A stretch of 64,000 nucleotides of DNA. It comes from Micromonospora coxensis (GTDB lineage: Bacteria > Actinomycetota > Actinomycetes > Mycobacteriales > Micromonosporaceae). The translations under genes and the position numbers were made by a program. Shown here one piece after another: positions 1-64,000 of the stretch; position 1 is the stretch's first letter, and every line of letters begins with the position of its first letter. Location: contig NZ_LT607753.1 in the NCBI RefSeq assembly GCF_900090295.1, forward strand, positions 1,798,001-1,862,000, in the 5' to 3' direction. Under the pieces are notes generated by a model, which was not told the DNA's origin, did no database searches, and saw only the letters and a program-made list of their open reading frames with translations.

Positions 1-579
1 CGAGGTCAGCCAGGAGCCGATCACCGGGATCGAGAGCATGATGCCGGAGGCGATCCGCAGACCGGTGCCGGAGAGGCCGTCGTCCGGCAGCGAGTAGCCG
101 GTGAAGCCGGCCAGGAAGCCGACCCAGAACAGCAGCGAACCGATGATCCAGTTCGTCTCCCGCGGCTTGCGGAACGCGCCGGTGAAGAAGACCCGCATCA
201 TGTGCACGACGATCGCGGCCATGAACAGCAGCGCCGACCAGTGGTGCATCTGCCGCATGATCAGGCCACCGCGGACGTCGAACGAGATGTCCAGGCTGGA
301 GGCGTACGCGGCGGACATCGGCGTGCCCCGCAGCGGGGCGTAGCTGCCGTTGTAGACCACCTCGGTCATCGCCGGCTCGTAGAAGAAGGTCAGGAAGACA
401 CCGGTCATCAGCAGCACGACGAACGAGAAGAGCGCGATCTCGCCGAGCAGGAAGGACCAGTGGTCCGGGAAGACCTTGTTGAGGAGTTTGCGCAGCGGGG
501 TGGCGACCTGGAAGCGGTCGTCCACCGCACCGGCCGTCTTGGCCGGCACCGCTGCTGCATCGAACTTTCGGCGCTTCAC
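1..579 (-). CDS. qcrB: Cytochrome bc1 (bcc) complex cytochrome b subunit, N-terminal part
   Basis: This is the diheme cytochrome b that oxidises menaquinol in the membrane-bound bcc complex. The first 193 codons are present; the C-terminal part lies beyond the left edge. The protein opens [15 protein letters not shown] long first membrane helix follows near residues 40-65, then a second helix with [18 protein letters not shown], in which two His are separated by 13 residues, as expected of haem b ligands. The GTG start (579-577) overlaps the qcrA stop in a 4-base GTGA, so translation is coupled. It is the last gene of ctaE-qcrC-qcrA-qcrB. Identity is secure; only the missing 3' end limits the description. 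Confidence 0.95.
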
Positions 580-1661
580 GGCCGCTCCCAGAAGTCGGGA
601 CCGATGGTTTCGGTGTAGTCGGACTTCGCCACGAAGAAGCCCTCTTCGTCCACCTCGATCGGCAGCTGCGGCAGCCGACGGCTGGCCGGGCCGAAGATGG
701 GCCGGGCGTTGTCGGTGATCAGGAACTGCGACTGGTGGCACGGGCAGAGCAGCCGGTTGGTCTGCTGCTCGTACAGGCTCGCCGGGCAGCCGGCGTGCGT
801 GCAGATCTTCGAGTACGCCGCGTAGTTGCCCCACATGTAGTCGCCGTGGCCCACCCGGGCGTTGGCCTCGCGGGACTCCACCGCGTCGGTCTCGCGCAGG
901 TGGATCAGCAGCGTCGGCGAGTCGGCGTACTTGTTGCTCACGCCGTGGTCGATGCCGGGGAAGACGGTGAGCTGACCACCGGCGCTGATGTCCGCCGGGC
1001 GGATCGGGCGGCCGTCCTCACGGACCAGCCGGACCTTGCGGCCGTCGACCGGCGCGAAGCCGGTGGTGAACATCTGGTTGTTCTTGTGCGGCTGCGAGAT
1101 CAGGCCACCGACCAGCGGGGCCGCGGCGACCGCGCCCACCGGGAGCAGACCGGCGACCAGCGAGACGCCGAGCAGCGGCCGGCGCCGCACGCCCATCTCG
1201 TCGGCCAGGTAGAGCATGGTCTCGCCGGTGATCTTGCGGTCCTCGGACGAACCGGGCCCGTCGTGCCGGTCCTGGATCGAGACCTCCTTGGGCAGCAGCT
1301 TCTTGCCCCAGGTGAGGATGCCGAAGCCGATGCCGAGCAGGGCGAGACCCAGGGTGAGGCCGAGCAGCGGGGTGTAGAGCTTGTCGCCACCGCGACCCGG
1401 CTCCCACTGCCACGGCCACCAGATGTAGACGACCAGGAAGGCGGTCGCGGCGAGGCCGGTGAGCAGGAACATCGAGGCGACCGTACGGGTCAGCCGGCGC
1501 TCGGCCTTGCTGCCCGGGACGACCTGCGGCTCGTAGTGGACGATCTCGATGTCGTCCCGGCGGGCGCCCTCCTGGACGATGTCGAAGCGGGACACCCGGG
1601 GGTCCAGCACGTCGAGCGGCTCCCGGCCCTGCGGGGCCTGGTGCTCGGTGTGGGTGCTCAT
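576..1661 (-). CDS. qcrA: Rieske iron-sulfur subunit of the bcc complex
   Basis: This 361-residue Rieske protein takes electrons from menaquinol and passes them to cytochrome c1. Actinobacterial QcrA is long, with three N-terminal membrane segments; here they lie near residues 62-80, 96-117 and 163-187. The [2Fe-2S] ligands are visible as CTHAGC (Cys287, His289) and CPCHQS (Cys306, His309), with Cys292 and Cys308 as the usual disulfide pair. The ATG start follows a GAGGTGACGGC ribosome site. It lies 67 bp after qcrC and overlaps qcrB by 4 bp. Family membership is certain from the motifs and the neighbours. Confidence 0.97.
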
Positions 1662-1728
1662 GCCGTCACCTCGCTACGGGTGGTGCCGGAGCACGGCACC
1701 ACGGCACTGGTAATGACGTTCCGCTCGG

Positions 1729-2562
1729 TCACGACTTGCCCGCAATCCACAGGCTCGCGAAGACCAGCGCGACGATGCCGACCAGGAAGATCGCGAGACC
1801 CTCGGTCGACGGGCCGTACCGGCCCAGGTTGAAACCGCCCTGGTCCTGGTCGTGCTTCAGGGTCTCCTGGATGTAGGCGATGATGTCCGCCTTCTGCTCC
1901 GGAGTGATCTGGTTGTCCCCGAAGACCGGCATGTTCTGCGGGCCGCTCAGCATGGCGGCGTAGATCTGCCGGTCGCTGGCCGGGCGCAGGCTCGGCGCGA
2001 ACTTGCCGGAGGAGAGCGCGCCGCCGCCACCGCCGAAGGCGTGGCACTGCGAGCAGTTGATCCGGAACAGCTCACCACCGGTGGCCAGGTCGGCGCCCTC
2101 GCGCAGGTCGCCCTCGGGGACCTCCGGGCCGCCGCCGAGCTCCTGGACGTACTGGCCGAGCTGGCGCACCTGCTCGTCGGTGAAGACCGGGGGCTTGCGC
2201 AGGGCCTGCGCCTCCTGGCGGGCCATCGGCATGCGGCCGGTGCCGACCTGGAACTCCACCGAGGCGGCGCCGACGCCGACCAGGCTCGGGCCACGACCCT
2301 CGACGCCCTGCGCGTTGCGACCGTGGCAGGTCACGCAGCTCACGTCGAACAGCGCCTTGCCCTCGGCCGCGGCGCCGGTCAGCGGCGGGTTTTCCTGCGC
2401 CTGCACGCCGGGGGCGAAGACGGTGTAGGCGCCGCCGGCCAGCGTCAGCGCGGCGATCAGCCGGACCGCGGCGCCCAGCCGGCGGCGGCCCCTGCTGCGC
2501 GCCACGGGCCGCCCGCGCAGCCGCGCGAGCAGACCGCGTCGGCGGTCGTTGTCAGAAGTCAT
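1729..2562 (-). CDS. qcrC: Diheme cytochrome c subunit of the bcc complex
   Basis: QcrC (277 aa) is the actinobacterial cytochrome cc. It carries two c-type haems and so replaces both cytochrome c1 and soluble cytochrome c in transfer to the aa3 oxidase. Two haem sites are seen, CVTCH (residues 76-80) and CSQCH (170-174). An N-terminal arginine-rich stretch is followed by a membrane or signal helix (31-51), and a second helix lies at the C-terminus (255-273), giving two anchored c domains outside the membrane. The ATG start has an AAGGA site about 9 nt upstream. It is co-transcribed between ctaE and qcrA. Confidence 0.97.
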   Translation of the reverse strand: MTSDNDRRRGLLARLRGRPVARSRGRRRLGAAVRLIAALTLAGGAYTVFAPGVQAQENPPLTGAAAEGKALFDVSCVTCHGRNAQGVEGRGPSLVGVGAASVEFQVGTGRMPMARQEAQALRKPPVFTDEQVRQLGQYVQELGGGPEVPEGDLREGADLATGGELFRINCSQCHAFGGGGGALSSGKFAPSLRPASDRQIYAAMLSGPQNMPVFGDNQITPEQKADIIAYIQETLKHDQDQGGFNLGRYGPSTEGLAIFLVGIVALVFASLWIAGKS

Positions 2563-2634
2563 GACCTGTGTCCTTAACCGGTTGGACCTTGTCTCAGGGG
2601 ACGGAGCAGCGGCGCGGTTCGTGACGCGCCAAGA

Positions 2635-3234
2635 TCACTGAAGCCAGTAGATCATGGCGTAGAGCCCGATCCACACGACGTCGACGAAGTGCCAGTAGTA
2701 CGACACGACGATCGCCGACGTGGCCTGCGCCGGGGTGAACCGGCCCATGGTGGTGCGGATCATGAAGATGATGAAGGCGACGAGACCGCCGGTCACGTGC
2801 AGACCGTGGAAGCCGGTGGTCAGGTAGAACATCGACCCGTAACCGTCTTCGTTGATCTTGACGCCCTCGTGCACCAGCTCGCGGTACTCGTTGACCTGGC
2901 CGAGCACGAAGATCAGGCCCATCACGAAGGTGATCGTGAACCAGCGCCGCAGGGCGTGGACGTCACCCTTCTCGGCCGCGAAGACACCGAGCTGGCAGGT
3001 CACCGAGGAGAGCACCAGGATCACCGTGAAGGTGGTCGCGTACGGGATGTTCAGTGCCTCGGTGTGCTTCTCCCACTGCTCCGGCGCCGCCGCGCGGATG
3101 GAGAAGTACATCGCGAACAGCGCCGCGAAGAACATGAGTTCGCTGGAGAGCCACACGATCGTCCCGACGCTGACCATGTTGGGTCGGGTCAGGGAGTGGA
3201 TCCGGCTCTTGTCAATGGCTGGGGCCGCAGTCAC
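2635..3234 (-). CDS. ctaE: Cytochrome c oxidase subunit III
   Basis: Subunit III of the aa3-type terminal oxidase, 199 aa, the short five-helix form usual in actinobacteria. Hydrophobic helices alternate with conserved sequence such as [18 protein letters not shown] near the N-terminus and [10 protein letters not shown] and [20 protein letters not shown] in the second half. The GTG start at 3234 was chosen because an AATAAT -10 box (3246-3241) sits 6 nt upstream, so the mRNA would begin at the start codon. It heads ctaE-qcrC-qcrA-qcrB, linking oxidase and bcc genes for the bcc-aa3 supercomplex. It diverges from the CtaG-like gene. Confidence 0.96.
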
Positions 3235-3275
3235 GCGGTCATTATTGCCCTTGACCGGCGCGGGCGATCAGCGGG
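3235..3275 (-). promoter_or_regulatory. Promoter of the ctaE-qcrCAB operon
   Basis: On the minus strand the hexamer AATAAT (3246-3241), five of six matches to TATAAT, is followed by six bases and then the ctaE GTG. A possible -35 element (TGATCG) lies about 18 nt further upstream. The same bases also spell a three-codon ORF, ATG ACC GCG TGA, overlapping the ctaE GTG; I read this as incidental to the -10 box. Confidence 0.55.
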
Positions 3276-3342
3276 GGGCCAAACCGGGGCCGGGGATGGC
3301 CCGATCGTGGCGGTCCGGTTCGCCTGGCCTAGCCTGAAAAGC

Positions 3343-4329
3343 GTGCTGCACGTCGATTCGATCTTCGCCGCCACCTCGGCAGGCTCGGCGGCCGTCCTCG
3401 CGGCCGGGGGCGACGCCGTCCCGCCGCCGTTCACCGTCGCCCGGATCTTCACCGAGATCCAGCTCGACAGCTGGCTGACCCTGGGCCTCCTGCTCGCCGC
3501 CGGCCTCTATCTCTACGGCGCGTACCGGCTGCGGCTGCGCGGCGACCGCTGGCCGCTGGTGCGCACGGTCTGCTTCCTCGGCCCGGGCCTCGGCGGCATC
3601 GCCGCGGTCACGCTCAGCGGGCTGGGCGCGTACGACACCACGCTGCTGTCGGTGCACATGGTCCAGCACATGGCGCTGTCCATGGTCTCCCCGATCTTCC
3701 TGGCCCTGGGCGCCCCGGTCACCCTGGCCCTGCGCACCCTGCCCGTACGCCCGCGCAAGCGGCTGCTGGCGGTCGTGCACAGCCGGATCGCGAAGATCTA
3801 CAGCTTCCCGCTGGTGGCGTTCGCCATCTTCGTGGTGAACCCGTTCGCGCTCTACTTCACCGACCTGTACCGCTACACCCTGGAGCACGCCTGGGCGCAC
3901 GAGCTGGTGCACGCGCACTTCATCGCCACCGGCTGCGTGTTCTTCTGGCCGCTGCTCGGCCTCGACCCGCTGCCCGGCCGCTGGCCGTACCCGGCGCGGG
4001 CGCTGTTGATGCTGCTGTCGGTGCCGTTCCACACGGTGCTCGGGCTGACCGTCATGCAGAGCAGCACGCTCTTCGGCGGGGACTGGTACCCCTCGCTCGA
4101 CCTCGCCTGGTCCGACCCGTGGAGCGACCAGGTGGTGGCCGGCGGTGTGCTCTGGGCCGGCGGCGAGTTCGTCAGTGTGACCATGCTCGCGGTGCTGGTG
4201 GTGCAGTGGATCAAGCAGTCCGAGCGGGAGGCCCGCCGGCTGGACCGTGAGCTGGACCGTCAGGAGGCCCGCGAGCGTACCGCCGACCCCGCCACGGCCG
4301 CCGCTCCGGCCCCCGGCGCACCGGCCTGA
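3343..4329 (+). CDS. CtaG-family cytochrome c oxidase assembly membrane protein
   Basis: A 328-residue multi-spanning protein of the caa3_CtaG type, a family linked to assembly of cytochrome oxidase in Gram-positive bacteria. At least seven hydrophobic helices are visible, with conserved polar points such as HMVQHMALSMVSP and HELVHAHFIATGCVFFWPLL, whose His and Met residues suit a copper or haem-assembly role (inference). The C-terminus is a charged, Ala/Pro-rich tail. The GTG start is set by a TAGCCT -10 box 7 nt upstream (3330-3335), pointing to a leaderless mRNA. It diverges from ctaE. Family assignment is firm; the exact assembly step is not known. Confidence 0.85.
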   Translation: MLHVDSIFAATSAGSAAVLAAGGDAVPPPFTVARIFTEIQLDSWLTLGLLLAAGLYLYGAYRLRLRGDRWPLVRTVCFLGPGLGGIAAVTLSGLGAYDTTLLSVHMVQHMALSMVSPIFLALGAPVTLALRTLPVRPRKRLLAVVHSRIAKIYSFPLVAFAIFVVNPFALYFTDLYRYTLEHAWAHELVHAHFIATGCVFFWPLLGLDPLPGRWPYPARALLMLLSVPFHTVLGLTVMQSSTLFGGDWYPSLDLAWSDPWSDQVVAGGVLWAGGEFVSVTMLAVLVVQWIKQSEREARRLDRELDRQEARERTADPATAAAPAPGAPA

Positions 4330-4337
4330 CCTGCACT

Positions 4338-4374
4338 GACGTCCCGCCCCACCGCACCCGACGGGCGGGATGTC
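4338..4374 (+). terminator. Hairpin after the CtaG-like gene
   Basis: GACGTCCCGCCC (4338-4349) pairs with GGGCGGGATGTC (4363-4374), a 12-bp stem with one G-T pair and a 13-nt loop, starting 8 bp after the stop codon. There is no U-tract, as is usual in GC-rich actinobacteria. Confidence 0.6.
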
Positions 4375-4434
4375 GGGTACGCCACACCGAGCGGTACGAT
4401 CACCCGGCAGCTAGAGGTGGGAGCCAGTCCAGCG

Positions 4435-4518
4435 ATGAGTGAGCGCAGCGAGCGGGTCGTCAGGCTCGGCGCCCGGGCGCCTCAGGACGGCCCGGAACGA
4501 AGCGGAGAGCCGGCATGA
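4435..4518 (+). CDS. 27-codon MSERSE-type leader ORF coupled to the receiver-like gene
   Basis: The ATG at 4435 opens a short frame beginning [16 protein letters not shown] that stops at TGA 4516-4518, overlapping the ATG of the next gene (ATGA). A GAGGTGGGAG site lies about 10 nt upstream, and a TACGAT -10-like box is at 4394-4399. The last codons contain GGAGAG, which serves as the ribosome site of the downstream gene. Two other genes here (starts 8136 and 19465) are preceded by similar short ORFs. Whether the peptide matters, or only its translation, cannot be told from sequence. Confidence 0.5.
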
Positions 4519-4910
4519 GCGATCGTCAGTGCACCGTCCTGCTCTACAGCGACGACCCGAAGGTCCGGGACCGGATGCGGCTGGCCGTCGGCACCCGCCC
4601 CGCCCCCGGCCTGGTGCTCGAGTTCGTCGAGGCCTCCGACTACGCCGAGTGCGTCCGGCTGGTCGACGACTACGAGATCGACCTGATGCTGCTCGACGGC
4701 GAGGCCAGCCCCGGCGGCGGCCTCGGCATCGCCCGCCAGATCAAGGACGACCGGGACGACGCCCCGCCCACCTGTGTGGTGATCGCCCGCGCCGCCGACC
4801 GGTGGCTCGCCGCGTACGCGCAGGTCGACGCCACGCTGGTGCACCCGCTCGACCCGGTGACCACCGGCACCACGGTCGCCGAGCTGCTGCGTCCGCGCGC
4901 CGCCGCCTGA
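4515..4910 (+). CDS. Atypical response-regulator receiver-like protein
   Basis: A 131-residue single-domain protein with the alternating strand/helix pattern of CheY-like receivers and no output domain. Acidic residues (Asp13-Asp14) and the phospho-acceptor region LLDGEA (Asp61) are present, but the invariant Lys-Pro of active receivers is replaced by His-Pro (LVHPLDP, residues 109-115). Phosphorylation signalling is therefore doubtful, and it may act as a protein-interaction module (inference). No kinase gene is nearby. Its ATG overlaps the stop of the preceding 27-codon ORF, and trpD follows 95 bp later. The fold call is reasonable; the role is unknown. Confidence 0.65.
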
Positions 4911-5005
4911 GTCACCGCGCCCGGCGGCTCCCCTCGGCGCCCGGGTCGACGGGCGCCCGATCCGTCCCACCCCGCACCCCCCCACGCCTGCTCGGGAGGC
5001 CCACC

Positions 5006-6052
5006 ATGGGCGAACGGACCTGGCCGCTTCTGCTCAACGCGCTGCTGCGCGGCGAGGAGCTCTCCACCGCCGACACCGCGTGGGCGATGGACGAGATCAT
5101 GACCGGCGCGGCCGCTCCGGCCCAGATCGCCGCCTTCGCGGTGGCGCTGCGCGCCAAGGGCGAGACGCCGGCCGAGCTGGCCGGGCTGGTCGAGGCGATG
5201 CTGGGCCGCTCGGTCGAGGTGGTGCTCCCCGAGGAGCTGCGCCGCACCGCGCTGGACGTGGTGGGCACCGGCGGTGACCTCGCCCACACCGTGAACATCT
5301 CCACGATGACCGCCCTGGTGGTGGCCGGCGCCGGGGTCCGCGTGGTCAAGCACGGCAACCGCGCCGCCTCCTCGTCCTGCGGCACCGCGGACCTGCTGGA
5401 GTTCCTCGGCGTCCCGCTGGACCTGGCACCCGAGCAGGTCGCCCGGTGCGTGGCCGAGGTGGGCATCGGGTTCTGCTTCGCCCCCCGCTTCCACCCCGGC
5501 ATGCGGCACGCCGGCCCGGTGCGCCGCGAGGTCGGCGTGCCCACCTTCTTCAACTTCCTCGGCCCGCTGACCAACCCCGGCCGGCCCCGGTCGGGCGCGG
5601 TCGGCTGCTTCGACGCGCGGATGGCGCCGGTGATGGCGAGCGTCTTCGCCGCCCGGGGCGACTCGGCGATCGTGATGCGCGGCGAGGACGGGCTCGACGA
5701 GTTCACCACCGCCGCACACACCCGTGTCTGGGTGGCCCAGCAGGGCACCGTCAGAGAGGCGCTGCTGGACGCGACCGACCTCGGGGTACCCAGGGCCACC
5801 CTCGCCGACCTGCGAGGTGGTGACGCCGCGTACAACGCCGGGGTGGCCCGTCGACTGCTGGCCGGGGAGACCGGGCCGGTGCGCGACGCGGTCCTGGTGA
5901 ACTCCGCCGCCGCGCTGGCCACCCAGGGCCGCCTCGACGGCGACCTGACCGAGGCGCTGCGGGCCGGGCTGGACCGGGCCGCGGAGTCGATCGACTCGGG
6001 TGCCGCGGCCGGCGTCCTGGAGCGCTGGATCGACCTCGGCCGCTCCCTCTGA
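5006..6052 (+). CDS. trpD: Anthranilate phosphoribosyltransferase
   Basis: TrpD (348 aa) transfers the phosphoribosyl group of PRPP to anthranilate, the second step of the tryptophan branch. The hallmark segments are [14 protein letters not shown] (PRPP/Mg site), [14 protein letters not shown] and [19 protein letters not shown], in family order and at normal full length. The ATG is preceded by GGGAGG at 7-8 nt. No other trp genes flank it; instead it sits beside the oxidase genes, the same isolated placement as trpD (Rv2192c) next to ctaE in mycobacteria. The frame could be read further upstream, but the strong ribosome site and the family's usual N-terminus favour this start. Confidence 0.96.
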
Positions 6053-6188
6053 TCCGGCGACCCGTCGCGGGCGGGTGGCGCGGCCGGAACTGTCGGAGGG
6101 GCGTGCGAAACTACACGGGAGTAATTTTCCGTTTTCCACCGATGGCGGCGATGCCCGTCGGCGGACACCGGAGCGAGAGGAGACGCCC

Positions 6189-6395
6189 GTGTCGGACCGC
6201 GAACTCTACTGCGACACCTGCGAGGGCGTTCAGCCGTTCGAGGCCCCGCCCTGCGTCGACGGCCACGACGCCGACTGCCCCGAACTGCTCTGCACGGGCT
6301 GCGGCGCCGCCGTGCTGATCGCCACCTTCGCCTTCCAAGCCCCGCGCCTGGACCGCCGGGGCCGTCGCCCGGTCCCCCACCGCCGCGCCGCCTGA
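6189..6395 (+). CDS. Small zinc-ribbon-like protein
   Basis: A 68-residue protein with CDTC at residues 10-13, single Cys residues around 21 and 29, and CTGC near 34-37, spacing that suits a small zinc ribbon. The C-terminus is basic (RLDRRGRRPVPHRR). The GTG start has a GAGAGGAG site about 8 nt upstream. It ends just before a strong terminator facing ctaF. I do not recognise a named family; binding of zinc and of nucleic acid or protein is inference from the Cys pairs and basic tail. Confidence 0.65.
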   Translation: MSDRELYCDTCEGVQPFEAPPCVDGHDADCPELLCTGCGAAVLIATFAFQAPRLDRRGRRPVPHRRAA

Positions 6396-6442
6396 CCGGC
6401 GTCCCCGGCGGGCACCGCGACGCCACGTCGCGCCGCAACACG

Positions 6443-6479
6443 ACGAAGGCCCGCCTCCCCGAGGGAGGCGGGCCTTCGT
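6443..6479. terminator. Bidirectional terminator between the zinc-ribbon gene and ctaF
   Basis: A perfect 17-bp stem, ACGAAGGCCCGCCTCCC (6443-6459) against its complement (6463-6479), with a 3-nt loop. It lies in the 97-bp gap between convergent genes, 13 bp from the ctaF stop. Confidence 0.85.
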
Positions 6480-6492
6480 GTGAACCCGTGGG

Positions 6493-6921
6493 TCAGTGCT
6501 CGGCGGTACGCCGGGTGCCGGTGTAGTACTCGAAGAGCAGGCCGCACGTCGCGAAGATCACCGCGACCAGGCCGACGCCCAGCAGCCAGAACTGCCAGTA
6601 CACCAGGCCCAGGCCGGCCAGCGCGGCGGCCAGCGCCAGGCCGAACGGCCAGTAGCTGCCCGGGCTGAAGAAGCCGATCTCGCCCGCGCCGTCGGCGATC
6701 TCGCCGTCCGGCCGGTCCTCCGGCCGCAGGTCGATGCGGCGGGAGACGAACCAGAAGAAGCCGCCGCACATCGTGCAGAGCAGGAACGACAGCAGCAGGG
6801 CCACGGTGCCGACCCACTCGACCTGGCCGCCGGAGTCGCCCCACGTCCAGACGCCGTAGAGGATCGTCGCGCCGAGCAGGAACGCGGCGATGATCAAAAA
6901 GATGCGCCACTCGGTCTTCAT
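6493..6921 (-). CDS. ctaF: Cytochrome c oxidase subunit IV (actinobacterial CtaF)
   Basis: A 142-residue membrane protein with four hydrophobic helices, opening MKTEWRIFLIIAAFLLGATI. This is the small fourth subunit of the actinobacterial aa3 oxidase. It starts 10 bp after ctaC on the same strand, so the two are one operon. The usual catalytic subunit gene ctaD is not between them, as in mycobacteria, where ctaD lies elsewhere. The C-terminus is a short hydrophilic tail (YTGTRRTAEH). Confidence 0.92.
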   Translation of the reverse strand: MKTEWRIFLIIAAFLLGATILYGVWTWGDSGGQVEWVGTVALLLSFLLCTMCGGFFWFVSRRIDLRPEDRPDGEIADGAGEIGFFSPGSYWPFGLALAAALAGLGLVYWQFWLLGVGLVAVIFATCGLLFEYYTGTRRTAEH

Positions 6922-6931
6922 GCCGGATCCC

Positions 6932-7906
6932 TCAGTTTCCCGCGCCGGACGAGACGACCTCGTCCGGGTTGAAGTTGGCCGTGTTGCGGCGGGTGTCGAA
7001 CGGCGTGGTGGTCTGCGCGTACGGCTCCTCGCCGATGGCGGTCAGCGCCTCCTGCGTCGACTTGCCGTCACGCTTGGCGGCCAGGAACCGGTCGTACTCC
7101 TCGGGGGAGACGACGCGCAGCTCGAAGTTCATGAAGGCGTGGTAGCTGCCGCAGAGCTCGGCGCAGCGGCCGACGTACGCGCCCTCGGTCTCCAGCTTCG
7201 AGACCTCGAAGACGTTGCGCACGTTGCCCGGCATGACGTCGCGCTTGAACAGCAGCTCCGGCACCCAGAACGAGTGGATGACGTCGCGGCTGGTCTCCTC
7301 GAAGCGGATCGACCGGTCGGTCGGCAGGACCAGCACCGGGATGACCTCGCTGGTGCCGAGGACCGAGGCGACCGTGTTGGCGTCCTCGCCCTGCCCGTCG
7401 CGGTAGTTGAACTGCCAGTTCCACTTGAAGGCGACGACCTCGACGGTGACGTCGGGGTTCTTCGTCGTCCGCACCACGTCGGTCTGGACGACCGCCGTGT
7501 AGTAGAAGAGCACGGAGACGACCAGGATCGGGGCGATGGTGTAGAGGAACTCCATCGGCAGGTTGTAGCGGGTCTGCACCGGCAGCTCGTTGCCACGCTT
7601 GCGGTAGCGCACGACGCACCAGAAGATCAGGCCCCACACGAAGACGCCGACCGCGAGGGCGGCGATGCAGGAGGCGATCCACAGGTCGTACATCCGGTTC
7701 GACTCCGGCGTGATGCCGCCCTGGGGCCAGCCGAAGCCGTCCACCGCCGAGCCGACGTCACAGCCGGTGAGCAGCACCAGCAGCGCAGCTCCACCGAGGC
7801 CGAGCCCGGCGAGCCGACCAGCACCACGCCGCCGGCGTCCACCGGCTCCCGGGGAAGCGCTGTGCCGTACGGCCGACGGCCGTACCTCCGAACTCCTTGC
7901 GACCAC
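6932..7906 (-). CDS. ctaC: Cytochrome c oxidase subunit II (CuA subunit)
   Basis: CtaC (324 aa) carries the binuclear CuA centre that receives electrons from QcrC. An arginine-rich N-terminus leads into a lipoprotein signal ending LLTGC (Cys49). Two membrane hairpin helices (75-99, 118-140) follow, then the cupredoxin domain. CuA ligands are visible: His211 in HSFW, then Cys248, Glu250, Cys252, His256 and Met259 in CAELCGSYHAFM. The GTG start follows a GGGAGG site about 9 nt upstream; a TAATCT -10 box (7986-7981) lies about 75 bp upstream of the start, giving a leader of roughly 70 nt. Confidence 0.96.
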   Translation of the reverse strand: MVARSSEVRPSAVRHSASPGAGGRRRRGAGRLAGLGLGGAALLVLLTGCDVGSAVDGFGWPQGGITPESNRMYDLWIASCIAALAVGVFVWGLIFWCVVRYRKRGNELPVQTRYNLPMEFLYTIAPILVVSVLFYYTAVVQTDVVRTTKNPDVTVEVVAFKWNWQFNYRDGQGEDANTVASVLGTSEVIPVLVLPTDRSIRFEETSRDVIHSFWVPELLFKRDVMPGNVRNVFEVSKLETEGAYVGRCAELCGSYHAFMNFELRVVSPEEYDRFLAAKRDGKSTQEALTAIGEEPYAQTTTPFDTRRNTANFNPDEVVSSGAGN

Positions 7907-8076
7907 CTGGTCCTGCCTCCCTAGCGCGCCGCGGGGCTTTTGTCATCAGCACCGACGGCAAAGGCGTCACCGACGGTCGCAGATTACTCGACCATGAGGG
8001 GCTCGACCGTCTTGGGGTCACTGTCCGCCCCCATCGGGGGGATCTTGGGCATACCGACGCGCTAGCGTGGAGAGCC
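7907..8076. promoter_or_regulatory. Divergent promoter region of ctaC and the desulfurase operon
   Basis: For ctaC, TAATCT (minus strand, 7986-7981) is the best -10 box. For the plus strand, TAGCGT (8063-8068) lies 8 nt before the GTG at 8077. Between them is a CCCCCATCGGGGG palindrome near 8030-8043. No gene fits here. Confidence 0.5.
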
Positions 8077-8139
8077 GTGAGCGCGAGGAGTGAGCCGGTC
8101 CTGCGAGCCCCGCAGTCGCGAACAAGGATGGCACTGTGA
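8077..8139 (+). CDS. 20-codon MSxRSEP-type leader ORF coupled to the cysteine desulfurase
   Basis: A GTG at 8077 opens VSARSEPVLRAPQSRTRMAL and stops at TGA 8137-8139, overlapping the GTG (8136) of the desulfurase. A TAGCGT -10 box 8 nt upstream suggests that the mRNA starts at or beside this GTG. The last codons (AAGGATGG) supply the ribosome site of the desulfurase. It resembles the short ORFs at 4435 and 19403 in its first residues and in the stop-start overlap. Confidence 0.5.
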   Translation: MSARSEPVLRAPQSRTRMAL

Positions 8140-9287
8140 CTTCCTCCCCGGTCTACCTGGACGCGGCCACCGCCGCGCCGCTGCACCCGGTCGCCCGGCA
8201 GGCGCTGCTGGCCGCCCTCGACGACGGCTGGGCCGACCCCGGCAAGCTGTACACGCAGGCCCGACGGGCCCGCCAGCTCCTCGACGCCGCCCGCGAGGCC
8301 ACCGCGGCCACCCTCGGCGTCCGCGCCGACGAACTCTCCTTCACCCCCAGCGGTACGACGGCCGCGCACTCCGCGGTGCTCGGCGGCCTGGCCGGGCGGC
8401 GGCGGGCCGGGGCGGTCCTGGCGCACTCCGCGATCGAGCACTCGGCGGTGCTGCACGCCGCCGAGCGGCACGTGGCCGGCGGCGGGGCGGCGACCGTGGT
8501 GCCGGTGGACCGGCTCGGCCGACTCGACCTCACCGCCTGGGCCGACGCGGTCCGCGCCCCGGGGGTGGCGCTCGCCGCGCTGATCGCGGCCAGCCACGAG
8601 GTGGGCACCGTCCAGCCGGTCGCGGCGGCGGCGGAACTCTGCGCCGAGGCCGGCGTCCCGCTGTACGTGGACGCGGCCCAGGTGCTCGGGCGCACGGCGG
8701 TGCCGCAGGGCTGGTCGGTGCTGAGCGCCAGCGCGCACAAGTGGGGCGGCCCACCCGGCGTCGGGCTGCTGGTGGTGCGCAAGGGCACCCGCTGGGAGTC
8801 GCCGTGGCCGGCCGACGAGCGGGAGTCGGGGCGTACCCCGGGGGTGTTGAACCTGCCGGCGGTCGTGGCGGCGGCGGCGAGCCTGCGCGCGGCGGCGGCC
8901 GACGCGGCGGCCGAGGCGGCCCGGCTGGCGCCGCTGGTGGACCGGATCCGCGAGCGGGTGGCGGCTCAGGTGCCGGACGTGGAGGTGGTCGGCGACCCGG
9001 TGGAGCGCCTCCCGCACCTGGTCACCTTCTCCTGTCTGTACGTCGACGGCGAGGTGCTGCTGCACGCGCTGGACCGGCGCGGTTTCGCGGTCTCCTCCGG
9101 TTCGTCCTGCACCTCCTCGACGCTGCGTCCGTCGCACGTGCTGGAGGCGATGGGGGTGCTCTCGCACGGCAACGTCCGGGTGTCGCTGCACCGGGAGACG
9201 ACCGAGGCGGACGTCGAGCGGTTCCTGGCCGAGCTGCCCGGCATCGTCGCCGACCTGCGCGCCGAGGCCGGGGTGGTGGGGCTGTGA
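8136..9287 (+). CDS. Cysteine desulfurase, class V aminotransferase family
   Basis: A 383-residue PLP enzyme of the NifS/IscS group that removes sulfur from cysteine as an enzyme persulfide. The PLP lysine is Lys202 in SASAHKWGG. The active-site Cys is Cys325 in a loop reading SSGSSCTSSTLRPSHVLEAMG, close to the class I form. GTG starts are used here and in the next gene. The stop overlaps the GTG of a TusA-like protein (GTGA), so the two are translated together and the Cys325 persulfide probably passes to TusA. Target pathway (tRNA thiolation, Fe-S or molybdenum cofactor) is not shown by the sequence. Confidence 0.9.
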   Translation: MTSSPVYLDAATAAPLHPVARQALLAALDDGWADPGKLYTQARRARQLLDAAREATAATLGVRADELSFTPSGTTAAHSAVLGGLAGRRRAGAVLAHSAIEHSAVLHAAERHVAGGGAATVVPVDRLGRLDLTAWADAVRAPGVALAALIAASHEVGTVQPVAAAAELCAEAGVPLYVDAAQVLGRTAVPQGWSVLSASAHKWGGPPGVGLLVVRKGTRWESPWPADERESGRTPGVLNLPAVVAAAASLRAAAADAAAEAARLAPLVDRIRERVAAQVPDVEVVGDPVERLPHLVTFSCLYVDGEVLLHALDRRGFAVSSGSSCTSSTLRPSHVLEAMGVLSHGNVRVSLHRETTEADVERFLAELPGIVADLRAEAGVVGL

Positions 9288-9511
9288 CCGGGCCGACCGA
9301 GGTGCTCGACTGCCGGGGTCAGCGCTGCCCGCTGCCGGTCATCGCGCTGGCCCGCCGGCTGCCGGAGCTGCCCGTCGGCGCGGTCCTGCGGGTCCTCGCC
9401 GACGACCCGGCCGCCGCCGTCGACATCCCCGCCTGGTGCCGCATGCGTGACCAGGACTTCGTCGGCGCCCACCCCGACCCCCCGGGCTACGACGTCCGCC
9501 GCCGCCACTGA
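9284..9511 (+). CDS. TusA-family sulfur carrier protein
   Basis: A 75-residue single-domain protein with the TusA signature DCRGQRCPLPVI, the acceptor Cys being Cys15 in the CPxP motif. TusA proteins take persulfide sulfur from a cysteine desulfurase and hand it to acceptors such as tRNA-thiolating or cofactor enzymes. It overlaps the desulfurase gene by 4 bp, which is direct support for that partnership. A second Cys at position 10 is also present. The family is clear; the final acceptor is unknown. Confidence 0.88.
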   Translation: MTGPTEVLDCRGQRCPLPVIALARRLPELPVGAVLRVLADDPAAAVDIPAWCRMRDQDFVGAHPDPPGYDVRRRH

Positions 9512-9617
9512 TCCTGCCCCCTCCCCCGTGGATCGGGCAGTTCCCGGGGCGGAGTCACGCCCGGAAGGGGCGTGTCCTCACCGGAACGGCGAGATCGGCG
9601 CAGCGGCGCGGGTGGAA

Positions 9618-11362
<1,745 letters not shown>

Positions 11363-11731
11363 TCAGCTGAACGAGTCGCCGCAGGCGCAGGAGTTGCCCG
11401 CGTTCGGGTTGTCGATGGTGAAGCCCTGGGCGTCGATGCGGTCGGCGAAGTCGATGGTCGCCCCGGCCAGGTAGGGGGCGCTCATCCGGTCGACGACGAC
11501 CTCGACACCGTCGAAGTCGGAGACGACGTCACCGTCGAGCGAACGCTCGTCGAAGAAGAGCTGGTACCGCAGGCCGGAGCAGCCACCGGGCTGCACCGCG
11601 ACACGGAGCCGCAGGTCGTCGCGGCCCTCCTGCTCGATCAGGGCCTTGACCTTCTGCGCCGCGACGTCGGTGAGGACGACGGAAGTAGGGGCCTGGGCCT
11701 CGGTCGACTCGGTCTGCGCTGGCGTGGTCAC
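11363..11731 (-). CDS. erpA: A-type iron-sulfur cluster carrier (ErpA/IscA family)
   Basis: A 122-residue A-type carrier that accepts and delivers Fe-S clusters to target proteins. The three conserved Cys are Cys51 in GGCSG and Cys115/Cys117 in the C-terminal CAC motif. The first 17 residues are a non-conserved extension rich in Thr and Ala. It is a stand-alone gene with its own hairpin terminator, next to the AdoK-like kinase as Rv2204c is in M. tuberculosis. The GTG start has an AGGGAG site upstream. Clients here may include the Rieske protein, NadA and LipA (inference). Confidence 0.92.
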   Translation of the reverse strand: MTTPAQTESTEAQAPTSVVLTDVAAQKVKALIEQEGRDDLRLRVAVQPGGCSGLRYQLFFDERSLDGDVVSDFDGVEVVVDRMSAPYLAGATIDFADRIDAQGFTIDNPNAGNSCACGDSFS

Positions 11732-11891
11732 GTGGAAATCTCCCTGCGCGGTATGGGTCCGGACGCACTGGCCAACGTCGCACGTCGTCCAGTGATTCCC
11801 GGTGTGGTCCGGATCCGATGGTACGCCGCTGCCGCCGAGGTCACCTCCGGTGGCGTGACCTGCGCCCGAGGTGGGCGGCCGGCAGGGCGTC

Positions 11892-13028
11892 TCAGCGGCT
11901 CCACTGCCGGGCCAGCCGGGCGCCCAGCGCCCGCAGTCCCTCCGCCGGTCGGCCCATCGCCGCCTCCACCCCGCCGTGCTCCTCCCCGCCGAAGTGCTCC
12001 ACCAGGCTGTACGCGTCGGTGACGCCGGCGGCGGCGGCCTCCCGCCTCCCGGTGCTCACCCGTCCCGCCAGCACCACGCAGGGCACCCCCCGGTCCCGGG
12101 CGGCCCCGGCCACCCCGGCGACCACCTTGCCGCGCAGCGACTGGTGGTCGAACGAGCCTTCCCCGGTGATCACCAGGTCGGCGGCGTCGAGGGCGGCGTC
12201 CAGCCCGATCGCCCGGGTGACCAGGTCGATGCCGGACTCGCAGCGCCCGCCCAGGGCGAGGATCGCCGCGCCGAGCCCACCGGCCGCCCCGCCGCCGGGC
12301 AGCGCGCCCAGCCCGGGCGGGCAGCCCGGCAGGTCCTTCTCCAGCACGGCGGCCCAGCGCTCCAGGGCGGCGTCGAGCAGCAGCACGTCCTCGCGGGTGG
12401 CGCCCTTCTGCGGGCCGTACACGTTGCTGGCGCCGTGCAGCCCGAGCAGCGGGTTGTCCACGTCGGTGGCGGCGACCAGGGTCGCCCCGCGCAGCCGGGG
12501 CGCGCCGTCGAGCGCGGCGATCCCGACCAGCGCCGCCCCGCCGTACGGCAGGGCCCGGCCGGCCTCGTCCAGCGCAGTGGCGCCGAGCGCGGTGATCATG
12601 CCGGCCCCGCCGTCGTTGGTGCCGGAGCCGCCGAGGCCGACGACCACGGTGCGGGCGCCCTGCTCGACGGCGGCGGTGACCAGCGTCCCCAGCCCGTACG
12701 AGGTGGTGGCCTTCGGGTCGCGTTCGGTGGGGGCGAGCAGGTGCAGCCCGCACGCCTGGGCGCTCTCCAGGTAGGCGGTGCCGTCGTCGGTGAGCAGGAT
12801 CTCACCGGCGGTGGGCCGGCCGAGCGGGTCGACGGTCGGCACCGGGATCCGCCGGCCGCCGAGCGCGTCGGCGAGCACCGCGACGAACCCCGGCCCGCCG
12901 TCGGCGAGCGGTCGGATCAGCAGGTCGTCGTCGGCGGCGACGGCGCGCCACCCCTCGGCGACGGCGGTGGCGACCTCCTGGGCCGCCAGGGTACCGGCGA
13001 ACTTGTCCGGACAGAGCAGCACGCGCAT
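11892..13028 (-). CDS. Glycerate kinase
   Basis: A 378-residue glycerate kinase of the GlxK/GarK type, producing phosphoglycerate from D-glycerate. The start reads MRVLLCPDKFAGTL, and the conserved core includes GGSGTNDGGAGMITALGA and a later TGEGSFDHQSLRGKV block that closes the active site. Length is normal. The ATG at 13028 matches the family N-terminus; a weak CACACT box 7 nt upstream could be a leaderless promoter. It diverges from nadA with a 59-bp gap, and matches Rv2205c in the mycobacterial synteny. Confidence 0.92.
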   Translation of the reverse strand: MRVLLCPDKFAGTLAAQEVATAVAEGWRAVAADDDLLIRPLADGGPGFVAVLADALGGRRIPVPTVDPLGRPTAGEILLTDDGTAYLESAQACGLHLLAPTERDPKATTSYGLGTLVTAAVEQGARTVVVGLGGSGTNDGGAGMITALGATALDEAGRALPYGGAALVGIAALDGAPRLRGATLVAATDVDNPLLGLHGASNVYGPQKGATREDVLLLDAALERWAAVLEKDLPGCPPGLGALPGGGAAGGLGAAILALGGRCESGIDLVTRAIGLDAALDAADLVITGEGSFDHQSLRGKVVAGVAGAARDRGVPCVVLAGRVSTGRREAAAAGVTDAYSLVEHFGGEEHGGVEAAMGRPAEGLRALGARLARQWSR

Positions 13029-13087
13029 GCCTGGCAGTGTGGCAGCCCACACCGGCGGAGGCTGCGCGGCCGCCACGCTGTGGGACC

Positions 13088-14296
13088 ATGGGAGGCGTGA
13101 CTTCGACCTGGGTTGAGCCCTCCAACACCGCCACTGCGCTGCTGCTCCTCGGCCGCGGCAGCGACCCCGCCACCGAGCGTGGCGTGGAGTGTCCGGGTGA
13201 CCTGCCGGCGCCGAGCGACCCCGACCTGGTGGCCCGGGCGGCGGCGGCGAAGGCCGCGCTGGGCACCAAGGTCTTCGTGCTGGGGCACCACTACCAGCGC
13301 GACGAGGTGATCCAGTTCGCCGACGTCACCGGCGACTCGTTCAAGCTGGCCCGCGAGGCGGCCGCCCGGCCGGACGCGGAGTACATCGTCTTCTGCGGCG
13401 TGCACTTCATGGCCGAGAGCGCCGACATCCTCACCTCGGACGCGCAGAAGGTGATCCTGCCCGACCTGGCCGCCGGCTGCTCGATGGCCGACATGGCGGT
13501 GCTGTCGCAGGTCGAGACCGCCTGGGACGTGCTGACCGAACTGGGCGTCGCGGCCGACACCGTCCCGGTGACCTACATGAACTCCTCGGCGGACATCAAG
13601 GGCTTCGTCGGGCGCAACGGTGGCGTGGTCTGCACCTCGTCGAACGCGAAGCGGGCCCTGGACTGGGCGTACCAGCAGGGCTCGAAGGTGCTCTTCCTGC
13701 CCGACCAGCACCTCGGCCGCAACACGGCCGTGCTGGAGATGGGCCTGTCGCTGGACGACTGCGTGCTGTACGACCCGCACAAGCCGAACGGCGGACTCAC
13801 CGCCGAGCAGCTGCGCGACGCGAAGATGATCCTGTGGCGCGGGCACTGCTCGGTGCACGGCCGCTTCACCCTGGACAGCGTCGACGAGGTCCGCGAGCGG
13901 GTGCCCGGGGTCAACGTGCTGGTGCACCCGGAGTGCCGGCACGAGGTGGTCACCGCCGCCGACCACGTCGGCTCGACGGAGTACATCATCAAGACCATCG
14001 AGGCGGCTCCGGCCGGCTCGGCGTGGGCGGTGGGCACCGAGCTGAACCTGGTGCGCCGGCTGGCGCTGGCCCACCCGGACAAGCAGATCATGTTCCTGGA
14101 CAAGGCGGTCTGCTACTGCTCGACGATGAACCGGATCGACCTGCCGCACCTGGTGTGGGCGCTGGAGGAGCTGGCCGCCGGTCGAGTGGTCAACCAGATC
14201 ACCGTGGACCCGGACACCGCGCACCACGCGCGGGTGGCGCTGGACCAGATGCTCGCGCTGCCCGGTGCCGACACCCCGCCGCCGACGGCGGCTTGA
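13088..14296 (+). CDS. nadA: Quinolinate synthase
   Basis: NadA (402 aa) condenses iminoaspartate with dihydroxyacetone phosphate to quinolinate in NAD synthesis and uses a [4Fe-4S] cluster. Candidate cluster ligands sit in FCGVHFMAE, HPECRHEVV and CYCSTMNRI. The motif GHHYQRDEVIQFADVTGDS identifies the substrate end. Two in-frame starts are possible, ATG 13088 or GTG 13097; I chose ATG because the only purine-rich site is too close to the GTG. The nadB and nadC genes are not adjacent in this window. A large hairpin follows the stop. Confidence 0.93.
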   Translation: MGGVTSTWVEPSNTATALLLLGRGSDPATERGVECPGDLPAPSDPDLVARAAAAKAALGTKVFVLGHHYQRDEVIQFADVTGDSFKLAREAAARPDAEYIVFCGVHFMAESADILTSDAQKVILPDLAAGCSMADMAVLSQVETAWDVLTELGVAADTVPVTYMNSSADIKGFVGRNGGVVCTSSNAKRALDWAYQQGSKVLFLPDQHLGRNTAVLEMGLSLDDCVLYDPHKPNGGLTAEQLRDAKMILWRGHCSVHGRFTLDSVDEVRERVPGVNVLVHPECRHEVVTAADHVGSTEYIIKTIEAAPAGSAWAVGTELNLVRRLALAHPDKQIMFLDKAVCYCSTMNRIDLPHLVWALEELAAGRVVNQITVDPDTAHHARVALDQMLALPGADTPPPTAA

Positions 14297-14304
14297 TCAC
14301 GGAC

Positions 14305-14369
14305 GGTCACATCACTGGTACGGATACGCACCGGACACCCCGGTTCGTGCCGTGCTCGGTGATGTGACC
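14305..14369 (+). terminator. Long hairpin after nadA
   Basis: GGTCACATCAC (14305-14315) is perfectly complementary to GTGATGTGACC (14359-14369), and the enclosed 43 nt can form a weaker inner stem around CGCACCGG and CCGGTTCG. It begins 8 bp after the nadA stop and ends before the murA promoter. Confidence 0.65.
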
Positions 14370-14370
14370 G

Positions 14371-14404
14371 ATTCCATTTTCGTCACCGAGGGCTATGCTG
14401 CCGG
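14371..14404 (+). promoter_or_regulatory. Probable murA promoter
   Basis: TATGCT at 14394-14399 is a good -10 box 17 nt after a weak -35 (ATTCCA). The predicted transcript would carry a leader of about 120 nt before the TTG start of murA; I see no known riboswitch in it. Confidence 0.45.
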
Positions 14405-14524
14405 GGCGACGACACATTCGCGGGCCGTTTTGCGCCCATCCCGATGCGGGTAGCTGACAGCCGAACCGGCTCGGTAGACCCGATCCTCGACACACAGGCA
14501 CCACCCGACGCGCTGGAGGTTGCG

Positions 14525-15880
14525 TTGACCGACGACGTCCTGGTCGTACACGGAGGTACTCCGCTCGAAGGGCGGATCCGCGTGCGCGGCGCGAAGAACC
14601 TCGTCTCCAAGGCGATGGTCGCCGCTCTGCTGGGCGACTCCCCCAGCCGGTTGTTCGACGTGCCGCGCATCCGTGACGTCGAGGTCGTCCGGGGTCTGCT
14701 GGGCCTGCACGGGGTGAAGGTGACCGACGGCGCGGAAGAGGGCGAACTCGTCTTCGACCCGGCGAACGTCGAGAGCGCCAGCACCGACCAGATCAACGTG
14801 CACGCCGGCTCCAGCCGGATCCCGATCCTGTTCTGCGGCCCGCTGCTGCACCGGCTCGGGCACGCGTTCATCCCGGACCTGGGCGGCTGCCACATCGGGC
14901 CGCGCCCGATCGACTTCCACCTGCAGGCGCTGCGGGAGTTCGGCGCGACGGTGGAGAAGACCCCGGAGGGGCTGCACCTGTCGGCGCCGAACGGGCTGCA
15001 CGGCACCAAGTTCTCCCTGCCGTACCCGAGCGTGGGCGCGACCGAGCAGGTGCTGCTCACCGCGGTGATGGCCGAGGGCGTCACCGAACTGCGCAACGCG
15101 GCCGTCGAGCCGGAGATCATCGACCTGATCTGCATCCTGCAGAAGATGGGCGCGATCATCAAGGTGCACACCGACCGGGTGATCGAGATCCAGGGCGTGA
15201 AGCGGCTCAGCGGCTACACGCACCGGCCGATCCCGGACCGGATCGAGGCGGCGAGCTGGGCGGCGGCGGCGCTGGCCACCCGCGGTCACGTCGAGGTGCT
15301 CGGCGCGCAGCAGGTCGACATGATGACCTTCCTGAACATCTTCCGCTCGGTCGGCGGCGCGTACGAGGTCACCGACTCCCGTCCCCCGAAGCTGGGCGAC
15401 GCGGGCCAGGAGGGCGGCATCCGGTTCTGGCACCCGGGCGGCGAGCTGAACGCGGTGGCGCTGGAGACCGACGTGCACCCGGGCTTCATGACCGACTGGC
15501 AGCAGCCGCTGGTCGTCGCGCTGACCCAGGCCCGGGGCCTGTCGATCGTCCACGAGACGGTCTACGAGCAGCGGCTGGGCTACACCGAGGCGCTCAACAG
15601 CATGGGCGCCAACATCCAGGTCTACCGGGACTGCCTCGGCGGCACCCCGTGCCGCTTCGGCCGGCGCAACTTCAAGCACTCCGCGGTGATCGCCGGCCCG
15701 AGCAAGCTGCACGCGGCCGACCTGGTCATCCCGGACCTGCGCGCCGGGTTCAGCCACCTGATCGCCGCGCTCGCCGCCGAGGGCACCTCCCGGGTGTACG
15801 GCGTCGACCTGATCAACCGGGGCTACGAGGACTTCGAGGCGAAGCTGGCCAGCCTGGGCGCGCACGTCGAGCGTCCGTAA
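14525..15880 (+). CDS. murA: UDP-N-acetylglucosamine 1-carboxyvinyltransferase
   Basis: MurA (451 aa) transfers enolpyruvate from PEP to UDP-GlcNAc, the first committed step of peptidoglycan synthesis. The start motif RGAKNLVSKA (Lys24, Asn25) binds substrate. The catalytic loop reads LGGCHIGPRPID with Cys122, so this enzyme keeps the fosfomycin-reactive cysteine that mycobacterial MurA replaces with Asp. I placed the start at TTG 14525 because GGAGG lies 6 nt upstream and the protein then begins MTDDVLVVHGG as expected; an in-frame ATG at 14444 lacks such a site. A terminator follows immediately. Confidence 0.9.
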   Translation: MTDDVLVVHGGTPLEGRIRVRGAKNLVSKAMVAALLGDSPSRLFDVPRIRDVEVVRGLLGLHGVKVTDGAEEGELVFDPANVESASTDQINVHAGSSRIPILFCGPLLHRLGHAFIPDLGGCHIGPRPIDFHLQALREFGATVEKTPEGLHLSAPNGLHGTKFSLPYPSVGATEQVLLTAVMAEGVTELRNAAVEPEIIDLICILQKMGAIIKVHTDRVIEIQGVKRLSGYTHRPIPDRIEAASWAAAALATRGHVEVLGAQQVDMMTFLNIFRSVGGAYEVTDSRPPKLGDAGQEGGIRFWHPGGELNAVALETDVHPGFMTDWQQPLVVALTQARGLSIVHETVYEQRLGYTEALNSMGANIQVYRDCLGGTPCRFGRRNFKHSAVIAGPSKLHAADLVIPDLRAGFSHLIAALAAEGTSRVYGVDLINRGYEDFEAKLASLGAHVERP

Positions 15881-15898
15881 CGCGAGTCACGTCGAGAA

Positions 15899-15930
15899 CC
15901 GCCCGGTGCACCGTGATGTGCACCGGGCGG
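15899..15930 (+). terminator. Terminator after murA
   Basis: A perfect 13-bp stem, CCGCCCGGTGCAC (15899-15911) with its complement (15918-15930), a 6-nt loop and a following CGACGTTT. It ends 12 bp before the -10 box of the next gene. Confidence 0.85.
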
Positions 15931-15954
15931 CGACGTTTGGCTACCCTTCACCTC

Positions 15955-16560
15955 GTGCCGTCGCTGTTTCGTCGCAAGCCCGCCGACTCCGACTCCTCCG
16001 CCACCACCCCGGTGGTGACCGAGGAGCCGCCCGCCGCGCGTCCCCGGGGCTACACGCCCAGCAAGAAGGAGCTCGGGGTGCAGACCCCGAAGCGTCCCGG
16101 CGCCGGCCGCCGCCCCGCCGGTCCGGCGAAGCCGCTGACCAAGGAGGAGGCCCGGGAGCAGCGCCGCAAGGCCCGCGCCGAGGCCGCCGCCGAGTTCCGC
16201 CGCGAGGGCGGCCCGCGCGACCGGGGCCCCGAGCGGCTGCTGGCCCGCAACGTGGTCGACTCCCGGCGTACGGTCGGCACCTGGTTCTTCGGTGGCGCGC
16301 TGATCGTGCTGATCGGATCCAGCCAGGCGATGCCACCGGAGATCCGGCTGGCGTCGAACGTGATCTGGGGGGCGCTCGCGCTCGGCGTGGTGATCGACTC
16401 GATCCTGATCTCCCGGAAGATCAAGAAGCTGGTCCGCGAGCGGTTCCCGAACAGCGGTGAGCGGATGGGCTCGCTCTACCTCTACGCGATCATGCGGTCG
16501 ATCACCTTCCGCCGGATGCGCGCCCCCGCGCCCCGGGTGGAGATCGGCGACAAGATCTGA
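15955..16560 (+). CDS. DUF3043 membrane protein
   Basis: A 201-residue actinobacterial protein of the DUF3043 family (Rv2206 in M. tuberculosis, in the same gene order). The first half is very basic and disordered, with the conserved patches RGYTPSKKELGVQTPKR and KEEAREQRRKAR. Two membrane helices follow near residues 104-122 and 127-147, then a basic C-terminal tail. The GTG start has a TACCCT -10 box 7 nt upstream (15942-15947), so it is probably leaderless. Function is unknown; the positive N-terminus would face the cytoplasm. Confidence 0.85.
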   Translation: MPSLFRRKPADSDSSATTPVVTEEPPAARPRGYTPSKKELGVQTPKRPGAGRRPAGPAKPLTKEEAREQRRKARAEAAAEFRREGGPRDRGPERLLARNVVDSRRTVGTWFFGGALIVLIGSSQAMPPEIRLASNVIWGALALGVVIDSILISRKIKKLVRERFPNSGERMGSLYLYAIMRSITFRRMRAPAPRVEIGDKI

Positions 16561-16575
16561 CGCGACCGGCCGTCC

Positions 16576-16613
16576 GACGGCCCTCGCCCGGCCGAGCCCG
16601 GGTGGGGGCCGTC
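16576..16613. terminator. Hairpin between DUF3043 and the ABC transporter genes
   Basis: GACGGCCCTCGCCCGG (16576-16591) pairs with CCGGGTGGGGGCCGTC (16598-16613), with only two imperfect pairs, in the 76-bp gap between convergent genes. Confidence 0.65.
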
Positions 16614-16636
16614 GTCGTCCCGCCCGGGCGGACCGG

Positions 16637-17608
16637 TCAGGGCTGCGGGACCGGGGCCCGGTAGAGCCGGGCCACCACCTCCTCGATGTCCGGCTCCACG
16701 ATCGCGATGTCGCGCAGCGTGGCCAGGCTGGCCAGCCCGGCGACCACCTGCGCCACGCCCGCCGACTCCAGCGCGTACACCAGGCGCCGCCCGTCGGACT
16801 CCACCCGGTGCAGCGGCGCGCCGGGCAGCACCGGGGGCGCGGCCAGCGGGGCGTCCAGCTCGGCCACGACCAGCCGCCGGGAGCCGTAGCGGCCGTGCAG
16901 GTCGGCGATCGTGCCGTCGTGCACCACCCGGCCGTGGTCGATCACCACCAGCCGGCGGCAGAGCCGCTCGATGTCGGCCAGGTCGTGGGTGGTGAGCACC
17001 AGCGTGGTGTCGCCGGCCCGGCCCAGCTCGGCGAGGAAGTCCCGGACCGCCTGCTTGCTCACCACGTCCAGGCCGATCGTCGGCTCGTCGAGGAAGAGCA
17101 CCTGCGGGCCGTGCAGCAGGGCGGCGGTCAGCTCGCCGCGCATCCGCTGCCCGAGGGAGAGCTGCCGGACCGGGGTGTCCAGGAACCCGTCGAGGTCGAG
17201 CAGACCCCGGCAACGGCGCAGCCGGGCCGCGTGGTCACCGGCCGGCACCCGGTAGACGTGCCGGAGCAGGTCGAAGGACTCCCGCAACGGCAGGTCCCAC
17301 CAGAGCTGCGACCGCTGGCCGAACACCACCCCGACACGCAGCGCCAGCCGGGTGCGCTCGGCCACCGGGCGCAGCCCGCAGACCCGGACCTGCCCGGCCG
17401 ACGGGGTCAGCACCCCGGTGAGCATCTTCAGGGTGGTGGACTTGCCGGCGCCGTTCGGACCGATGTAGCCGAGCATCTCGCCCCGGTGGACCCGCAGGTC
17501 CACCCCGTCGACCGCGCTGACCGTGCGCTTCTCCCGGCGCAGCCGGCCGACCTTGACCCGTACCGTGAACTCCTTGCGCAGCCCCTGCGCGTCGATGACC
17601 AGGCTCAT
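16637..17608 (-). CDS. ABC transporter ATP-binding protein
   Basis: A 323-residue ABC ATPase of the ABC-2 exporter class. Visible motifs are Walker A GPNGAGKST (50-58), the Q-loop region FGQRSQLWWDLPL, the signature LSLGQ and Walker B VLFLDEPT. A C-terminal extension of about 85 residues follows the nucleotide-binding core, as in DrrA-like proteins. Its ATG overlaps the stop of the upstream permease by 4 bp (ATGA), and it is the third gene of a permease-permease-ATPase operon. The WW in the Q-loop region is typical of the subgroup partnered with DUF990 permeases. Substrate unknown. Confidence 0.93.
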   Translation of the reverse strand: MSLVIDAQGLRKEFTVRVKVGRLRREKRTVSAVDGVDLRVHRGEMLGYIGPNGAGKSTTLKMLTGVLTPSAGQVRVCGLRPVAERTRLALRVGVVFGQRSQLWWDLPLRESFDLLRHVYRVPAGDHAARLRRCRGLLDLDGFLDTPVRQLSLGQRMRGELTAALLHGPQVLFLDEPTIGLDVVSKQAVRDFLAELGRAGDTTLVLTTHDLADIERLCRRLVVIDHGRVVHDGTIADLHGRYGSRRLVVAELDAPLAAPPVLPGAPLHRVESDGRRLVYALESAGVAQVVAGLASLATLRDIAIVEPDIEEVVARLYRAPVPQP

Positions 17609-18459
17609 GACCCCGTACTCCGGTAGTGGCGGACGCCGACGCGCCAGGCCGCGGTCGCGCCGGCGAGCGCGAGCAGCGCGACGCCCGGCGCGGCCCAGCC
17701 GGCCCAGGCCGGCAGGCCGAGCGGGTCGGCGCGGCCGAGCAGCGCGAGCGCCGGCTGGTAGCTGACGAAGGCGAACCCCAGCCCGTACGCGAAGGCCGCG
17801 CGGAACCAGCCCTCGAAGACCGTGACCGGGTACGAGGTGAAGTCGCGCCCGCCGTAGGTGACCGAGTTGGCCAGCTCCCCCGACTCCACCCAGAAGAACG
17901 AGACGGTGGCGGTGGCCACGAAGACCGAGCCGAAGAAGACGACCGCGGCCAGCGGAGCGACGACGGCCAGCGCCACCCGGCCGGGGGTCCAGTCGATCCC
18001 GGCGGTGGCCAACGCCGTGATCCACACCGCCAGCCCGAAGATCGCCCGGGAGACCTTGCGCAGCGGCAGGTCCATCAGCAGCAGTTGGGGCAGCGCGCCG
18101 AGCGGGCGCAGCAGCACGGCGTCGAGCAGCCCGGTGCGCACGTACCGGGGCAGCCGCTCGACGTTGCCGACCAGCAGGTCGGCGGTGGCGAACGCGACGG
18201 CGGTCAGCCCGACCATCACCAGCGTCTCGCGCAGGGTGAACCCGCCCAGTTCCCGGGTCACCCCGTAGAGCACCAGGACGGTCAGCACGTCGAAGACGGT
18301 GGCCCCGACGTTGCCCAGCAGGTCGACCACGAAGGAGGTCCGGTACGCCGTCTGCGACCGCGCCTGCGCCCCGAGCAGCGCCCGGTACGCCGCCAGCGTC
18401 CCGCCGGAGGGCGCCGCCACCCCGTACGCCACCGGCGTCCCCCTGGCCGGCTCAGCCAC
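17605..18459 (-). CDS. ABC-2 type permease (DUF990-like), second subunit
   Basis: A 284-residue membrane protein with six predicted helices. It begins with a short Ala/Gly-rich cytoplasmic segment, then ARSQTAYRTSFVVDLLGNVGATVFDVLTV style sequence found in the DUF990 (ABC-2 family 6) permeases. It overlaps the first permease by 8 bp and the ATPase by 4 bp. The GTG start lacks a strong ribosome site, consistent with coupling. The two permeases are homologous in layout but not near-identical, which suggests a heterodimeric channel. Confidence 0.85.
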   Translation of the reverse strand: MAEPARGTPVAYGVAAPSGGTLAAYRALLGAQARSQTAYRTSFVVDLLGNVGATVFDVLTVLVLYGVTRELGGFTLRETLVMVGLTAVAFATADLLVGNVERLPRYVRTGLLDAVLLRPLGALPQLLLMDLPLRKVSRAIFGLAVWITALATAGIDWTPGRVALAVVAPLAAVVFFGSVFVATATVSFFWVESGELANSVTYGGRDFTSYPVTVFEGWFRAAFAYGLGFAFVSYQPALALLGRADPLGLPAWAGWAAPGVALLALAGATAAWRVGVRHYRSTGS

Positions 18460-19303
18460 CCTGGACCACCAGCCGCCGCTCGGCCCGGCGCTGCACCCAC
18501 CGGCAGCCGGCCAGCAGGACCACCACCCAGCCGGCCTGGAGCGCGACCAGCCCGAACTGGGTGGGCGTCGGGTCCCGTTCGACCAGCACGTCGAGCGGGG
18601 TCTGCAACAGGCTCGGGAACGGCGTGCCGAACCAGAGGGCCCACTGGACGCCCTCGGGCAGGAACCGCAGCGGGAAGTAGAGCCCGGCCAGCACCCCGGA
18701 GCCGAGCGTCCAGAGGATCATCGGACCACGTACGTCCTGCAACCAGTACGCGGTGGCGTTGACCAGGAACCGGCAGCCGAAGCAGAGCACCACGGCGAGC
18801 ACCGCCGAGACGACGAAGAGCGGCAGGGTGGCCGGGCGGGTGGGCAGGTACACGTCGAAGAAGAGGGGACCGACCAGCATCGGGGGCAGCATCCGGGCCA
18901 GCGCGGCGTACCCGGCGCGGCCCAGGTCGGTGGCGAGGTAGCTGGTCACCGGGTGCACCGGGCGGAGCAGGTCGGTGGCGACGTCGCCGGTGCGGATCCG
19001 GTCGGCCAGGTCGGTCCAGCCCCAGAGCAGGATCACCGCGAGCAGCCCCTGGCCGGCCCAGACGAACGTCGCCAGCTGCGCCCGGTCGTACCCGGCGGCG
19101 GCACCGGCGGTGCCGGCCACGGCGAGCAGGACGTAACACTTGAGGAAGCCGAAGACCGAGTTGGTGACCACGCCCGCCACGGCGGCCTGCCGGTAGGTGG
19201 CGTATCGTCGGAAGCCGGATCGTGATATGGCCCAAAATGTCCGGAACCGTGGGATAACGTTTGAGTCCGTGGGCGGTGCCACAGTGGCGGTGACCGAGCC
19301 CAC
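18452..19303 (-). CDS. ABC-2 type permease (DUF990-like), first subunit
   Basis: A 283-residue permease with about six helices, including GVVTNSVFGFLKCYVLLAV and LPLFVVSAVLAVVLCFGCR, and the cytoplasmic TDLADRIRTGDVATDLLRPVHP loop region characteristic of this family. I chose GTG 19303 because GGAGG lies 8 nt upstream; an in-frame ATG at 19318 and farther ones would add poorly conserved residues. It is the first gene of the exporter operon and diverges from the giant WG-repeat gene with 99 bp between the start and the small ORF at 19403. Confidence 0.85.
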   Translation of the reverse strand: MGSVTATVAPPTDSNVIPRFRTFWAISRSGFRRYATYRQAAVAGVVTNSVFGFLKCYVLLAVAGTAGAAAGYDRAQLATFVWAGQGLLAVILLWGWTDLADRIRTGDVATDLLRPVHPVTSYLATDLGRAGYAALARMLPPMLVGPLFFDVYLPTRPATLPLFVVSAVLAVVLCFGCRFLVNATAYWLQDVRGPMILWTLGSGVLAGLYFPLRFLPEGVQWALWFGTPFPSLLQTPLDVLVERDPTPTQFGLVALQAGWVVVLLAGCRWVQRRAERRLVVQGG

Positions 19304-19402
19304 GCCGTTACCCTCCATCCGCAGCCATGCCGTGCCGGGCCGGGCGACTCTACCGGCAGGTGAGGGCCCCGGCACGACAATTTCCAACGAGGTGACACCG
19401 CC

Positions 19403-19468
19403 GTGAGCGAGCGACGCGAGCCGGGCATCGGGCCGCGCCGCACGCGCGACGTCGAGGGCCCTCGATGA
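19403..19468 (+). CDS. 21-codon MSERREP-type leader ORF coupled to the WG-repeat gene
   Basis: A GTG at 19403, with GAGGTG 8 nt upstream, opens MSERREPGIGPRRTRDVEG and ends at TGA 19466-19468, overlapping the ATG of the next gene (ATGA). The closing codons contain GAGGG, the ribosome site for that ATG. Together with the short ORFs at 4435 and 8077 it forms a set with the same start, length and overlap design. Confidence 0.5.
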   Translation: MSERREPGIGPRRTRDVEGPR

Positions 19469-22400
19469 GCAGCGGCTACCGCTGGCACGACCCGGCCGAG
19501 CCCTCCTGGGTGATGGAACCGACCACCGAGTGGCATCCCCAGTTCCCCGGTCAGCGCTACCCCGGCGACATCGGCTCCCGGCACGTCCCGCCGCCCGCGC
19601 GTGGACGCGCCGCCGCCGTCGGCCGCGCCGAGGTGCCCCCGCTCGCCCCGACCCGCCCCGACGGCACGTACCTCGGGCGCTCCTGGGCCGACCACGACGA
19701 GGACCTGTCCCGCTGGAGCGGCCACCGGGTCGACGACGAGCGGCCCGAGGACGAGCCGTACCGGCCGCCGGCCGACGAGCGGATCTGGGTGCGCGAACGC
19801 CGCCAGGCCGAGCCGGAGCGGTCCGCCGGCCGCCCCGAGCAGCAGCGCCCCGGCCCCACCGAGCGCTCCCGCGAGGCCGCCTGGCACCGCGACCGCGGCA
19901 CGCCCGACCGCGGCAACCCCGACCGCGGCAACCCCGACCGCGGCGCCCCCGACCGGTACGAGGGCCGGCCGCAGCGCCCCGCGGCGGGCGTCACCCCGGT
20001 CTCCCCCGGCCCTCGGCCCGAGCCGGTGCGCGGCGGTGAGCCCGGCTGGCTGCCCGAGCCGGGCGAGGCGCTGCCGCCGTACCGTCCCGGCGGCGGACCC
20101 GACCGGCGGCGCGACCCGCGCGAGCCGGGCCCCGGCGACCACCGGGGCCGCACCGACCAGGACGTCCCCGGCCGCTACCGGGAGCACGACGAGCGCCGCC
20201 GCCGTGAGTACGACGACCGCCCGCCGGCCCCGCGCGGGTACGACGACCGCCGCCCGCACGGGTACGACGACGGCCACCGGCTGCCGCCCCGCCCGGATGA
20301 GCGCCGGCAGCGCGACTACGACGACCAGCGGCGCAGCGACCCGCACCAGCCGGACGCGTACCGCCGCCCGGACGAGCGGCCGTACGGCGACGAACGCCGA
20401 CGCGCCGAGGAGCGCGGCCCCTGGCGCGAGTCGTCCGGCCGGGCCGAGGCGTACCCGGACCGGCGTCCACGGGAGGCCGTGCCGCCCGCCGAGGCGTACC
20501 GCGAGCCGTGGACCCGCGACCGTGACGCCGGGCACCGGCCCGGCCCGGCCCGCCCCGAGTACGCGCGCCAGCCGGAGCACCGTCCGGACCAGCGCCGCCC
20601 GGTGGAGCCGGGACCCGACACCCGGCCGGCCCGGCACGACGAGCGGCCCGCCGCACGCGGCCCGGTCCCCGGCGCCGCCGCCCCGGTACCGCCGGCCCGC
20701 CCCGGCCCCGGCCACGGCCCGAGCACGCCGGGCCGTCCGGTCTCCGGCGCGCCGGTCTCGTCCGCACCGATCTCCCCCGCGCCGACCTCCGGCGCTCCGG
20801 TCCCGGGTGCTCCGGTGTCCGGTCCGCCCGTCCCGGGGGCCCCCGTGGCGGGTTCGGGCCGGCCGGCGCCGTCCGGCGTCGACGCCGGACGGCCGCCCTT
20901 CGTCGACCGGGGTGTCGGGCACCCCACCGACGGGCCGGGCACCGCGCGTGCGACCTCCGGCGCGCCGGCCCGACCGGTCACCTGGTCCACCGCCGAGGGA
21001 CCCGGCCTCCCCCGGCCCACCTCGGGCGCGTCCGGCCGCCCCGGACCCGACCGACCCGTCACGTGGTCCACCGCCGACGGTCCCGGCGTCCCGCGCCCCA
21101 CCTCGGGCGCGCCCGCCGACCGGCGCCCAATGGACGGGCCCCCCGACCGGTCGGCCGTCCCCCGGCCCACGTCCGGCGCGCCCGTCGACCGGCGCACGGA
21201 CGACCGGCCCGCCGACGGTCCGGGCACCACCCGACCGACCTCGGGCCCGCCCGACGGCCGGCGCGTGGCGGACCGGCCCGCCGACCACCCGGGCGTTCCC
21301 CGGCCCACCTCGGGCGCGCCCGTGCGGCCCGTCACCTGGTCCACCGCCGACGGTCCCGGCGTCCCCCGGCCGACCTCCGGCGCGCCCGCCCACCCCGACC
21401 AGGCCCGGCCCCGTACCGACCTGCCCGTCACCTGGTCCACCGCCGACGGTCCGGGAGTCGGCCGGCCGACCTCCGGCGCGCCCGCCCACCCCGACCAGGC
21501 CCGGACCACATCCGACCGGTCCGTCACCCGGCCGTCGCACGAGCCGCCGGTCGCCCCGCCGCACGCCGCCCGGCCCCCGGCGGAGCGGTCCGTCGACCGG
21601 CCCCCGACCGACCGCGACCGGCCGACGTCCGGCGCGCCCGTGGACAACTCCACCGCCGCCCGCCCGGTCTCCGGCGGCCCCGGCGGCGAGCCGGGCCCAC
21701 GCCCCCCGGCCCGGACGGCCGACGGTCCCGCGCTGGAGATCACCCCGGAACGCCCCCGCCGGTACGTCCCACCGCCGCCCACTCCCGACCCCGTGGCGCC
21801 CCCGGCCCGCACCCCGGCGCGCAACAGCGCGGAGGCGTGGTTCCGCCCGGCCAAGCCGGTACCGCCCCCGGCCGAGGACGCACCGGCGACCAAGGTCCCC
21901 GCCGACCAGGGCGGATCCTCCGGCACCCCGGCGGCCCGCCCGGCCCGCACCGACGACGCGGCGGACGACCGGACCACGCCAGCCCCGACCACGCGGCCCT
22001 CCGCGCCGGACCCGTCGCCGGCCGACTCCTCGTCGCCGCTTCCCGGCCGGACGTCGGATCCCGAGCGGCCCGTCTCCGCTCCGCCCGGCCCCACCACCCC
22101 GGCCCGGCCGGTGTCGGCGCCGCCCTCGGTCCCCGCGCCCGCCGGACACGACGACGCGGACGGCGAACCGTCGCCCGCGACCGGCCCGACACCGCCGGAC
22201 GGCGCGGTTGCCCGCGACCCGGCGGACGCCGTCCCGGTGGCCGTCTGGCCCGCCACGACTCCGCCGGTCGTCCCGGTGGCGGACCCGCAGGAGAACCGGA
22301 TGGCGCCGCCGGTCAGCGCCCGGCCGGTGTCCGCGCCACCCGCTCCGGTGCCGTCGCCTGGGGTGACACCACGCCCGGTCGCACCGGCCGGCACCGTCGA

Positions 22401-24984
22401 GGAGCCGGTACCGGTGCCGGCCACCCCGGCGCCGCCGGTGGTCGGGCGACCCGTCTCCGGGCCTCCGCTGGCCGCCCGGCCGGTGTCCGCACCGCCGGGC
22501 GCCGACCTGCCGGTCCGGCCGGTCGCCACGCCACCGGTGTCCGCACCGCCCGTGCAGGTGTCGGCGCCTCCCGCTCAGGTGTCCACGCCTCCCCTCCCGG
22601 TGTCCGGACCGCCGGCTCCGGTGTCCGCACCGCCCGCGCAGGTACCCGCGCCCCCCGCGCAGGTGTCCGCGCCGCCGGCCGCGCCCCCCGCGCAGGTGTC
22701 CGCGCCGCCGGCCTCGCCGTCCGCGCTCCCGGGGCAGGGAAGCGGGCCGGTGCCGACGCCACCTCTGCCGGCAGACGCGGCGTCCACACCGCCGGCGCCG
22801 GTGTCCGGACCGCCCGCCCCGGTGTCCACGCCGGCCACCCCGGTGTCCGCGCCTCCCCTTCCGGTGTCCGGACCGCCGGCTCCGGTGTCCGCACCTCCTG
22901 CCCAGGAATTCGCGTGGCCGGTCCCGGTGTCCGCGCCACCCGTCCCGGTCTCCGGACCAGCAGCGCAGGTGTCCGCGCCCCCGGCCCAGGCGGCCCCGGT
23001 GTCCGGGCCGCCGGCAGCGGCGTCGCCTCCGTCCGCGCAGGTGTCCGCGCCACCGGCCCAGGTCTCCGCGCCACCGGCCGTCGGCACGCCGTCGGATCCG
23101 GCGGTTCGGGTGCCCGGGGCAGCCGTCGACGAGGTCGCCCCGACGGCGGACGAGGCGTCCCACCCCGGCTCCGCGCCGGCCTCTCCTGAGTGGTCGGAGG
23201 CGTCGGCCGCGACCCTCGACGTCACCGAGCCGGCCGACCGGCACCACCCGGGGCGGACCACGACCGCCGCCCCGGCCACCGACGCCCCGACCGACCGGCA
23301 CGACCCGGAGCCCACCGCCACCACTGCGTCGACCCCCGCCGACGCGGAGCCGACCGGCCAGCACCAGGGGTCGATGACCGCCGGAGATCCTCGCCCGGAG
23401 CCGGCCGAGGACACCACCGCACAGCCGATCCCGTCGGGGCCCGACGACAGGACGCACCCGGCGGACTCGCCGGCCGCCCCGGCGTCCGTCCCGCCCGGAC
23501 AGCCGGCGGGCGAGCCGACGGTGCGCGACACCCGGCCGGCGGACGAGCCCGCCCCGGCCAACGAGCCGACGGACCAGCCCCCGGCCGCCACGGCACCGGC
23601 AGCGAGCGCGCCGGACCGCGCGCCGTCGACACCGGAGCCCGTCCCGCCGGCCGGCACCACGGGCGCCGCCGCCGTCGCGCAGGGCGACCCGGAGCAGGTG
23701 CTGGCCGCGTACCGGTGGCGGCTCGACCAGGACACCCTGTGCGAGGTCGTCGACGACCCGGACGAACTGCGGGCGCTCCGGCGGCGGCTGACCGAGAAGC
23801 TCGGGGTGTCCCTGGACAACCGGGCCCGCGCCCGGCTGCTGAGCCTGCGTGCCGTGGTCTCCCGCGTCGTGGACGACCTGGACGACGCCCTCGCCGACGG
23901 TCGGCTCGCCCTCACGTACGCCGAGGCGACCGGGGAGCTGCGGCGCACCGCGCTGGCCCGGGCCCGGCTGGCGGAGGTGCTGCGCCGCAAGGGCGAGCAC
24001 GCCGAGGCCGACCGGCTCTTCGCGGAGGCCAACTCGGCGGAGCTGCCGGACCGGCTGCGGGCTGCCCTGCACGAGCACGCGGGCCGGTCCTGCTACGACC
24101 AGGGCCGGCTGATGGAGGCGTGCGAGCACTTCGAGCGGGCGCTGGACCTGCGCCGCGCCGACGACCCGGAGCTGACCGAGCGGATCAGGATCTCGCTGGA
24201 CGCCGTGCACGCGCGGGCGGCGGCCAGGGGCGGCTTCGGGCCGTACCCCCGGACCCGGGAGGAGGTGCTGCGCGGACGCCGCTCCCCGGCGCCGACGTTC
24301 GACGGCGGCCTGGGTCTGTGGGGGTACGCGGACGCCGACGGCGAGCTGGTGATCGGCTACACCTTCGCCGAGGCGCAGCCCTTCGCCGAGGGCATGGCCT
24401 GGGTGCGCCGCCCGGACGCCCCGGGCTGGGAGCTGCTCGACGAGACCGGCGCGACCCTGCTCGCCCCGGCGTACCCGATCGTTCGCGCCTTCTCCGACGG
24501 CCTGGCCTGGGTGTCGCGTGGCGGTGACGCGGACTGGACGGCGATCGAGCCGGACGGCACCGAGGTGACGCACGGCGGCTTCGAGGAGGTGCGGCCGTTC
24601 CGGGGCGGCGTGGCCGCGGTCCGCCGGGGCGGCTGGGGCGCGGTGAACCGCGACGGCCGGATGGTCGTCCCGCCCCGCTACCACGGTTTCCGCACCATGC
24701 TGGCCGACGGCCGGCAGGTGGACGGGTTCACCGACGAGGGGCTGGCGGTGGTGGAGGTGGGCGGCCTGCGCGGGGTGGTGGACCGCGCCGGGAAGGTGCT
24801 GGTGGCGCCGGCGCATCCGGCGCTGGTGATCCACCCGGTGGCGTTCCTGGCCACCGACGGCACCGGCCGGTGGGGCGCGCTGGACCGGCAGGGCAGGTCG
24901 CTGATCGACCCGGTGCACCCGGGCCGGGACGCCGTGCTGGCCGAGATCGACCTGCTGCTGGCCGACGCCCACCCGGTGCTCTGA
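19465..24984 (+). CDS. Giant disordered protein with TPR-like and WG-repeat C-terminus
   Basis: An 1839-residue protein with no signal peptide or membrane helix. Residues 1-1400 are low-complexity: an Arg/Asp/Tyr-rich part (YDDR and RPDER runs, 200-320), a stretch of RPTSGAP units (about 490-730), then Pro/Ser/Val repeats (PVSAPP, PVSGPP; about 1030-1210). Residues 1410-1560 form helical pairs like tetratricopeptide repeats. Residues 1610-1830 hold several WG repeats (GLWGYADADGELVIGY, GWGAVNRDGRMVVPPRYHG, RWGALDRQGRSLIDPVHPG). The organised C-terminus suggests protein binding, with the long tail as a tether or condensate-forming region (inference). The role is unknown. Confidence 0.85.
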   Translation: MSSGYRWHDPAEPSWVMEPTTEWHPQFPGQRYPGDIGSRHVPPPARGRAAAVGRAEVPPLAPTRPDGTYLGRSWADHDEDLSRWSGHRVDDERPEDEPYRPPADERIWVRERRQAEPERSAGRPEQQRPGPTERSREAAWHRDRGTPDRGNPDRGNPDRGAPDRYEGRPQRPAAGVTPVSPGPRPEPVRGGEPGWLPEPGEALPPYRPGGGPDRRRDPREPGPGDHRGRTDQDVPGRYREHDERRRREYDDRPPAPRGYDDRRPHGYDDGHRLPPRPDERRQRDYDDQRRSDPHQPDAYRRPDERPYGDERRRAEERGPWRESSGRAEAYPDRRPREAVPPAEAYREPWTRDRDAGHRPGPARPEYARQPEHRPDQRRPVEPGPDTRPARHDERPAARGPVPGAAAPVPPARPGPGHGPSTPGRPVSGAPVSSAPISPAPTSGAPVPGAPVSGPPVPGAPVAGSGRPAPSGVDAGRPPFVDRGVGHPTDGPGTARATSGAPARPVTWSTAEGPGLPRPTSGASGRPGPDRPVTWSTADGPGVPRPTSGAPADRRPMDGPPDRSAVPRPTSGAPVDRRTDDRPADGPGTTRPTSGPPDGRRVADRPADHPGVPRPTSGAPVRPVTWSTADGPGVPRPTSGAPAHPDQARPRTDLPVTWSTADGPGVGRPTSGAPAHPDQARTTSDRSVTRPSHEPPVAPPHAARPPAERSVDRPPTDRDRPTSGAPVDNSTAARPVSGGPGGEPGPRPPARTADGPALEITPERPRRYVPPPPTPDPVAPPARTPARNSAEAWFRPAKPVPPPAEDAPATKVPADQGGSSGTPAARPARTDDAADDRTTPAPTTRPSAPDPSPADSSSPLPGRTSDPERPVSAPPGPTTPARPVSAPPSVPAPAGHDDADGEPSPATGPTPPDGAVARDPADAVPVAVWPATTPPVVPVADPQENRMAPPVSARPVSAPPAPVPSPGVTPRPVAPAGTVEEPVPVPATPAPPVVGRPVSGPPLAARPVSAPPGADLPVRPVATPPVSAPPVQVSAPPAQVSTPPLPVSGPPAPVSAPPAQVPAPPAQVSAPPAAPPAQVSAPPASPSALPGQGSGPVPTPPLPADAASTPPAPVSGPPAPVSTPATPVSAPPLPVSGPPAPVSAPPAQEFAWPVPVSAPPVPVSGPAAQVSAPPAQAAPVSGPPAAASPPSAQVSAPPAQVSAPPAVGTPSDPAVRVPGAAVDEVAPTADEASHPGSAPASPEWSEASAATLDVTEPADRHHPGRTTTAAPATDAPTDRHDPEPTATTASTPADAEPTGQHQGSMTAGDPRPEPAEDTTAQPIPSGPDDRTHPADSPAAPASVPPGQPAGEPTVRDTRPADEPAPANEPTDQPPAATAPAASAPDRAPSTPEPVPPAGTTGAAAVAQGDPEQVLAAYRWRLDQDTLCEVVDDPDELRALRRRLTEKLGVSLDNRARARLLSLRAVVSRVVDDLDDALADGRLALTYAEATGELRRTALARARLAEVLRRKGEHAEADRLFAEANSAELPDRLRAALHEHAGRSCYDQGRLMEACEHFERALDLRRADDPELTERIRISLDAVHARAAARGGFGPYPRTREEVLRGRRSPAPTFDGGLGLWGYADADGELVIGYTFAEAQPFAEGMAWVRRPDAPGWELLDETGATLLAPAYPIVRAFSDGLAWVSRGGDADWTAIEPDGTEVTHGGFEEVRPFRGGVAAVRRGGWGAVNRDGRMVVPPRYHGFRTMLADGRQVDGFTDEGLAVVEVGGLRGVVDRAGKVLVAPAHPALVIHPVAFLATDGTGRWGALDRQGRSLIDPVHPGRDAVLAEIDLLLADAHPVL
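20941..21645 (+). repeat. RPTSGAP minisatellite-like coding repeats
   Basis: Within the WG-repeat gene, a unit encoding PVTWSTADGPGVPRPTSGAP recurs about ten times in full or shortened form. DNA copies are near-identical over blocks such as CACCTGGTCCACCGCCGA, which points to recent expansion by unequal exchange or slippage. Confidence 0.8.
22555..23090 (+). repeat. PVSAPP/PVSGPP coding repeats
   Basis: A second repeat block in the same gene. Six- to nine-residue units such as APVSGPP, AQVSAPP and LPVSGPP alternate for about 180 residues. Degenerate DNA copies (GGTGTCCGCGCCGCC and variants) occur in tandem. Confidence 0.75.
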
Positions 24985-25042
24985 GCCACCTCGCCCCCGC
25001 GCCGACGGGTGGTCATGATCCGACCGGACTAGGGTCGTGAGC

Positions 25043-26041
25043 ATGGAATTCCGTCATCTGGGCCGTTCCGGCCTGCTGGTCAGCGAGATCTCGTACGGCA
25101 ACTGGATCACCCACGGCTCCCAGGTCGAGGAGGACGCGGCGCTGGCCTGTGTCCGGGCCGCGCTGGACACCGGCATCACCACGTTCGACACCGCCGACGT
25201 GTACGCCGGCACCCGGGCCGAGGAGGTGCTCGGCAAGGCGCTGGCGGGCGAGCGTCGCGAAGGGCTGGAGATCTTCACGAAGGTCTACTGGCCGACCGGC
25301 CCGGGGCGCAACGACCGGGGCCTGTCCCGCAAGCACATCATGGAGTCGATCAACGGCTCGCTGCGCCGGCTGCGCACCGACTACGTGGACCTCTACCAGG
25401 CCCACCGGTACGACTACAGCACGCCGCTGGAGGAGACGATGGAGGCGTTCGCCGACATCGTGCACTCCGGCAAGGCGCACTACATCGGCGTCTCGGAGTG
25501 GAAGGCGTCGCAGATCCGCGAGGCCCACGCCCTGGCCCGGGAGCTGCGCATCCCGCTGGTCTCCAACCAGCCGCAGTACTCGATGCTGTGGCGGGTCATC
25601 GAGACCGAGGTCGTGCCCACCAGCGAGGAGCTGGGCGTGTCGCAGATCGTCTGGTCGCCGATGGCGCAGGGCGTGCTCTCCGGCAAGTACCTGCCCGGCC
25701 AGCCGCCGCCGGCCGGCTCCCGGGCCACCGACGAGAAGTCGGGCGCCGGGTTCATCGCCCAGTGGCTGAGCGACGAGGTGCTGACCCGGGTGCAGCGGCT
25801 CAAGCCCCTCGCCGAGCAGGCCGGGCTGACCATGCCGCAGCTCGCCGTCGCGTGGGTGCTGCAGAACCCGAACGTCGCCTCGGCGATCATCGGGGCGTCC
25901 CGGCCGGAGCAGGTGCACGACAACGTCAAGGCGTCCGGTGTGAAGCTCGACGCCGACCTGCTCAAGGCGATCGACGAGATCGTCGAACCGGTCACCGAGC
26001 GGGACGCGGCGAAGACCGAGAGCCCGGCCGAGCGGCCGTGA
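25043..26041 (+). CDS. Aldo/keto reductase, Kv-beta-like group
   Basis: A 332-residue NADPH-dependent oxidoreductase with the AKR barrel. The catalytic tetrad is seen as FDTADVYAG (Asp, Tyr), IFTKVYW (Lys) and YQAHRYD (His). The segment GRNDRGLSRKHIMESINGSLRRLRTDYVDLYQ and the C-terminal AIIGASRPEQV cofactor motif place it near the potassium-channel beta-subunit group, which is widespread in bacteria. TAGGGT (25030-25035) lies 7 nt before the ATG, so a leaderless mRNA is likely and favours this start over GTG 25037. Substrate is unknown; no partner gene is adjacent. Confidence 0.9.
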   Translation: MEFRHLGRSGLLVSEISYGNWITHGSQVEEDAALACVRAALDTGITTFDTADVYAGTRAEEVLGKALAGERREGLEIFTKVYWPTGPGRNDRGLSRKHIMESINGSLRRLRTDYVDLYQAHRYDYSTPLEETMEAFADIVHSGKAHYIGVSEWKASQIREAHALARELRIPLVSNQPQYSMLWRVIETEVVPTSEELGVSQIVWSPMAQGVLSGKYLPGQPPPAGSRATDEKSGAGFIAQWLSDEVLTRVQRLKPLAEQAGLTMPQLAVAWVLQNPNVASAIIGASRPEQVHDNVKASGVKLDADLLKAIDEIVEPVTERDAAKTESPAERP

Positions 26042-26053
26042 CACCCGGCCGGG

Positions 26054-26074
26054 CCGGCGCGGCCTCCGCGCCGG
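26054..26074. terminator. Hairpin between the AKR gene and the site-2 protease gene
   Basis: CCGGCGCGG (26054-26062) pairs with CCGCGCCGG (26066-26074) in the 127-bp convergent gap; the flanks can extend pairing imperfectly. Confidence 0.55.
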
Positions 26075-26168
26075 TCCGGCTCCCTCCCGGGTACGCCCGG
26101 CCCGGTGTCCCCCGCCGCTGCGCGGCGGCTCCCGGCGGCGTCGGCGGCCGGCACCCGGCTGCCGGGGG

Positions 26169-26966
26169 TCAGCCCTGCCAGAAGCGGATCAGCTCCAGCC
26201 CGAGCGCGTACAGCCAGGGCGGCAGGCCGAGCAGGTCGCCGATGGCGAAGACCGCGTCGAAGAACCAGCCGCCGATGCGCGGGTTCCACAGCAACGCGAA
26301 GAGCAGGATGAAGCCGTACGGGGCGAACAGGTCGTACATCCGGCGGTACTGCGGGCTCAGCCACGGCTGGATCATGTTGCCGCCGTCCAGGCCGGGCACC
26401 GGCAGCAGGTTCAGCAGGCTCGCGGTGAGCTGGAGGAACGCCAGCAGCGCCAGCCCGGCCCAGAACTCGACCGGCCCGCCGAACAGCTCGCTACCGACGC
26501 GCAGCGCGGCCACCAGCACCAGGGTGAACAGCACGTTGGTGGCCGGGCCGGCCAGGCTGACCAGGGTGTGCCGCAGCCGACCCGGGATGGCGTGCCGGTC
26601 CACCCAGACCGCGCCGCCGGGCAGGCCGATGCCGCCGAGCAGCACCACCACCACGGGCAGCACGATCGACAGCAGCGGGTGGGTGTACTTGAGCGGGTTC
26701 AACGTCAGGTAGCCCCGGTGGGCGATGTCCCGGTCGCCGGCCCGGTACGCGACCACCGCGTGGGCGTACTCGTGCAGGCAGAGCGAGACCAGCCAGCCCG
26801 ACACCACGAAGAGGAACACGTCGAACCGGACGTTGCCGAACCCGTTCCAGGCCATCACGCCGCTGACCATGAAGAGCGCGACCAGGGCGAGGAAGATCGG
26901 GCTGGGACGGAACGCCGCCCGGGGCACGCCGAGCACCAGCGGCTCCCCCGGGCGGTCGTACGCCAT
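26169..26966 (-). CDS. Site-2 protease family (M50) membrane metalloprotease
   Basis: A 265-residue intramembrane zinc protease of the M50 group with five to six helices. The zinc motif HEYAH is at residues 65-69, and the third ligand is Asp194 in NLLPVPGLDGG. There is no PDZ or CBS domain, so it is the minimal rhomboid-like form common in actinobacteria. Such enzymes may cleave membrane-bound regulators or signal peptides; the substrate here cannot be read from context. Its ATG overlaps the stop of a 66-residue upstream protein (ATGA), so these two form an operon. Confidence 0.9.
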   Translation of the reverse strand: MAYDRPGEPLVLGVPRAAFRPSPIFLALVALFMVSGVMAWNGFGNVRFDVFLFVVSGWLVSLCLHEYAHAVVAYRAGDRDIAHRGYLTLNPLKYTHPLLSIVLPVVVVLLGGIGLPGGAVWVDRHAIPGRLRHTLVSLAGPATNVLFTLVLVAALRVGSELFGGPVEFWAGLALLAFLQLTASLLNLLPVPGLDGGNMIQPWLSPQYRRMYDLFAPYGFILLFALLWNPRIGGWFFDAVFAIGDLLGLPPWLYALGLELIRFWQG

Positions 26967-27166
26967 CACTCCGCCGTCGGCAGCAGGCTCATCCGGTACT
27001 CGACGCGGTCGTCCTCGACGAGCGCGACCGAGGTGACGCCGGACGCCGCGAGCTCCCGCCAGGTCTGGCCGATCCACGATTCGGCGTCCGCCTGACTGCC
27101 GAACGACTCCGTCGGCCCCTCGACCGTCGCGCCGTCCGCGCCCTCGTACCGCCAGCTCCACGCCAT
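26966..27166 (-). CDS. Small conserved-looking protein upstream of the M50 protease
   Basis: A 66-residue soluble protein beginning MAWSWRYEGADGATVEGP, with a helix around GSQADAESWIGQTWRELA and a final strand-rich part ending LPTAE. I do not recognise a named domain; the pattern suggests one small alpha/beta fold. The ATG has a GGGGAG site about 8 nt upstream. It is translationally coupled to the site-2 protease by a 4-bp overlap, so the two probably act together or share regulation (inference). Confidence 0.7.
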   Translation of the reverse strand: MAWSWRYEGADGATVEGPTESFGSQADAESWIGQTWRELAASGVTSVALVEDDRVEYRMSLLPTAE

Positions 27167-27310
27167 GCCGCGTCTCCCCTCGCCGCTCCACCGTCCCCGG
27201 GACGGACCCCGCAAGCGTAGTCGGCTCGCTGCCCGGCGGCGCGACGCTCACCCCAGGGGCGGGCCCGCCGGGTGATCACCGGCCGCGCCGTCTGCCGGTA
27301 CGGTGGCGCG

Positions 27311-29743
27311 GTGCTGACTCAAGGAGTGGTGCTCAGCAACCGGTACCGGCTGAGCGAACGTGTGGCGACCGGTGGCATGGGGGCGGTCTGGCGGTGCGTC
27401 GACACCCTGCTCGACCGGGAGGTGGCGGTGAAGGTGCTGCTGCCGTCGCTGGTCGAGGATCCCGAGTTCACCACCCGATTCCACGCCGAGGCCCGGATGA
27501 TGGCCGCGCTGCGGCACCCGGGCATCGTCGCGGTGCACGACTTCGGCTCGGCGACGCTCGCCGACGGCAGCCGGGTCAGCTACCTGGTGATGGAGTACGT
27601 CGACGGGGAGCCGCTGGTCACCTGGGTGCGGCGGGCCGGCCGGCTCGACCCGGCGTCCACCATGTCCGTGGTGGCGCAGGCCGCCGCCGCGCTGCACGCC
27701 GCGCACACCGCCGGCATCGTGCACCGCGACGTCAAGCCGGGCAACCTGCTGGTGAAGCGGGACGGGACGGTGGTGCTCGTCGACTTCGGCATCGCCCGGT
27801 CCAGCACCATGGCCTCGCTCACCGCGGCGCACATGGTGCTGGGCACCGCGTCGTACATGTCGCCGGAGCAGGCGACCGGTCAGCCGGTCTCGGCGGCCAC
27901 GGACGTGTACGCGCTCGGCGCGGTGGCGTACTACTGCCTGGCCGGGCAGCCCCCGTTCGCCGGGGAGAACCCGCTTCAGGTGGCCCTGCGGCACGCCCAG
28001 GACGAGCCGGCGCCCCTGCCGGCGGGCACCCCGCCGGCGGTGGCGGCGGTGATCGCACGGGCGCTGGCCAAGAGCCCGGGCGACCGGTGGCCCAGCGCCG
28101 CGGCCCTGGCCGACGGGGCCCTGGACGCCCGGGACGCCACGCTCGCCGTGCTGGCGGCGCCGCCGCGCCCGCCGTGGGCGCTGGAGGGCCCCGCACTGCC
28201 GGTGCCGTCGGTCCCGGCCGGGCCACCGGTCCCGTCGGGCGCGAGCCCGTCCGGCACGCCGGCCGAGGGCGACCGGTCGGGCGGATCCGTCGCCGCCGGC
28301 CCGCTCGCCACAGGACCCGCCGGCGCCCTGCCCGGCCCGGGGGCCGCCGGCGCCCTGCCCGGGGCGGAAGCCGCAGGCGCACTGCCCGGCCCGGGAGCCG
28401 CCGGCGCCCTGCCCGGGGCGGGGGTCGGCGCGGGAGCCGCGTCCGGTCCGTCCGGGGCGGGAGCGCCCGCCCTGCCCGGTGCGGGGGCCGCGTCCGGGAC
28501 GGCATCGACGGGGACGGGGAGCGGGCCGGTGGCCGTCCCGGGCGGCTCCGTCCCGTCCGCAGGCCACCCCGCGCCCGCGCCGCACTCCGGCGTCGGGCAC
28601 CCCGGCCCTGCCGTGCCCCTCTCGCCCGCCGGTCCGCTCGGCGACCGGGCCGGGGCAGGTGGGGCGGTACCGGCTGCGGGTGCCGCAGCACCGTGGGGCG
28701 GCCCGTCCCTGGCCTCCGGTGGGCCGGACCGGACCGGCCAGCCCGGCGGACCGGGACACCCGGGCACCGGCGCGCAGGCCGGCACCACGCCCGCACAGGC
28801 CGGCGTCACGCCCGGTGTCGTGGCACCCCCGTGGCAGCAGAGCGGCGCGCTCGCCGCGCCCCCGCCGGGCGCGTCCGCTCCGGCCGGGCACCCGTCCGCC
28901 CCGCCGTTCACGGCCGGCGGACAGCCGTACCCCGGTGGGCCGTACCCGGCCGTGACGGGTGGACAGCAGGCGACGCCCCCGGCGGGCTACCCGAGCCGGT
29001 ACGTGCCACCGGAGAGCAACCCGACCCGGGAGGACCCGGCCGCCGGTGCGGCCCGCCGGCGTCGCCTGGCGCTGGCCGGGGCGGCCGGTGCGGTGGTGGC
29101 CGTGCTGGCCGGGATCGGCGCGGTCGTGGCGCTGCAACCGGACGAGCCGGCCCGGGGCGGCGGCACCGCGCTGCCGGAAGGGTCGGCGACCGTGCAGGCC
29201 CCGCAGCCGGCGCCGGAGGCGAGCGGCACCCGCAGCGCGCGGCCCGCTCCCACGGCCAGTGTCACCGGCACCCGCTCGGCCTCGGCGGGCCCCACCGCCG
29301 GCACGACCGGGACGGCCGGTCCGCGCCCGGGCGGCGAGCCCTCGGCCGGCGCGTCCACCGGCACCGCCCCGCAGCCGGGCCCGACCACCACCGGGCCGCA
29401 GCGGAAGAACCCGTACACCCCGGCGCAGGTCTGCGGCAGCGGCTACCAGGTCGTCGACTCGGCGACGCTGACCTCCGGCGGCGTCCGCAAGGGGCGGGTG
29501 TACCTGCTCTGGAACGGCTCCACCAAGGCGAACTGCGTGGTCACCATGAAGGAGACGGCGGTCGGCGAGCGGACCACGGTGTCGGCGTACCTGGAGGTGC
29601 AGGGCAAGCCCCGCAGCACCGACAGCGGCGCGTTCGAGTACTACGCCGGACCGGTCCGGGCCGCAGCCGCCGGCATCTGCGTGAAGTGGGGCGGCGCGAC
29701 CGGCGGCGCCAGTTACGGCAGCGGTTTCGAGCACTGCGGCTGA
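27311..29743 (+). CDS. Transmembrane serine/threonine protein kinase
   Basis: An 810-residue PknB-like receptor kinase. The kinase domain spans about 12-275: glycine loop VATGGMGAVWR, Lys41 in VAVKVLL, catalytic HRDVKPGN near 138, DFG in VDFGIARS, and SYMSPEQA as the P+1 region. A 290-residue Pro/Gly/Ala-rich linker follows, then one membrane helix (about 580-600). The outer part has a Ser/Thr/Pro-rich stalk and a C-terminal domain of about 110 residues with four Cys (QVCGSG, KANCVV, GICVKW, EHCG). There are no PASTA repeats, so the ligand differs from peptidoglycan-sensing kinases. A TACGGT -10 box (27299-27304) sits 6 nt before the GTG. Confidence 0.92.
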   Translation: MLTQGVVLSNRYRLSERVATGGMGAVWRCVDTLLDREVAVKVLLPSLVEDPEFTTRFHAEARMMAALRHPGIVAVHDFGSATLADGSRVSYLVMEYVDGEPLVTWVRRAGRLDPASTMSVVAQAAAALHAAHTAGIVHRDVKPGNLLVKRDGTVVLVDFGIARSSTMASLTAAHMVLGTASYMSPEQATGQPVSAATDVYALGAVAYYCLAGQPPFAGENPLQVALRHAQDEPAPLPAGTPPAVAAVIARALAKSPGDRWPSAAALADGALDARDATLAVLAAPPRPPWALEGPALPVPSVPAGPPVPSGASPSGTPAEGDRSGGSVAAGPLATGPAGALPGPGAAGALPGAEAAGALPGPGAAGALPGAGVGAGAASGPSGAGAPALPGAGAASGTASTGTGSGPVAVPGGSVPSAGHPAPAPHSGVGHPGPAVPLSPAGPLGDRAGAGGAVPAAGAAAPWGGPSLASGGPDRTGQPGGPGHPGTGAQAGTTPAQAGVTPGVVAPPWQQSGALAAPPPGASAPAGHPSAPPFTAGGQPYPGGPYPAVTGGQQATPPAGYPSRYVPPESNPTREDPAAGAARRRRLALAGAAGAVVAVLAGIGAVVALQPDEPARGGGTALPEGSATVQAPQPAPEASGTRSARPAPTASVTGTRSASAGPTAGTTGTAGPRPGGEPSAGASTGTAPQPGPTTTGPQRKNPYTPAQVCGSGYQVVDSATLTSGGVRKGRVYLLWNGSTKANCVVTMKETAVGERTTVSAYLEVQGKPRSTDSGAFEYYAGPVRAAAAGICVKWGGATGGASYGSGFEHCG

Positions 29744-29749
29744 GTCCGG

Positions 29750-29785
29750 GCCGCCCGGCGGCGACGCGCCGGGCGGCTTTAAGGT
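29750..29785 (+). terminator. Terminator after the kinase, fused to the cob promoter
   Basis: A perfect 11-bp stem (29750-29760 with 29767-29777, 6-nt loop) ends in TTT. The last T begins TAAGGT (29780-29785), a -10 box 6 nt before the ATG of cobU-cobT. One short segment therefore ends one transcript and starts the next. Confidence 0.75.
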
Positions 29786-29791
29786 ACGGGC

Positions 29792-31762
29792 ATGTCCGTT
29801 GACGGGTGGAACACGGTCCTGGTGCTCGGCGGCATCCGCTCGGGCAAGTCGGAGTTCGCCGAGTCCCTGGTGGCCGACGCGCCCACGGTGCGGTACGTGG
29901 CGACCTCGGCCACCGGCGACCCGGAGGACACCGAGTGGGCCGCCCGGCTGGCGGCGCACCGGGAACGCCGTCCGGGCAGCTGGACGACCGAGGAGACCGC
30001 GGCGGATCCGCGGCGGCTGGCCGACGTGATCGCCGCCGCCGGGCCGAACGAGACGCTGCTCGTGGACGACCTGGGCGGCTGGGTGACGGTGCTGCTCGAC
30101 CCGGCGCACCAGCCCGCCGACGACGTGGCGACGGTGGCCGAACTGGCGGCGGCGGTGCGCGACACCGAGGCGCGGGTGGTGCTGGTCAGCCCCGAGGTGG
30201 GGCTGTCGCTGGTGCCGACCACCCCGCTGGGCCGGGCGTTCACCGACGCCCTCGGCGCGGCGAACCGGGCCGTCGCCGACGCCTGTGACGCGGTGGCGCT
30301 GGTGGTCGCCGGCCAGCCGGTCTGGCTCAAGCCGGCCGCCGCACGGGCGGTCGACGTGCCCGCGCAGGCCCGGCCCACCGCGCCGGACGCGACCGGGGGG
30401 GCGCCGACCACCGTCCCCGAGGCGCACCCGCCGCTGCCCGACGTGCTGACCCCCACCGCGCCGGCCGCCGCCGCGCAGCCCGACGGCACCGCCTGGGCCG
30501 CGCCCACCATGGCGCTGCCGATGGTCGCCACCGGCCTGGTCATCCAGCCCGGCATGGAACTGCCCATGCCCGACGAGTACGCCGGGCCGCAGGCGGTCGA
30601 CCGGCTCGGCACGCTGGACGTCCCGGGCGCCGGGTTCGGGACGCTGGAGCGGGTGGTCGGCTTCGCCGCCGCCACCCAGGGCACCGCCACCCCCGTCCCG
30701 TGGTCGAGGGTGCGGGTGCTGCTGCTGCACGGCGACCACGCCGGTGGGGCCGCCGCCGGGGCGCCACCCGGTGAGTCGTCGCGGCTGGCCCGGCAGGCCC
30801 GCGAGGGCCGGGGCACGCTGGCCCGGCTGGCCGCCGAGATCGGCGCCGGCCTCCAGGTGGTGGACACCCCGTCGTCCGCGCCGATGGAGCAGGAGCCCGC
30901 GCTGGGCGCCGCCGCCGTCGAGTCGTCCCTGCGGCACGGCTGGCGGCTGGCCGAGGAGGCCGCGGACGCGGGCGTCCAGTTGCTGGTGCTGGGGGCGTGC
31001 GGCGCCGGCACCGAGGCGGCGGCCGCCGCGGTGCTCGCCGCGACCGCCGGCGCGGAGGCCCCGGCGGTGCTCGGCCGGGTGGTCACCGCCGACGGCGAGA
31101 TCGACGACGCCGCCTGGATGGTGCGCTGCGCCGCGGTGCGCGACGCGCTGCACCGCACCCGCCGCTCCCCCCGGGACGCGAAGGACGTGCTGGCCGAGCT
31201 GGGCGGCGGGGACGTGGCGGTGGCCACCGGCGTGCTGCTCGGCGCGACCGCCCGCCGGTTGCCGGTGATGCTGGACGGCCCGGTCGGCCTCGCCGCCGGC
31301 ATGATCAGCCGCGACCTGGCCGGGCAGGCCCGGCACTGGTGCCTGCTGGCCGACCACGGCGGTCACCCGGCGGTGCGGCTCGCCGCCGACGTGCTCGGCC
31401 TGACCCCCCTGCTCGACCTGCGGCTGGACCTCGGCGAGGGGGCGAACGCGCTGGCGGCGCTGCCGCTGCTGCGCTCGGTGCTGTCGCTGGCCGCCGGGCT
31501 GCCCACCCACCCCCGGCTGGGCGGGCCGGACGCCGACGAGCCGGACTTCACCGAGCCGGAGCCGGCCGGGCCGGGGCCGACGACCACGGCGGAGCCCGAC
31601 TTCGCCGAGCCGGAGCCCGCCGGGCCGGGCCCGACCACCACCGCACCGGACTTCGGCGACACGGAGCCCGGCCGGACCACCACCGAGCCGGACTTCGGCG
31701 CGCCCGAGCCGGCCGGCCCCGGCGCCCCGGAGCGGGACCCGTCCGGCCGGCGTGCCGGCTGA
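29792..31762 (+). CDS. cobT: Fused CobU (cobinamide kinase/guanylyltransferase) and CobT
   Basis: A 656-residue fusion. The N-terminal 170 residues are CobU-like, with the P-loop GGIRSGKS (13-20), and activate adenosylcobinamide to its GDP form. Residues 225-575 are CobT-like (nicotinate-nucleotide:dimethylbenzimidazole phosphoribosyltransferase), including a conserved glutamate in DLGEGANALAALPL near 549. The two domains supply both halves joined by CobS, encoded next. The tail holds four Glu/Pro/Thr repeats (EPDFAEPEPAGPGPTTT type) and is probably disordered. The leaderless-type -10 box rules out a cobalamin riboswitch immediately upstream. Confidence 0.9.
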   Translation: MSVDGWNTVLVLGGIRSGKSEFAESLVADAPTVRYVATSATGDPEDTEWAARLAAHRERRPGSWTTEETAADPRRLADVIAAAGPNETLLVDDLGGWVTVLLDPAHQPADDVATVAELAAAVRDTEARVVLVSPEVGLSLVPTTPLGRAFTDALGAANRAVADACDAVALVVAGQPVWLKPAAARAVDVPAQARPTAPDATGGAPTTVPEAHPPLPDVLTPTAPAAAAQPDGTAWAAPTMALPMVATGLVIQPGMELPMPDEYAGPQAVDRLGTLDVPGAGFGTLERVVGFAAATQGTATPVPWSRVRVLLLHGDHAGGAAAGAPPGESSRLARQAREGRGTLARLAAEIGAGLQVVDTPSSAPMEQEPALGAAAVESSLRHGWRLAEEAADAGVQLLVLGACGAGTEAAAAAVLAATAGAEAPAVLGRVVTADGEIDDAAWMVRCAAVRDALHRTRRSPRDAKDVLAELGGGDVAVATGVLLGATARRLPVMLDGPVGLAAGMISRDLAGQARHWCLLADHGGHPAVRLAADVLGLTPLLDLRLDLGEGANALAALPLLRSVLSLAAGLPTHPRLGGPDADEPDFTEPEPAGPGPTTTAEPDFAEPEPAGPGPTTTAPDFGDTEPGRTTTEPDFGAPEPAGPGAPERDPSGRRAG

Positions 31763-32525
31763 GCCGGGCCGCGCCGACGCCCTGCGGCTGGCGCTGACCA
31801 CCTTCACCACGCTGCCGGTGCGCGCCGGCCGGATCGACCGGGCGGTGGCCGGCCGGGCGATGGCGCTCGCCCCGCTGGTCGGGGCGGTGCTCGGCGCGGC
31901 GCTGGGCGGGGTGCTGCTGCTGTCGGCCGGGTTCGCCCCGCCGCTGGTGGCCGCCGGGGTGACGGTGGGCTGCGCCGCCCTGGTCACCCGGGGCCTGCAC
32001 CTGGACGGGCTCGCCGACGTCGTGGACGCGCTGGGGTCGTACCGGCGGGGAGCGGCCGCGCTGGAGATCATGAAGAAGCCGGACGTGGGGCCGTTCGGGG
32101 TGGTCGCGCTGGTGGTCGTCCTGCTGCTGCAGGCGGCGGCGCTCGCGGAGCTGGCCGGGCGGTCGTGGCTCGCGGCGCTCGCGGGCGTGGTCGCCGCGAC
32201 GGCGGCGGGCCGGCTCGCGGTGGCCTTCGCCTGCCGGCGCGGGGTGCCGGCGGCCCGGCCGGAAGGGCTGGGCGCGCTGGTCGCCGGCACGGTGGGCCCG
32301 GTGGCGCTGGTGGCCGGCACGGTCGCCGTCGCGCTCGCGGCGGTCCCGGCGGTGCCGGGCCGCCCGTGGCAGGGGCCACTCGCCGTGCTGGCCGCGCTCG
32401 CCGTCGCGGTCGGGCTGCTGCGCCACGTGGTACGCCGGCTCGGCGGCGTCACCGGCGACGTGCTCGGGGCCGGTGTGGAGCTGGTCACCACGCTGGTCTA
32501 CCTCGGGGTCGTGCTGTCCGGCTGA
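31752..32525 (+). CDS. cobS: Adenosylcobinamide-GDP ribazoletransferase (cobalamin synthase)
   Basis: CobS (257 aa) joins adenosylcobinamide-GDP to alpha-ribazole phosphate at the membrane, completing the cobalamin lower-loop assembly. The conserved motif HLDGLADVVDALGS binds Mg and is followed by KKPDVGPFG; RRLGGVTGDVLGA occurs near the C-terminus. Six or more helices are predicted. The GTG start lies inside the last codons of the fused cobU-cobT gene (11-bp overlap), so the three activities are made together. Length and motifs are normal. Confidence 0.93.
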   Translation: MPAEPGRADALRLALTTFTTLPVRAGRIDRAVAGRAMALAPLVGAVLGAALGGVLLLSAGFAPPLVAAGVTVGCAALVTRGLHLDGLADVVDALGSYRRGAAALEIMKKPDVGPFGVVALVVVLLLQAAALAELAGRSWLAALAGVVAATAAGRLAVAFACRRGVPAARPEGLGALVAGTVGPVALVAGTVAVALAAVPAVPGRPWQGPLAVLAALAVAVGLLRHVVRRLGGVTGDVLGAGVELVTTLVYLGVVLSG

Positions 32526-32589
32526 ACGCGGCGGGCGGCGACGGGTAGCGTTTGCCCCGACGGCACCGGCGCGGCGCACTGGGGGACGC

Positions 32590-33885
32590 ATGCTCATCAC
32601 GGACGACTTCCTGCCGGTCCCGGTGCCGGAGTCGCTGAGCGCGACCTACCTGGTGCCGATGGCGGGGTTGCCCCGGGTGAGCCCGAAGACGGCGGTGCGG
32701 GCCCTGGAGGGGCGGCTGGCCCCGCCGGTGCACGGGCTGGCCACGCAGATGCTGGACAGCCCGCTGATGAGCGTGGACACCCGCTCGATCGACGAGTTCC
32801 CGCAGCTGCCGCCGGACCTGCTCACCGCGTTCGGGGCCACCGAGGCGCAGCTGGGCCGGCTGGCCGCGGCGAGCCACCTGGTGGTGGTGCAGGCCGAGTA
32901 CCGGCCGGGCTGGCCGCCGGCGCACGAGTGGGCGGCCCGGGCGGTCGCCGCCGCGGTCGCCGAGTCCGTCGACGGCGACGTGGTGGACGTCTTCGGCCTG
33001 CAGTTCCTCGACCCGGCGACGGCGCTGCGCTCGCTGCCGGACGAGCACGGCCGGGTACGCCTCGTCGACTGGGTGCTGGTGCCGTACTCGTCCGACGCGG
33101 AGGGGCTCTGGTTCACCACCAAGGGGCTGCGCCGCTTCGGGCTGCTGGAGCTGCAGACCCAGGGCGTGCCGGACCATCTCACCCGGGCCTGGGGCGCGGT
33201 GATGACCGGGGCGGCCCGCCGGCTGCTGCGGGACTGGACCGACGGGCTGGCCGGCGAGGAGGTGCCGGCGTTCGTGCAGCTGCCGGTGCTGGCCACGGTG
33301 ACCGGGCACGACATCGCGGTGGCGTACGGCAACCCGGAGCAGCACGGCGCGACGGCCCCGGTGCTGCTGCGGCTGGAGCTGGACCCGGCGACCGACCCGG
33401 AGGCCGACTCGTTCCTCAGCCTGCGCCCGCCGCCCGGGCACCCGGGGCCGGACGGGAAGTACTTCGCGGCGGCCTGCGCCACGCTCTTCTCCGGCATCCA
33501 GCCCGACGTCCGCTACGCCCGCTCGGGTGACGCGATGAGCCGGGCGGTCGCCACCGCGCGGGCCGGCCTGGACGGCATCCGGGCCCGGTTCCTGGCCGGT
33601 CAGCTCCCCGCGGAGTCCCAGCTCGTGGTGAAGTACGGCCTCCCCGGCGACGAGGGCCCCGAGTACGTCTGGGCGGGGGTGACCTCGTGGGAGACGCCGG
33701 AGCGGATCGTCGGGGCGAGCGCCAGCGACGCCAACACCGACCCGTCGGTGCGGATCGGCTCCCCGGTCGTGGTGGAGTCCACGGACATCGTCGACTGGGC
33801 CCTGCTCGACGGCACCGGCGTCATCGAGGGCGGCTGGACCCAGGCCGTCCTGGACGCCGGCGAACGCCCCCACCCCTCCCACTGA
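32590..33885 (+). CDS. DUF2314-containing protein
   Basis: A 431-residue soluble protein. The last 100 residues resemble DUF2314: a VKYGLP strand, YVWAGVTSWETPERIVGA, VRIGSPVVVESTDIVDWALL and a final GGWTQAV. The first 320 residues hold a separate alpha/beta region with no motif I can name. A TAGCGT -10 box (32545-32550) and a GGGGGAC site give a normal leader of about 33 nt. It is downstream of cobS but has its own promoter, so membership in the cobalamin pathway is not implied. Function unknown. Confidence 0.7.
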   Translation: MLITDDFLPVPVPESLSATYLVPMAGLPRVSPKTAVRALEGRLAPPVHGLATQMLDSPLMSVDTRSIDEFPQLPPDLLTAFGATEAQLGRLAAASHLVVVQAEYRPGWPPAHEWAARAVAAAVAESVDGDVVDVFGLQFLDPATALRSLPDEHGRVRLVDWVLVPYSSDAEGLWFTTKGLRRFGLLELQTQGVPDHLTRAWGAVMTGAARRLLRDWTDGLAGEEVPAFVQLPVLATVTGHDIAVAYGNPEQHGATAPVLLRLELDPATDPEADSFLSLRPPPGHPGPDGKYFAAACATLFSGIQPDVRYARSGDAMSRAVATARAGLDGIRARFLAGQLPAESQLVVKYGLPGDEGPEYVWAGVTSWETPERIVGASASDANTDPSVRIGSPVVVESTDIVDWALLDGTGVIEGGWTQAVLDAGERPHPSH

Positions 33886-33927
33886 CCCACCCGCACCCGG
33901 GCGCGGGCCCGCGCCCCGCCCGACGGC

Positions 33928-33987
33928 GTTGATCAAGAAGTTCTGGTCCGGATCCGGGCGGCAGGAGGCCCGAACCTCTTGATCAAC
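33928..33987. repeat. GATCAAGAAGTTC intergenic palindrome, copy 1
   Basis: GTTGATCAAGAAGTTC (33928-33943) faces GAACCTCTTGATCAAC (33972-33987), matching at 15 of 16 positions with a 28-nt loop. It lies between convergent genes and probably acts as a bidirectional terminator. Related palindromes are at 49368-49432 and 55981-56041. Confidence 0.75.
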
Positions 33988-34039
33988 CCACCGAGCGGGG
34001 GCACCGTCGCCGGGCGTCCTCAGGGGCGGCGGGGTCGGC

Positions 34040-35164
34040 TCACTTGACCGAGGGCTGGACGAACGGGGGCCGGGTGACGCGCATCTGGGCGCGACGGCCC
34101 CGGATGTCGACCTCCACCACGTCGCCGTCGGCGAGCTTCGGATCGGTGTCGAGCAGGGCCAGGGCGATGCCCTGCTTCTTCGTCGGGCTGAACGTGCCGC
34201 TGGTGATCGTGCCGACCTGCGCGTCGCCCGCGTACACGGCCATGCCGGCGCGTGGGATGGCCCGGTCGACCGCCTCCAGGCCGCGCAGCGTACGCCGAAG
34301 GCCGGCGGCCTTCTCCGCGAGCAGCACGTCGCGGCCCCAGAAGGCCGGCTTCTCCCAGCCGACCGCCCAGCCGGAGCGCGCCTGCACCGGGGTGATCTCC
34401 AGCGACAGGTCCTGCCCGTGCAGCGGGTAGCCCATCTCGGTCCGCAGGGTGTCCCGGGCGCCCAGCCCGCACGCCCGCAGCTCGACACCGGCGGCGAAGA
34501 GCGCGTCCCAGACCGCGACGGCGTGCTCGGCCGGCACCACCAGCTCGTAGCCCAGCTCACCGGTGTAGCCGGTGCGGCAGACGGTCAGGTCGGCGCCGGC
34601 CAGGGTGGCCGGGGAGAAGCTCATGTAGCCGTGCTCCGTCGGCAGGCCCAGCGCGCCGAGCAGCTCCGCCGAGCGGGGGCCCTGCACGGCCAGCACCGCG
34701 TACGCCTCGTGCTCGTCGGTGACGGTGATCCCGGCCGGCGCGGCGGCGCGCAGCCGGCGCACCACCTCGGCGGTGTTCGCCGCGTTCGGGATGAGGAAGA
34801 CGTGGTCGTCGGCGTGCAGGTAGGCGATGATGTCGTCCACCACACCGCCGGTCGCGTCGTCGCAGCAGAGCGTGTACTGCGCCCGGCCCGGCCCGATCCG
34901 GCCCAGGTCGTTGCTGAGGCAGGAGTTGACGAAGTCGGCCGCGCCCGGCCCGGTGATCCGCGCCTTGCCCAGGTGCGACACGTCGAAGACGCCCACGGCG
35001 GTACGCACCGCCGTGTGCTCCTTGAGCACGCCGCCGCCGGCGTACTCCAGCGGCATCTCCCAGCCTCCGAAGGGGGCGAACTTGGCGCCGAGAGCGGTGT
35101 GCCGCTCGTGCAGCGGGGAACGGCGCAGCCGGGTCGCGGCGGCGTCGGGGGTCACGTCCGTCAT
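34040..35164 (-). CDS. gcvT: Aminomethyltransferase (glycine cleavage T protein)
   Basis: GcvT (374 aa) takes the aminomethyl group from lipoylated H protein and gives methylene-tetrahydrofolate plus ammonia. Family segments are [35 protein letters not shown] and [19 protein letters not shown], in the right order and at full length. TAAGTT (minus strand, 35177-35172) sits 7 nt before the ATG, so the mRNA is probably leaderless, leaving no room for a glycine riboswitch. gcvH and gcvP are not here. It diverges from pepA with a 163-bp gap. The order cobT-cobS-gcvT-pepB is the same in M. tuberculosis. Confidence 0.95.
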
Positions 35165-35327
35165 GGGTGGGAACTTACCGGGAACAGCAGCGCTGGTTAG
35201 CATCGGCGGGACCCGTCGGGACAGCGTTCGGCGGGACAGCCATGCTTCCGGCGGGTAGGTTCCGCCGGAGACCTTCATCGCCGGTACGCGACGACGCGAC
35301 CGGCCCGGCCCGCCCGGAGTAGCTTCA

Positions 35328-36899
35328 GTGACATCGCCCAGCACCACCCTGAGCCTGGTCGACACCGACCCCGCCGAGCTTGCCGTCGACGCGATCGTGA
35401 TCGGCGTGCACAGCCAGACCGGAGAGCAGGCCGCCACGAGTGGCCTCGCCGGCACCCTGCTGCTGGCCAGCGGCGCGGAGAGCATCGCCGCCGCCTTCGA
35501 CGGAAAGCTGACCGAGACGCTGGCGCTGCTCGGCGCGACCGGCGCTCCCGGCGAGGTGATCAAGCTGGCCACGCTGGGCACCGTCACCGCCCCGGTGGTC
35601 GCCGCCGTCGGCCTCGGCCCCGAGCCGACCGGCGCCGCCCCGGCCCCGGAGACGCTGCGTCGGGCCGCCGGCGCGGTCGTCCGGGCGCTCGCCGGCGCCG
35701 CCCGGGTGGCGCTGACCCTGCCGCTGCCCGACGACGCCGACGCCCCGGCCGCGCTGCGCGCCGTCGCCGAGGGCGCGCTGCTGGGCGGGTACCGGTTCGC
35801 CGGGTACAAGACCAAGCCGCAGCCGACCCGCCGCGAGCCGGTCGCCGAGGTGCTGATCGCCGTGCCGGACGCCGCCGACGCCACCGCCCGCGGCGAGGTC
35901 GAGCGGGCGACCGCGGTCGCCGCCGCGGTGCGGACCAGCCGCGACTGGGTGAACACCGCCCCGAACGAGCTGCGCCCGCCGGCCTTCGCCGACGCGGTCG
36001 CCGAGGCCGCCCGCGCGGCCGGGCTCGGCGTCGAGGTGCTCGACGAGGCGGCGCTGCGGGCCGGCGGCTACGGCGGCATCATCGCCGTCGGCCAGGGCTC
36101 GGAGGCTCCGCCGCGCCTGGTCAAGCTCACCTACACGCCGTCCGGCGGCGGCAACGGCAAGCGGGTGGCGCTGGTCGGCAAGGGCATCACCTTCGACACC
36201 GGTGGCATCTCGATCAAGCCGGCGCAGGGCATGTGGGAGATGAAGTCCGACATGGCCGGCGCGGCGGCGGTGGGCGCCGCGATGCTGGCGATCGCCGCCG
36301 TGCGGCCGTCGGTGGCGGTGACCGCGTACCTGCCGATGGCGGAGAACATGCCGTCGGGCACCAGCTACCGGCCGGGCGACGTGATCACCATGTACAACGG
36401 CAAGAAGGTCGAGGTGCTCAACACCGACGCCGAGGGCCGGATGATCCTCGGCGACGCGATGGCCCGGGCCTGCGAGGACGGCACCGACTACCTCTTCGAG
36501 ACCTCCACCCTGACCGGTGGACAGGTCGTCGCGCTCGGCAAGCGGATCGCCGGCGTGATGGGCACCCCGGAGCTGTGCGAGCGGGTCCGGGTCGTCGGCG
36601 ACTCGGTCGGCGAGCCGGCCTGGCCGATGCCGCTGCCGGACGACGTCCGCAAGGGCATGGACTCCGACGTCGCGGACATCTCCCAGGTCAACGCGGGCAT
36701 GGACCGGGCCGGGCACATGCTGCAGGGCGGCGTGTTCCTGCGCGAGTTCGTCACCGAGGAGGTGGCGTGGGCGCACATCGACATCGCCGGCCCGGGCTAC
36801 CACTCCGGTGAGGCGACCGGCTACTGGACCAAGGGCGGCACCGGCGTCCCGGTCCGCACCCTGGTGCAGCTCGTCGAGGACGTCGCCGCCAACGGCTGA
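35328..36899 (+). CDS. pepA: Leucyl aminopeptidase (M17 family)
   Basis: A 523-residue cytosolic aminopeptidase that needs two metal ions. The C-terminal catalytic domain contains [28 protein letters not shown] and the family signature [10 protein letters not shown], which supply metal ligands and the catalytic Lys/Arg pair. The N-terminal 170 residues form the less conserved hexamer domain. The GTG start is the first in frame after the TAGCTT box at 35320-35325; spacing is short (2 nt), so the true start or promoter may differ slightly. A strong terminator follows 16 bp after the stop. Confidence 0.94.
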
Positions 36900-36915
36900 C
36901 GCCTCCCGACACCAC

Positions 36916-36949
36916 GGCGGGGCGCCTCCCTCCCGGGAGGCGCCCCGCC
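36916..36949 (+). terminator. Terminator after pepA
   Basis: A perfect 15-bp stem, GGCGGGGCGCCTCCC (36916-36930) with its complement (36935-36949) and a TCCC loop, followed by a C-rich tract. Confidence 0.88.
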
Positions 36950-37070
36950 CCCGTTCCCCCCACGCGCCCAGCCCGCACCCCACCCCCGCCCCGCCGCTTC
37001 CCGCCGCCCCCACGCCACCCCATGCCACACCCGCCGCCGCCTGACCCGACGCGGCGCCGCCCAAGATCCG
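36950..37070. other. Geneless C-rich tract (G-rich on the minus strand)
   Basis: From 36950 to about 37030 the plus strand is almost entirely C with some A, T and scattered G. The minus strand carries many G-runs of three to six. The remainder up to 37070 is GC-rich spacer. Together with the flanking terminator and palindrome this fills the 302-bp gap 36900-37201; I see no gene in it. Confidence 0.7.
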
Positions 37071-37071
37071 C

Positions 37072-37131
37072 GCACTTTCACGGAAAGAGTGCTTGTTCGA
37101 CGCGGAATAGCCACTCTTTCCGTGAAAGTGC
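37072..37131. repeat. Perfect 20-bp inverted repeat, likely bidirectional terminator
   Basis: GCACTTTCACGGAAAGAGTG (37072-37091) is exactly complementary to 37112-37131, with a 20-nt loop. It lies between convergent pepA and the 110-residue gene at 37202. It is AT-richer than its surroundings. Confidence 0.8.
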
Positions 37132-37201
37132 AGCCGCCCATCGGCGGGCGCGAGTCGACGGCAGATGCGGCGCGACGGTGGCGGGTGGCGGGCGGCAGGG
37201 G

Positions 37202-37534
37202 TCAGAAGAGTTCGGGGCGGCGCTTGCGGCGTTCGTTGTAGTCGCGCATCCGCTGCGGGTAGCCCATCAGCCGGACGTCATAGATCGGGATGGCGAGCCG
37301 GTGGGCGAAGCGCCGGGCGCCCTCGGGCCCCTCGACGCGTCGGCGGGTCCACTCCCCGTCGTCGGCGATCAGGATGACGGTGGTCTCGGTGACCGTGGTC
37401 CGCGGCTCGATGTACGCCTCGACCCCGCGCCGGGTGCGGACGAAATTCTCGAGGTGATCGAGGTCGGCGCGGTCGGCGGGACGGTCGCGGCTGACCGCGC
37501 CGACCGCCTTCTTACGTCGTCGGAAGAGCCCCAC
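37202..37534 (-). CDS. Hypothetical actinobacterial protein (110 aa)
   Basis: A 110-residue protein starting MGLFRRRKKAVGAV, basic at both ends (MRDYNERRKRRPELF at the C-terminus), with a central alpha/beta part including VEAYIEPRTTVTETTVILIADDGEWTRRRV. No membrane helix or known motif. The GTG start has a GGAGGAG site 9 nt upstream. It diverges from lpd. Its steady presence next to lpd/pepA in actinobacteria is my recollection rather than something shown here; function unknown. Confidence 0.75.
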   Translation of the reverse strand: MGLFRRRKKAVGAVSRDRPADRADLDHLENFVRTRRGVEAYIEPRTTVTETTVILIADDGEWTRRRVEGPEGARRFAHRLAIPIYDVRLMGYPQRMRDYNERRKRRPELF

Positions 37535-37712
37535 CCGACTTTTCTCCTCCCCCGTGCGTCATCGAAGTCGGTGCCAAGCGTACGTGTCGGCGACGTGTCG
37601 TTGGGCACCTCACTACGCGCGGGCTGTGCGGTGGTGACAAGATGACCGAGGTGGGGTGTGCCTGTTACTCCGCCGTAACCCCCGATGCAGCGACGCGACC
37701 TGGGAGTTGGAC

Positions 37713-39104
37713 GTGAGCGAGCCGAACGACGCAACCTTCGACATCGTCATTCTCGGAGGTGGCAGCGGCGGCTACGCGGCGGCGCTGCGTGCCGCCCAGC
37801 TGAACCTCTCCGTCGCGCTGATCGAGAAGGGCAAGCTCGGGGGCACCTGCCTGCACAACGGCTGCATCCCGACCAAGGCCCTGCTGCACGCCGCCGAGAT
37901 CGCCGACCAGACCCGCGAGTCGGAGCAGTTCGGCGTCAAGGCCGAGCTGGTCGGCATCGACATGGCCGCCGTCAACTCGTACAAGGACGGCGTGGTCTCC
38001 CGGCTGTACAAGGGCCTGCAGGGCCTGGTGGGCAGCGCCAAGAACATCACCTTCGTGGCGGGCGCCGGCAAGCTGGTCGGCAAGAACGTCGTCGAGGTGG
38101 ACGGCAAGCGCTACACCGGCCGTAACGTCGTCCTGGCCTCCGGCTCGTACGCCAAGACCCTGCCCGGCCTGGAGGTCGACGGCGAGCGGATCATCACCAG
38201 CGACCACGCCCTGACCCTGGACCGCGTCCCCTCGTCGGTGATCGTGCTCGGCGGCGGCGTGATCGGCGTCGAGTTCGCCAGCGTGTGGAAGTCCTTCGGC
38301 GTGGACGTCACCATCGTCGAGGCGCTGCCCCGGCTGGTCGCCGCCGAGGACGAGGAGTCGTCGAAGGCGCTGGAGCGGGCCTTCCGCAAGCGGAAGATCA
38401 ACTTCAAGGTCGGCAAGCCGTTCGAGAAGGTCGAGAAGACCGAGAACGGCGTCAAGCTGACCATTCAGGGCGGTGAGACCGTCGAGGCCGAGCTGCTGCT
38501 GGTCGCCGTGGGTCGCGGCCCGAACACGGCCAACCTCGGGTACGAGGAGCAGGGCGTCAAGATGGACCGCGGCTACGTGCTGACCGACGAGCGGCTGCGC
38601 ACCAGCGTGCCGAACGTCTACGCGGTCGGCGACATCGTGCCCGGCCTCCAGCTCGCCCACCGTGGCTTCCAGCAGGGCATCTTCGTCGCCGAGGAGATCG
38701 CCGGCCAGAACCCGGCCGTGATCGACGAGGCCGGCATCCCGCGGGTCACCTACTCCGACCCGGAGCTGGCGTCGGTGGGCCTGACCGAGGCGAAGGCCAA
38801 GGAGCAGTACGGGGCCGACAAGGTCAAGAGCTACAACTACAACCTGGGCGGCAACGGCAAGAGCCAGATCCTCAAGACCACCGGCTTCGTGAAGCTGGTG
38901 CGGGTCGAGGACGGTCCGGTGGTCGGCGTGCACATGGTCGGCGCCCGGGTCGGCGAGCTGATCGGCGAGGCCCAGCTCATCTACAACTGGGAGGCCTACC
39001 CGGCCGAGGTGGCGCAGCTCGTGCACGCCCACCCGACGCAGAACGAGGCCCTGGGCGAGGCGCACCTGGCCCTGGCCGGCAAGCCGCTGCACGCGCACGC
39101 CTGA
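37713..39104 (+). CDS. lpd: Dihydrolipoamide dehydrogenase (E3)
   Basis: A 463-residue FAD disulfide reductase that reoxidises dihydrolipoyl groups of 2-oxoacid dehydrogenase and glycine cleavage complexes. The FAD site is ILGGGSGGYAAALRA, and the redox disulfide is in GGTCLHNGCIPTKALL. The NAD site is VLGGGVIGVEFASVW, and the C-terminal catalytic dyad is in HAHPTQNEALGEAHLA. The GTG start follows GGGAG by 8 nt. The E2 gene begins 73 bp downstream, so the two are likely co-expressed. Confidence 0.96.
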   Translation: MSEPNDATFDIVILGGGSGGYAAALRAAQLNLSVALIEKGKLGGTCLHNGCIPTKALLHAAEIADQTRESEQFGVKAELVGIDMAAVNSYKDGVVSRLYKGLQGLVGSAKNITFVAGAGKLVGKNVVEVDGKRYTGRNVVLASGSYAKTLPGLEVDGERIITSDHALTLDRVPSSVIVLGGGVIGVEFASVWKSFGVDVTIVEALPRLVAAEDEESSKALERAFRKRKINFKVGKPFEKVEKTENGVKLTIQGGETVEAELLLVAVGRGPNTANLGYEEQGVKMDRGYVLTDERLRTSVPNVYAVGDIVPGLQLAHRGFQQGIFVAEEIAGQNPAVIDEAGIPRVTYSDPELASVGLTEAKAKEQYGADKVKSYNYNLGGNGKSQILKTTGFVKLVRVEDGPVVGVHMVGARVGELIGEAQLIYNWEAYPAEVAQLVHAHPTQNEALGEAHLALAGKPLHAHA

Positions 39105-39177
39105 TCGAGAAGTGATTCCGCGGCGTCCGGCGGCAGACGGGCGTGATCGCACCAGGGGAATGAAGGAGTCTTAGAAG

Positions 39178-41022
39178 ATGCCGGTATCGGTCACCATGCC
39201 TCGGCTCGGCGAGAGCGTCACCGAGGGCACCGTCACCCGCTGGCTCAAGCAGGAGGGCGACACCGTCGAGGTCGACGAGCCGCTGCTCGAGGTGTCGACC
39301 GACAAGGTCGACACCGAGATCCCGTCCCCGGCGGCGGGCGTGCTGAGCCGGATCGTGGTCGGCGAGGACGAGACCGCCGAGGTGGGCAGCGAGCTGGCCG
39401 TCATCGCCGGCGAGGGCGAGTCCGCCGGTGGCGGCGAGGCCGCCCCGGCCCAGGAGGCCGCGCCGGCCGCCGAGCCGACGGCCGCCGCCGAGGGCACCGG
39501 CCCGGAGCCGGAGCAGGAGCAGCCGGCCCCGGCCGAGCCGCAGGCGCAGGCCGCCCCGGCGCCGTCGGGCGAGGGCACCCCGGTGAAGATGCCGGCCCTG
39601 GGTGAGAGCGTCACCGAGGGTACGGTCACCCGCTGGCTCAAGCAGGTCGGCGAGACCGTCGAGGTCGACGAGGCGCTGCTGGAGGTCTCCACCGACAAGG
39701 TCGACACCGAGATCCCGTCCCCGGTCGCCGGCACCGTGCTGGAGATCAAGGTGGCCGAGGACGAGACCGCCGAGGTCGGCGCCGACCTGGCGATCATCGG
39801 TGCGGCCGGCGCCGCCCCGGCCGAGGCGAAGCCCGAGCCCAAGCCGGAGCCGAAGGCCGAACCCAAGCCCGAGCCGAAGCCGAAGCCGGAGCCGAAGGCC
39901 GAGGCGAAGCCCGAGCCGAAGGTCGAGGAGCCGACCCCGGGCATGTCGTACAACGAGCCCGCCGCGGAGGCCGAGGTCGCGCAGCAGCCGGCCAAGGCCG
40001 AGCAGGCGGCGCAGCCGGCCGCCCCGACGACGGCGCCGCAGCGTCCGACCGCCCCCGCCCAGGGTGGTGGCGAGGAGGCCGCCGGCTACGTGACCCCGCT
40101 GGTGCGCAAGCTCGCCGCCGAGCACGGCGTCGACCTGTCCTCGGTCAACGGCACCGGCGTCGGTGGCCGGATCCGCAAGCAGGACGTGCTGGAGGCGGCC
40201 GAGAAGGCCAAGGCCGCCAAGGCCGCCCCCGCCCCGGCGCAGCAGCCGGCCGCCGCCGCGGCCCCCGCCAAGCCGGCCGCCAAGCCGCAGCCGAGCGCGA
40301 AGCGTGGCACCACCGAGAAGCTGCCGCGCATCCGGGCGGCCATCGCCAAGCGGATGCAGCAGTCGCTGCACGAGATGGCGCAGCTGACCACGGTGGTCGA
40401 GGTGGACGTCACCCGGATCGCCAAGCTGCGGGCCCGGGCGAAGGACTCCTTCCAGCAGCGGCACGGCGTCAAGCTGTCGTTCCTGCCGTTCTTCGCCCTC
40501 GCGGCGATCGAGGCCCTGCAGGCGCACCCGATCGTCAACGCCAGCATGGACCTCGACGCCGGGACGATCACCTACCCGGACGCGGAGCACCTCGGCATCG
40601 CCGTGGACACCGAGCGCGGTCTGCTGGTGCCGGTCATCCACAACGCGGGTGACCTCAACCTCGGCGGCATCGCCAAGCGGGTGGCCGACCTGGCCGAGCG
40701 GACCCGGACCAACAAGATCAGCCCGGACGAGATCGCCGGGGCGACCTTCACGCTGACCAACACCGGCAGCCGGGGCGCCCTCTTCGACACCCCGATCGTG
40801 CCGTCGCCGCAGTCGGCGATGCTCGGCACGGGTGCCGTGGTCAAGCGTCCGGTCGTGGTCAACGACCCGGAGCTGGGCGAGGTCGTCGCGATCCGGTCGA
40901 TGGTCTACCTGGCCATGTCCTACGACCACCGGCTCATCGACGGCGCCGACGCGGCCCGCTTCCTGGTCACGGTCAAGGAGCGGCTGGAGGCCGGCAACTT
41001 CGAGGCCGAGCTGGGTCTCTGA
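39178..41022 (+). CDS. sucB: E2 acyltransferase of a 2-oxoacid dehydrogenase complex
   Basis: A 614-residue dihydrolipoamide acyltransferase of the actinobacterial SucB/DlaT type. Two near-identical lipoyl domains (about 1-80 and 137-215) each carry the lipoylated Lys in [11 protein letters not shown] linker with [11 protein letters not shown] repeats is followed by the E3/E1-binding domain ([20 protein letters not shown], 302-340). The catalytic domain ends with [16 protein letters not shown], holding the active His and Asp. In M. tuberculosis the equivalent DlaT (Rv2215) is the E2 of pyruvate dehydrogenase, so the substrate (pyruvate or oxoglutarate) is uncertain. It follows lpd; AAGGAG precedes the ATG. 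Confidence 0.93.
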
Positions 41023-41040
41023 CCCGGTAGGCAACTCCCC

Positions 41041-41076
41041 GGAAGGGGCGCGCGGCACCCGCCGCGCGCCCCTTCC
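41041..41076 (+). terminator. Terminator after sucB
   Basis: A perfect 16-bp stem, GGAAGGGGCGCGCGGC (41041-41056) with its complement (41061-41076), ACCC loop, then GCGTTTCC. Confidence 0.9.
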
Positions 41077-41196
41077 GCGTTTCCCGCCTCTCCCCCGGGC
41101 ACAGCGCGGCGCGGGACGACGAGTGCGGCCCGGCGCGGGGCGGGCGAAGACCTCGATTCCGGCCCAGCGCCGGGTGGGCGCTGACAGACTCGATCG

Positions 41197-42528
41197 GTGG
41201 GCGGCGGTCGGGGGCGGGGACGGCTGGGACCGGCCGTGGCCGTCGCGCCCGGGGCCCGGGTGGACCGGTTCGAGATCTTCTTCGACCTGGTCTTCGTCTT
41301 CTCGTTCTTCATCATCACCCGGGCCACCGCCATGGAGGTCACCGGTCAGGCGCTGCTGCACGGCGTGCTGGTGCTGGCGGTGCTCTGGTGGACCTGGGTG
41401 GTGCACAGCGTGGTGGCCACCCGGATCCGGCTCGGCGAGGGTTTCGTGCCGGTGCTGATGGTGGTGGGCATGGCCGCGCTGTTCTGCTTCGCGCTGGCCC
41501 TGCCGCAGGCGTTCGGCGACCCGCGCCGGAACAGCGCGGGGCCGGTGGTGGTGGCGGTCAGTTACCTGGTCATCCGCGCCGTGCACATGATCCTGTACAT
41601 CCACGTCGTCCGGGACACCCCGCACCAGCGTCGCCAGGTGTTCCGGTTCCTGCCGGAGATCGTGTTCAGCACGCTGCTGCTGCTCGGCGCGGCGCTGATC
41701 CCGGCCCAGATCGACGACCTGGGTCGGGCGGGGCTGGTCCGGGACGGGCTGTGGATCACCGTGGTGGTGCTCCAGTACGGCACCGGGATCATCGGCGGCA
41801 CCTGGGGTTGGGGCGTCGCCTCGGCCGAACACTGGACGGAGCGCTACGACCTGATCCTGATCATCGCGCTGGGCGAGTCGGTGATCTCGGTCGGGGTGGG
41901 CAGCAACCTGCTCGGCCAGCCACCGAGCTGGCCGGCGGTCGTCGCCGCCGTGCTGGGCATCTTCTTCACGGCCGCCCTGTGGTGGGCCCACTACGACGTG
42001 ATCGGGCCGGCCGCCCGGATCGCCCTGCACGCCACCCTGGGCCGGGCCCGGGTGGCGATGGCCCGGGACGCGTACGCGTACTGCTATCTGCCGATGATCG
42101 CCGGAATCATCCTGTTCGCGCTCGGGGCCGAGGGGATCGTGCACGCCGTCGCCGACCCCTCCGTGCCGATCACCGAGCCGGCGCACGGCCTACAGGTGCC
42201 GCTGCTGTTCATCGGGACGATCTGCTACCTCGTCGGCAACATGCTCTTCCAGCTGCGGACCCTGCACACCGTGTCGTGGAGCCGGGTCGGGGCCGTGCTC
42301 CTGCTGGCCGCCGCCATCCCGGTCGGTGAGAACCTGCCGGGGCTGGCGACCCTGTCCCTGCTCACCGCGATCTGCGTGGGCCTGGTGGCGGTCGAGGTGA
42401 TCACCATGGGCGACGCCCGGCAGGCGCTGCGCGACGCGGTCTTCCAGGAACGCGCCACCCACGAGGCGCACGAGGCGGAGTTCCGCGCCCGCTGGCACGA
42501 GGACGGCCCGGAGGAGCAGCGGGGGTGA
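41197..42528 (+). CDS. Low temperature requirement protein A (LtrA) family membrane protein
   Basis: A 443-residue membrane protein with about twelve helices. It has the LtrA-family start RFEIFFDLVFVFSFFIITRA and a later RYDLILIIALGESVISVGVG. The family was named from a Listeria locus, but its biochemical role is unknown. The C-terminal 30 residues are charged. The GTG start has a CAGACT box 6 nt upstream, compatible with leaderless initiation. It lies after the sucB terminator and is not part of that operon. Confidence 0.85.
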   Translation: MGGGRGRGRLGPAVAVAPGARVDRFEIFFDLVFVFSFFIITRATAMEVTGQALLHGVLVLAVLWWTWVVHSVVATRIRLGEGFVPVLMVVGMAALFCFALALPQAFGDPRRNSAGPVVVAVSYLVIRAVHMILYIHVVRDTPHQRRQVFRFLPEIVFSTLLLLGAALIPAQIDDLGRAGLVRDGLWITVVVLQYGTGIIGGTWGWGVASAEHWTERYDLILIIALGESVISVGVGSNLLGQPPSWPAVVAAVLGIFFTAALWWAHYDVIGPAARIALHATLGRARVAMARDAYAYCYLPMIAGIILFALGAEGIVHAVADPSVPITEPAHGLQVPLLFIGTICYLVGNMLFQLRTLHTVSWSRVGAVLLLAAAIPVGENLPGLATLSLLTAICVGLVAVEVITMGDARQALRDAVFQERATHEAHEAEFRARWHEDGPEEQRG

Positions 42529-42552
42529 CCGTACCCTGCCCACGCGCACCCT

Positions 42553-42572
42553 GCCCCGCGCCGAGCGGGGGC
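42553..42572. terminator. Short hairpin between LtrA and the broken AfsR-like gene
   Basis: GCCCCGC (42553-42559) pairs with GCGGGGGC (42565-42572), allowing one bulge, in the 51-bp convergent gap. Confidence 0.35.
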
Positions 42573-42579
42573 GGCCGGC

Positions 42580-43992
42580 TCAGGCGGGGGTGGCCGGCTC
42601 GCGCAGCAGCGCGCGGATCTCGTCGGCCTCGGGGTCGCCGAGTTCGTCGAAGACCGCCAGCGCCTCCCGCCAGCAGGACCGGGCCGCGTCGGTGTCGCCC
42701 CGCCCGGTCAGGGACCGGCCCAGCGCCAGCAGGGTCCGCGCCCGGCCGTGCGCGTTGCCGGTCGACACGTGCAGCTGCGCCGCCTCCCGGAAGCGCCGGA
42801 TCGCCCGCTCGTGGTCCCCGAGTTCGGCGTGGGCCTCGCCCAGGTTGGCGATGCAGATGGCCTCCGCGTACCGGTCGCCGCAGTCGCGCACGGCGGTGAG
42901 TGCCTCCTCGTGGCGGGCGACGGCCTTCTCCGGCTCGCCCAGCAGCGCGTGGCACTGCGCCATGTTCTGCAACGCCACCCCCTCGCCCCACCGGTTGCCC
43001 TGGAGCCGGTGCTCGTCGCGGGCCAGGGCGAACGTGGCGAGCGCGTGGTCGGGCCGGCCCGCCTCGGCGTGCGCGACGGCGAGGCTGTTGAGGGTCGTCG
43101 GCCGCCAGTCGCGGTACCCGCTCGCCTCCTGCACCCGCAGCGAATCCTGGTACAACTCGATGGCCTCCGGGTAGCGCCGGCTCTCACAGAGCGCGGTGGC
43201 CGTCCTCATCAGCAGCGCCCCCTCGGCGCGCCGGTCGCCGAGGGACCGGGTGGCGGCCAGCCCGATCTCGCCGGCCGCCAGCCAGTCCTCGCGCCGCTTG
43301 GCGATGTACCAGTACGCCGACGCGGCGAGCGCGACCTGCCACGCGTGCCCGGGCAGCCCGTTGGCCGCCGCGGCCCGCACCACCGGCACGAGGCTGGACC
43401 GCTCGGCCTCGCACCAGCTCAGGGCGTCGGCGTAGCTGTCGAAGCGCAGCGGCTCGACCAGGGGCGGCGGCGTCGGGTCGAAGCGGGGCCGGTGCGGCTG
43501 GAGCAGCCGCTCGGCAGCGTCGACCGTGTGCAGGTACCAGTCGAGGACCCGGCGCAGCGCGAGCCGGCGCTCCTCGACGTGCTCCGGCGCGCCGGCCAGC
43601 TCCGTGGCGTACGCGCCGACCAGGTCGTGGAACTGGTAGCGGTCCGGCCCGGTGCGGTGCAGGAGGCTGGCCCGGGTCAGCTCGCCGGCCAGCTCCCGGG
43701 CACGCGACAGGTCGACGCCGGCGAGCGCCGCCACGGCGGGAGTCCCGACGCTCTGGCCGGGATGCAGCGCCAGCCGCCAGAACAGCCCGGCCGCCGGCGC
43801 CGACAGGGACCGGTACGACCAGGAGAAGACGGTGCGCAGGTTGGTGTCGGGGCCGTCGGACCCGGCGAAGGCGTCGAGGCGGCGGCCCTGGCTCAGCTCG
43901 TCCACCAGCTCGCCGAGGGAGCGGTCGGGCAGTTCGAGGGCCCGGGCGGCGACGATGCGGATGGCCAGCGGCACGTGGCCGCAGACGCCGCC
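42580..43992 (-). pseudogene. 5'-truncated AfsR-like (NB-ARC/TPR) regulator
   Basis: The minus strand encodes the C-terminal two-thirds of an AfsR/SARP-type regulator. It begins mid-domain at CGHVPLAIRIVAARALELPD, the end of the NB-ARC ATPase core, then has the winged-helix-like part (TVFSWSYRSLSAPAAGLFWRL) and about 250 residues of tetratricopeptide repeats up to the stop at 42580. The Walker motifs and the N-terminal DNA-binding and BTAD domains are missing. At about 43985-43995 homology stops abruptly and the plus strand becomes coding for an unrelated gene end. It has no start codon with a ribosome site near the break, so I treat it as a remnant. Confidence 0.75.
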
Positions 43993-44268
43993 GGCAAGGC
44001 CTTCTTCGACGCCGACGTGGCCGGCTGGGAAGGCGCGGAGGAGATCAAGGCCTGCGACATCAAGACCGACAGCGCTGCGGTGTTCGCCTACCTGACCGAC
44101 CAGAACGACCGGATGGTGGCCTCGGTCCGGGACACCAAGAACGACGGGAGCTGCACGAGCACGGCGACCAACATGATCACCGACGAGAAGCCGGTGAAGC
44201 TGGTCGTCTGCATCGACGACGGCACCTCCGTCCTCAAGAGCTGCAGCTCCGCCTGGGGACGCTCCTGA
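43990..44268 (+). pseudogene. 3' fragment of an unidentified gene
   Basis: From about 43984 the plus strand reads GKAFFDADVAGWEGAEEIKA and continues for some 90 residues to a TGA at 44266-44268, with four Cys (KACD, GSCTS, VVCIDD, KSCSS) and an acidic, soluble composition unlike a shadow frame. There is no start signal; the 5' part has been lost at the same point where the AfsR-like gene is broken. The Cys pairs would suit an exported domain (inference). I do not recognise the family. Confidence 0.6.
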
Positions 44269-44371
44269 CCCGGTCGCCCGACACGGGGCTGGCGGCCGGA
44301 CACGGGCCTGGCTAGCCGGGCGCCGTTCGGCCCTGGGCCGGTCGCGCCGGCAGGCCGGGGGCGACCGGGCC

Positions 44372-44428
44372 GCGCCGGGTGCGGGTTCATCGGCCATCGC
44401 GCCGATGGACGCGATCCGCACCCGGCGC
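44372..44428. repeat. Nested palindrome between the gene fragment and the SDR gene
   Basis: GCGCCGGGTGCGG (44372-44384) is perfectly complementary to 44416-44428. Inside its loop CATCGGC pairs with GCCGATG, so a two-tier hairpin can form. The convergent position suggests a terminator. No gene fits in 44269-44489. Confidence 0.7.
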
Positions 44429-44489
44429 GACACCGGCCGGCCCCGGGGCGACGGCCTCCTTCCGACGGCCGGGACGCCTACGCCTGCCG

Positions 44490-45314
44490 CTACCTGCTGG
44501 TGGCGGGGCGATCTGCGACCAGGCCGCGGGTGGCGGCCATCAGTCGGGCGACGGCCTCGGCGTCGTACGCCTGCGCGTGCGCCCGGGCATCGTCGAACCG
44601 GTCGAAGTAGCGGCCGGTCACGCCGTCGAGGGCCGAGTCGACGACCAACCGCAGGGTGGGCAGCGCGCCCTGGTCCACGTCGAGGGCCGGGGTGAGCCCA
44701 CTGCTCCGCACCATCGGGGTGTCCATCAGGTGGGCCGGGTGCACGGCGTTGACCGTGACGCCACGGTCGCGCAACTCCGGGGCCAGCGCGAAGGTCGACA
44801 TGATCAGCGCCAGCTTGCTGCGGCAGTAGGCCAACTCCCAGTCGTAGTCCCGTTCGAACATGAGGTCGTCGAAGTCCAGCGGAACCTGGCCCATGGAGGC
44901 CACGTTCACCACCCGGGCCGGTGCGGAGGCGGCCAGCAGCGGGGCCAACTCGCGGACGAGCAGGTACGGCGCGAGGTGGTTGACGGCGAGGGAGAGTTCG
45001 TGTCCCTGCCGGCTGACCTGGCGGGGCAGCTCGGGTGCGGCGGCGACGGCGGCGTTGTTGACCAGCACGTCCAATCGCGGCTCGGCGCGCCGCACGTCGG
45101 CGGCCAGGGCGCGTACCTGATCGAGGTCGGCCAGGTCGGCGCGGTAGGCACGGACGGCGGGCGCCCAGCGGGACAGCTCGTCGACGACGACCGCGAGCCG
45201 GCCCTCGTCCCGCCCGTGCAGGAGCAGCCGGGCGCCCCGGACGGCGAGGTCGCGGGCCAGCTGCCGGCCCAGGCCGGTGGTCGCACCGGTGATCAGAACG
45301 GTCCTGCCACGCAT
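44490..45314 (-). CDS. Short-chain dehydrogenase/reductase
   Basis: A 274-residue SDR with the NAD(P) motif TGATTGLG near residue 10, NNAA (VLVNNAAVAAAP), the catalytic YCRSK pair and a Ser in NVASMGQ. It resembles the retinol-dehydrogenase/protochlorophyllide-reductase-like subgroup, for which substrates are rarely known. The ATG has GGGGAGG 6 nt upstream. It diverges from a MarR gene across 75 bp containing a CATCAA/TTGATG palindrome, so it is probably the regulated target of that repressor. Confidence 0.87.
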   Translation of the reverse strand: MRGRTVLITGATTGLGRQLARDLAVRGARLLLHGRDEGRLAVVVDELSRWAPAVRAYRADLADLDQVRALAADVRRAEPRLDVLVNNAAVAAAPELPRQVSRQGHELSLAVNHLAPYLLVRELAPLLAASAPARVVNVASMGQVPLDFDDLMFERDYDWELAYCRSKLALIMSTFALAPELRDRGVTVNAVHPAHLMDTPMVRSSGLTPALDVDQGALPTLRLVVDSALDGVTGRYFDRFDDARAHAQAYDAEAVARLMAATRGLVADRPATSR

Positions 45315-45328
45315 CAGCGCCTCCCCTT

Positions 45329-45362
45329 CATCAAAGCCTTGATGGTAGGACGGCCCTTGATG
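45329..45362. promoter_or_regulatory. Probable MarR operator between the SDR and MarR genes
   Basis: The 16-bp imperfect palindrome CATCAAAGCCTTGATG (45329-45344) is followed by another TTGATG half-site at 45357-45362. It lies 15 bp upstream of the SDR start codon and overlaps the region 15-48 bp before the MarR -10 box, so one bound repressor could block both promoters. Confidence 0.6.
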
Positions 45363-45389
45363 GATGGTCCAGCCGATATGCTCGGCGGC

Positions 45390-45824
45390 GTGGAGATGCC
45401 GCCCGAGGAGCGCCTCGGTCTGGACATCAAGCGCGCGGAGCAGACGCTGATGTCGGCCAAGAGCGCGGCGCTGCGGGACTCCGGCCTGACCGTCGCGCAG
45501 TACGCCGCGCTCTCCGTGCTCGCCGGCAACCCCGGCATCTCCGGGGCGGCGCTGGCCCGCGCCTGCCTGGTCACTCCGCAGGCCATGGCCGCGGTGCTGA
45601 AGACGCTGGAGGAGCGGGCGCTGGTGGCCCGTTCCCGCCACCCGTGGCACCAGCACGTCCTCGAGACGCGCCTGACCGACGCCGGCCGCGACCTGCTCGC
45701 GCACGCGGACCGGGCCGCGGTCCGGATCGAACGGCGGCTCGCCGACGAGTTCACCGCCGAGGAGCGGCAGGCGTTGCGGGACCTGCTCGCCCGCTGCGTG
45801 ACGGCGATCCGCCGAGCCGACTGA
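45390..45824 (+). CDS. MarR-family transcriptional regulator
   Basis: A 144-residue winged-helix regulator: helix GLDIKRAEQTLMSAK, DNA-binding core GISGAALARACLVTPQAMAAVLKTLEERALVAR, wing region and a C-terminal dimer helix (EERQALRDLLARCVTAI). The GTG at 45390 is chosen because TATGCT (45377-45382) lies 7 nt upstream; ATG codons at 45360 and 45379 would precede or overlap that box. It is likely autoregulated and controls the divergent SDR through the adjoining palindrome. The inducer is unknown. Confidence 0.87.
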   Translation: MEMPPEERLGLDIKRAEQTLMSAKSAALRDSGLTVAQYAALSVLAGNPGISGAALARACLVTPQAMAAVLKTLEERALVARSRHPWHQHVLETRLTDAGRDLLAHADRAAVRIERRLADEFTAEERQALRDLLARCVTAIRRAD

Positions 45825-46025
45825 CCGGCCGACGCCCCCACACGGGCACCGCCCCGCCCCCGGGTCGACCCGGCGCGGACGGCCGGTGACGGTACGTCAT
45901 CGACGATCCGTTCGGGGTCGCCCCGCCACCGCGCCGGGCCGGGCGTCCGGTCGCGGATTCGCCCTTCGGCAGAATCGGCGGGTCCGGGGTCGCCGCGACC
46001 GGCCCGCCGGCGCGAGGCTGGGCCG

Positions 46026-46940
46026 GTGACGACCTTCTCGCTCCAGGCCACCCCCACCGACGCCGCGAGCTGGCTCGACCTGGCCCGCCGGGCCGAGTCC
46101 GCCGGCTTCGACGCGCTGCTCGCCGCCGACCACCCCGGCGACGTCACCTCGCCCTTCGTCGCGCTGGCCGCCGCCGCGGCGGTCACCTCGACGATCGGCC
46201 TCGGGTCGTACGTGTCGAACGCCGGTGTGCGGGAGCCGATCCTGCTCGCCGCCGACGTGGCCACCCTGGACCTCGTCTCGGGCGGGCGGGCCCGGCTCGG
46301 CATCGGCGCCGGTCACACCCCCGCCGAGTGGCGGGCCGTCGGACGCGAGCGGCCCGACGTCGCCGGCCGGGTACGCCGCTGCGTGGCCGTCGCCGAGGCC
46401 GTGCGCGCCCTGCTCGACGGAGACGAGGTGAGCGTGGACTCCGCCGAGCTGGCGATGCGCGAGGCGCGGCTGCGCTCACCCCGGCCGGTGCAGCGGCGCG
46501 TCCCGCTGACCATGGGCACCGCCAACTCTGCGCTGCTGCGCTGGGCCGGCGCGTACGCCGACGTGGTCGGGCTGACCGGCTTCGGGCGTACCCTCGCCGA
46601 CGGCCACGCCCACGACGTGCGGTGGCGGACCGACCAGATCGAGGCGCAGCTCGCCTGTGTGGCCACCGGCGCGGCGGGTCGGGACGACCCGCCGGCGCTG
46701 GAGGCGCTGGTGCAGAAGGTGGTGGTCACCGACGACGCGGAGGCCGCCGCCACGGAGACGGCGGACCGGCTCGGCCTGACCGTGCCGGAGCTGCTGGCCA
46801 CCCCGTTCGTGCTGATCGGCACCGTCGACGAGATCGTCGCGGCGCTCGCCGCGCACGAGCGCCGCTGGGGCGTCACCCGCTTCGTGGTACGTGCCGACGC
46901 GCGGGAACCGCTCGCCCCGGTGCTCGCCCGACTGGCCTGA
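46026..46940 (+). CDS. LLM-class, probably F420-dependent oxidoreductase
   Basis: A 304-residue luciferase-like monooxygenase-fold protein. Features are FSLQATPTDAASWLDLARRAE at the N-terminus, the LAADHPGD segment, and the ARLGIGAGHTPAEWRAVG cofactor-region motif typical of F420-dependent members in actinobacteria (TIGR03621-like). The cofactor is inferred from family, not proven. A GAGGCT box 6 nt before the GTG may be a leaderless promoter. It is convergent with the MerR gene (16-bp gap) and has no operon partner. The 200 bp upstream (45825-46025) holds no other gene. Confidence 0.85.
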   Translation: MTTFSLQATPTDAASWLDLARRAESAGFDALLAADHPGDVTSPFVALAAAAAVTSTIGLGSYVSNAGVREPILLAADVATLDLVSGGRARLGIGAGHTPAEWRAVGRERPDVAGRVRRCVAVAEAVRALLDGDEVSVDSAELAMREARLRSPRPVQRRVPLTMGTANSALLRWAGAYADVVGLTGFGRTLADGHAHDVRWRTDQIEAQLACVATGAAGRDDPPALEALVQKVVVTDDAEAAATETADRLGLTVPELLATPFVLIGTVDEIVAALAAHERRWGVTRFVVRADAREPLAPVLARLA

Positions 46941-46956
46941 GCCGGGCCGTCGCAGG

Positions 46957-47334
46957 TCAGCCGGTCGGGAGCGCCCCGGTCACGCCCTCGTAGTAGCGGA
47001 TCTTGGCGCGCAGGTGGTCGTACTGGCGGCGGAGCAGGGCCATCTGGTCCTCGACCCGCTCGGCGTGCCGTTCCAGCAGCTCCTGCCGCTGCCCGGCGGT
47101 GTGCTCCCCCTCGCGGGCCAGCTCGGCGTAGCGGCACATCTGGGCGATCGGCATGCCCGTGTCGCGCAGGCAGCGGAACAACTCCAGCCAGCCCAGGTCG
47201 TCGTCGGTGAAGACCCGCCGCCCGCCGGACGTCCGGCCGACCCCGCTGAGCAGGCCGATCTTCTCGTAGTACCGCAGGGTGTCGAGGCTGAAGCCGCTGC
47301 GCCGGGCGGCCTCCGAGGGTGGGTATCCGCTCAT
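46957..47334 (-). CDS. MerR-family transcriptional regulator
   Basis: A 125-residue MerR protein: helix-turn-helix YPPSEAARRSGFSLDTLRYYEK, wing with GLLSGVGRTSGGRRVFTDDD, then a coiled-coil dimer helix (ELLERHAERVEDQMALLRRQ). There are no metal-binding Cys, so it belongs to the small-molecule or redox group. TACCCT (minus strand, 47346-47341) lies 6 nt before the ATG. A perfect 20-bp palindrome in the divergent gap with an aldo/keto reductase is its probable operator. Confidence 0.9.
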   Translation of the reverse strand: MSGYPPSEAARRSGFSLDTLRYYEKIGLLSGVGRTSGGRRVFTDDDLGWLELFRCLRDTGMPIAQMCRYAELAREGEHTAGQRQELLERHAERVEDQMALLRRQYDHLRAKIRYYEGVTGALPTG

Positions 47335-47353
47335 GCCCGCAGGGTAGCGCTTG

Positions 47354-47373
47354 ACCTGGAGCGCGCTCCAGGT
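47354..47373. promoter_or_regulatory. MerR operator in the MerR/AKR divergent promoter
   Basis: ACCTGGAGCGCGCTCCAGGT is a perfect 20-bp palindrome centred between the two genes. On the plus strand it follows TTGACC, a good -35 overlapping its edge, and TGAAAG lies 17 bp later. This is the classic arrangement in which MerR sits on spacer DNA and reshapes the promoter. Confidence 0.75.
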
Positions 47374-47388
47374 TGAAAGGTGGGACCC

Positions 47389-48396
47389 ATGACGACGACA
47401 CGACGAGTGGGTCGCAGCGGCATCGAGGTCAGCGCCATCGGCATGGGCTGCTGGGCGATCGGTGGACCGTTCTGGGCCGGGGACCAACCGCTCGGCTGGG
47501 GTGAGGTCGACGACGACGAGTCGGTGCGCACCGTCCACCGGGCGCTGGACCTCGGGGCGACCCTCTTCGACACCTCCAGCAACTACGGCGCGGGGCACAG
47601 CGAGCGGGTGCTCGGCCGGGCCCTGGCCGGCCGCCGCGACCGGGCGGTGATCGCCACCAAGTTCGGCTACCCCACCGACGAGGCCACCCGGCAGGCCACC
47701 GGCGAGGACGCCAGCCCGGCGTACGCGCGGCGCAGCCTGGAGGGCTCGCTGCGCCGGCTCGGCACCGACCACGTCGACCTGTACCAGCTGCACCTCAACG
47801 CGCTGCCGGCGCCGCAGGCGCTCGACCTGGTCGAGACGCTGGAGGACCTGGTGGCCGAGGGCAAGATCCGGGCGTACGGCTGGAGCACCGACGACCCGGC
47901 GTCGGCGCGGGCCTTCGCGGCGGCCGGGCCGCACTGCGCGGCGATCCAGCACGACCAGTCGGTGCTGCGGGACAACGCCGAGATGTTCGCGGTCTGCGAC
48001 GAGTTCGACCTGGCCAGCCTGAACCGGGGCCCGCTGGCGATGGGCCTGCTCACCGCGAAGTACCAGGGCACGCCGGCCGCCCGGGGCGGCGACGACGTGC
48101 GCGGGGTGGCCCCCGAGTGGCTGCCCTGGTTCACCGACGGGGTGCCCACCACCGAGTGGGCCGACCGGGTGGCGCGGGTCCGGGAGGCGCTGACCGCCGA
48201 CGGCCGTACCCTCGCCCAGGGCGCGCTGGGCTGGCTGCTGGCGCGCAGCCCGCGCACCCTGCCCATCCCCGGCTGCCGGACGGTGGCCCAGGCGGAGGAG
48301 AACCTCGGCACGCTGGCCCGTGGCCCGCTGCCCGCCGACGCCTTCGCCGAGGTGGAGCGGCTCCTCGCCGAGCTGCGCGCGGTGCCGGCCCGCTGA
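47389..48396 (+). CDS. Aldo/keto reductase under MerR control
   Basis: A 335-residue AKR with catalytic residues in FDTSSNYGAGHSE (Asp, Tyr), VIATKFGY (Lys) and YQLHLNAL (His), and the cofactor-end motif PIPGCRTVAQAEENLG. It differs clearly from the AKR at 25043, sharing only family motifs. The ATG has AAAGGTGGG about 6 nt upstream; a nearer-family start at 47380 is possible. Divergence from the MerR gene across a palindromic operator suggests induction by a small molecule the enzyme reduces (inference). Confidence 0.9.
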   Translation: MTTTRRVGRSGIEVSAIGMGCWAIGGPFWAGDQPLGWGEVDDDESVRTVHRALDLGATLFDTSSNYGAGHSERVLGRALAGRRDRAVIATKFGYPTDEATRQATGEDASPAYARRSLEGSLRRLGTDHVDLYQLHLNALPAPQALDLVETLEDLVAEGKIRAYGWSTDDPASARAFAAAGPHCAAIQHDQSVLRDNAEMFAVCDEFDLASLNRGPLAMGLLTAKYQGTPAARGGDDVRGVAPEWLPWFTDGVPTTEWADRVARVREALTADGRTLAQGALGWLLARSPRTLPIPGCRTVAQAEENLGTLARGPLPADAFAEVERLLAELRAVPAR

Positions 48397-48443
48397 GGTC
48401 GGTTCGACTGAACGCATCCGGATCGGGCCGCGTACCCGAAGAT

Positions 48444-49349
48444 ATGAGCATGCGGATCCTCATGGCCGGCGCGTCCGGCTTCCTCGGCACCCGGCTGGTC
48501 GACCGCCTCACCGCCGACGGGCACCAGGTCGTCCGGCTGGTGCGGCGGGCCCCGCGCACCCCCGACGAACGACGGTGGGACCCGTCCGGCGCGCAGCTCG
48601 ACCCGGCCGTGGTGGCCGAGGCGGACGCGGTGGTCAACCTGGCCGGCGCCGGGGTCGGCGACAAGCGCTGGAACGACGAGTACCGGGCGCTGATCCGGTC
48701 GAGCCGGGTGGACAGCACCACCACCCTGTCCATCACCATCGCCGGGCTGCCCGCCGCCGACCGGCCGACCGTGCTGCTCAACTCCAGCGCGGTCGGCTGG
48801 TACGGCAACACCGGCGACCGGGCGGTCGAGGAGGACTCCCCGGCCGGCGAGGGCTTCCTGGCCGACGTCTGCCGGGTCTGGGAGGCGGCGACCCGCCCGG
48901 CCGAGGACGCCGGGGTACGGGTGGTGCGGCTACGCACCGGGCTGCCGCTGCACCGCGACGGTGGGCTGCTCAAGCCGCAGCTGCTGCCGTTCAAGCTCGG
49001 CATCGCCGGGAAGCTGGGCAGCGGCCGGCAGTGGCTGCCGTGGATCTCGATGCGCGACTGGCTGGACTCGGTGGTGTTCCTGCTGGAGCGTGGGGACATC
49101 GCCGGCCCGGTCAACGTGGTCGGCCCGAACCCGGTCACCAACGCCGAGTTCACCCGGGAGCTGGCCCGCCAGCTCCGCCGCCCGGCGATCATGCCGATCC
49201 CGGCGCTCGCCCTCAAGGTCGCCCTCGGCGGGTTCGCCCACGAGGCCCTCACCAGCACCCGGGTCCTCCCCGGCGTCCTGACCAAGGCCCACTTCCCCTG
49301 GACCCACCCCCACCTCCCCGCCGCCCTCCACGCCGCCCTGAACGACTGA
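48444..49349 (+). CDS. TIGR01777-type NAD-dependent epimerase/dehydratase
   Basis: A 301-residue SDR-fold protein (SDR39U1 family) starting with the nucleotide motif ILMAGASGFLGTRL. Later come VVNLAGAGVGDKRWNDEYR, SSAVGWYGNTGD and the C-terminal DUF1731-like end PWTHPHLPAALHAAL. The human homologue's function is unknown; in M. tuberculosis the homologue Rv2216 sits between dlaT and lipB, as here between sucB and lipB, hinting at a link with lipoate enzymes (inference). ATG 48444 and 48450 are both possible; neither has a strong ribosome site. Confidence 0.88.
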   Translation: MSMRILMAGASGFLGTRLVDRLTADGHQVVRLVRRAPRTPDERRWDPSGAQLDPAVVAEADAVVNLAGAGVGDKRWNDEYRALIRSSRVDSTTTLSITIAGLPAADRPTVLLNSSAVGWYGNTGDRAVEEDSPAGEGFLADVCRVWEAATRPAEDAGVRVVRLRTGLPLHRDGGLLKPQLLPFKLGIAGKLGSGRQWLPWISMRDWLDSVVFLLERGDIAGPVNVVGPNPVTNAEFTRELARQLRRPAIMPIPALALKVALGGFAHEALTSTRVLPGVLTKAHFPWTHPHLPAALHAALND

Positions 49350-49367
49350 CCCCGGAGGGGGCCCAGC

Positions 49368-49432
49368 GCGTCGATCATGAAGTTGTCGCCACGACACGCC
49401 GAGGTGGCGGACAACAACCTCATGATCGACGC
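49368..49432. repeat. GATCATGAAGTTGT intergenic palindrome, copy 2
   Basis: GCGTCGATCATGAAGTTGT (49368-49386) pairs with ACAACCTCATGATCGACGC (49414-49432), 18 of 19 positions. The inner part GTCGCCAC...GTGGCGGAC lengthens the stem. It fills the gap between convergent genes, ending 17 bp from the esterase stop. Confidence 0.78.
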
Positions 49433-49449
49433 GGGAAGCCTCCGGGGGG

Positions 49450-50676
49450 TCAGCAGCCGATGACCCAGTGGGCGGGGGCGGTCTGCTTGAGGGTGGTCGT
49501 GTAGAAGGTGTTGTAGAGGCCCATGCGCTGGTTGCTGCCGAGGGCGTAGGCGTAGCCGGCGGAGTGGTAGGCGCGGCCGGCGCTCACGTGGGCGTAGTTG
49601 CTGGCGGTGACGCAGACCGGGGACGCGGTGGGGCTCGGCGTCGGGGTCGGGGACGCGGTGGGGGTCGGGGTGGCGGTCGCGGTCGGGGTCGGGGTCGCGC
49701 CGCCGTCGAGGCCGAAGAAGAGCGCGTCCCGGTACGTCGAGCAGATGGTGTCCAGGAAGTACGAGGTGGCGGTGCCGCACTGGTCGGTGGCCGACCCGGG
49801 GTCGACGGGGGTGCCGTGCCCCATGCCGGAGACCCGGTAGAGGCGGACCGCGTCGTCGCCGTACACCTCCAGGCTGGTGCCGGCGGGCAACGAGGCGGTA
49901 CGGGTCGGGGTCTGCGACACCCCGAGCACGTTGGTCCACTGGTCGCGCGACTCGGTGGCGTTGGCGACCGCGACCGTGTAGTCGGCCGTCCCGTGCCAGA
50001 TCGCCACCCGGGGCCGCTTGCCCGCGTAGCCGGAGTAGGCGTTGCGGACCAGGTCGCCCCAGGCCGCCGGGGTCTTGTCCACGCCGGGGCTCATGCAGGA
50101 GAACGCGCTGGTGGTGCTGGTGGCGCAGCGGTACGGCACCCCGGCGATCACCGAGCCGGCGGCGAAGACGTCGGGGTAGGTGGCGAGCATGACCGCGCTC
50201 ATCGCCCCGCCCGCGGAGAGGCCGCTGACGTAGACCCGGGCCGGGTCCACCCCGTAGTTGGTCTTCGCGTGGTCGACCATCTGCTTGATCGACAGCGCCT
50301 CGCCCTGGCCCCGGGCGGTGTCACCGGTCTCGAACCAGTTGAAGCAGGAGTTGGCGTTGTTCGCCGACGGCTGCTGGGGCACGATCAGGGCGAACCGCCA
50401 CAGGTCGGCGTACTTGCGCCAGCCGGAGTTGGTGAAGTAGCCGGCGGCGTTCTGGGTGCAGCCGTGCAGCAGCACCACGGCCGGCGCGCCGGCGGGCAGC
50501 CCGTCCGGGCGGTACGCGTACATGGCGAGGTTGCCGGGGTTGGAGCCGAAACCGGTGACCTGGGTGAGGGTGGCGGCCTGGGCGGGAGCGGCGACGGCGA
50601 CCACGGCGGTCGCCGCGAGGACGGCCCCGGCGACCGCCCCGGCGAGTCGGGTGAGGATGGATGGGCTGCGGCGCAC
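49450..50676 (-). CDS. Secreted PHB-depolymerase-family esterase with C-terminal module
   Basis: A 408-residue exported esterase. A signal peptide (about 1-35, ending AAPAQA) precedes a CE1/PHB-depolymerase catalytic domain with an oxyanion-type HGCTQNAAGY loop and the triad Ser154 (SGLSAGG), Asp232 (GTADYTV) and His287 (GMGHGTP). A Pro/Thr-repeat linker (320-350) joins a 55-residue C-terminal module beginning CVTASNYAHVSAGRAYHSAG, which I associate with polymer binding in actinobacterial secreted esterases. Substrate could be polyhydroxybutyrate or acetylated or feruloylated polysaccharide. GGAGG lies 5 nt before the GTG. Confidence 0.88.
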   Translation of the reverse strand: MRRSPSILTRLAGAVAGAVLAATAVVAVAAPAQAATLTQVTGFGSNPGNLAMYAYRPDGLPAGAPAVVLLHGCTQNAAGYFTNSGWRKYADLWRFALIVPQQPSANNANSCFNWFETGDTARGQGEALSIKQMVDHAKTNYGVDPARVYVSGLSAGGAMSAVMLATYPDVFAAGSVIAGVPYRCATSTTSAFSCMSPGVDKTPAAWGDLVRNAYSGYAGKRPRVAIWHGTADYTVAVANATESRDQWTNVLGVSQTPTRTASLPAGTSLEVYGDDAVRLYRVSGMGHGTPVDPGSATDQCGTATSYFLDTICSTYRDALFFGLDGGATPTPTATATPTPTASPTPTPSPTASPVCVTASNYAHVSAGRAYHSAGYAYALGSNQRMGLYNTFYTTTLKQTAPAHWVIGC

Positions 50677-50866
50677 GGCGACCTCCTGACGTCGGATGTG
50701 AACTGGGTCACCCCCGAATTGCCGCGACGTTACGTCGCTGCGACAGGGTGATGACATGGCCGGCGACCCCACATTCATCGACGGCCGGATATGGGTCGCG
50801 GGGACCTGGCCGTCCGGCTTCCGTGTCTGCCCGGTGCGTGCCGGTCCGATTGGTAACGTCCGCTCC

Positions 50867-52690
50867 GTGCCGACCTCCCCGACCCTGGCCGCCGACCAGC
50901 CCCCCGCCGCCACACCCGTCGCCCGCCGGGGTCGCCGCGCCGACCTGACCGTCGCGCTGGTCGCGGTCGTCCTGGCCGGCTGGGTGACCAGCGGCCTGTG
51001 GCGTGACCCGAACAGCCGGGTGATCCTGGTCAACGCCAGCGACCAGGCCCTGTTCGAGTGGCTGCTCGCCTTCGGCGGGCACGCGCTCACCCACGGGCAG
51101 AACCCGCTCTTCACCCAACTGGTCAACGTCCCCGACGGGGTGAACCTCGCGGTCAACACCTCGATCACGGTGTACGCGGCGGTGTTCGCGCCGCTGACGT
51201 ACCTGATCGGGCCGCCGGCCACCTTCCTGGTGATCCTCACCCTCAACCTGGCCGCCACCGCGCTGGCCTGGTACTGGCTGCTCTCCCGGCACCTGGTGCG
51301 CAGCCGGCTCGCCGCCGGGGTCGGCGCGCTCTTCGTCGCCTACTCCCCCGGCATGGTGTCGCACGCCAACGCCCACCTGAACTGGACCGCCGGCTGGCTG
51401 GTGCCGCTGCTGGTGTGGGCGGTGTTCGCGCTGCGCCGGCCCGGCCGGTGGCTGCGCGGCGGGATCGTGCTCGGGGTGCTGGTCGCGGTCGCCTTCTCCA
51501 TCGCCGCCGAGGGGCTCTTCTTCACCGCGCTGGCGCTCGGCGTCTTCCTCACCGCCTGGGCGCTGCACCCGGCCCGCCGGGCCGAGGCCCGCGCCGCCCT
51601 GCCGGACCTGCTGCGCGGGCTGGGCGTGACCGCGCTGGTGGCCGGGGTGCTGCTGGCGTACCCGCTCTGGCTGCACTTCGCCGGTCCGCAGCGCTTCCAC
51701 GGCACCGGCTTCGACCCGGTGATCCACTCCGAGGACGTCGCCGCGTTCGGGGCGTACCCGGACCGGTCGCTGGCCGGGGCGGTGGGGCTGGACACCACGC
51801 TGGCGCCCAACCCGACCGAGGAGAACTCGTTCTTCGGGCTGCCGCTGCTGCTGCTCGCCGTCGTCTGCTTCGGGGCGCTGTGGCGGGCCGCCGCGCCGCG
51901 CCGCCGGGCCACCCTCGTCGCGCTGGGCGTCACCGCCGCCGTCTTCGCGGTGCTCTCCTGGGGGCCGCAGGCCACCTGGGCCGGGCGGCGTACCGGGCAG
52001 ACGCTCCCCTTCGCCCTGCTCGACGGGCTGCCGGTGGTCAACGCCGCGCTGCCGGCCCGGCTGGCGCTGGTGGTCACCCCGGTGGTCGGCGTGCTGCTGG
52101 CGTACACGATCGACCGGCTCCGGGCCGCGCCGCCGGGCCGCCGGGCCCGCGCTGCGTGGGCGGCCGGGTTCGCGGCGGCGCTGCTGCCGCTGCTGCCGAC
52201 ACCGCTGCTGACCAGCGCCCGTCCGCCGGTCCCGGAGTTCATCGCGGCGGGCACCTGGCGGCAGTACGTCTCCCCGGGCGGGGTGCTCACCCCGGTCCCG
52301 CTGACCCTGGACGTCACCCCGGACGGGCAGCGCTGGCAGGCGCACGCGCTGGCCCACCGGCAGGGCGAGTTCCGCATCCCGGCCGGGTTCTTCCTCGGCC
52401 CCGGCGGGCCGGACGGCCGGGGCCGGATCGGCCCGCCGCCGCGCACCTTCGACACCCTGCTGGACCAGGCCGGCCGGACCGGCCTGGTGCCGATCGTCAC
52501 CGAGGGCAGCGTCCGCCTCGTCCGCGACGACCTGCGGTACTGGGGTGTCGAGGTGGTCGTGCTGCCCGACGAGGTGCACGGCGCCAAGTACGACCTGGAC
52601 GAGGAGGCCCTGCGCCGCACGGTGACCGCCCTGCTCGGCGAGCCGCAGCGGGTCGACGACGTCTGGCTGTGGAAGGTCCCCGCCACCTGA
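50867..52690 (+). CDS. Large multi-spanning membrane protein, GT-C-like
   Basis: A 607-residue protein with about eleven helices and a C-terminal soluble part (about 440-607). The first outer loop contains conserved acidic and polar residues (NASDQALFEW, GQNPLFTQLVNVPDGVN), similar in layout to GT-C lipid-linked glycosyltransferases, where an Asp in the first loop is catalytic. No exact family is recognised. TAACGT (50854-50859) lies 7 nt before the GTG. It is followed closely by lipB, which has its own -10 box. Glycosyl transfer is inference. Confidence 0.75.
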   Translation: MPTSPTLAADQPPAATPVARRGRRADLTVALVAVVLAGWVTSGLWRDPNSRVILVNASDQALFEWLLAFGGHALTHGQNPLFTQLVNVPDGVNLAVNTSITVYAAVFAPLTYLIGPPATFLVILTLNLAATALAWYWLLSRHLVRSRLAAGVGALFVAYSPGMVSHANAHLNWTAGWLVPLLVWAVFALRRPGRWLRGGIVLGVLVAVAFSIAAEGLFFTALALGVFLTAWALHPARRAEARAALPDLLRGLGVTALVAGVLLAYPLWLHFAGPQRFHGTGFDPVIHSEDVAAFGAYPDRSLAGAVGLDTTLAPNPTEENSFFGLPLLLLAVVCFGALWRAAAPRRRATLVALGVTAAVFAVLSWGPQATWAGRRTGQTLPFALLDGLPVVNAALPARLALVVTPVVGVLLAYTIDRLRAAPPGRRARAAWAAGFAAALLPLLPTPLLTSARPPVPEFIAAGTWRQYVSPGGVLTPVPLTLDVTPDGQRWQAHALAHRQGEFRIPAGFFLGPGGPDGRGRIGPPPRTFDTLLDQAGRTGLVPIVTEGSVRLVRDDLRYWGVEVVVLPDEVHGAKYDLDEEALRRTVTALLGEPQRVDDVWLWKVPAT

Positions 52691-52742
52691 CGCGACGAGT
52701 GTCACCTCCGACGGCGCAGGGTGACGGGTCTAGGCTGGTGGG

Positions 52743-53384
52743 GTGACTGCGACGACTTCCGGGTTGACGGCCGTCAAGGCCGGGGTGCTCGACTACCAGG
52801 CCGCCTGGGACGAGCAGCGGCGGCTGCACGAGTCGGTGGTGGCCGGCGAGCAGGGCGACACGGTGCTGCTGCTGGAGCACCCGAGCGTCTACACCGCCGG
52901 CAAGCGCACCGAGCCGTGGGACCGGCCGATGGACGGCACCCCGGTGATCGACGTCGACCGCGGCGGCAAGATCACCTGGCACGGCCCGGGGCAGCTCGTC
53001 GGCTACCCGATCGTCAAGCTCCCCGACCCGGTGGACGTGGTCGCGTACGTGCGCCGCACCGAGCAGGTGCTGATCGACGTCTGCGCCGAGTTCGGGCTGA
53101 CCGCCGGCCGGGTCGAGGGGCGCAGCGGCGTCTGGGTGCCCGAGGACGACCGGGGCCCGGCCCGCAAGGTGGCCGCCATCGGCATCCGGGTCGCCCGTGG
53201 GGTCACCCTGCACGGCTTCTCGATCAACTGCGACTGCGACCTGACGTACTTCGACCGGATCGTGCCCTGCGGCATCCGGGACGCCGGGGTCACCTCGCTC
53301 ACCGCCGAACTGGGCCGCCCGGTCACCGTCGCCGACGTGCTGCCGGTGGTCGAGCGCCGCCTGCCCACCATCGTCGCCGCCTGA
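52743..53384 (+). CDS. lipB: Octanoyltransferase (lipoate biosynthesis)
   Basis: LipB (213 aa) moves the octanoyl group from acyl-carrier protein to apo-lipoyl domains. Family motifs are [26 protein letters not shown], the catalytic Lys near 142 in [10 protein letters not shown] and the nucleophile Cys near 176 in IVPCGI. TAGGCT (52731-52736) sits 6 nt before the GTG, so this mRNA is probably leaderless. lipA lies 4.4 kb downstream; its E2 client (sucB) is 11.7 kb upstream. A VOC-family gene follows 12 bp after the stop. Confidence 0.95.
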
Positions 53385-53396
53385 GCCCGTCGTCGG

Positions 53397-53789
53397 ATGC
53401 GGCTGGATCTCGTCACCCTGGTCGTCGCCGAGTACGACCCGGCGATCGCCTTCTTCACCGACGTGCTCGGCTTCGAACTGGTCGAGGACTCGCCGTCGCT
53501 GACCGACGACGGCCGCCCCAAGCGCTGGGTGGTGGTGCGCCCGCCGGGCGGCGGGACCGGGCTGCTGCTGGCCCGCGCCGACGGCGAGCGGCAGCAGGCC
53601 GCCGTCGGTGACCAGGTCGCCGGCCGGGTCGGCTTCTTCCTCCAGGTCGACGACGTCGACGCCACGCACCGGCGGATGGTCGAGGCGGGCGTGGAGTTCG
53701 TGAAGCCGCCGCGCACCGAGCCGTACGGCCGGGTGGCGGTCTTCGTCGACGTCGCCGGCAACCGCTGGGACCTGCTCGGCCCGGCCTGA
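53397..53789 (+). CDS. VOC-superfamily (glyoxalase/dioxygenase-like) protein
   Basis: A 130-residue single-domain protein with the paired beta-alpha-beta modules of the vicinal oxygen chelate fold: MRLDLVTLVVAEYDPAIAFF at the start and RVAVFVDVAGNRWDLLGPA at the end, where the final Glu or Asp would be a metal ligand. The usual N-terminal His ligand position reads Leu-Val, so metal use is uncertain. It lies 12 bp after lipB and is likely co-transcribed, though no lipoate role is known for the family. Confidence 0.82.
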   Translation: MRLDLVTLVVAEYDPAIAFFTDVLGFELVEDSPSLTDDGRPKRWVVVRPPGGGTGLLLARADGERQQAAVGDQVAGRVGFFLQVDDVDATHRRMVEAGVEFVKPPRTEPYGRVAVFVDVAGNRWDLLGPA

Positions 53790-53883
53790 CCGACGCCGGC
53801 CCGTTCCGCGGGTGCGCCCCTCGACGCCCCGACCGGGGCGACAGTCGGCTCGACCTTCGCGCGCGACTCCCCCACGAGAGGGA

Positions 53884-53933
53884 TTGAGCGAGTGCTCAAA
53901 CACCGATACCCTTCGTTTTGAGCGACCGCTCAA
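53884..53933. promoter_or_regulatory. Twin TetR operators flanking a -10 box
   Basis: Two 16-bp palindromes, TTGAGCGAGTGCTCAA (53884-53899) and TTGAGCGACCGCTCAA (53918-53933), are centred 34 bp apart. A TACCCT -10 box (53907-53912) lies between them, and the ATG at 53949 follows. The TetR gene is the third gene downstream, so this is probably an autoregulated operon promoter. Confidence 0.8.
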
Positions 53934-53948
53934 GAACGGGGGCCGGCG

Positions 53949-54653
53949 ATGTCGGGCATCTACGTGGAGACACTGATCGACGCGCCGGTGGAGCGGATCT
54001 GGCGGGCGACCCAGGACCCTGGGGCACATCGCCGGTGGGACGTGCGGTTCGGTCGTATCGACCCGGTCCCGGGCAGCTCACCGGCCCGGTTCCGGTACGC
54101 CACGACGGTGCTGCCCGGTGTCGAGATCGGCGGGTACGGCGTGCACGCCGGCGAGCGCAGCCGCCCGGACGGCAGCCGCACGTCGGCGCTGCGGTTCGGC
54201 TCCGACGACCCTCGCTCGCTGATCGCCGCCGGCTCGGGCTACTGGCGCTACGTGCCGGGCCCGGCCGGCGTGCGGTTCCTCACCGGCTACGCGTACACGC
54301 CACGCTGGGGACGGCCCGGCCGCCTGGTGGACCTGGCGTTCCGTCCGCTCTTCGGCTGGGCCACCGCATGGTCGTTCGACCGGCTGCGGCTCTGGCTGGA
54401 ACGGGGCGTACCCCCGGAGCGGGCCCGGGCCAACGCGGTACGGGAGGTGACGCTGCGCGCCCTCGCGGTGGTCGGCGTCGCCGCGCTCGGCGCCGTCGCC
54501 GGCCCGGTCACCGCCGTCGTCGCGTCGCTCGCCGCGACGACGGGCGCGCTGGCGCTGCCACCCCGCCCCGACACCCCGGCCGCCCGCCGTTGCCGCCGCC
54601 ACCCCCCGGACCGGCTCGCCGCCCGTCCGCCGTCTGTTCTGGAGCGACTGTGA
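53949..54653 (+). CDS. SRPBCC-like protein with C-terminal membrane segment
   Basis: A 234-residue protein whose first 150 residues resemble the START/SRPBCC lipid- or polyketide-binding fold (VETLIDAPVERIWRATQDPGAHRRWDVRFGRIDP). A hydrophobic stretch (about 177-200) may anchor it, followed by a basic tail. Ligand unknown. GGGGG lies about 8 nt before the ATG. Its stop overlaps the GTG of the DUF4166 gene (GTGA), and that gene overlaps the TetR gene, so all three are translationally coupled. Confidence 0.78.
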   Translation: MSGIYVETLIDAPVERIWRATQDPGAHRRWDVRFGRIDPVPGSSPARFRYATTVLPGVEIGGYGVHAGERSRPDGSRTSALRFGSDDPRSLIAAGSGYWRYVPGPAGVRFLTGYAYTPRWGRPGRLVDLAFRPLFGWATAWSFDRLRLWLERGVPPERARANAVREVTLRALAVVGVAALGAVAGPVTAVVASLAATTGALALPPRPDTPAARRCRRHPPDRLAARPPSVLERL

Positions 54654-55324
54654 CCTCCGTCTTCCAGCGCGCCCTCGGCGCGGACTTCGACCGGCTCCAC
54701 CCGGAGCTGCGACGCCGCTTCGGCGTCGACGGCGCCGCCGACGCCGGCTGCGTGGGCACCGGGGTGATGGACCGGATCTGGCGGGGCGCCGCCTTCACCG
54801 TGCCGTTCCTGCGGCTGGGCACCCTGCGGCACGTGCTGTTCCCCGAGACCGGCGTCGACGTGCCCTTCACCATCGAGAACTGGGCCTACACCGACTCGTA
54901 CGGCCGCCCCACCCTGACGTTCGTGCGCACCTTCCGGACGGCGGCGCACCGACGGCGGCGCTTCGACGCGACCATGGTGTTCAGCGAACGCCGGGGCGTG
55001 CTGGTCGACTACCTCGGTACCCACCAGCACCTCGCGGTCGACCTGCACCTCGCCGTCGACGCGGCCGGCGCGCTGACCGTCCGCAGCGGCGCGCAGCGGA
55101 TCCGGGGCGGCGTGCCCTGCCCGCCGGCGCTGACCGGCGAGGCGCGGCTGCGCGAGTGGTACGACGAGCGCGCCGACCGGTTCCGGATCGAGGTGTCGGT
55201 GACCAACCACCGCTTCGGACCGCTCTTCGGCTACTCGGGCAGCTTCACCGTGCAGTACGTCCCGTCCGGCGGGGCACCGGTGCCGGCCGCCGTACGACCG
55301 CTGCGGGAGAATCCCCGGGAATGA
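54650..55324 (+). CDS. DUF4166 protein
   Basis: A 224-residue protein matching the DUF4166 pattern: LGADFDRLHPELRRRFG at the start, a central FPETGVDVPFTIENWAYTDS segment and FGPLFGYSGSFTVQY near the end. In other bacteria this domain is found alone or fused to NAD-dependent dehydrogenases, which suggests work with a hydrophobic or carbonyl substrate (inference). It overlaps the genes on both sides by 4 bp. The GTG start gives the expected N-terminus. Confidence 0.82.
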   Translation: MTSVFQRALGADFDRLHPELRRRFGVDGAADAGCVGTGVMDRIWRGAAFTVPFLRLGTLRHVLFPETGVDVPFTIENWAYTDSYGRPTLTFVRTFRTAAHRRRRFDATMVFSERRGVLVDYLGTHQHLAVDLHLAVDAAGALTVRSGAQRIRGGVPCPPALTGEARLREWYDERADRFRIEVSVTNHRFGPLFGYSGSFTVQYVPSGGAPVPAAVRPLRENPRE

Positions 55325-55962
55325 CCGAGAGGACCCCGATGGCCGGCACCCGCCAGAAACTGATCGACGGCGCGCTCGCGGCGATCCGCGCCCACGGCAT
55401 CGCGGGTGTCTCCGCCCGTACCGTGGCGGCAGCCGCCGGGGTCAACCAGGCCCTGGTCTTCTACCACTTCGGCACCGTCGACGACCTGCTCGCCGAGGCC
55501 TGCCGCAGCGCCACCGAGGCCCGGGTGGCCGCCTACCGGGAACGCTTCGCCGAGGTGCGGTCGCTGCGCGAACTGCTCGACGTGGGGCGGGTGCTGCACG
55601 AGCAGGAACGCACCCAGGGCAACGTGGCGGTGCTGGCCCAACTGCTCGCCGGGGCGCAGACCGACCCGAGGCTCACCGGACCGACCGCCACCGCCCTCGG
55701 GCTCTGGACGGCGGAGATCGAGTCGGTGCTGCGCCGCCTGCTGCGCGACTCCCCGGCCGCACCGGTCGCCGACCCGGCCGGCCTGGCCCGGGCCGTCTCC
55801 GCCGCCTTCGTCGGCCTGGAACTCTTCGAGGGCGTCGACCCGGCCGGCGCCCACGACGCGCTCGCCGCCCTGGAGCGGCTGGCGGTGCTGGTCGAGGTCC
55901 TCGACGACCTCGGCCCGCTGGCCCGCCGCGCCCTGCGCGCCAAGCTCCGCCCGCACACCTGA
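55321..55962 (+). CDS. TetR-family regulator of its own operon
   Basis: A 213-residue TetR protein with the N-terminal helix-turn-helix TRQKLIDGALAAIRAHGIAG, then GVSARTVAAAAGVNQALVFYHFG. The C-terminal ligand domain is alpha-helical and Ala/Leu-rich. The ATG overlaps the stop of the DUF4166 gene. The twin palindromes at 53884-53933 are its probable sites. Control of SRPBCC and DUF4166 production by a hydrophobic ligand is the simplest reading. Confidence 0.9.
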   Translation: MTERTPMAGTRQKLIDGALAAIRAHGIAGVSARTVAAAAGVNQALVFYHFGTVDDLLAEACRSATEARVAAYRERFAEVRSLRELLDVGRVLHEQERTQGNVAVLAQLLAGAQTDPRLTGPTATALGLWTAEIESVLRRLLRDSPAAPVADPAGLARAVSAAFVGLELFEGVDPAGAHDALAALERLAVLVEVLDDLGPLARRALRAKLRPHT

Positions 55963-55980
55963 CCCGCCCCGAGCACGCCG

Positions 55981-56041
55981 GTCGATCAAGAAGTCCGCAT
56001 CGTTCCCGGTCTCCGATCCGGACGCACCCTTCTTGATCGAC
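55981..56041. repeat. GATCAAGAAGT intergenic palindrome, copy 3
   Basis: GTCGATCAAGAAG (55981-55993) is perfectly complementary to CTTCTTGATCGAC (56029-56041), with a 35-nt loop. It lies between the convergent TetR and aspS genes and shares its core with the palindromes at 33928 and 49368. Confidence 0.75.
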
Positions 56042-56076
56042 AGCGCGAGGGGCGGGTCGGCGCGAGGGTCAGCGGG

Positions 56077-57363
56077 TCACGGGGTGAGGCGGTGCAGGTC
56101 ACGCGGGAAGGCCGTCACCTCCCGCACGTTCGCCGCGCCGACCACCCGGGCGACGAAGCGTTCCAGGCCGATCGCGAAGCCGCCGTGCGGGGGCATGCCG
56201 TGCCGGAACGCGTCGACGTAGCCGGCGTACGGCTCGACCGGCTCGCCGCGCGCCGCGAGGGCCGCGAGGTAGTCGTCGTACCGGTGCAGTCGTTGCCCGC
56301 CGGTGACCAGCTCCACGCCCCGGAAGAGCAGGTCGAAGCCGTTGGAGTACGCCGGCCGGGCCGGGTCCGGGTGGGTGTAGAAGGGCCGCTTCGCCATCGG
56401 GTACCCGGTGACGAAGAGGAACTCCGAGCCGTGCTCGGCCCGGGCCCACTCCCCCAGCGCCCGCTCGTGCGCGGGGGCGAGGTCCGGTTCGTCGGCCGGG
56501 GCGCCGGCGATCGTCAGCGCCTCGGTGAAGTGCACGGCGGGGATCTCCGCCGGCACCTCCGGCAGGTCGAGGCCGAGCGCCGAGACGGCGCCCCCGGCCC
56601 GGTCGGCGACCGTCCCCAGCATCACGGCCAGCGTGTCGCGCAGCACGGCCATCACGTCCCGGTGGTCGGCGACGAAGCCCAGCTCGGCGTCGAGGGAGGT
56701 GTACTGGGCCAGGTGCCGGACGGTGTCGTGCGGCTCGGCCCGGAACACCGGACCCACCTCGTACACCCGCTCGAAGACACCCACCATGAGCTGCTTGTAG
56801 AACTGCGGCGACTGCGCCAGGTACGCGGGCCGGCCGAACCAGTCCAGCGCGAAGACGTTCGCCCCGCTCTCGGTGGACGACGCGACCACCTTCGGGGTGT
56901 GGATCTCGGTGAAGTCGCGGGCGTCGAGCGCGGCGCGGAACCCGGCCACCGCCGCCGCCGAGACGCGCAGCGCCGCCGAACGGGTCGGGTGGCGCAGAGC
57001 CACGGGCGCGTGGTCGAGCTGGGTGGGCAGGGTCGCGGCGAGCGCCGGCCGGTACAGGTCGAACGGCGGCGGCACGGCGGGCGGGCCGAGCGGCCGTACC
57101 GTCGGGCCGGTCAGCTCGACCCCGGCGGGCGCCGTGGCGTTCGCGACGACCGTGCCGACGACCTCGACGACGGTCTCCTCGGTGAGCGCCTCGACCTGCC
57201 CGCGCACGGCGGCGTCGGTGACCACCACCTGGGTCAGGCCGGCGGCGTCCCGCACGATCAGGAAGGCCACCGACTTGAGCAGCCGGCGGCGGTGGATCCA
57301 GCCGGCGATCGTCACGGTCTCGCCGACGTGGGCGGGGAGCTGGGAGGACAGGATGCGTTGCAC
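56077..57363 (-). CDS. aspS: Aspartyl-tRNA synthetase, archaeal/eukaryal-like type
   Basis: A 428-residue class IIb aminoacyl-tRNA synthetase that charges tRNA with Asp. An OB-fold anticodon domain ([19 protein letters not shown]) is followed by the class II core: motif 2 region [28 protein letters not shown], and motif 3 [15 protein letters not shown]. It lacks the large GAD insertion of ordinary bacterial AspRS, so it is the compact archaeal-like form, often non-discriminating (tRNA-Asp and tRNA-Asn) in bacteria; which applies here is not shown. GGAGGTAACC precedes the GTG start. A T-box leader with an Asp specifier controls it. Confidence 0.93.
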
Positions 57364-57642
57364 GGCGGTTACCTCCTCGATCAATCGCAACGCGATCCCC
57401 GGGAGGTGTGGGCGAGCGGGAACCTCGCGGTGCCACCACACCTTCGCCCCCGCCTGGGCGGGGGCCTCGTTCGTCGCCTGGTCACCGGGGCCAGCCGGGC
57501 GGGCTCTACTGGGCGCGCGGGGCGCGCCGTTCTTCCCGCGGCTCGGGAGGGTCTTCACGCTCCGGCGCCAGACCGCCTTCCAGCAACCGGCGGCTCTCTG
57601 CGCTGGCGGATCGGCGCGCTACTCGGCTCCGTCACAGCTTTG
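57364..57642 (-). promoter_or_regulatory. T-box riboswitch (Asp specifier) in the aspS leader
   Basis: Read on the minus strand, Stem I shows an AGTA element (GGAGCCGAGTAGCG), an AGAGAG bulge (57597-57592 region), a GGTTGCTGG apical segment and the specifier loop TGAAGACC with the codon GAC (57553-57551, Asp). The T-box TGGCACCGCG (57435-57426) has C at the variable position, matching the G73 discriminator of tRNA-Asp. AGGTGTGG (57443-57436) can pair with CCACACCT (57411-57404). The overlapping ACCTCC (57407-57402) can instead pair with the aspS ribosome site GGAGGT (57376-57371). This predicts translational control: uncharged tRNA-Asp frees the ribosome site. Confidence 0.85.
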
Positions 57643-57780
57643 CGGGGGAGGTTAGCACCGGATCCCGCGCACTGTGACGACAATTTTCCCGGCCTCGGTG
57701 TCCGGTGTCACAGAATCTGCGGCGTGACGCCGGTCGCCCGCCGTTCATCGACCGCCACCGACCGGCGTAGGCTCGTTTTC
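57643..57780. promoter_or_regulatory. Divergent aspS/lipA promoter region
   Basis: Minus strand: TAACCT (57654-57649), with TCACAG 17 bp upstream, gives a transcript starting near 57642 that contains the whole T-box. Plus strand: TAGGCT (57768-57773) lies 7 nt before the lipA GTG. Together with the T-box this accounts for the 417-bp gap 57364-57780; no gene is present. Confidence 0.6.
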
Positions 57781-58770
57781 GTGACGATCGAGCACTCCGC
57801 GCCGACGACTCAGCAGCCAGCGCCCTCCGCGACGGTCGCCCCCGAGGGGCGGCGGATGCTGCGGATCGAGGCCCGCAACGCCGAGACGCCGATCGAGCGC
57901 AAGCCGCCGTGGATCAAGGTCAAGGCCAAGATGGGCCCGGAGTACACCCAGTTGCGCGGGCTCGTCTCGCGCGAAGGGCTGCACACGGTCTGTCAGGAGG
58001 CCGGCTGCCCCAACATCTACGAGTGCTGGGAGGACCGCGAGGCGACCTTCCTCATCGGCGGTGACCAGTGCACCCGGCGCTGCGACTTCTGCCAGATCGA
58101 CACCGGCAAGCCGGCCGAGTTCGACGCCGACGAGCCGCGCCGGGTCGCCGAGTCCGTCGCCGCGATGGGGCTGCGCTACGCCACCATCACCGGTGTCGCC
58201 CGTGACGACCTGCCCGACGGCGGCGCGTGGCTGTACGCCGAGACCGTCCGGCAGATCCACGCCCTGCGCTCCGGCTGCGGCGTCGAGCTGCTGATCCCCG
58301 ACTTCAACGCGGTCCCCGAGCAGCTCGCCGAGGTCTTCGGGTCGCGTCCCGAGGTGCTGGCGCACAACGTCGAGACGGTGCCGCGCATCTTCAAGCGGAT
58401 CCGGCCAGCCTTCCGCTACGACCGCTCGCTGGACGTGATCCGCCAGGCCCGCGCCGACGGCCTGGTCACCAAGAGCAACCTGATCCTCGGCATGGGCGAG
58501 GAGCGCGCCGAGGTCTCCCAGGCGCTGCGCGACCTGCACGACGCCGGCTGCGAGCTGATCACCATCACCCAGTACCTGCGCCCCTCCCCCCGGCACCACC
58601 CGGTCACCCGCTGGGTCAAGCCGGAGGAGTTCGTCGAGCTGCGCGAGGAGGCCGAGGAGATCGGCTTCGCCGGCGTGATGAGCGGGCCGCTGGTGCGCTC
58701 GTCGTACCGCGCCGGGCGGCTCTACCAGCAGGCCCTGGCGGCCCGCGAGGGCGTTCCCGCCGCCGGCTGA
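57781..58770 (+). CDS. lipA: Lipoyl synthase
   Basis: LipA (329 aa) inserts two sulfurs into octanoyl groups on lipoyl domains, using radical SAM chemistry. The auxiliary cluster ligands are in [12 protein letters not shown] (about 71, 76, 82), and the radical SAM cluster is CTRRCDFC (about 97-104). The C-terminal SSYRAG serine, which binds the auxiliary cluster, is present. The TAGGCT box 7 nt before the GTG indicates leaderless initiation. With lipB, sucB, lpd and gcvT it completes the lipoate-linked set of the window; the A-type carrier at 11363 could help its clusters (inference). Confidence 0.97.
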
Positions 58771-58832
58771 GACCGCGCCGGCGTCCGCGTCACCGGCCCT
58801 GCGCCGGGGCCGCGGATGCCATGATCACAGGC

Positions 58833-60476
58833 ATGACCACCGGGGTACGCCCGCAGCCGCGCGACGCGGCCCGTCGGCGTACGCCCCGGTGGCCGGCGCC
58901 GAGCCTGCTCGCCCTCGTGGTGGGGCTGGCCGCGGTGGCGTACCGGTGCGCGCTGCTGCTGGCCGACACGCCGCGCACCAACAGCGACGAGGCGACCATG
59001 GGGCTCGCCGCGCTGCATATCGCCCGGGGCGAGGACTTCCCCGTCTTCTTCTACGGCCAGGCGTACATGGGGACGCTGGAGGCGTACCTGGCCGCGCCGC
59101 TGGTCGCCGTGGCCGGCCCGTCCTGGCTCGCGCTGCGGCTGCCGCTGCTCGCCCTGTACGCCCTCTTCCTGTACCTGAGCTGGCGGTTGACCCGTCGCCT
59201 CGGCGGGGACCGCTGGTTCGCCCTGCTGGTGGTCGCGGTGCTGGCGCTCGGCTCGGACCGGATCGTCAAGAACCAGCTCATCGCCGGCGGCGGGTACCCC
59301 GAACTGCACCCCGTCGGGGTCGGGCTGGCCCTGCTCACGCTCGACCTCGCCGCCGGGCGGCCGGACGGCCGGCGGTGGCGCTTCGCCGCGTTCGGGTTCC
59401 TCGCCGGGCTCACCGTCTGGGTCGACCCGCTGCTGCTGCCGTACCTGCTCCCGCTCGCGGCGGTGCTGGTCGGCGCCGCCCGGCGGGAGCTGCGCGGACG
59501 CTGCGGCGCGCTGCTGGCCGGCGCGGCGGTGCTCGGCGCCGCGCCGCTGCTCGGGCACAGCCTCGCCCACGGCCGGAACCCCGTCGCGGCGGTGCTCGCC
59601 GCCAGCGGCGGGGACGCCACGGCGGGCTGGGTCGACCGGCTGCACGGCGGGCTGGTGCTCGGTCCGGCCCTGGGCATGGGATTCTGCGCGCCGAGCCACT
59701 GCGCGGGCTGGCAGTTGTGGTGGTCGGTGGCCCTGCCGGTGCTCCTGGCACTGGCCGGGCTGGCGGCCTGGCGCGGGCTGCGCGCGGCCTCGCGTGATCC
59801 ACTCCGTTTGCGGCGTGTGGCGGTGTCGGAGCCCCTCGGACACCGCGACACCCCGCAGACGGTGTCGATCGAGGCGCAGGCCGGGGCGGCGGTGCGGCTG
59901 GCGCTGGTGGCGGGCGCGGTCGGGACGCTTGCCGCGTACACGGTCAGCAGCGCCGCCGGCCGGACGCCGGTGGAGAGTTCCCGGTACCTGTCCTGCCTGC
60001 TGATCTCGACCCCGGCCCTGCTCTGGCCGCTCTGGCAGGCCGCCCGCCGGCCCACCGGCGCGCCGGTGCGGGTCGCGGCGGTCGGTGTCCTCGCCGCCCT
60101 GCTCGGCACCGCCGCCGTGGCCACCGCCGGCACGCTGGGCACGGTGCCGGAGAACCGGGCGGAGGCGCGGCGGCACCGGGCCATGCTCGACACGCTGCGC
60201 GAGCAGGGCGTCCGGCACGTCTACGGCGAGTACTGGACCTGCAACCGGCTCACCTTCGCCGCCGGGGAGGAGATCGTCTGCGCGGTCGTCGACGAGCGGC
60301 TGCGCCCCGGCTTCGACCGGCTGCCCGGCTACCGGCGGGCGGTCACCACGGCGGACGCCGCCGCGTACGTGGCCCCGGTCGGCTCGCCGCTGGCGGCCAC
60401 CCTGCACCGGCGGCCCCCGGCCGGCGCGCGGGTACTGACGGTCGACGGCTGGCAGATCTGGCTGCCCCCGCGCTGA
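58833..60476 (+). CDS. Multi-spanning membrane protein, GT-C-like, with internal palindrome
   Basis: A 547-residue membrane protein with ten or so helices and a C-terminal soluble part. The first loop reads ADTPRTNSDEATMGLAALHIA, with an Asp-Glu pair placed as in GT-C glycosyltransferases, and is followed by FFYGQAYMGTLEAYLAAP, as in PMT/ArnT-like enzymes. A palindromic DNA element (59804-59862) adds about 20 residues in a loop near residue 335. ATG 58833 follows a weak CATGAT box by 7 nt; ATG 58821 is an alternative. Substrate unknown. Confidence 0.75.
   Translation: MTTGVRPQPRDAARRRTPRWPAPSLLALVVGLAAVAYRCALLLADTPRTNSDEATMGLAALHIARGEDFPVFFYGQAYMGTLEAYLAAPLVAVAGPSWLALRLPLLALYALFLYLSWRLTRRLGGDRWFALLVVAVLALGSDRIVKNQLIAGGGYPELHPVGVGLALLTLDLAAGRPDGRRWRFAAFGFLAGLTVWVDPLLLPYLLPLAAVLVGAARRELRGRCGALLAGAAVLGAAPLLGHSLAHGRNPVAAVLAASGGDATAGWVDRLHGGLVLGPALGMGFCAPSHCAGWQLWWSVALPVLLALAGLAAWRGLRAASRDPLRLRRVAVSEPLGHRDTPQTVSIEAQAGAAVRLALVAGAVGTLAAYTVSSAAGRTPVESSRYLSCLLISTPALLWPLWQAARRPTGAPVRVAAVGVLAALLGTAAVATAGTLGTVPENRAEARRHRAMLDTLREQGVRHVYGEYWTCNRLTFAAGEEIVCAVVDERLRPGFDRLPGYRRAVTTADAAAYVAPVGSPLAATLHRRPPAGARVLTVDGWQIWLPPR
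59804..59862. repeat. Palindromic element inside the GT-C-like gene
   Basis: Arms at 59804-59827 and 59839-59862 match at 21 of 24 positions with an 11-nt loop (left arm begins CCGTTTGCGGCGTGTGGCGG). It keeps the reading frame and encodes LRLRRVAVSEPLGHRDTPQT, a hydrophilic insert between two membrane helices. Mismatches are compatible with an aged insertion. Confidence 0.8.
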
Positions 60477-60512
60477 CCGCACCGACTCGGGCGGGCCGGC
60501 ACCGGGCACGCG

Positions 60513-60597
60513 GGTCAGTCGCGGTCGGAGTCGTCACCGCCGGTGGTCAATCACGGTCGGAGTCGTCACCGCCGGTGGTCAGTCGCGGTCGGGGTCG
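60513..60597. repeat. 32-bp tandem repeats at the 3' end of the LuxR gene
   Basis: The 32-bp unit starting GGTCAGTCGCGGTCGGAGTC occurs at 60513-60544, at 60545-60576 (two differences) and partly at 60577-60597. The third copy contains the true stop codon of the LuxR gene; the other two are untranslated copies just beyond it. Confidence 0.85.
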
Positions 60598-63500
60598 AGC
60601 AGGCCGAGGCGGTGAGCCAGGGCGGCCGCCTCGATCCGGTTGCCGACGTCGAGCTTGGCGATGATCCGGCTGACGTGCACGCTCGCCGTCTTCGGCGAGA
60701 TGAACAGCCGCTCGGCGATCCGGCTGTTGCTGTGCCCCTCGGCGACCAGCCGCAGCACCTCCCGCTCCCGGGCGGTGAGCAGGTCCGTGCCGGCCCGGGC
60801 CCCGCGCAGGCCGACCCGGCGGGCCAGCGCGGCGGCCTGCTCGGCGAGCGGGGTCGCGCCGAGGCGCCGGGCGATCGCGGTGGCCTCCTCGACCGCCGCC
60901 CCGGCCCGCTCCCGCTCCCCCGCCGCCGCGGCGGCCTCGGCGAGCGCCAGCAGCGCCCGGCCCAGGGCGTACGGCTGGCCGTCGGCCCGCCACGCCTCGA
61001 CCGCGGCCTGCCAGGCGGGCAGCGCCCGGCCGGCGGGGGCCAGCAGCGCGGTCACCTGGGCGGCGTGCGCCCGCTCCGCCGGGTGGCGGGCCGGCAGGTC
61101 GGCGGCGAGCGCGGCGACCGACGCGGCGAGGTCCCGGTCGTCGGTGCGGGCGGCGGTACGGGCGGCGGCGGCGAGCACCGGCCACCCCTCCCGGGGCAGG
61201 TGCGGCAGCCGGTCGTCGGCGAGCGCGGCGCGGGCCGCCCGGCCCGCCTCGACCTTGTCGTCGGCGGCGAGGGCCGCCTCGATGCGCAGCTCGTGCAGGG
61301 GCAGCCGGTGGTTCGGCCACAGGTACGGGCGGGCCAGGAAGCCGAGCGCCCGGCCGACCAGCTCGTCGGCGCGCGGGTGGGCGCGGGCCAGCCGCAGCCC
61401 GGCGCGCAGTTGGAGCCAGTGCAGCCCGGACACCCCGGGCGGGTCGATCCGGGACGCCTCGACGCAGGCCGCGTCGGCCTCGTCCCACCGGCCCAGGGCG
61501 ATCAGCGCCTCGGCCCGGTTCGACAGCAGGTACGCCCCGGTCGAGCGGCTGATGCCGACCCGGCGCGCCTCGGCCACCCCGGCTGCGGCGGCCTCGGCCG
61601 ACTCGGCGTACCGGCCCAGCTCGAAGAGCACGTCGGAGAGGTGGACCAGGGCGCTGACCAGCGCCGGGGCGTTCCCGGCGGCACGGGCCCGGGCCTCGGC
61701 CCGGCGCAGCTCGGCCAGCCCGAGGTCCGGCGCCTGGTCGGTGCGGCAGAGCATGGCGATCCGGGTGGGCAGCAGGGCCAGGTCCTCGCCGAGCGACTCG
61801 GCGGCGGTGTGCGCCTCGGCGGCCACCGCCGCGGCCTGCTCCGGGTCGATCCGGACCAGGTGGGCGGCGATGTCGGCGAGCAGCCGGACCCGCTGCGGGC
61901 CGTCCGGCACCCCGGCCGCCAGCCGGTACGCCTCGCGCAGCTCGGCGCTGCCGTCGCTCTTGCCGAGCAGGGCCAGCAGCCGGCCACGCCGGTCGAACAG
62001 CCGGGCGGCCCGCAGCGGCTCGGCGTCGGCGTCGACCTCGGCCAGCGCCGCCCGGGCGAGGGTGATCGCCCGGCCGTAGTCGCCGGCCGTGGTGGCCGCG
62101 TCCAGCGTCTCCTCCAGCACGGCCAGGTGGTCCATGCCGAGCCGGTCGGCGGCGTCGGGCACCAGCTCCCACAGCTCCAGCACCCGTTCCAGCAGCCGGC
62201 TCTGCTCCGCGTACGCGTACCGGTCGGCGGCGGCGCGGGCCGCCACCCGGGCGGCGAGCAGGGCCCGGGGGTGGTCGTGGGCGGCGTACCAGTGGTGGGC
62301 GATCTCGGCCGGGGCGCGACCGGCGGCGACGAGCTGCGGCTGCGCCTCGATGGCGGCGGCGTACCGGGCGTGCAGCCGGGCGTGCTCGCCGGGCAGCAGC
62401 TCGTCGTGGACCGCCTCGCGGACCAGGGCGTGCCGGAACTCGTAGTCGCCCTCCGGATCGGCGACGACGAGCTGGGCGGCGACGGCGGCGCGCAGCGCGT
62501 CCTCCAGCTCGGGCTCGGGCAGGCCGGCGACCTCGGCGAGGAGCTGGTGGGCGAAGCGGGTGCCTCCGGCGGCGGCGATGCGCAGCACCCGCTGGGCGGC
62601 GTCGGGGAGCCGGTCGACCCGGGCGAGCAGCAGGTCGCGCAGGGTCTCCGGCAGGGTGGCGCAGCCGACCGGGTCGCCGGCCGCGGCCAGCTCCTCGATG
62701 AAGAACGGGTTGCCCTGGGTGCGCTCGTGCACGTCGTCGACGGCGCGGGTCGCCGGCTCGGCCCCGAGCAGGTCGGCGAGGATGGCGGCGGTGCCGTCCC
62801 GGTCGAGGCGGCCCAGCTCGATGCGCTCGACGCCGCGGGCCCGGTCCAGCTCGGCGAGGAACGGGCGCAGCGGGTGCCCCCGGTGCAGCTCGTCGGTTCG
62901 GTAGGTGCAGACCAGCAGCATCCGGGCGGTGCGGGCGGCCCGGACCAGGAAGCCGATCAGGTCCCGGGTGGAGCGGTCGGCCCAGTGCAGGTCCTCGATC
63001 ACCAGCACCAGCGGCCGGGCCGTGGCGAGCCGGTGGAACAGCTCTCCCACCAGGTCGAACAGGTAGCCCCGGGGGGTGTCCGACAGAGCCGGGCCGGGTG
63101 GCGCGGCGGCCACCGCCGGCACCCGGGCCAGTTCCGGCAGCAGGCGGGCGAACTCCGGCTCGTACCCGGAGAAGACGGCGGGGCCGTCGCGGCGCAGCAC
63201 CTCGCGCAGCGCGGCGGCGAACGGCGCGAAGGGCAGGCCGGCCTCGCCCAGTTCCAGGCACTGCCCGACGAGGAGCCGGTCGCCGCCTGCGGTGACCAGG
63301 GCGCCGAACTCCTCCAGCAGGCGGGTCTTGCCGACCCCGGCCTCCCCGCCGACCAGCACGGTGCCGGCCTGCCCGGCCCGGGCGCGGGCCAGGGCGGCGC
63401 GCAGCGACCCGAGCTCGTCCTGCCGGCCGACGAGGACGGTGCTGGCGGCGCGTACGGTCACGGCGTCGAGCATGCCACGTGCGCTCCCGGCGCCGCCCCC

Positions 63501-63683
63501 GCCGGCCGGTCGGTGCGGGTCGGCCCGGTCGGCGGTCGGTGCGGTGACAGCCGCCGGGCCGGCGGCGGGGGGCACGACGACCGTGGCCCCGGCCGGTGGG
63601 GCCGGGGCCACGGTCGGGCCGGAGGCGGCGGTCGGCCCACCGGTACGGGTGGGGGCCGCCGCCGGGGGCGGGGCCGGGGTCAC
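60579..63683 (-). CDS. LAL-type LuxR transcriptional regulator
   Basis: A 1034-residue regulator. After a 70-residue Ala/Pro-rich N-terminus comes an AAA-type ATPase (Walker A GGEAGVGKT, 112-120; Walker B LVLVIEDLHWAD, about 225-236), then 550 residues of helical repeats. At the C-terminus is a LuxR helix-turn-helix (LTAREREVLRLVAEGHSNSR, SPKTASVHVSRIIAKL). Such proteins often act as pathway activators; its target is not evident. The GTG start overlaps the stop of a 56-residue upstream gene (GTGA), which favours it over ATG 63473, where the conserved domain begins. Confidence 0.92.
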   Translation of the reverse strand: MTPAPPPAAAPTRTGGPTAASGPTVAPAPPAGATVVVPPAAGPAAVTAPTADRADPHRPAGGGGAGSARGMLDAVTVRAASTVLVGRQDELGSLRAALARARAGQAGTVLVGGEAGVGKTRLLEEFGALVTAGGDRLLVGQCLELGEAGLPFAPFAAALREVLRRDGPAVFSGYEPEFARLLPELARVPAVAAAPPGPALSDTPRGYLFDLVGELFHRLATARPLVLVIEDLHWADRSTRDLIGFLVRAARTARMLLVCTYRTDELHRGHPLRPFLAELDRARGVERIELGRLDRDGTAAILADLLGAEPATRAVDDVHERTQGNPFFIEELAAAGDPVGCATLPETLRDLLLARVDRLPDAAQRVLRIAAAGGTRFAHQLLAEVAGLPEPELEDALRAAVAAQLVVADPEGDYEFRHALVREAVHDELLPGEHARLHARYAAAIEAQPQLVAAGRAPAEIAHHWYAAHDHPRALLAARVAARAAADRYAYAEQSRLLERVLELWELVPDAADRLGMDHLAVLEETLDAATTAGDYGRAITLARAALAEVDADAEPLRAARLFDRRGRLLALLGKSDGSAELREAYRLAAGVPDGPQRVRLLADIAAHLVRIDPEQAAAVAAEAHTAAESLGEDLALLPTRIAMLCRTDQAPDLGLAELRRAEARARAAGNAPALVSALVHLSDVLFELGRYAESAEAAAAGVAEARRVGISRSTGAYLLSNRAEALIALGRWDEADAACVEASRIDPPGVSGLHWLQLRAGLRLARAHPRADELVGRALGFLARPYLWPNHRLPLHELRIEAALAADDKVEAGRAARAALADDRLPHLPREGWPVLAAAARTAARTDDRDLAASVAALAADLPARHPAERAHAAQVTALLAPAGRALPAWQAAVEAWRADGQPYALGRALLALAEAAAAAGERERAGAAVEEATAIARRLGATPLAEQAAALARRVGLRGARAGTDLLTAREREVLRLVAEGHSNSRIAERLFISPKTASVHVSRIIAKLDVGNRIEAAALAHRLGLLDPDRD

Positions 63684-63850
63684 CGGCGGGCGGCGTCGGT
63701 GCGGCCGGGACGCTGCCGTCGGCTCAGCCAGCCGCGGGCGTGCCGACGCGGCAGGGACCGGGCGAGCCGGTCCGCCTCGGCGTCGGCCCGCAGCTCGGCC
63801 GCGTGGCTGCGGTGCAGGGAGAGGAGGAAGTCTGCGTCGTTGCCGAACAT
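63680..63850 (-). CDS. Small protein coupled to the LuxR regulator
   Basis: A 56-residue, strongly basic protein starting MFGNDADFLLSLHRSHAAEL; the first 30 residues form an amphipathic helix and the rest is Arg-rich (SLPRRHARGWLSRRQRPGR). GGAG lies 6 nt before the ATG. The TGA overlaps the GTG of the LuxR gene, so its translation feeds into that of the regulator. I do not recognise a family. The 150 bp upstream, to the window edge, hold no further gene I can support. Confidence 0.6.
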   Translation of the reverse strand: MFGNDADFLLSLHRSHAAELRADAEADRLARSLPRRHARGWLSRRQRPGRTDAARR

Positions 63851-64000
63851 GTCGGGCTCCTTCGGATCGTCGTCGTTCGCTGACACCGACTCTGCGCGCG
63901 AAGGTGGCCCCGGGGCATGGGTGCGCCGCCTGATCTTCGGCTGTCGACCCTCCTTACCCGGGCGGCCACCGGCCACCGGAGCGACGTAAGGTACTCAGCC

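Follow-up and report, generated by a model that had tools for sequence, protein, structure and literature searches.

A probable translational T-box for tRNA-Asp in the leader of an accessory archaeal-type aspS gene of Micromonospora coxensis

The aspS2 gene and its leader

The window analyzed here, a stretch of 64 kb from the 6.77 Mb single-contig genome of Micromonospora coxensis, carries on its minus strand aspS2, a gene for an archaeal-type aspartyl-tRNA synthetase (AspRS), and upstream of it a leader bounded by Stem I (57638) and the GTG start codon at 57363-57361, the position of the start being a correction to earlier annotation. The gene and the elements of its leader are as follows:

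56077-57363, minus strand: aspS2, archaeal-type AspRS, starting with GTG at 57363-57361 and carrying His in a GWIH motif
57649-57657, minus strand: extended -10 promoter element TGCTAACCT (TGnTAnnnT), with a transcription start inferred at about 57643-57641
57541-57638, minus strand: long Stem I, whose base is K-turn-like, with AGUA, a CAGAGAG bulge and the apical loop GGUUGCUGGAA (RF00230 match and covariation)
57551-57553, minus strand: specifier GAC, the complement of the GUC anticodon of tRNA-Asp (conservation; tRNA-Asp with GUC in the genome)
57498-57539, minus strand: Stem II with S-turn-like GAAGAA and AGUAGA motifs (sequence; bounds by eye)
57446-57465, minus strand: Stem III, a hairpin 5' of the antisequestrator (sequence and fold; bounds by eye)
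57405-57442, minus strand: antisequestrator, consisting of A1 (GGUGUGG:CCACACC), the 7-nt bulge UGGCACC and A2 (GCGAG:CUCGC) (covariation)

With regard to the gene product, the archaeal-like character that an earlier note had proposed is borne out by its assignment to NCBIfam PRK05159 (E 3e-159) and by its best PDB match, Thermus AspRS2 1n9w (E 7e-116), which is named both non-discriminating and archaeal-type. AspRS2 carries His at the position of Trp in 1b8a, and this His is kept in 95 of the 97 readable AspRS2 proteins of the family (13 of 110 were unreadable by the pattern used). Replacement of the discriminating Trp by His marks non-discriminating AspRS, and AspRS2 is, by family match and by this residue, a putative non-discriminating archaeal-type AspRS. 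Its nearest named relatives stem mostly from Micromonospora (80-95% identity). Since the source genome also encodes an ordinary bacterial AspRS, AspRS2 constitutes an accessory copy; neither this second AspRS nor the additional pairings and the spread described below had appeared in the earlier note. A search for AsnRS-like sequences in the same genome gave no match at 1e-5, and listed no LysRS either. lipA (lipoyl synthase) is located at 57781-58770 on the plus strand, divergent from aspS2, and a divergent lipA is found within 600 nt upstream in 74 of 110 family leaders.

The T-box family model RF00230 matches the leader in two pieces, namely Stem I at 57541-57638 (45.1 bits, E 1.1e-8) and the antisequestrator at 57408-57471 (21.8 bits, E 0.011). 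Together with covariation, these pieces confirm on the minus strand the T-box leader that had been predicted for 57364-57642, while the covariance search succeeded in part, as both pieces score under the gathering score of 93. With Rfam at gathering and all families, no match was obtained anywhere in the window. Because the RF00230 gathering score was reached by none of 16 other loci tested, the ileS-type locus L223 among them, the cut-off appears to miss this group of T-boxes. The single-sequence minimum free energy of the 311-nt leader gave no sign of excess stability (z -0.42). It is the comparative evidence that is decisive for predicting a T-box leader.

In Stem I, 19 of 23 pairs are changed on both sides among 14 diverse sequences; 89.4% of cells in these sequences are paired as against 34-51% when slid, and none of 500 shuffles was equally high on any of five measures. 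Its specifier loop (AGUA/GAA) presents GAC, a codon of the amino acid of the regulated gene, and relatives show GAC wherever the specifier could be placed, so that the Asp specificity deduced earlier stands and its constancy is sustained. The base 3' of the specifier is C in the window and not the purine conserved at this position in characterized T-boxes according to the available part of PMC7583486; Actinoplanes-type leaders read GAAGACA, i.e., with a purine after the specifier. Judged by their sequence, elbow-binding loops (AGAGAG-type and apical-loop motifs), which are not universal among T-boxes, are present in long leaders. With a long Stem I containing elbow motifs and with Stem II, the leader does not show the truncated Stem I of class II.

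In the antisequestrator, the bulge UGGCACC occupies 57435-57429 and adjoins A1, thus constituting a 7-nt UGGN bulge next to A1 that is complementary to the acceptor end of tRNA. Among 33 sequences, 97.2% of cells are paired compared with 35-60% when slid. Five of the 12 pairs are changed on both sides, a number equalled by 19 of 500 shuffles, and the covariation score was equalled by none of 500. Covariation in relatives, on which the earlier note had made its reading depend, is present for Stem I and for the antisequestrator. A pattern search for tRNA-Asp gave no match in the genome; by means of the tRNA family and ARAGORN a sole tRNA-Asp was found, with GUC anticodon, G73 and encoded CCA (of 56 tRNA matches, eight of 81-87 nt were unread). 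The tRNA-Asn of the same genome has G73 and U1-A72. Of 109 family leaders, 90 have UGGC and 19 have UGGU, the latter allowing only a wobble with G73 if the tRNA-Asp of these organisms is alike. Of the two independent recognition points for tRNA-Asp that had been claimed, GAC stands, whereas UGGC has to be rejected as independent proof because tRNA-Asn likewise has G73 and UGGU occurs in 19 of 109 leaders.

The transcription start probably precedes Stem I, because an extended -10 element lies at fixed spacing just upstream of it in 102 of 145 long-Stem-I leaders, compared with 0, 0, 0, 1, 0 and 0 occurrences in six upstream control windows; this speaks against a start downstream of Stem I, an objection that the earlier note had raised itself. 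A consensus scan indicated another promoter-like site on the minus strand further upstream, at 57711-57683.

Pairings around the Shine-Dalgarno sequence and the start codon

Downstream of Stem III, pairings termed H1, PK and H2 can be drawn from the following strands:

57402-57407, minus strand: H1 5' strand, anti-SD ACCUCC, sharing bases with the A1 3' strand (complementarity)
57371-57376, minus strand: H1 3' strand, Shine-Dalgarno (SD) sequence GGAGGU (complementarity)
57417-57422, minus strand: PK 5' strand, A2 loop UUCCCG (flank covariation)
57396-57401, minus strand: PK 3' strand, linker CGGGGA (flank covariation)
57387-57393, minus strand: H2 5' strand, linker GCGUUGC (pairing covaries between lineages)
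57355-57361, minus strand: H2 3' strand, GCAACGC, spanning the third base of the GUG start and codons 2 and 3 (covarying pairing)

H1 is seen as complementarity: the A1 3' strand carries ACCUCC, the complement of the SD sequence GGAGGU, and a terminator is lacking, an arrangement that, as far as it can be read from the letters, corresponds to a translational T-box. Of 198 parsed leaders, 177 contain the cores of both anti-SD and SD, as counted with a loose pattern and no control; the 198 were parsed out of 213, some of them with a wrong start (e.g., L005 and L009).

PK would join the A2 loop to the linker. CCC and GGG are found in 91 of 95 distinct loop/linker combinations. For the base 3' of CCC, in fixed register, 59 of 68 pair as compared with a shuffled mean of 43.6, and none of 5000 shuffles was as high; on the 5' side of CCC, where the best register was taken, 62 combinations out of 91 pair, U.G accounting for 38 of these, and the other 29 are unpaired. 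Significance in single leaders is weak (p<0.05 in 31 of the 95 distinct combinations), and the claim rests on flank covariation, where related sequences are non-independent. Variants of the pairing are UUCCCAAA:UUUGGGGA (L030), CCCUU:AAGGG (L118) and UUCCCAU:AUGGGGA (L104, with a search stretch set by hand). The latter leader has a hairpin of about 60 nt inserted between antisequestrator and linker, the loop:linker complement being kept and the anti-SD lost. Since PK crosses the A1 3' strand, it would compete with A1. Formation of PK in the ON state was judged unlikely, as about 3 nt would need to span 12 bp, which is an argument and not a computation.

The H2 linker followed, in order, by the complementary start occurs in 75 of 109 family leaders and in 50 of 78 named leaders. 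In a swap matrix of nine leaders from three sequence classes, linkers pair best with starts of their own class and scores are lower off-block. H2 is accompanied by a shuffle p of at most 0.056 in 14 of 32 hand-picked representatives. The other 18 are without supported H2; 12 of them have an H1 of 7-10 bp, and H1 comprises only 4-6 bp in the remaining six (L014, L111, L116, L120, L121, and L124).

Conservation of H2 could alternatively reflect its codons and not regulation, a reading which we consider unlikely without dismissing it. The N-terminus MQRILS is conserved, most family leaders show no variation on either side of H2, those 18 of the 32 representatives are without it, and either side also occurs by itself, i.e., the start without a linker partner in 11 family leaders and the linker without the start in five of 55 named leaders, all of which would agree with such an explanation. 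On the other hand, differing linkers match correspondingly differing starts (CGCGCCA:UGGCGCG in L027 and GGGAUCAU:AUGAUCY in other families), and a complementary start is present in 75 of the 76 family leaders having the GCGUUGC linker, as would be expected if H2 pairs.

Forced folds of the competing states are nearly equal (-38.9 vs. -38.1 kcal/mol), the method being one that cannot hold pseudoknots. When the antisequestrator is forced, H2 still folds, so that the start codon would be masked in what is presumed to be the ON state, and the fold with forced H1 nests in the window a local hairpin that uses an H2 strand. We make no claim that H1 and H2 together are an established H-type pseudoknot. 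The PK and H2 pairings suggest a pseudoknotted lock on the SD sequence and the start codon, and they appear to be the most novel part of the leader.

Distribution and architecture among relatives

AspRS2 is encoded in 114 of 150 sampled family genomes (E 1e-60), and 110 of the 114 leaders were analyzed, three lacking the N-terminus of the gene and one (G097, L230) having been left out. The T-box core GGTGGNACCRCG precedes AspRS2 in 109 of the 110; in the exception, L044, aspS2 is present without a T-box. In 79 of the 109 leaders GAAGACNC occurs no more than 300 nt 5' of the core; 27 of the 30 leaders without it have a hairpin with UGAC in its loop and a stem of 4 bp or more (no chance control), while L079, L090 and L098 lack such a hairpin and by eye contain UGAC strings in the same stretch. 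Among 80 named loci, which overlap the family sample, the core was found in 78 and GAAGACNC in 75. A bacterial AspRS is present in 148 of the 150 family genomes, the two without it being assemblies of 77-80% completeness.

Counted by its motifs, Stem II is represented by both motifs in 28, by one in 15 and by none in 36 of the 79 long leaders, and by both in one, one in one and none in 28 of the 30 short leaders. On the basis of these motif counts, orthologous leaders mix long and short Stem I with or without a recognizable Stem II. At the class loci L121, L125, L127 and L129, Stem I resembles by eye one hairpin of 4 bp whose loop contains GAC. In four named Micromonospora leaders (L154, L175, L209, and L221) a short palindromic repeat is seen by eye instead of Stem I (GGAAGGGC...CC, TTAACGCC...TTAACAC); in L154 the antisequestrator is also gone, and the GCGTTGC linker and the complementary start are kept. 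These four leaders look like natural loss-of-sensor alleles.

In the class, archaeal-type AspRS was detected in 36 of 394 genomes (1e-40), three of which, the source genome of the window included, belong to the same genus. The remaining 33 divide into 19 that encode a bacterial AspRS as well and 14 that lack one. A T-box is present at 18 of the 19 distant aspS2 loci in genomes also having a bacterial AspRS, in three cases as GGTGGCACCGGG; the one locus lacking the T-box, L133, holds an incomplete gene, and model R1 has a match elsewhere on that contig. For lone archaeal-type AspRS, no T-box core was found at any of the eight loci read, out of 14 such genomes, and model R1 gave no match in these genomes; GAAGAC strings without a T-box core occur near three of the lone loci (L135, L138, and L139). 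One genome (G316, L126) combines a bacterial AspRS with a T-box-containing aspS2 in a family otherwise showing matches to lone archaeal-type AspRS, for which contamination is a possible cause.

Model R1 also detected a short-Stem-I GAC T-box before bacterial-type aspS at two loci, L291 (identified by translation) and L292 (identified by NCBIfam), in genomes G276 and G452. Neither genome gave a match to archaeal-type AspRS, and the T-box therefore extends beyond spare copies; these two sampled cases speak against a simple redundancy rule. A long-Stem-I T-box with the apparent specifier UCC precedes serS (TIGR00414) at L280 (genome G372), and ileS T-boxes occur in some Micromonosporaceae (L224, confirmed as ileS, and L223 and L225-L228, by eye). 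A second match of model R1 in the source genome (L229, E 0.0046) and its match in G294 (L296) both read as chance.

Proposed mechanism and comparison with known T-boxes

The elements that comparison of relatives supports, i.e., Stem I, the specifier, the antisequestrator, the PK and H2 pairings and the position of the promoter, very probably belong to a translational T-box that senses uncharged tRNA-Asp and derepresses the accessory archaeal-type AspRS. The mRNA would begin just upstream of Stem I, the specifier GAC would pair with the GUC anticodon and the tip of the long Stem I would dock on the tRNA elbow. UGGC would pair with the free GCCA end solely when tRNA-Asp is uncharged, and this pairing would hold A1, such that the anti-SD in the A1 3' strand could not mask the SD sequence and AspRS2 would be made. 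With charged tRNA-Asp, A1 would open, the anti-SD would pair with the SD sequence (H1), the A2 loop would reach over the A1 3' strand to pair with the linker (PK), and the linker could additionally pair with the start region (H2), provided that these pairings may coexist. We infer that AspRS2 would act as a backup under limitation of aspartate or of the housekeeping AspRS, a role which the data do not require in view of the T-boxes before bacterial aspS in two genomes and of L044, with its aspS2 devoid of a T-box.

More tentatively, and as a possibility to which we would not give even chances, the leader may be described as a three-way pseudoknotted T-box. In its OFF state, PK would form across the A1 3' strand, A1 and PK being mutually exclusive, the SD sequence would be masked by the anti-SD and the start codon by the linker, and production of the spare AspRS would be shut off as long as aspartate and AspRS activity suffice; within orthologous leaders the tRNA-reading part would shrink from a long Stem I with Stem II to one small GAC-loop hairpin without recognizable Stem II.

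Control of termination instead of ribosome access, as in a transcriptional T-box, would agree with the long Stem I, which is a general feature of transcriptional T-boxes in the accessible text of PMC7583486, and Rho-dependent termination of the leader is possible. Against this, the consensus scan revealed no terminator-like site in 57300-57750, TTTTT occurs between T-box and start in none and TTTT in one of the 198 parsed leaders, and the SD complement sits in the 3' strand of the antisequestrator. A transcriptional output is thus very unlikely, and the control by ribosome access put forward in the earlier note is upheld by the SD-blocking alternative pairing together with these terminator and T-tract results. 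The leader might also sense tRNA-Asn, alone or in addition to tRNA-Asp, within a tRNA-dependent Asn synthesis by a non-discriminating AspRS, and the His shared with the non-discriminating Thermus AspRS2, the G73 and U1-A72 of tRNA-Asn and the source genome without an AsnRS-like match point in this direction. A T-box with two codons occurs in Clostridium. The specifier, however, is GAC in the 79 long leaders of the family and wherever it was placed in leaders of the class; 19 leaders have a GAAAAY string within the preceding 300 nt, which in the window stands 5' of the promoter, and none was seen in place of GAAGAC, which leaves sensing of tRNA-Asn extremely improbable. That the leader is a decayed, vestigial T-box with constitutive expression of aspS2 is scarcely credible: Stem I is replaced (L154, L175, L209, and L221) or the T-box lost (L044) in certain relatives, but covariation and conserved tRNA-contact motifs are retained in the window and in most relatives.

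A translational T-box for tRNA-Asp before aspS2 would widen the actinobacterial T-boxes beyond ileS, with bacterial aspS and serS as additional targets in the sampled relatives. Orthologous leaders ranging from a long to a hairpin-only Stem I would make a minimal tRNA-reading T-box testable on one gene, and control of a spare AspRS by a sensor of tRNA-Asp suggests a response that limitation of aspartate or AspRS would induce in a family known for antibiotic producers. No report of an actinobacterial aspS T-box or of the PK and H2 pairings was found in the literature searched, as far as its text was available, and the accessible portions of PMC10651847 and PMC12510878 yielded nothing on aspS2-type leaders; TBDB, for which Actinobacteria were scanned with a class II model according to the excerpts of PMC7778990, may already list them.

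Translational ileS T-boxes are known in Actinobacteria (PMC1262725, in the part available), and with their class II form, as described in the accessible parts of PMC1262725 and PMC7583486, the aspS2 leader shares the T-box bulge, the antisequestrator, the anti-SD:SD pairing and the absence of a terminator. In contrast to the short or intermediate Stem I, AUC and UGGU of ileS T-boxes, it combines GAC and UGGC with a long Stem I that bears elbow motifs, and the likeness to ileS drawn in the earlier note misleads in this respect. The ileS T-boxes at six loci inspected by eye are without the pairing of A2 loop and linker, whereas the aspS2 leader has PK and H2 and, unlike the ileS T-box, serves an accessory enzyme. 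Sherwood is said to have described the actinobacterial ileS translational T-box of class II in 2015. According to PMC7583486, a long Stem I is found in a few translational T-boxes and an intermediate or ultrashort one in most, and the SD sequence is the element masked in them, the term "start codon" occurring 0 times in the text of that review. The canonical RF00230 T-box with long Stem I, mostly from Firmicutes and transcriptional, has AGUA, AGAGAG, the apical loop, an S-turn-like Stem II and a UGGN bulge adjoining A1 in common with the aspS2 leader, which differs by its output to the ribosome site, the C after the specifier and a score below gathering.

With regard to the regulated enzyme, a bacterial together with an archaeal-type AspRS is likewise found in the AspRS1/AspRS2 pair of Deinococcus-Thermus described in the available part of PMC4206432, where the gain of an additional AspRS in bacteria is called rare; as opposed to that pair, the source genome shows no AsnRS-like match. 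Two control genomes, Thermus composti and Deinobacterium chartae, both gave RF00230 matches. T-boxes on one copy of duplicated synthetases are documented in the accessible text of PMC2494555, among them a T-box on one of three aspS genes of Clostridium acetobutylicum, which resembles the present case in its duplicated aspS but concerns a Firmicute.
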